A stretch of DNA of 7,712 nucleotides from Halovivax sp. (lineage in GTDB: Archaea > Halobacteriota > Halobacteria > Halobacteriales > Natrialbaceae): positions 1 through 7,712 of the forward strand of contig SLIS01000365.1 of the NCBI GenBank assembly GCA_007135505.1. The letters run 5' to 3'. The notes under the pieces were generated by a model, which was not told the DNA's origin, did not search any database, and was given only the letters and a program-made list of their open reading frames with translations. Below are positions 1 through 7,712 of the stretch, piece by piece. The position numbers were made by a program, and so were the translations under genes. Position 1 is the stretch's first letter; every line of letters starts with the position of its first letter.

Positions 1-674
1 CCCGTGTTCGGGCCCTCGTCGCCCTCGTAGGCTCGCTTGTGATCCTGGACGGCGGGTGCGGGCCGAACGGTCCCGTTGGCAACGAAGGCCTGGACGGTGA
101 ATTCCTCGCCGACGAGCCGCTCTTCGAGGACGATCCGGTCGTAGTCGGATTCGCGTATGTAGGCCTTTCCCTCCTCGGCGGTCACCTGGTCGCCGATAAC
201 CTTCACGCCCTTCCCGCCGGTGAGTCCGGCAGGCTTGATCGCCAGGTCGCCGTCGTACGCGTCGACGTACTCGCAGGCTGCCTCCATGTCCTCGAACGTC
301 TCGAAGTCAGGACAACCCGGGATATCGTGGTCGGCCATGAACCGGCGCTGGAACGCCTTGTCCGTCTCGATGCGAGCGTCCTCCCGTGTCGGTCCAAAGG
401 CGTAGATGCCGGCCCGTTCGAGGGCATCGACCAGTCCTTCGGCCAGCGGCGCCTCCGGTCCGACGACGGCGATCGTCGCGTGGATCGACTCGGCGTACTC
501 GACCACGGCCGCCGTATCGGTCGTCTCCAGCGTTTCGAACCCGGTCGCGAGCGCGGCGATACCTGGATTTCGGTTTCCCGCGCAGGCGTACAGGTCGACC
601 TCGCTGTCGGCGAGGCTACGAGCGATAGCGTGCTCGCGGCCGCCACCCCCGATCAGTAGCACGATCTCGCGCAT
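1..674 (-). CDS. purD: Phosphoribosylamine-glycine ligase (GAR synthetase), 3' end cut by window edge
   Basis: Cytosolic purine-biosynthesis enzyme that joins phosphoribosylamine and glycine, with ATP, to give glycinamide ribonucleotide. The ATG at 674-672 opens a frame that stays open to base 1, giving 224 complete codons; a full PurD is usually about 420-440 residues, so roughly the N-terminal half is present. Visible hallmarks in order are the N-terminal GGGGREHA loop (residues 9-16), AGNRNPG (32-38), VGPEAPLAEG (71-80), FGPTRE (93-98), the ATP-grasp lysine segment IKPAGLTGGKGVKV (146-159), EERLVGEEF (184-192), and at the edge GPNT, the start of the family motif GPNTGGMG. The 'GLTGGKG' form resembles archaeal PurD proteins. 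A promoter and a GAGGT ribosome-binding sequence (684-680) sit just upstream. It has its own promoter and is 159 bases from the helicase gene, so it need not belong to the repair operon. The family assignment is firm. Confidence 0.96.
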   Translation of the reverse strand, partial: MREIVLLIGGGGREHAIARSLADSEVDLYACAGNRNPGIAALATGFETLETTDTAAVVEYAESIHATIAVVGPEAPLAEGLVDALERAGIYAFGPTREDARIETDKAFQRRFMADHDIPGCPDFETFEDMEAACEYVDAYDGDLAIKPAGLTGGKGVKVIGDQVTAEEGKAYIRESDYDRIVLEERLVGEEFTVQAFVANGTVRPAPAVQDHKRAYEGDEGPNT

Positions 675-690
675 ACCTGACCTCGGGAGT

Positions 691-719
691 GGCCAACGTG
701 TAAACGTTACCGTTTGGCC
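691..719. repeat. Imperfect 29-base inverted repeat over the purD promoter
   Basis: The outer arms are GGCCAA (691-696) and TTGGCC (714-719). The inner arms are GTAA (700-703) and TTAC (707-710), and the dyad is centred on base 705. Twenty of 29 positions are symmetric. It overlaps the predicted BRE and TATA of purD, the position expected for a repressor operator. No specific regulator can be named from the sequence. Confidence 0.55.
697..719 (-). promoter_or_regulatory. purD promoter (BRE/TATA), minus strand
   Basis: Read on the minus strand, this segment contains CCAAACGG followed by TAACGTTTACAC. The AT-rich core, GTTTACAC, is centred about 28 bases before the purD ATG. That is the expected spacing for a haloarchaeal TATA box feeding a leaderless or very short-leader transcript. 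A GAGGT sequence 5 bases before the ATG (684-680) could act as a ribosome-binding site if transcription starts further upstream. The spacing and AT-richness are seen directly; use as a promoter is inferred. Confidence 0.6.
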
Positions 720-743
720 GAGTGACCCGTCGAACGACCCGAT

Positions 744-755
744 CGAGCCGGCTCG
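744..755. repeat. Perfect 12-base palindrome CGAGCCGGCTCG
   Basis: A perfect self-complementary dodecamer lies between the purD promoter and the helicase stop codon, about 70 bases before the purD start. In GC-rich DNA, short palindromes of this kind arise fairly easily. It may be a binding site, part of the 3' untranslated RNA of the helicase, or chance. Confidence 0.35.
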
Positions 756-759
756 CCAT

Positions 760-782
760 CACGTGACTCGACCCCACGTGAC
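760..782. repeat. Two direct copies of CACGTGAC
   Basis: CACGTGAC occurs at 760-767 and again at 775-782, 15 bases from start to start. Each copy contains the palindrome CACGTG. They lie roughly 90-110 bases upstream of purD, outside any gene. A paired factor-binding site is possible; nothing in the sequence identifies the factor. Confidence 0.35.
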
Positions 783-810
783 CACCGCGATCGCAGCCGT
801 ACGGAAACTG

Positions 811-827
811 GTCCGGCGACGTCGGAC
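811..827 (-). other. Small hairpin just after the helicase stop
   Basis: GTCCG (811-815) and CGGAC (823-827) can pair around a 7-base loop, beginning 6 bases past the helicase stop codon on the minus strand. No T-rich run follows on that strand, so it is not a convincing terminator. It could stabilise the 3' end of the message. Confidence 0.3.
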
Positions 828-833
828 GGCGGG

Positions 834-3611
834 TCACGAGTAAAACAGCGTCGGACGTCGGTCCGGAGTATCCGGTCGGTCACTCCCGTCGCTATCCATC
901 GGGGTCGAGACTGTATCCAGCAGGTGTTCGAGAACGTCGATCGCTGCCGGACCGTGCAGCGGCCGGTTGTCGTTGCCACACTGATCGTCCATGATACAGG
1001 CCGGACAACCGTCCGTCCGGCCACAGTCACAGCCGGCGATCAGCGCGCGGGCCCGCTCGGCGATCGATTCGAACTCGTCGTAGATCGCCCGCGAGAAGCC
1101 CAACCCACCCTCGACGCCATCGTAGATAAACCACCCGCTGGCGGGCGCGTCGTCTAACTCGTCGGCGCGAGAGCGGATCGTCGCCTCGGCGGCGGCGATC
1201 GAGTCGGGGGTTCGGCCACTGTCGTTCCGTCGGGTGTCGGTCTCCCGTCCGTCGGGGCGGGCCGGACCGAGGTGTGCATCGAGCGCGAGCGTCGCCAGCC
1301 CCCCGAGGTCTCGCTTGTCCACCATGAGTTCGAGCGGGGCAACGCCGATCGTCGCGTGTTCGGCTGCGTGTAGTCCGCCCGCGTAGCCGACGTGTGTGGA
1401 ATCGGCGAGTTCGCCCTCGAGTTCGGGCACGGAAACGTCGCTGTATCGCTCGACGAGCGTTCGCTCGACGTCACGAGGGATCTCGAGCCAGCAAAGCTGA
1501 GTCTCCATCGGGAGCGTCGGGAGCCCCGTCGGTACGCCCTGACGGCGCTTCTTCCCACCATCGACCATCACCTGGTCGTAGGTGCCGTAGTACGAGAGGA
1601 CCGTTCCAGTTCCGTAGTGAAGGACGAAGTCGCCGATGTCGCGGGACCGCTCGGCAGTCGCGTCGAGGACCGTCACCTCGCGATTCGTTCGCGTGTAATA
1701 CCCGACGTCCACTGGCTCGACGACGACGTGAGGCTGGGGTCGGTCGTGGACCACTTTGCAGACTTCGTACTGTCGTCCCTCGTGGAGACGGACGGCTCCT
1801 TCGTGGAAGTCCCGGAAGACCCGCTCGCGAGCGAGTGGTTCCATCTCCGGGTCGTGACGGTCGTCAACGCCGTCGGCGAGACGAACCTCGTACTCGTCGC
1901 CGGCAGTCGCGTACATCGAGACCGCCGACTGCGGTCGTGGTGGCCCCGTATACGAGACGCCCGTCTCCAGACGCCCCGAGAAGTGCCCTGTCCGGCGCCA
2001 CAGTTCGACAGCCGATTCGAGTCGCTCGCGGGTGGCGAAGCGTCCGACGTCGCCGTCGTCGAGTGCGAGTTCGTCCGCCGCGCAGCGGACGTGCGTTGCG
2101 AAGACAGCGTCGTTCTCGGTGTCGACGACGGCGTCCTCGACGTCGGATTCGGTGAGGTAAGATGGGTTCCCGACGACGTACTGGTCGAGTGTCCGATGGT
2201 CGGCGACGAGGACCGAGAGCGCACGATCGGTTCCGCGACCGGCCCGACCGACCTGCTGCCAGAACGACTGGCGCTGACCCGGATACCCGAGCTGGACGGT
2301 CGCGTCCATCGCGCCGATGTTTAACCCGAGTTCGAGCGCGTTCGTCGAGGCAACGCCGTCGAGCGACCCCGTTTTCAGGCCCTGTTCGGTCGCGTGACGT
2401 GAACTCCGGGCGTGACCGGCGTGATAGGATCGGAGCCCGTCTCCCCGGTCGGGGTCGGTGTAGTAGTTGGTTCGTCGCTTCCGGGCCGTTTCGGCGCGCT
2501 CGATCGACAGTTCCGCGAGTTTCCGCGACGGGGTGAACAGCAACGTTTGGGCCCCGTGATAGGTGAGGTGGCTGAAAACGCGCGGCGCTTCGACCGAGGC
2601 CGGGAGCCGATCCGCTCGGTCCGGTTCATCGTCGATGGCGGCCCCACTACCGTCGTCTTCCTCTCCGAATGCGTTCGATTCGTTCGACGAAGGTGGGGGT
2701 CCGCTTCTCGGCGAACGGTCGTCCGCTCGCCACTCGTCTGCGGCCCGTGGTGGATTCCACAGAACGAGGTCGCGGGGCCCACGCGGGGACCCGTCGTCGT
2801 CGACCACGGAGACCGGTTCGTCGATCAGCGCCGTCGAGTGTGCCGCCGGGTTGCCGATCGTCGCGCTCGTCAGGACGAACTGTGGATCGGCCCCGTAGTA
2901 CTCGAGGACGCGCTTCAATCGGCGAATCGTCCAGGCCACGTGCATCCCGTGGACGCCGGTATACGTGTGTGACTCGTCGATCACGACTAGCTCGCAAGCG
3001 CGATAGAATCGCGTCCAGCGGTCGTGGTCGTGGAGGTAGGTATTCACGCCCGCGAAGTTCGTGATGATCACGTCGGCCGTCTCTCGAATCGCTCGACGCG
3101 TCTCGCCGGATTCGGTGTCCCCGTCGTAGACCCGAACGGTGAGGTCGAGACCCAGTCGTTCGTACAGGTCGTTGAGTTCCCGTTCCTGATCGCGAGAGAG
3201 GGCTTTGGTCGGATACACGACGAGCCCCGTCGTGCCGGCCGTCGGCTCAGCGGCGTCCGCGAGGCCGACCGACTGGCCGTGGCCGCTACCGTTCGATTCT
3301 GCCCCGTCGAGGAAGTTGCGTGCGATCTGAACGCCGTAGACCAGCGTCTTCCCGGATGCGGTGCTCGTCGCGACGCAGACGTTCTCGCCCGCATCGAGCA
3401 CGTCGAGTGCTGTCGCCTGGTGGGAGTAGAGGTCGTGTTCGAGTGCTCCGGCGAGGGCCGGACGAAGTACGTCCCGGGAAGGGACCGTCGTCGCTGTCCG
3501 AGCCGGCACGTCGACGACGGTCGCCTCCCCGGGCTCGCCAGGATACGTCTCGACGACCCCTGCGCCGGTGATCGGGACGCCAGTTTTACCGTCCGATGAC
3601 TTCGGATCCAT
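834..3611 (-). CDS. DEAD/DEAH-box superfamily 2 helicase, Hrq1/MrfA (YprA) type, with C-terminal cysteine cluster
   Basis: Predicted 925-residue ATP-dependent DNA helicase. The first RecA lobe shows a Q-motif-like LYSHQ (61-65), Walker A TSTASGKT (82-89), YPTKALSRDQ (133-142), motif II DESH (212-215) and TSAT (248-251). The second lobe shows TLLFTPSRK (356-364), STNALELGLNIG (422-433) and the arginine-finger motif QQVGRAGRG (452-460). The C-terminal part has YDGVEGGLGFS (830-840) and five cysteines (C861, C863, C869, C872, C878) in a GCPACI...CGN context, typical of the DUF1998/MZB metal-binding domain of this family. An acidic, Ser/Pro-rich stretch (about 270-342) sits between the lobes and is probably an exposed linker. 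The ATG lies 2 bases past the stop of the upstream nuclease gene, so the two are almost certainly co-transcribed and translationally coupled. Bacterial MrfA and eukaryotic Hrq1 act in DNA crosslink repair; the same role here is inferred. The helicase family is firm, but orthology to MrfA rather than Hrq1 is less sure. Confidence 0.93.
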   Translation of the reverse strand: MDPKSSDGKTGVPITGAGVVETYPGEPGEATVVDVPARTATTVPSRDVLRPALAGALEHDLYSHQATALDVLDAGENVCVATSTASGKTLVYGVQIARNFLDGAESNGSGHGQSVGLADAAEPTAGTTGLVVYPTKALSRDQERELNDLYERLGLDLTVRVYDGDTESGETRRAIRETADVIITNFAGVNTYLHDHDRWTRFYRACELVVIDESHTYTGVHGMHVAWTIRRLKRVLEYYGADPQFVLTSATIGNPAAHSTALIDEPVSVVDDDGSPRGPRDLVLWNPPRAADEWRADDRSPRSGPPPSSNESNAFGEEDDGSGAAIDDEPDRADRLPASVEAPRVFSHLTYHGAQTLLFTPSRKLAELSIERAETARKRRTNYYTDPDRGDGLRSYHAGHARSSRHATEQGLKTGSLDGVASTNALELGLNIGAMDATVQLGYPGQRQSFWQQVGRAGRGTDRALSVLVADHRTLDQYVVGNPSYLTESDVEDAVVDTENDAVFATHVRCAADELALDDGDVGRFATRERLESAVELWRRTGHFSGRLETGVSYTGPPRPQSAVSMYATAGDEYEVRLADGVDDRHDPEMEPLARERVFRDFHEGAVRLHEGRQYEVCKVVHDRPQPHVVVEPVDVGYYTRTNREVTVLDATAERSRDIGDFVLHYGTGTVLSYYGTYDQVMVDGGKKRRQGVPTGLPTLPMETQLCWLEIPRDVERTLVERYSDVSVPELEGELADSTHVGYAGGLHAAEHATIGVAPLELMVDKRDLGGLATLALDAHLGPARPDGRETDTRRNDSGRTPDSIAAAEATIRSRADELDDAPASGWFIYDGVEGGLGFSRAIYDEFESIAERARALIAGCDCGRTDGCPACIMDDQCGNDNRPLHGPAAIDVLEHLLDTVSTPMDSDGSDRPDTPDRRPTLFYS

Positions 3612-3613
3612 TC

Positions 3614-5200
3614 TCAGAACTCACCCAGTCCGGTCTGACCGGCCGTCGTCGGTTCGGGTTTGTCCTCCGCAATCGGCGCCTCGGCGAGGTGCTCGTAGAC
3701 GGCCCACAGGGCCCGGCAATCGTCTTCGCAGTATCGCTCGTGGCGGTCCCACTCGAGCGGGTCGCCCGTTCGAATGAACCGCGAGTACGCTGTCGCCGTC
3801 GCCGCGCCGTCCAGTCCGGTGTTCGCCCCGTCGTATCCGAGAGCCGCGGCGACGTCGTCGAGTGCGTTCGTCCGACCCGGAAGCGACGCGTTGCCGTCGG
3901 TGACGGCCCAGCGATAGAGGTCTCGTTTCGGTACCGAGCGCCACTCCGTCGCGTACTGTGGCACGTATCGGCCGACGAACGCCTCCAGGTGCCGGTAGTC
4001 GAATCGCCAGCCGTTCCAGGTAAGCAACGTCCGGTCGGGGAAGCCGCCGAGAAGCCACTTGAGGAATGACTCGAGAACCCGACCGGGGTCCGACGGATCC
4101 GTTCGCTCGACGAACGCGTGGTACTCGTCGGTCGCCGGATCGTAGACACCGACCTGCCAGAGTATCGTCGGCGAGAGCCCGTCGGTCTCGATGTCCAGGC
4201 AGAGTGGCGGTTCGGCGTCGTTGCAAGCGGGGAGGGATTCCGTGCTCAGACGACGTGCGTTCCCGGTTTCGAGCACCCGAGCGTGCTGGCGCATCCGGCG
4301 TGCCCGCTTCGATCCGATACCCGGAAGTGAAGCCAGCTCGGGCGCCGACAGTTCGAGGAGGTCACGCCGACTCGACACGCCCCGTTCGGCCAGCTTCGCT
4401 GCGGTCTTCGCTCCGACCCCGTCGACGGCCCGGATGCCAAACGCGTCGGCAGCGACGGACTCGATCGATCGAATCGGCCGTGCACCCGTATCCCGGTCCG
4501 CTTCTCGATCGGGTTCGTCGGCACGATCGGGGGTGAGTTCGAGCGTGACGACGGTTCCCGCGTCACTGTAGCCGTCCACGGGTCCAATTCCACACACCCG
4601 TAGCCAGGCCCGCGACACGTCGGCCGAAGACCCGTTCCGGCAGGGACGTTCGCCTGGCTCGAACACGCCGATCACGGCCCCCGACTCGCGGTCGATCCCC
4701 CAGTACCGATCGTACGCGGCCGGAAGTCGCCCGCTAAGCACGGTCAACGTCGTCCGGTAGTCGGGGACACAGTCGACGAGCGCCGCGGCGTGATCGAGGG
4801 AGGCCTCGAGCGTCGTCCGGTCGATCGTCGTCCCGACGTCGTCGCAGACGAGGACGACCTCGTTCGGGCCGTCTGACTCGACCGTATCGCTGGTGGTACA
4901 CGCTGTGATCTCCGGTACGGCCTCGGACAGCGCCGAGGCTCGCTGGACGGTGACGATCGAAACCCGACCGAAATCGTGTCGTTGAACGGGTCCGCCCGTG
5001 GCGCCGAGGGGCGGATGGACGACCGGAACGTCGAAGAACTGGCGGACGCGAGCCGCTGCCCGGGGAACTCTGTCCGGGCCCGGAATCCAGACACCGTCCG
5101 GATCGACGTGTTCGCGGAGATCGGTGAACGTCGAGGATTCGCGCCCGGTCGTCACACTAGCCGGGAGCGCGAGTACCGTCGATCCGTCACCAGTTGCCAT
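3614..5200 (-). CDS. Helix-hairpin-helix and DEDD (RNase H-like, MrfB/YprB-type) exonuclease
   Basis: Predicted 528-residue nuclease, partner of the adjacent helicase. Residues 1 to about 235 match no domain I recognise. Residues 255-310 carry two helix-hairpin-helix units (VDGVGAKTAAKL at 259-270 and LPGIGSKRARRM at 292-303), typical non-sequence-specific DNA-binding elements. The C-terminal part is an RNase H-fold 3'-5' exonuclease-like domain: CLDIETDG (334-341, with D336 and E338), TWNGWRFD (394-401, with D401), TNALDDVA (444-451) and YCEDD (490-494, a Y-x3-D motif). This is a complete DEDD set. The same frame extends upstream to an ATG at 5356, but I chose the ATG at 5200-5198 because GGAG lies 7 bases before it and the extra 52 residues look non-coding (Lys/Arg/Ser/Cys-rich, not acidic). 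Bacterial MrfB is a DEDD exonuclease paired with MrfA, without this HhH-then-nuclease layout. Nuclease fold is well supported; substrate is inferred. Confidence 0.88.
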   Translation of the reverse strand: MATGDGSTVLALPASVTTGRESSTFTDLREHVDPDGVWIPGPDRVPRAAARVRQFFDVPVVHPPLGATGGPVQRHDFGRVSIVTVQRASALSEAVPEITACTTSDTVESDGPNEVVLVCDDVGTTIDRTTLEASLDHAAALVDCVPDYRTTLTVLSGRLPAAYDRYWGIDRESGAVIGVFEPGERPCRNGSSADVSRAWLRVCGIGPVDGYSDAGTVVTLELTPDRADEPDREADRDTGARPIRSIESVAADAFGIRAVDGVGAKTAAKLAERGVSSRRDLLELSAPELASLPGIGSKRARRMRQHARVLETGNARRLSTESLPACNDAEPPLCLDIETDGLSPTILWQVGVYDPATDEYHAFVERTDPSDPGRVLESFLKWLLGGFPDRTLLTWNGWRFDYRHLEAFVGRYVPQYATEWRSVPKRDLYRWAVTDGNASLPGRTNALDDVAAALGYDGANTGLDGAATATAYSRFIRTGDPLEWDRHERYCEDDCRALWAVYEHLAEAPIAEDKPEPTTAGQTGLGEF

Positions 5201-5207
5201 TGAGCAA

Positions 5208-5211
5208 CTCC
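5208..5211 (-). promoter_or_regulatory. Ribosome-binding site GGAG that decides the nuclease start
   Basis: On the minus strand GGAG is followed by the 7-base spacer TTGCTCA and then ATG (5200-5198). This spacing is ideal for a Shine-Dalgarno sequence. It supports the 528-residue product over the 580-residue version starting at 5356. Confidence 0.6.
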
Positions 5212-5220
5212 AGGATCGGA

Positions 5221-5240
5221 TCGGGTATGAGGGTTTTGCG
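5221..5240 (-). promoter_or_regulatory. Possible weak promoter for the nuclease-helicase operon
   Basis: The minus strand reads CGCAAAACCCTCATACCCGA. The A-run could serve as a BRE and CTCATACC as a poor TATA box, centred about 27 bases before the nuclease ATG. The match is weak. A true promoter further upstream in the divergent region is also possible, and would place the GGAG inside the leader. Confidence 0.3.
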
Positions 5241-5278
5241 TCCGCGGCGAAAGTGGTCGCGCCGACCCGCTTTGGGGG

Positions 5279-5288
5279 CGAGATCTCG
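5279..5288. repeat. Perfect 10-base palindrome CGAGATCTCG
   Basis: A perfect self-complementary decamer lies in the 227-base divergent region between the nuclease gene and thyA, about 80 bases from the nuclease start and 140 from thyA. It could be an operator for either direction or chance. Confidence 0.3.
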
Positions 5289-5357
5289 TTCGATCCGGCA
5301 CGAATGGACTTTGTCGCTCGACGGCCAAGCGAATTACATGGCTCGGGCTCTCGCACA

Positions 5358-5380
5358 CGGACGGATACGTCCGACGGACG
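5358..5380. repeat. Three alternating CGGACG/CGTCCG half-sites upstream of the thyA TATA box
   Basis: The order is CGGACG (5358-5363), GATA, CGTCCG (5368-5373), A, CGGACG (5375-5380). Each neighbouring pair forms an inverted repeat, and the nonamer CGGACGGAT is directly repeated at 5358-5366 and 5375-5383, 17 bases apart. The array ends about 10 bases before the predicted BRE of thyA. Its placement fits an activator or operator site that could serve thyA-folA and perhaps the divergent repair operon. The bound factor is unknown. Confidence 0.5.
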
Positions 5381-5389
5381 GATCGGAGT

Positions 5390-5403
5390 ATCGAAGATTT
5401 ATG
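5390..5403 (+). promoter_or_regulatory. thyA promoter (BRE/TATA)
   Basis: TCGAAG (5391-5396, BRE-like) runs into ATTTATG (5397-5403, TATA-like). The centre is about 28 bases before the thyA ATG at 5428, so transcription should start at or within a few bases of the start codon. A GGAG at 5415-5418 also precedes the ATG by 9 bases, but it would lie outside the RNA if this TATA box is the one used. Confidence 0.65.
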
Positions 5404-5427
5404 TCCCATCGGTTGGAGTGACTGTCC

Positions 5428-6444
5428 ATGGAACAGTACCTCGATCTCGTCGACTCGGTGCTCTCGGGGGGAACCTACAAACCGAATCGCACCGGCGTTG
5501 ACACCATCTCCCGGTTTAGCCGCCACTACGAGGTCGACCTGCGCAAGGGATACCCGCTCTTGACTACCAAGCGAATGGACGGCTATCGCTGGAACTCGAT
5601 GATTCACGAGGTCTGCTGGTACCTCTCCGGCGAGGAACACATTCGAACCCTCCGGGAGGAGACCAAAATCTGGGACGCGTGGGCCGACGACGAGGGCCGG
5701 CTCGACACCGCGTACGGACGGTTCTGGCGTCGATATCCGGTTCCGGCGGACCGGGCGCAGCTCGAGGGTGAATCGTGGCCAGCGGATGGCCACCAGTGGG
5801 TCACCGAGGAGGCGGACGGGCGCCGGACGTTCGATCAGCTCCAGTACGTGATCGACACCCTCTCGGACAATCCAAACTCCAGGCGACTCGTCGTCAACGC
5901 CTGGCATCCGGCCAACGCAGCCGTCTCGACGCTGCCGCCGTGTCACTACACGTTCGTCTTCAACGTCCAGGGCGACCGGCTCAACTGTCACCTCACCCAG
6001 CGGTCGGGCGACGTCGCACTCGGCGTCCCGTTCAACATCGCCGCGTACGCGTTGCTTACGATCGTCGTGGCCGGACAAACCGGCTACGAGCCGGGTCACT
6101 TCGGCCACACGGTGGTCGACGCCCACGTCTACTGTGGAACGGGCGATCGCGGCGCGTGGTACGCTGAGAACCTCGATGCCCTCCAGTCTCGGCTCGCCGA
6201 CGTCCAACGTCCCGGCGACTACCGAGCGGTACGAGAGTGGCTCGAGGGCGCGGCACCGCCTGAGCCAGACGGTGAGGAGACGATGGACCACGTTCCCGGG
6301 CTGCTCGAACAGTGCGCTCGGGAACCGCTCTCGCGACCGTCGCTCGAGGTGGCCGACGTTCCGATCGACGAACTCACCGCGGCGGACGTGACTCTCACGG
6401 ACTACGAGTCCCACGAAGGACTGCAATTCGGGGTCGCGGAGTGA
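5428..6444 (+). CDS. thyA: Thymidylate synthase (ThyA type)
   Basis: Cytosolic enzyme converting dUMP and methylenetetrahydrofolate to dTMP and dihydrofolate. The 338-residue product shows the full ThyA active site: R21 in the phosphate-binding loop near the N terminus, E61 in HEVCWYLSGEE, R152-R153, the nucleophile C172 in PPCHYTF, QRSGD (191-195) and N203 in GVPFNIA, and D231, H233 and Y235 in DAHVY. It is longer than the 264-residue E. coli enzyme because of an insertion at about residues 106-133, after RFWRRYP, and an acidic insertion at about 260-305. The C terminus ends GVAE. It is the first gene of a two-gene operon with DHFR, which recycles the dihydrofolate it makes. The ATG was chosen because it follows the promoter at the right distance and begins the conserved MEQYLDLV. 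No flavin-dependent ThyX features are present. Identity is firm. Confidence 0.97.
   Translation: MEQYLDLVDSVLSGGTYKPNRTGVDTISRFSRHYEVDLRKGYPLLTTKRMDGYRWNSMIHEVCWYLSGEEHIRTLREETKIWDAWADDEGRLDTAYGRFWRRYPVPADRAQLEGESWPADGHQWVTEEADGRRTFDQLQYVIDTLSDNPNSRRLVVNAWHPANAAVSTLPPCHYTFVFNVQGDRLNCHLTQRSGDVALGVPFNIAAYALLTIVVAGQTGYEPGHFGHTVVDAHVYCGTGDRGAWYAENLDALQSRLADVQRPGDYRAVREWLEGAAPPEPDGEETMDHVPGLLEQCAREPLSRPSLEVADVPIDELTAADVTLTDYESHEGLQFGVAE
6438..6441 (+). promoter_or_regulatory. Ribosome-binding site for DHFR inside the thyA 3' end
   Basis: GGAG covers the last sense codon of thyA and the base before its TGA stop. It sits 5 bases before the DHFR ATG at 6447. It supports that ATG over upstream in-frame starts such as 6312, which would overlap thyA by 133 bases. 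Confidence 0.65.
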
Positions 6445-6446
6445 CG

Positions 6447-7016
6447 ATGACGGGCGTCGATTCCCAGCAGAACGATGCCGTGACACGAGCGCTCGAAACC
6501 GACCTTGAGCTCGTCGGCATCGTCGCGGTCGCCCGAAACCGCGTCATCGGCGTCGACGGTGAGATGCCCTGGCACATCCCCGAAGACCTCGCTCATTTCA
6601 AACGACTGACGACAGGCCACCCAGTCATCATGGGCCGGGTCACCTACGAGGGGATCGTCGAGGGGCTGGGCGAACCGCTGCCGGAGCGGACGTCCATCGT
6701 ACTCACCTCGCGTGAGCTAGAGACCCCCGAGAACGTGATCGTCGTACCGGGCATCCGAGAAGCGATCCAGGCGAGCGAGCGCGCCGCGAGGGAACGACAC
6801 GATGGGACCGACCGGGTCTTCGTGGCCGGTGGAGCGTCGATTTACGAACAATTTCTGCCCGCTCTCGATCGACTCGTCCGCACCGAGGTCGACTCCGAGC
6901 CGGACGGCGATACCCACTTTCCCGAGATCGAACGGGACCGGTGGCGGGAGGTCGACCGCGACGAGCGCGAGCAGGTCACCTTTCTCGAGCTGGAGCGGAT
7001 CCCCGACGAAGACTGA
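6447..7016 (+). CDS. folA: Dihydrofolate reductase (haloarchaeal HdrA-like)
   Basis: NADPH-dependent enzyme reducing dihydrofolate to tetrahydrofolate, needed because ThyA oxidises its folate cofactor. The 189-residue product has the family motifs in order: GIVAVARNRVIG (24-35), GEMPW (38-42), the catalytic acid D47 in PEDLAHFKR, PVIMGRVTYE (59-68, cofactor-binding), SIVLTSR (83-89), VFVAGGASIYEQFLP (124-138) and a C-terminal THFPEI...W segment (156-166). The start at 6447 lies 2 bases after the thyA stop and has a well-placed GGAG. This leaves about 20 residues before the core fold, which the family does not normally need. A GTG at 6480 would give a shorter form but lacks clear support. The protein is strongly acidic, as in haloarchaea. 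In Haloferax the comparable gene is called hdrA and lies next to a thymidylate synthase gene. Identity is firm; the exact start is less certain. Confidence 0.95.
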   Translation: MTGVDSQQNDAVTRALETDLELVGIVAVARNRVIGVDGEMPWHIPEDLAHFKRLTTGHPVIMGRVTYEGIVEGLGEPLPERTSIVLTSRELETPENVIVVPGIREAIQASERAARERHDGTDRVFVAGGASIYEQFLPALDRLVRTEVDSEPDGDTHFPEIERDRWREVDRDEREQVTFLELERIPDED

Positions 7017-7054
7017 GCCGCTGGGACGTGACCGAGGGCGACCGAACGCGTCCT

Positions 7055-7085
7055 CGAGTCACCCACTGATACGTGTTCTGACTCG
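7055..7085. repeat. Inverted repeat CGAGTCA/TGACTCG with ACTG triplication beside it
   Basis: CGAGTCA (7055-7061) and TGACTCG (7079-7085) are perfect 7-base inverted copies 17 bases apart. Immediately after, ACTG is repeated three times in tandem (7087-7098). The arms lie upstream of the TATA element of the next gene, where an activator or operator could sit. As RNA, the hairpin could instead mark the 3' end of the thyA-folA message, though its loop is long. Confidence 0.35.
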
Positions 7086-7103
7086 TACTGACTGACTGTC
7101 TCA

Positions 7104-7117
7104 GGAACGTTTTTGAT
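7104..7117 (+). promoter_or_regulatory. Promoter of the PhoU/TrkA-C gene
   Basis: GGAACG followed by TTTTTGAT (7110-7117) forms a BRE/TATA-like element centred about 27 bases before the ATG at 7140. This spacing predicts a leaderless transcript, and no clear ribosome-binding site lies immediately before the ATG. The T-run could also serve as a terminator for the upstream operon. Confidence 0.6.
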
Positions 7118-7139
7118 CCCCGGAGTTCTCGGTCGACGT

Positions 7140-7712
7140 ATGGACCCGTTCGAGGGCGAAATAACGGCTGCGTCGATCGAGTACGAGCCGGTCAGCGTCA
7201 AGGACGTCCTCGTCGAGATGAAAGACACCGCCGAGTTGTTGATCGACCTCTCGTACTCGGCCGTGTTGCACCAGAACCACGACCTCGCACGGGAAGTACT
7301 TCGCCTTGAAGAGCGGATGGACCTCCTCGAACTTCGCGCCCGGATGAGCCTCCTCATGGCAGCGCGGAATCCGGACGATGCAGAGCAGCTGGCGCCCGTG
7401 CTTGGAATCGTCGCAGCGACGGACCAGATTAGCGACGCCGCGGGAGACATCGCGAAGGTCCTCCTCGAGGACGTCGGCCTCCCGGAAGCGATGCGAACGG
7501 CCCTCCCGGAAGCCGTCGAGTCACTCGTTCGCGTCGTCGTCACCGCCGACTCGCCCTACGCGAATCGGACGCTCGTCGACATCGACCTCGAGTCGGAAAC
7601 GGGCGTTCGCGTCATCGCGCTCCGGCGAGGGACCGAGTGGATTCTCAATCCCGGCCCGGAAACCGCCATCGAGCCCGACGACGTCGCGCTCCTTCGGGGA
7701 GCCGAGACGGAC
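7140..7712 (+). CDS. PhoU and TrkA-C (RCK_C) domain regulatory protein, 3' end cut by window edge
   Basis: The ATG at 7140 opens a frame with no stop to the window end (191 codons), so the gene is partial. Residues about 15-130 look like a helical PhoU-type domain, with amphipathic segments such as VKDVLVEMKDTAELLIDLSY (20-39) and a second repeat around AATDQISDAAGDIAKVLLED (92-111). From about 131 the pattern changes to a TrkA C-terminal domain: RVVVTADSPYANRTLVDID (131-149), GVRVIALRRG (155-164), then an acidic loop and DDVALLRG (180-187). TrkA-C domains bind small ligands and gate or regulate ion transporters and channels. This fusion is, to my knowledge, seen in haloarchaea as a cytosolic regulator of cation transport. 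No membrane segment is visible in this part. The transported ion and partner cannot be read from this window. Leaderless start is supported by the promoter spacing. Confidence 0.8.
   Translation, partial: MDPFEGEITAASIEYEPVSVKDVLVEMKDTAELLIDLSYSAVLHQNHDLAREVLRLEERMDLLELRARMSLLMAARNPDDAEQLAPVLGIVAATDQISDAAGDIAKVLLEDVGLPEAMRTALPEAVESLVRVVVTADSPYANRTLVDIDLESETGVRVIALRRGTEWILNPGPETAIEPDDVALLRGAETD

Follow-up and report, generated by a model that had tools for sequence, protein, structure and literature searches.

The window, that is, the whole stretch of 7,712 nucleotides that was analysed, carries two closely spaced genes on the minus strand, to which all gene and domain coordinates given here refer. 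The first encodes a DEDD-type exonuclease of 528 amino acids (3614..5200, read from ATG 5200, with the frame remaining open upstream to a GTG at 5356), and the second a YprA/MrfA-family SF2 helicase of 925 amino acids (834..3611, likewise read from an ATG). Their junction reads ...GGT GAG TTC TGA GA ATG GAT..., and therefore the stop of the nuclease and the start of the helicase lie 2 bases apart, in agreement with an earlier note on this DNA, which had described a helicase and an exonuclease encoded back to back. A divergent intergenic region (5201..5427, no strand assigned) separates the nuclease from thyA. Of the 45 pair loci, 27 likewise have thyA upstream, and in every one of these it is encoded on the opposite strand. 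A sigma-70 promoter scan was run on the stretch, with a model that is uninformative for an archaeon.

The helicase contains both RecA domains of the SF2 core, with a DEAD match of 88 bits (PF00270; RecA1, residues 63-253, 2853..3425, including GKT and the DESH box) and a Helicase_C match of 41 bits (PF00271; RecA2, residues 350-459, 2235..2564). The motifs GKT, DE[SC]H, and GR[AS]GR are invariant in the helicase alignment (A2). Between the two domains lies a variable acidic segment of about 50 residues (290-339, 2595..2744), which is nearly missing from other lineages, where the alignment consists mainly of gaps. The DUF1998-type C-terminus with its cysteine cluster, which the earlier note had recognized, is supported by a match of 57.7 bits to the MrfA Zn-binding domain (MZB/DUF1998, PF09369, cut-off 24.2; residues 822-873, 993..1148), in which C861, C863, C869, and C872 are invariant (26/26 in A2), with C878 following shortly beyond. 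Extra Zn-binding CxxC modules beyond this C-terminal cluster, as found in the defence-branch YprA systems (DISARM, Druantia, ARMADA, and BRIGADE), are lacking in A2, where only C206 and C861-C878 are invariant. These systems also carry a BrxA-like domain behind RecA1, a position taken in the window helicase by the variable segment of about 50 residues. The protein ends with the peptide RRPTLFYS (residues 918-925, 837..860), and RRPxLFY[SA] is present in all 11 helicases of the thyA-locus lineage, including the one from the window, and in 0 of the 15 others.

Among solved structures, the best relative of the helicase is YprA/MrfA of Bacillus subtilis (6znp), with 321 bits compared to 63 bits for the runner-up and with aligned segments spanning residues 48-289, 340-713, and 827-875; the family profile scores 497.5 for MrfA and 96 for the next structure. 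YprA/MrfA helicases further have winged-helix, OB, and connector domains, for which the aligned segments were considered together with a WHD_HRQ1 match of 18.6 bits, under the cut-off of 27; any placement relative to Hrq1 by this profile score is tentative. By these scores, the helicase is a member of the YprA/MrfA family.

In the nuclease, the exonuclease domain occupies residues 333-507 (3680..4204) and matches RNase_H_2 (PF13482) with 98 bits at 333-505. For the assessment of conserved residues, an alignment (A1) was built from 68 of 119 listed homologues (279 found) and 16 locus proteins, all of which were chosen before their tails were inspected. The DEDD core predicted in the earlier note (D336, E338, D401, and D494) is present in 85/85 aligned nucleases, and so is Tyr490, four residues ahead of Asp494, where the His of DEDDh enzymes is absent; H487 is found in 76/85, but is located seven residues ahead of the last Asp. 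The domain is thus of the DEDDy type. It is preceded by a helix-hairpin-helix (HhH) DNA-binding segment (residues 253-312, 4265..4444), with a match of 44.8 bits to HHH_5 (PF14520) at 259-308, and the Pfam scan of the nuclease revealed no TPR match at E 0.1.

The N-terminal domain (residues 1-251, 4448..5200) is predicted to adopt a calcineurin-like metallophosphoesterase fold, an assignment drawn from the predicted structure and from a family of helicase-less cousins described below. Sequence searches yielded no support for this fold in the window domain, neither in Pfam across 39 members nor in a profile search of the PDB. Three alignments of haloarchaeal phosphoesterases were also compared by hhalign, likewise with no result, and a helicase-alignment control scored equally low. 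Metallophosphoesterases bind their metals through the motifs D.H, GD, GNHD, H, and GH.H. Not a single invariant D, H, or N is present in the aligned N-terminal domains, and the GHCH of a cousin faces GIGP in a BLAST alignment; the remaining motifs align only weakly. The domain has presumably lost its phosphoesterase activity. In Foldseek, Pol alpha B-subunits were matched weakly (E 0.01-0.05); the B-subunits of eukaryotic replicative polymerases are inactive, and a dead metallophosphoesterase domain would recall them. A RecB-like nature of the N-terminal domain was also considered: the TM0106 RecB-like nucleases (TIGR03491) have the HhH segment and RNase_H_2 in their C-terminal half in common with the window nuclease (61.3 bits at 256-505, below the cut-off of 97.45 bits), but only profile positions 214-462 are matched and the N-terminal half is not, so this candidate was rejected.

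What is new about this nuclease is its last residues, QTGLGEF. In the predicted structure, the last helix stops at residue 507 of 528, and a variable linker of low confidence follows (residues 508-521, 3638..3679; pLDDT 68 in the penultimate block and 49 in the final one), in which the sequences diverge before the protein closes with the PIP-box-like motif (residues 522-528, 3617..3637). QxxLxx[FW] ends 85/85 aligned nucleases, with D or E at the sixth place in 83/85, and a loose form of the motif was matched by 1 of 1353 other ORFs. The pattern is that of a PIP box, QxxhxxA at a flexible end (pLDDT 49 in the last block), and FEN1 of six pair-type genomes ends with the similar Q[TAS]GLDRWT (6/6). 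Among 28 further pairs inspected, of which at least L072, L083, and L131 duplicate proteins already in A1, 3 end with QGTLGD[V/I/A]Y, in which the aromatic residue is displaced by one; the 38-locus tail list leaves out L007 (internal stop) and L013 (disrupted). The tail is absent from four distinct helicase-less cousins, which are 94-96% identical to one another and therefore in effect represent one control. The PIP consensus given for Hfx. volcanii in the consulted part of PMC7776575 is QxxLxxFx, and a C-terminal PIP motif is a feature that the window nuclease has in common with the archaeal PCNA-binding proteins NreA and NucS. PIP-like motifs can be functionless; the tail probably ties the nuclease to PCNA, the ring-shaped clamp of DNA replication and repair.

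Judged from sequence comparison, the nuclease and helicase genes form a real unit. Strong matches to the nuclease and strong matches to the helicase occur in the identical 153 of 391 sampled genomes of the class. Six genomes with weak nuclease matches (E 1e-33 to 1e-36) are excluded from this number; three of them, together with a second match in G051, were inspected and proved to be helicase-less cousins, the other three genomes being G260, G277, and G334. At E 1e-150, the helicase profile matches 315/391 genomes in two tiers, of which only the upper one corresponds to the pair (weakest pair helicase, E 1.2e-198 in G364; strongest solitary helicase, E 2.8e-175), and because of these two tiers the broad helicase matches by themselves were rejected as evidence of co-occurrence. 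For 141 of 150 listed helicases, a nuclease gene of the same orientation lies no more than 1 kb upstream, and partner gaps of 1.35 kb in one genome and 0.38-0.58 kb in three were recorded. Furthermore, a search that started from the helicase alone yielded 47 loci, and in 45 of them the nuclease lies immediately upstream in this order and on this strand, which argues against a chance pairing; the remaining two (L046 and L047) are helicase remnants without nuclease. The gene-neighbourhood survey thus revealed an adjacency that is conserved and tight across haloarchaea, contrary to the non-conserved adjacency that would have refuted the earlier note, and the reversed order pointed out in that note, with the nuclease first, is the rule in the haloarchaeal pair family. 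In 33/45 pair loci, the helicase could start at a position between -4 and +3 bases relative to the stop codon of the nuclease, and the distances of the two partners correlate (Mantel r 0.976 for 41 pairs, with 0/2000 permutations as high). The nuclease is disrupted in 2/45 pair loci (L007 and L013), the nuclease of one plasmid pair is broken, and two Natrinema genomes indicate joint loss, retaining a helicase remnant and no nuclease. A phylum-wide draw of 392 genomes resulted in 33 matches, 32 of them in genomes already in the class draw and one partial (G591, E 6.5e-21); therefore, this draw contained no full-length relative outside the class.

The earlier note had compared the pair to bacterial MrfA-MrfB, described there as a pathway independent of UvrABC. 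The bacterial proteins are a helicase and an exonuclease acting in mitomycin C repair (PMC11194089, consulted in part). The comparison holds for the helicase and for the general arrangement, a YprA-family helicase with MZB beside a DEDD exonuclease in adjacent genes; for the nuclease it is not supported. According to the same partial source, MrfB is a DEDDh enzyme with a C-terminal TPR and with His258/Asp262 (PMC11194089), and relative to this published description, the window nuclease differs by its DEDDy site, its HhH segment, its phosphoesterase-like N-terminal domain, its PIP-like tail, and the position of its gene. MrfB is missing from the 21 PDB matches of the nuclease (phmmer), in a PDB set that may itself lack MrfB, and from the best 60 of 156 PDB matches of the nuclease family profile; the matches from both searches are mostly HhH proteins. 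Going by the published description, the two nucleases share the exonuclease fold only. In B. subtilis, the helicase gene mrfA comes first and the nuclease gene mrfB second. A plain MrfA-MrfB orthologue of bacterial origin, in which the tail and the extra domain would be incidental, would fit the placement of the helicase within the MrfA family and the RNase_H_2 match of the nuclease, a Pfam family to which YprB presumably belongs as well. The DEDDy site, the HhH segment, the lack of a TPR match, and the reversed order oppose this reading, the tail is kept in 85/85 nucleases next to a variable linker, and the helicase-less cousins point to a different origin of the nuclease, so that we regard such orthology as very improbable.

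These cousins, plasmid nucleases of the loci L075, L118, L119, and L121 (L120 and L075 are apparently one gene and were counted once), have the same order of metallophosphoesterase, HhH, and RNase_H_2 domains as the window nuclease, and their HhH and exonuclease parts are homologous to it (hhalign probability 99.5%). In contrast to the window nuclease, they keep the metallophosphoesterase motifs SDWR, GDD, GNDD, THTP, and GHCH, and they lack a helicase match in the stretches examined. Because the architecture is common to both, it suggests that the pair nuclease derives from this helicase-less group. Solitary helicases also exist in haloarchaea. Five of these (L065-L069) are 32-35% identical to the window helicase, have no nuclease relative within 1.5 kb, and share DEAD, Helicase_C, and MZB (four of five scanned); one of them, L066, is nearer to Bacillus MrfA than the window helicase (429 vs 321 bits). 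With at most 8 candidates scored per genome, a solitary MrfA was found in 7/42 pair genomes compared to 59/74 genomes without the pair. This count excludes the Natrinema remnant in G005 and treats G051, whose only solo-type helicase is plasmid-borne, as lacking a solitary MrfA (including it gives 8/42), and the scarcity tracks clades.

Taken together, we favor, with somewhat more confidence than doubt, a PCNA-tethered unit in which the helicase would unwind damaged DNA and a 3'-5' exonuclease would trim the affected strand. An MrfA-type motor would move on single-stranded DNA and strip away the lesion-bearing strand, the DEDDy exonuclease would degrade this strand or a 3' end exposed by the motor, and the HhH segment would hold the DNA. 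The metallophosphoesterase-like domain, devoid of metal ligands, may serve as a scaffold or partner-binding surface, the helicase and the nuclease may form a complex, and the QxxLxxF tag on its flexible linker would anchor the nuclease to PCNA. Since the tag is proposed to hook the nuclease to PCNA, trimming could take place within reach of the polymerase and ligase that are bound to the clamp and can fill the resulting gap; crosslinks or other bulky lesions, as envisaged in the earlier note, may be among the substrates.

The same PCNA tether could serve a fork- or Okazaki-processing unit, not specific to lesions and indifferent to crosslinks, whose substrates would be 3' flaps, R-loops, or nascent strands that have stalled. 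We consider this unlikely, given that the pair is dispensable, with no strong match in 238/391 genomes and loss in the two Natrinema genomes, and therefore not part of core replication; the gene neighbourhood counts as weak evidence. A further reading is an anti-virus or anti-plasmid system in which helicase and nuclease destroy invading or replicating foreign DNA. YprA-family helicases work in DISARM, Dpd, Druantia, and ARMADA, and YprA relatives are described as central to defence in the consulted part of PMC12458937. One plasmid lineage of the pair adjoins, in varying combinations, a second helicase of the MrfA type, a PLD nuclease, and a ThiF/E1 protein with scores to the E1-E2 models of PADLOC, and 7/13 plasmid pairs inspected are surrounded by genes that resemble repair or defence clusters, which counts against the repair reading. 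However, the window helicase reaches 321 bits to MrfA, whereas its best PADLOC score is 107 bits, and no PADLOC model is matched by the nuclease; in addition, 27/45 pair loci occupy one thyA-adjacent site, and no relative was found in viral contigs. A defence role thus appears even less likely than one at the replication fork.

Returning to the PCNA-tethered repair unit, its history can be sketched only tentatively, and we lean slightly against the complete scenario being correct: a distinct haloarchaeal excision machine, combining an MrfA-type motor with a DEDDy exonuclease fused to a dead metallophosphoesterase domain and anchored to PCNA by its last seven residues, might have arisen from a helicase-free phosphoesterase-exonuclease through loss of the metal ligands, addition of the tag, and pairing with a helicase, and might have replaced the ancestral solitary MrfA in Natrialbaceae.

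Related archaeal proteins place this proposal in context. NreA, which serves as a precedent, has a C-terminal PIP motif, its deletion renders Hfx. volcanii sensitive to mitomycin C, and it acts with UvrABC rather than apart from it (PMC7776575, consulted in part), and NucS has a RecB-like nuclease domain (PMC4929162, consulted in part); in the parts of these sources consulted, no helicase partner gene is described for either, unlike for the pair nuclease (PMC7776575; PMC4929162). The pair is thus present in roughly 40% of the haloarchaeal genomes sampled (153/391), including that of the model strain Halobacterium salinarum R1, where it is located on plasmid pHS3 (OE_RS12870/OE_RS12865). Because the nuclease carries the probable clamp tag at its own C-terminus, its recruitment is directly testable. 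The pair would add a PCNA-linked archaeal factor alongside NreA, NucS, and Hef, and would provide a repair-type case within a helicase family that in archaea is better known for defence systems.

The nuclease gene (3614–5200, minus strand) and the helicase gene (834–3611, minus strand) lie back to back in the window, as proposed in the earlier note, with the helicase start 2 bases past the nuclease stop. They are flanked by purD (3–674, minus strand), which is cut by the window edge, and by thyA (5428–6444) and folA (6447–7016), both divergent to the nuclease gene, after which a PhoU/TrkA_C gene starts at 7140. Of the 45 pair loci, 27 share this divergent thyA beside the nuclease gene, and folA is next to thyA where the contig permits (window 5201–7016).

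The order of nuclease first and helicase second, read initially from this single sequence, recurs widely. A helicase search yielded 47 loci, 45 of which carry a same-strand nuclease gene directly upstream, and in 33 of these 45 a possible helicase start lies within −4 to +3 bases of the nuclease's stop codon. Strong nuclease matches were found in 153 of 391 sampled genomes of the class, and strong helicase matches in the identical 153. Among the 150 helicase matches listed, 141 have a listed nuclease on the same strand within 1 kb upstream, and the neighbourhood survey across haloarchaea called for in the earlier note thus finds the adjacency conserved. Of the other 9 helicases, 4 (G019, G042, G053, G054) adjoin a nuclease by coordinates, 3 (L133, L134, L135) have one −4 to 123 bases away, 1 (L122) is separated from its nuclease by 1.35 kb, and 1 (L132) has a broken partner nuclease. 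Likewise, 9 of the 150 nuclease matches listed are without a listed helicase; 7 of these loci (L125–L131) were opened and contain a helicase at −4 to 75 bases, the other 2 being L122 and one in genome G379 that was left unopened. Moreover, tree distances of the two partners correlate (r 0.976, n = 41; 0 of 2000 permutations as high). The nuclease–helicase pair is real and conserved.

In the helicase, the Pfam domains DEAD, Helicase_C, and MZB (MrfA Zn-binding) all score above cut-off, and in the C-terminal cysteine cluster C861, C863, C869, C872, and C878 are invariant in all 26 aligned pair helicases. Its top solved relative is Bacillus subtilis YprA/MrfA (321 bits; runner-up 63 bits), which also leads in a search of solved structures with a profile of the 26 pair helicases (497.5 bits; runner-up 96 bits), whereas PADLOC defence-system models reach at most 107 bits. 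Because of these scores, and in the sense of the two-branch YprA family tree described in the accessible text of PMC12458937, the helicase would belong to the repair-type side of the family. The likeness to MrfA–MrfB extends to the helicase and to the overall logic; the nuclease is its own kind. Among the helicase C-termini compared (window 837–860, the 26-helicase alignment, L071, L073–L083), those of the thyA lineage read RRPxLFY[SA], and most of those of the plasmid-island lineage read RPPASIS or similar, a second conserved terminal peptide in the pair.

In Natrinema pallidum and N. gari (L046, L047), thyA and purD are kept, the helicase persists only as C-terminal remnants of 281 and 69 residues, and the thyA–purD site is devoid of the nuclease. 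Elsewhere in both genomes, the nuclease profile returned HhH-type matches only, and no intact pair helicase was found. These loci represent a natural deletion in which both genes disappeared together, and the pair can thus be dispensed with. Solitary MrfA-type helicases are widespread in haloarchaea. Among 116 genomes, with no more than 8 candidates scored in each and some matches partial, such a match was found in 59 of 74 pair-less genomes versus 7 of 42 pair genomes (p = 2.6e-11, overstated, as genomes share ancestry), and this scarcity suggests that the solitary MrfA was replaced in pair genomes. Five solitary helicases (L065–L069) share 32–35% identity with the window helicase, and the 1.5 kb around each contains no nuclease relative; L066, the one scored against Bacillus MrfA, is nearer to it (429 bits) than the window helicase is.

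Furthermore, 47 plasmid records match the nuclease. Of 14 opened, 13 contain the pair, including Halobacterium salinarum R1 pHS3, and 1 (L075) a helicase-less cousin. Seven of the 13 plasmid pairs (L073, L074, L077–L081) lie in a recurrent cluster with varying combinations of a PLD-family nuclease, a ThiF/E1 protein, small unknown genes, and, upstream of the pair, a second helicase, identified in L078 as a MrfA of the solo type. A role in defence or in repair is possible for this plasmid lineage and its gene island; UvrD/PD-(D/E)XK, Piwi, or Mre11/SMC genes occur as single-case neighbours. On pHS3, the pair is followed by a second small RNase_H_2/PolB-exo-like protein, OE_RS12860 (L070:13369–14013), and L075 has, close to its cousin gene, one that matches OE_RS12860 in product name and length. 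The cousins (MPE-HhH-exonuclease proteins; L075, L118, L119, L121) are 94–96% identical across different haloarchaeal replicons, and such identity points to recent transfer between replicons.

The window nuclease ends in TTAGQTGLGEF. QxxLxx[FW] closes all 85 aligned nucleases, with 0 to 2 residues following it and with D or E in sixth place in 83, while the preceding linker varies in sequence. The motif is also present in 38/38 intact nucleases of the helicase-based loci, a set partly overlapping the 85. In 28 pair loci opened afterwards, QxxL is found in all; 25 have F, W, or Y at the expected position, and in 3 the aromatic is shifted one place later. A loose PIP pattern ends 45 of 1397 ORFs (at least 150 aa, real or not; 47 loci), of which 43 have the length and strand of the nuclease, 1 is a nuclease fragment (L013), and 1 is unrelated. 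The four distinct, mutually near-identical cousins end directly past the exonuclease domain. The majority C-terminus SLGDFA, common to four haloarchaeal Mre11-like proteins (L108, L109, L113, L117), resembles the nuclease tail minus its Gln.

The PIP box of FEN1 sits at the C-terminus, which reads Q[TAS]GLDRWT in 6/6 genomes checked. In their accessible text, PMC7776575 and PMC4929162, the latter a review of PIP binding, name FEN1 among the archaeal proteins that partner PCNA and carry a PIP box, and the former gives QxxLxxFx as the H. volcanii consensus. Neither pair nor tail was described in the literature found on MrfA/MrfB, YprA/YprB, haloarchaeal DUF1998, PIP motifs, and mitomycin, in which subscription journals are thinly covered, and none was found joining YprA, PCNA, and archaea. 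The main text of the YprA preprint (PMC12458937) is without the words PCNA, haloarchae, or phosphoesterase, though its supplementary tables may list these helicases. The PIP-like tail of the nuclease is the lead worth testing.
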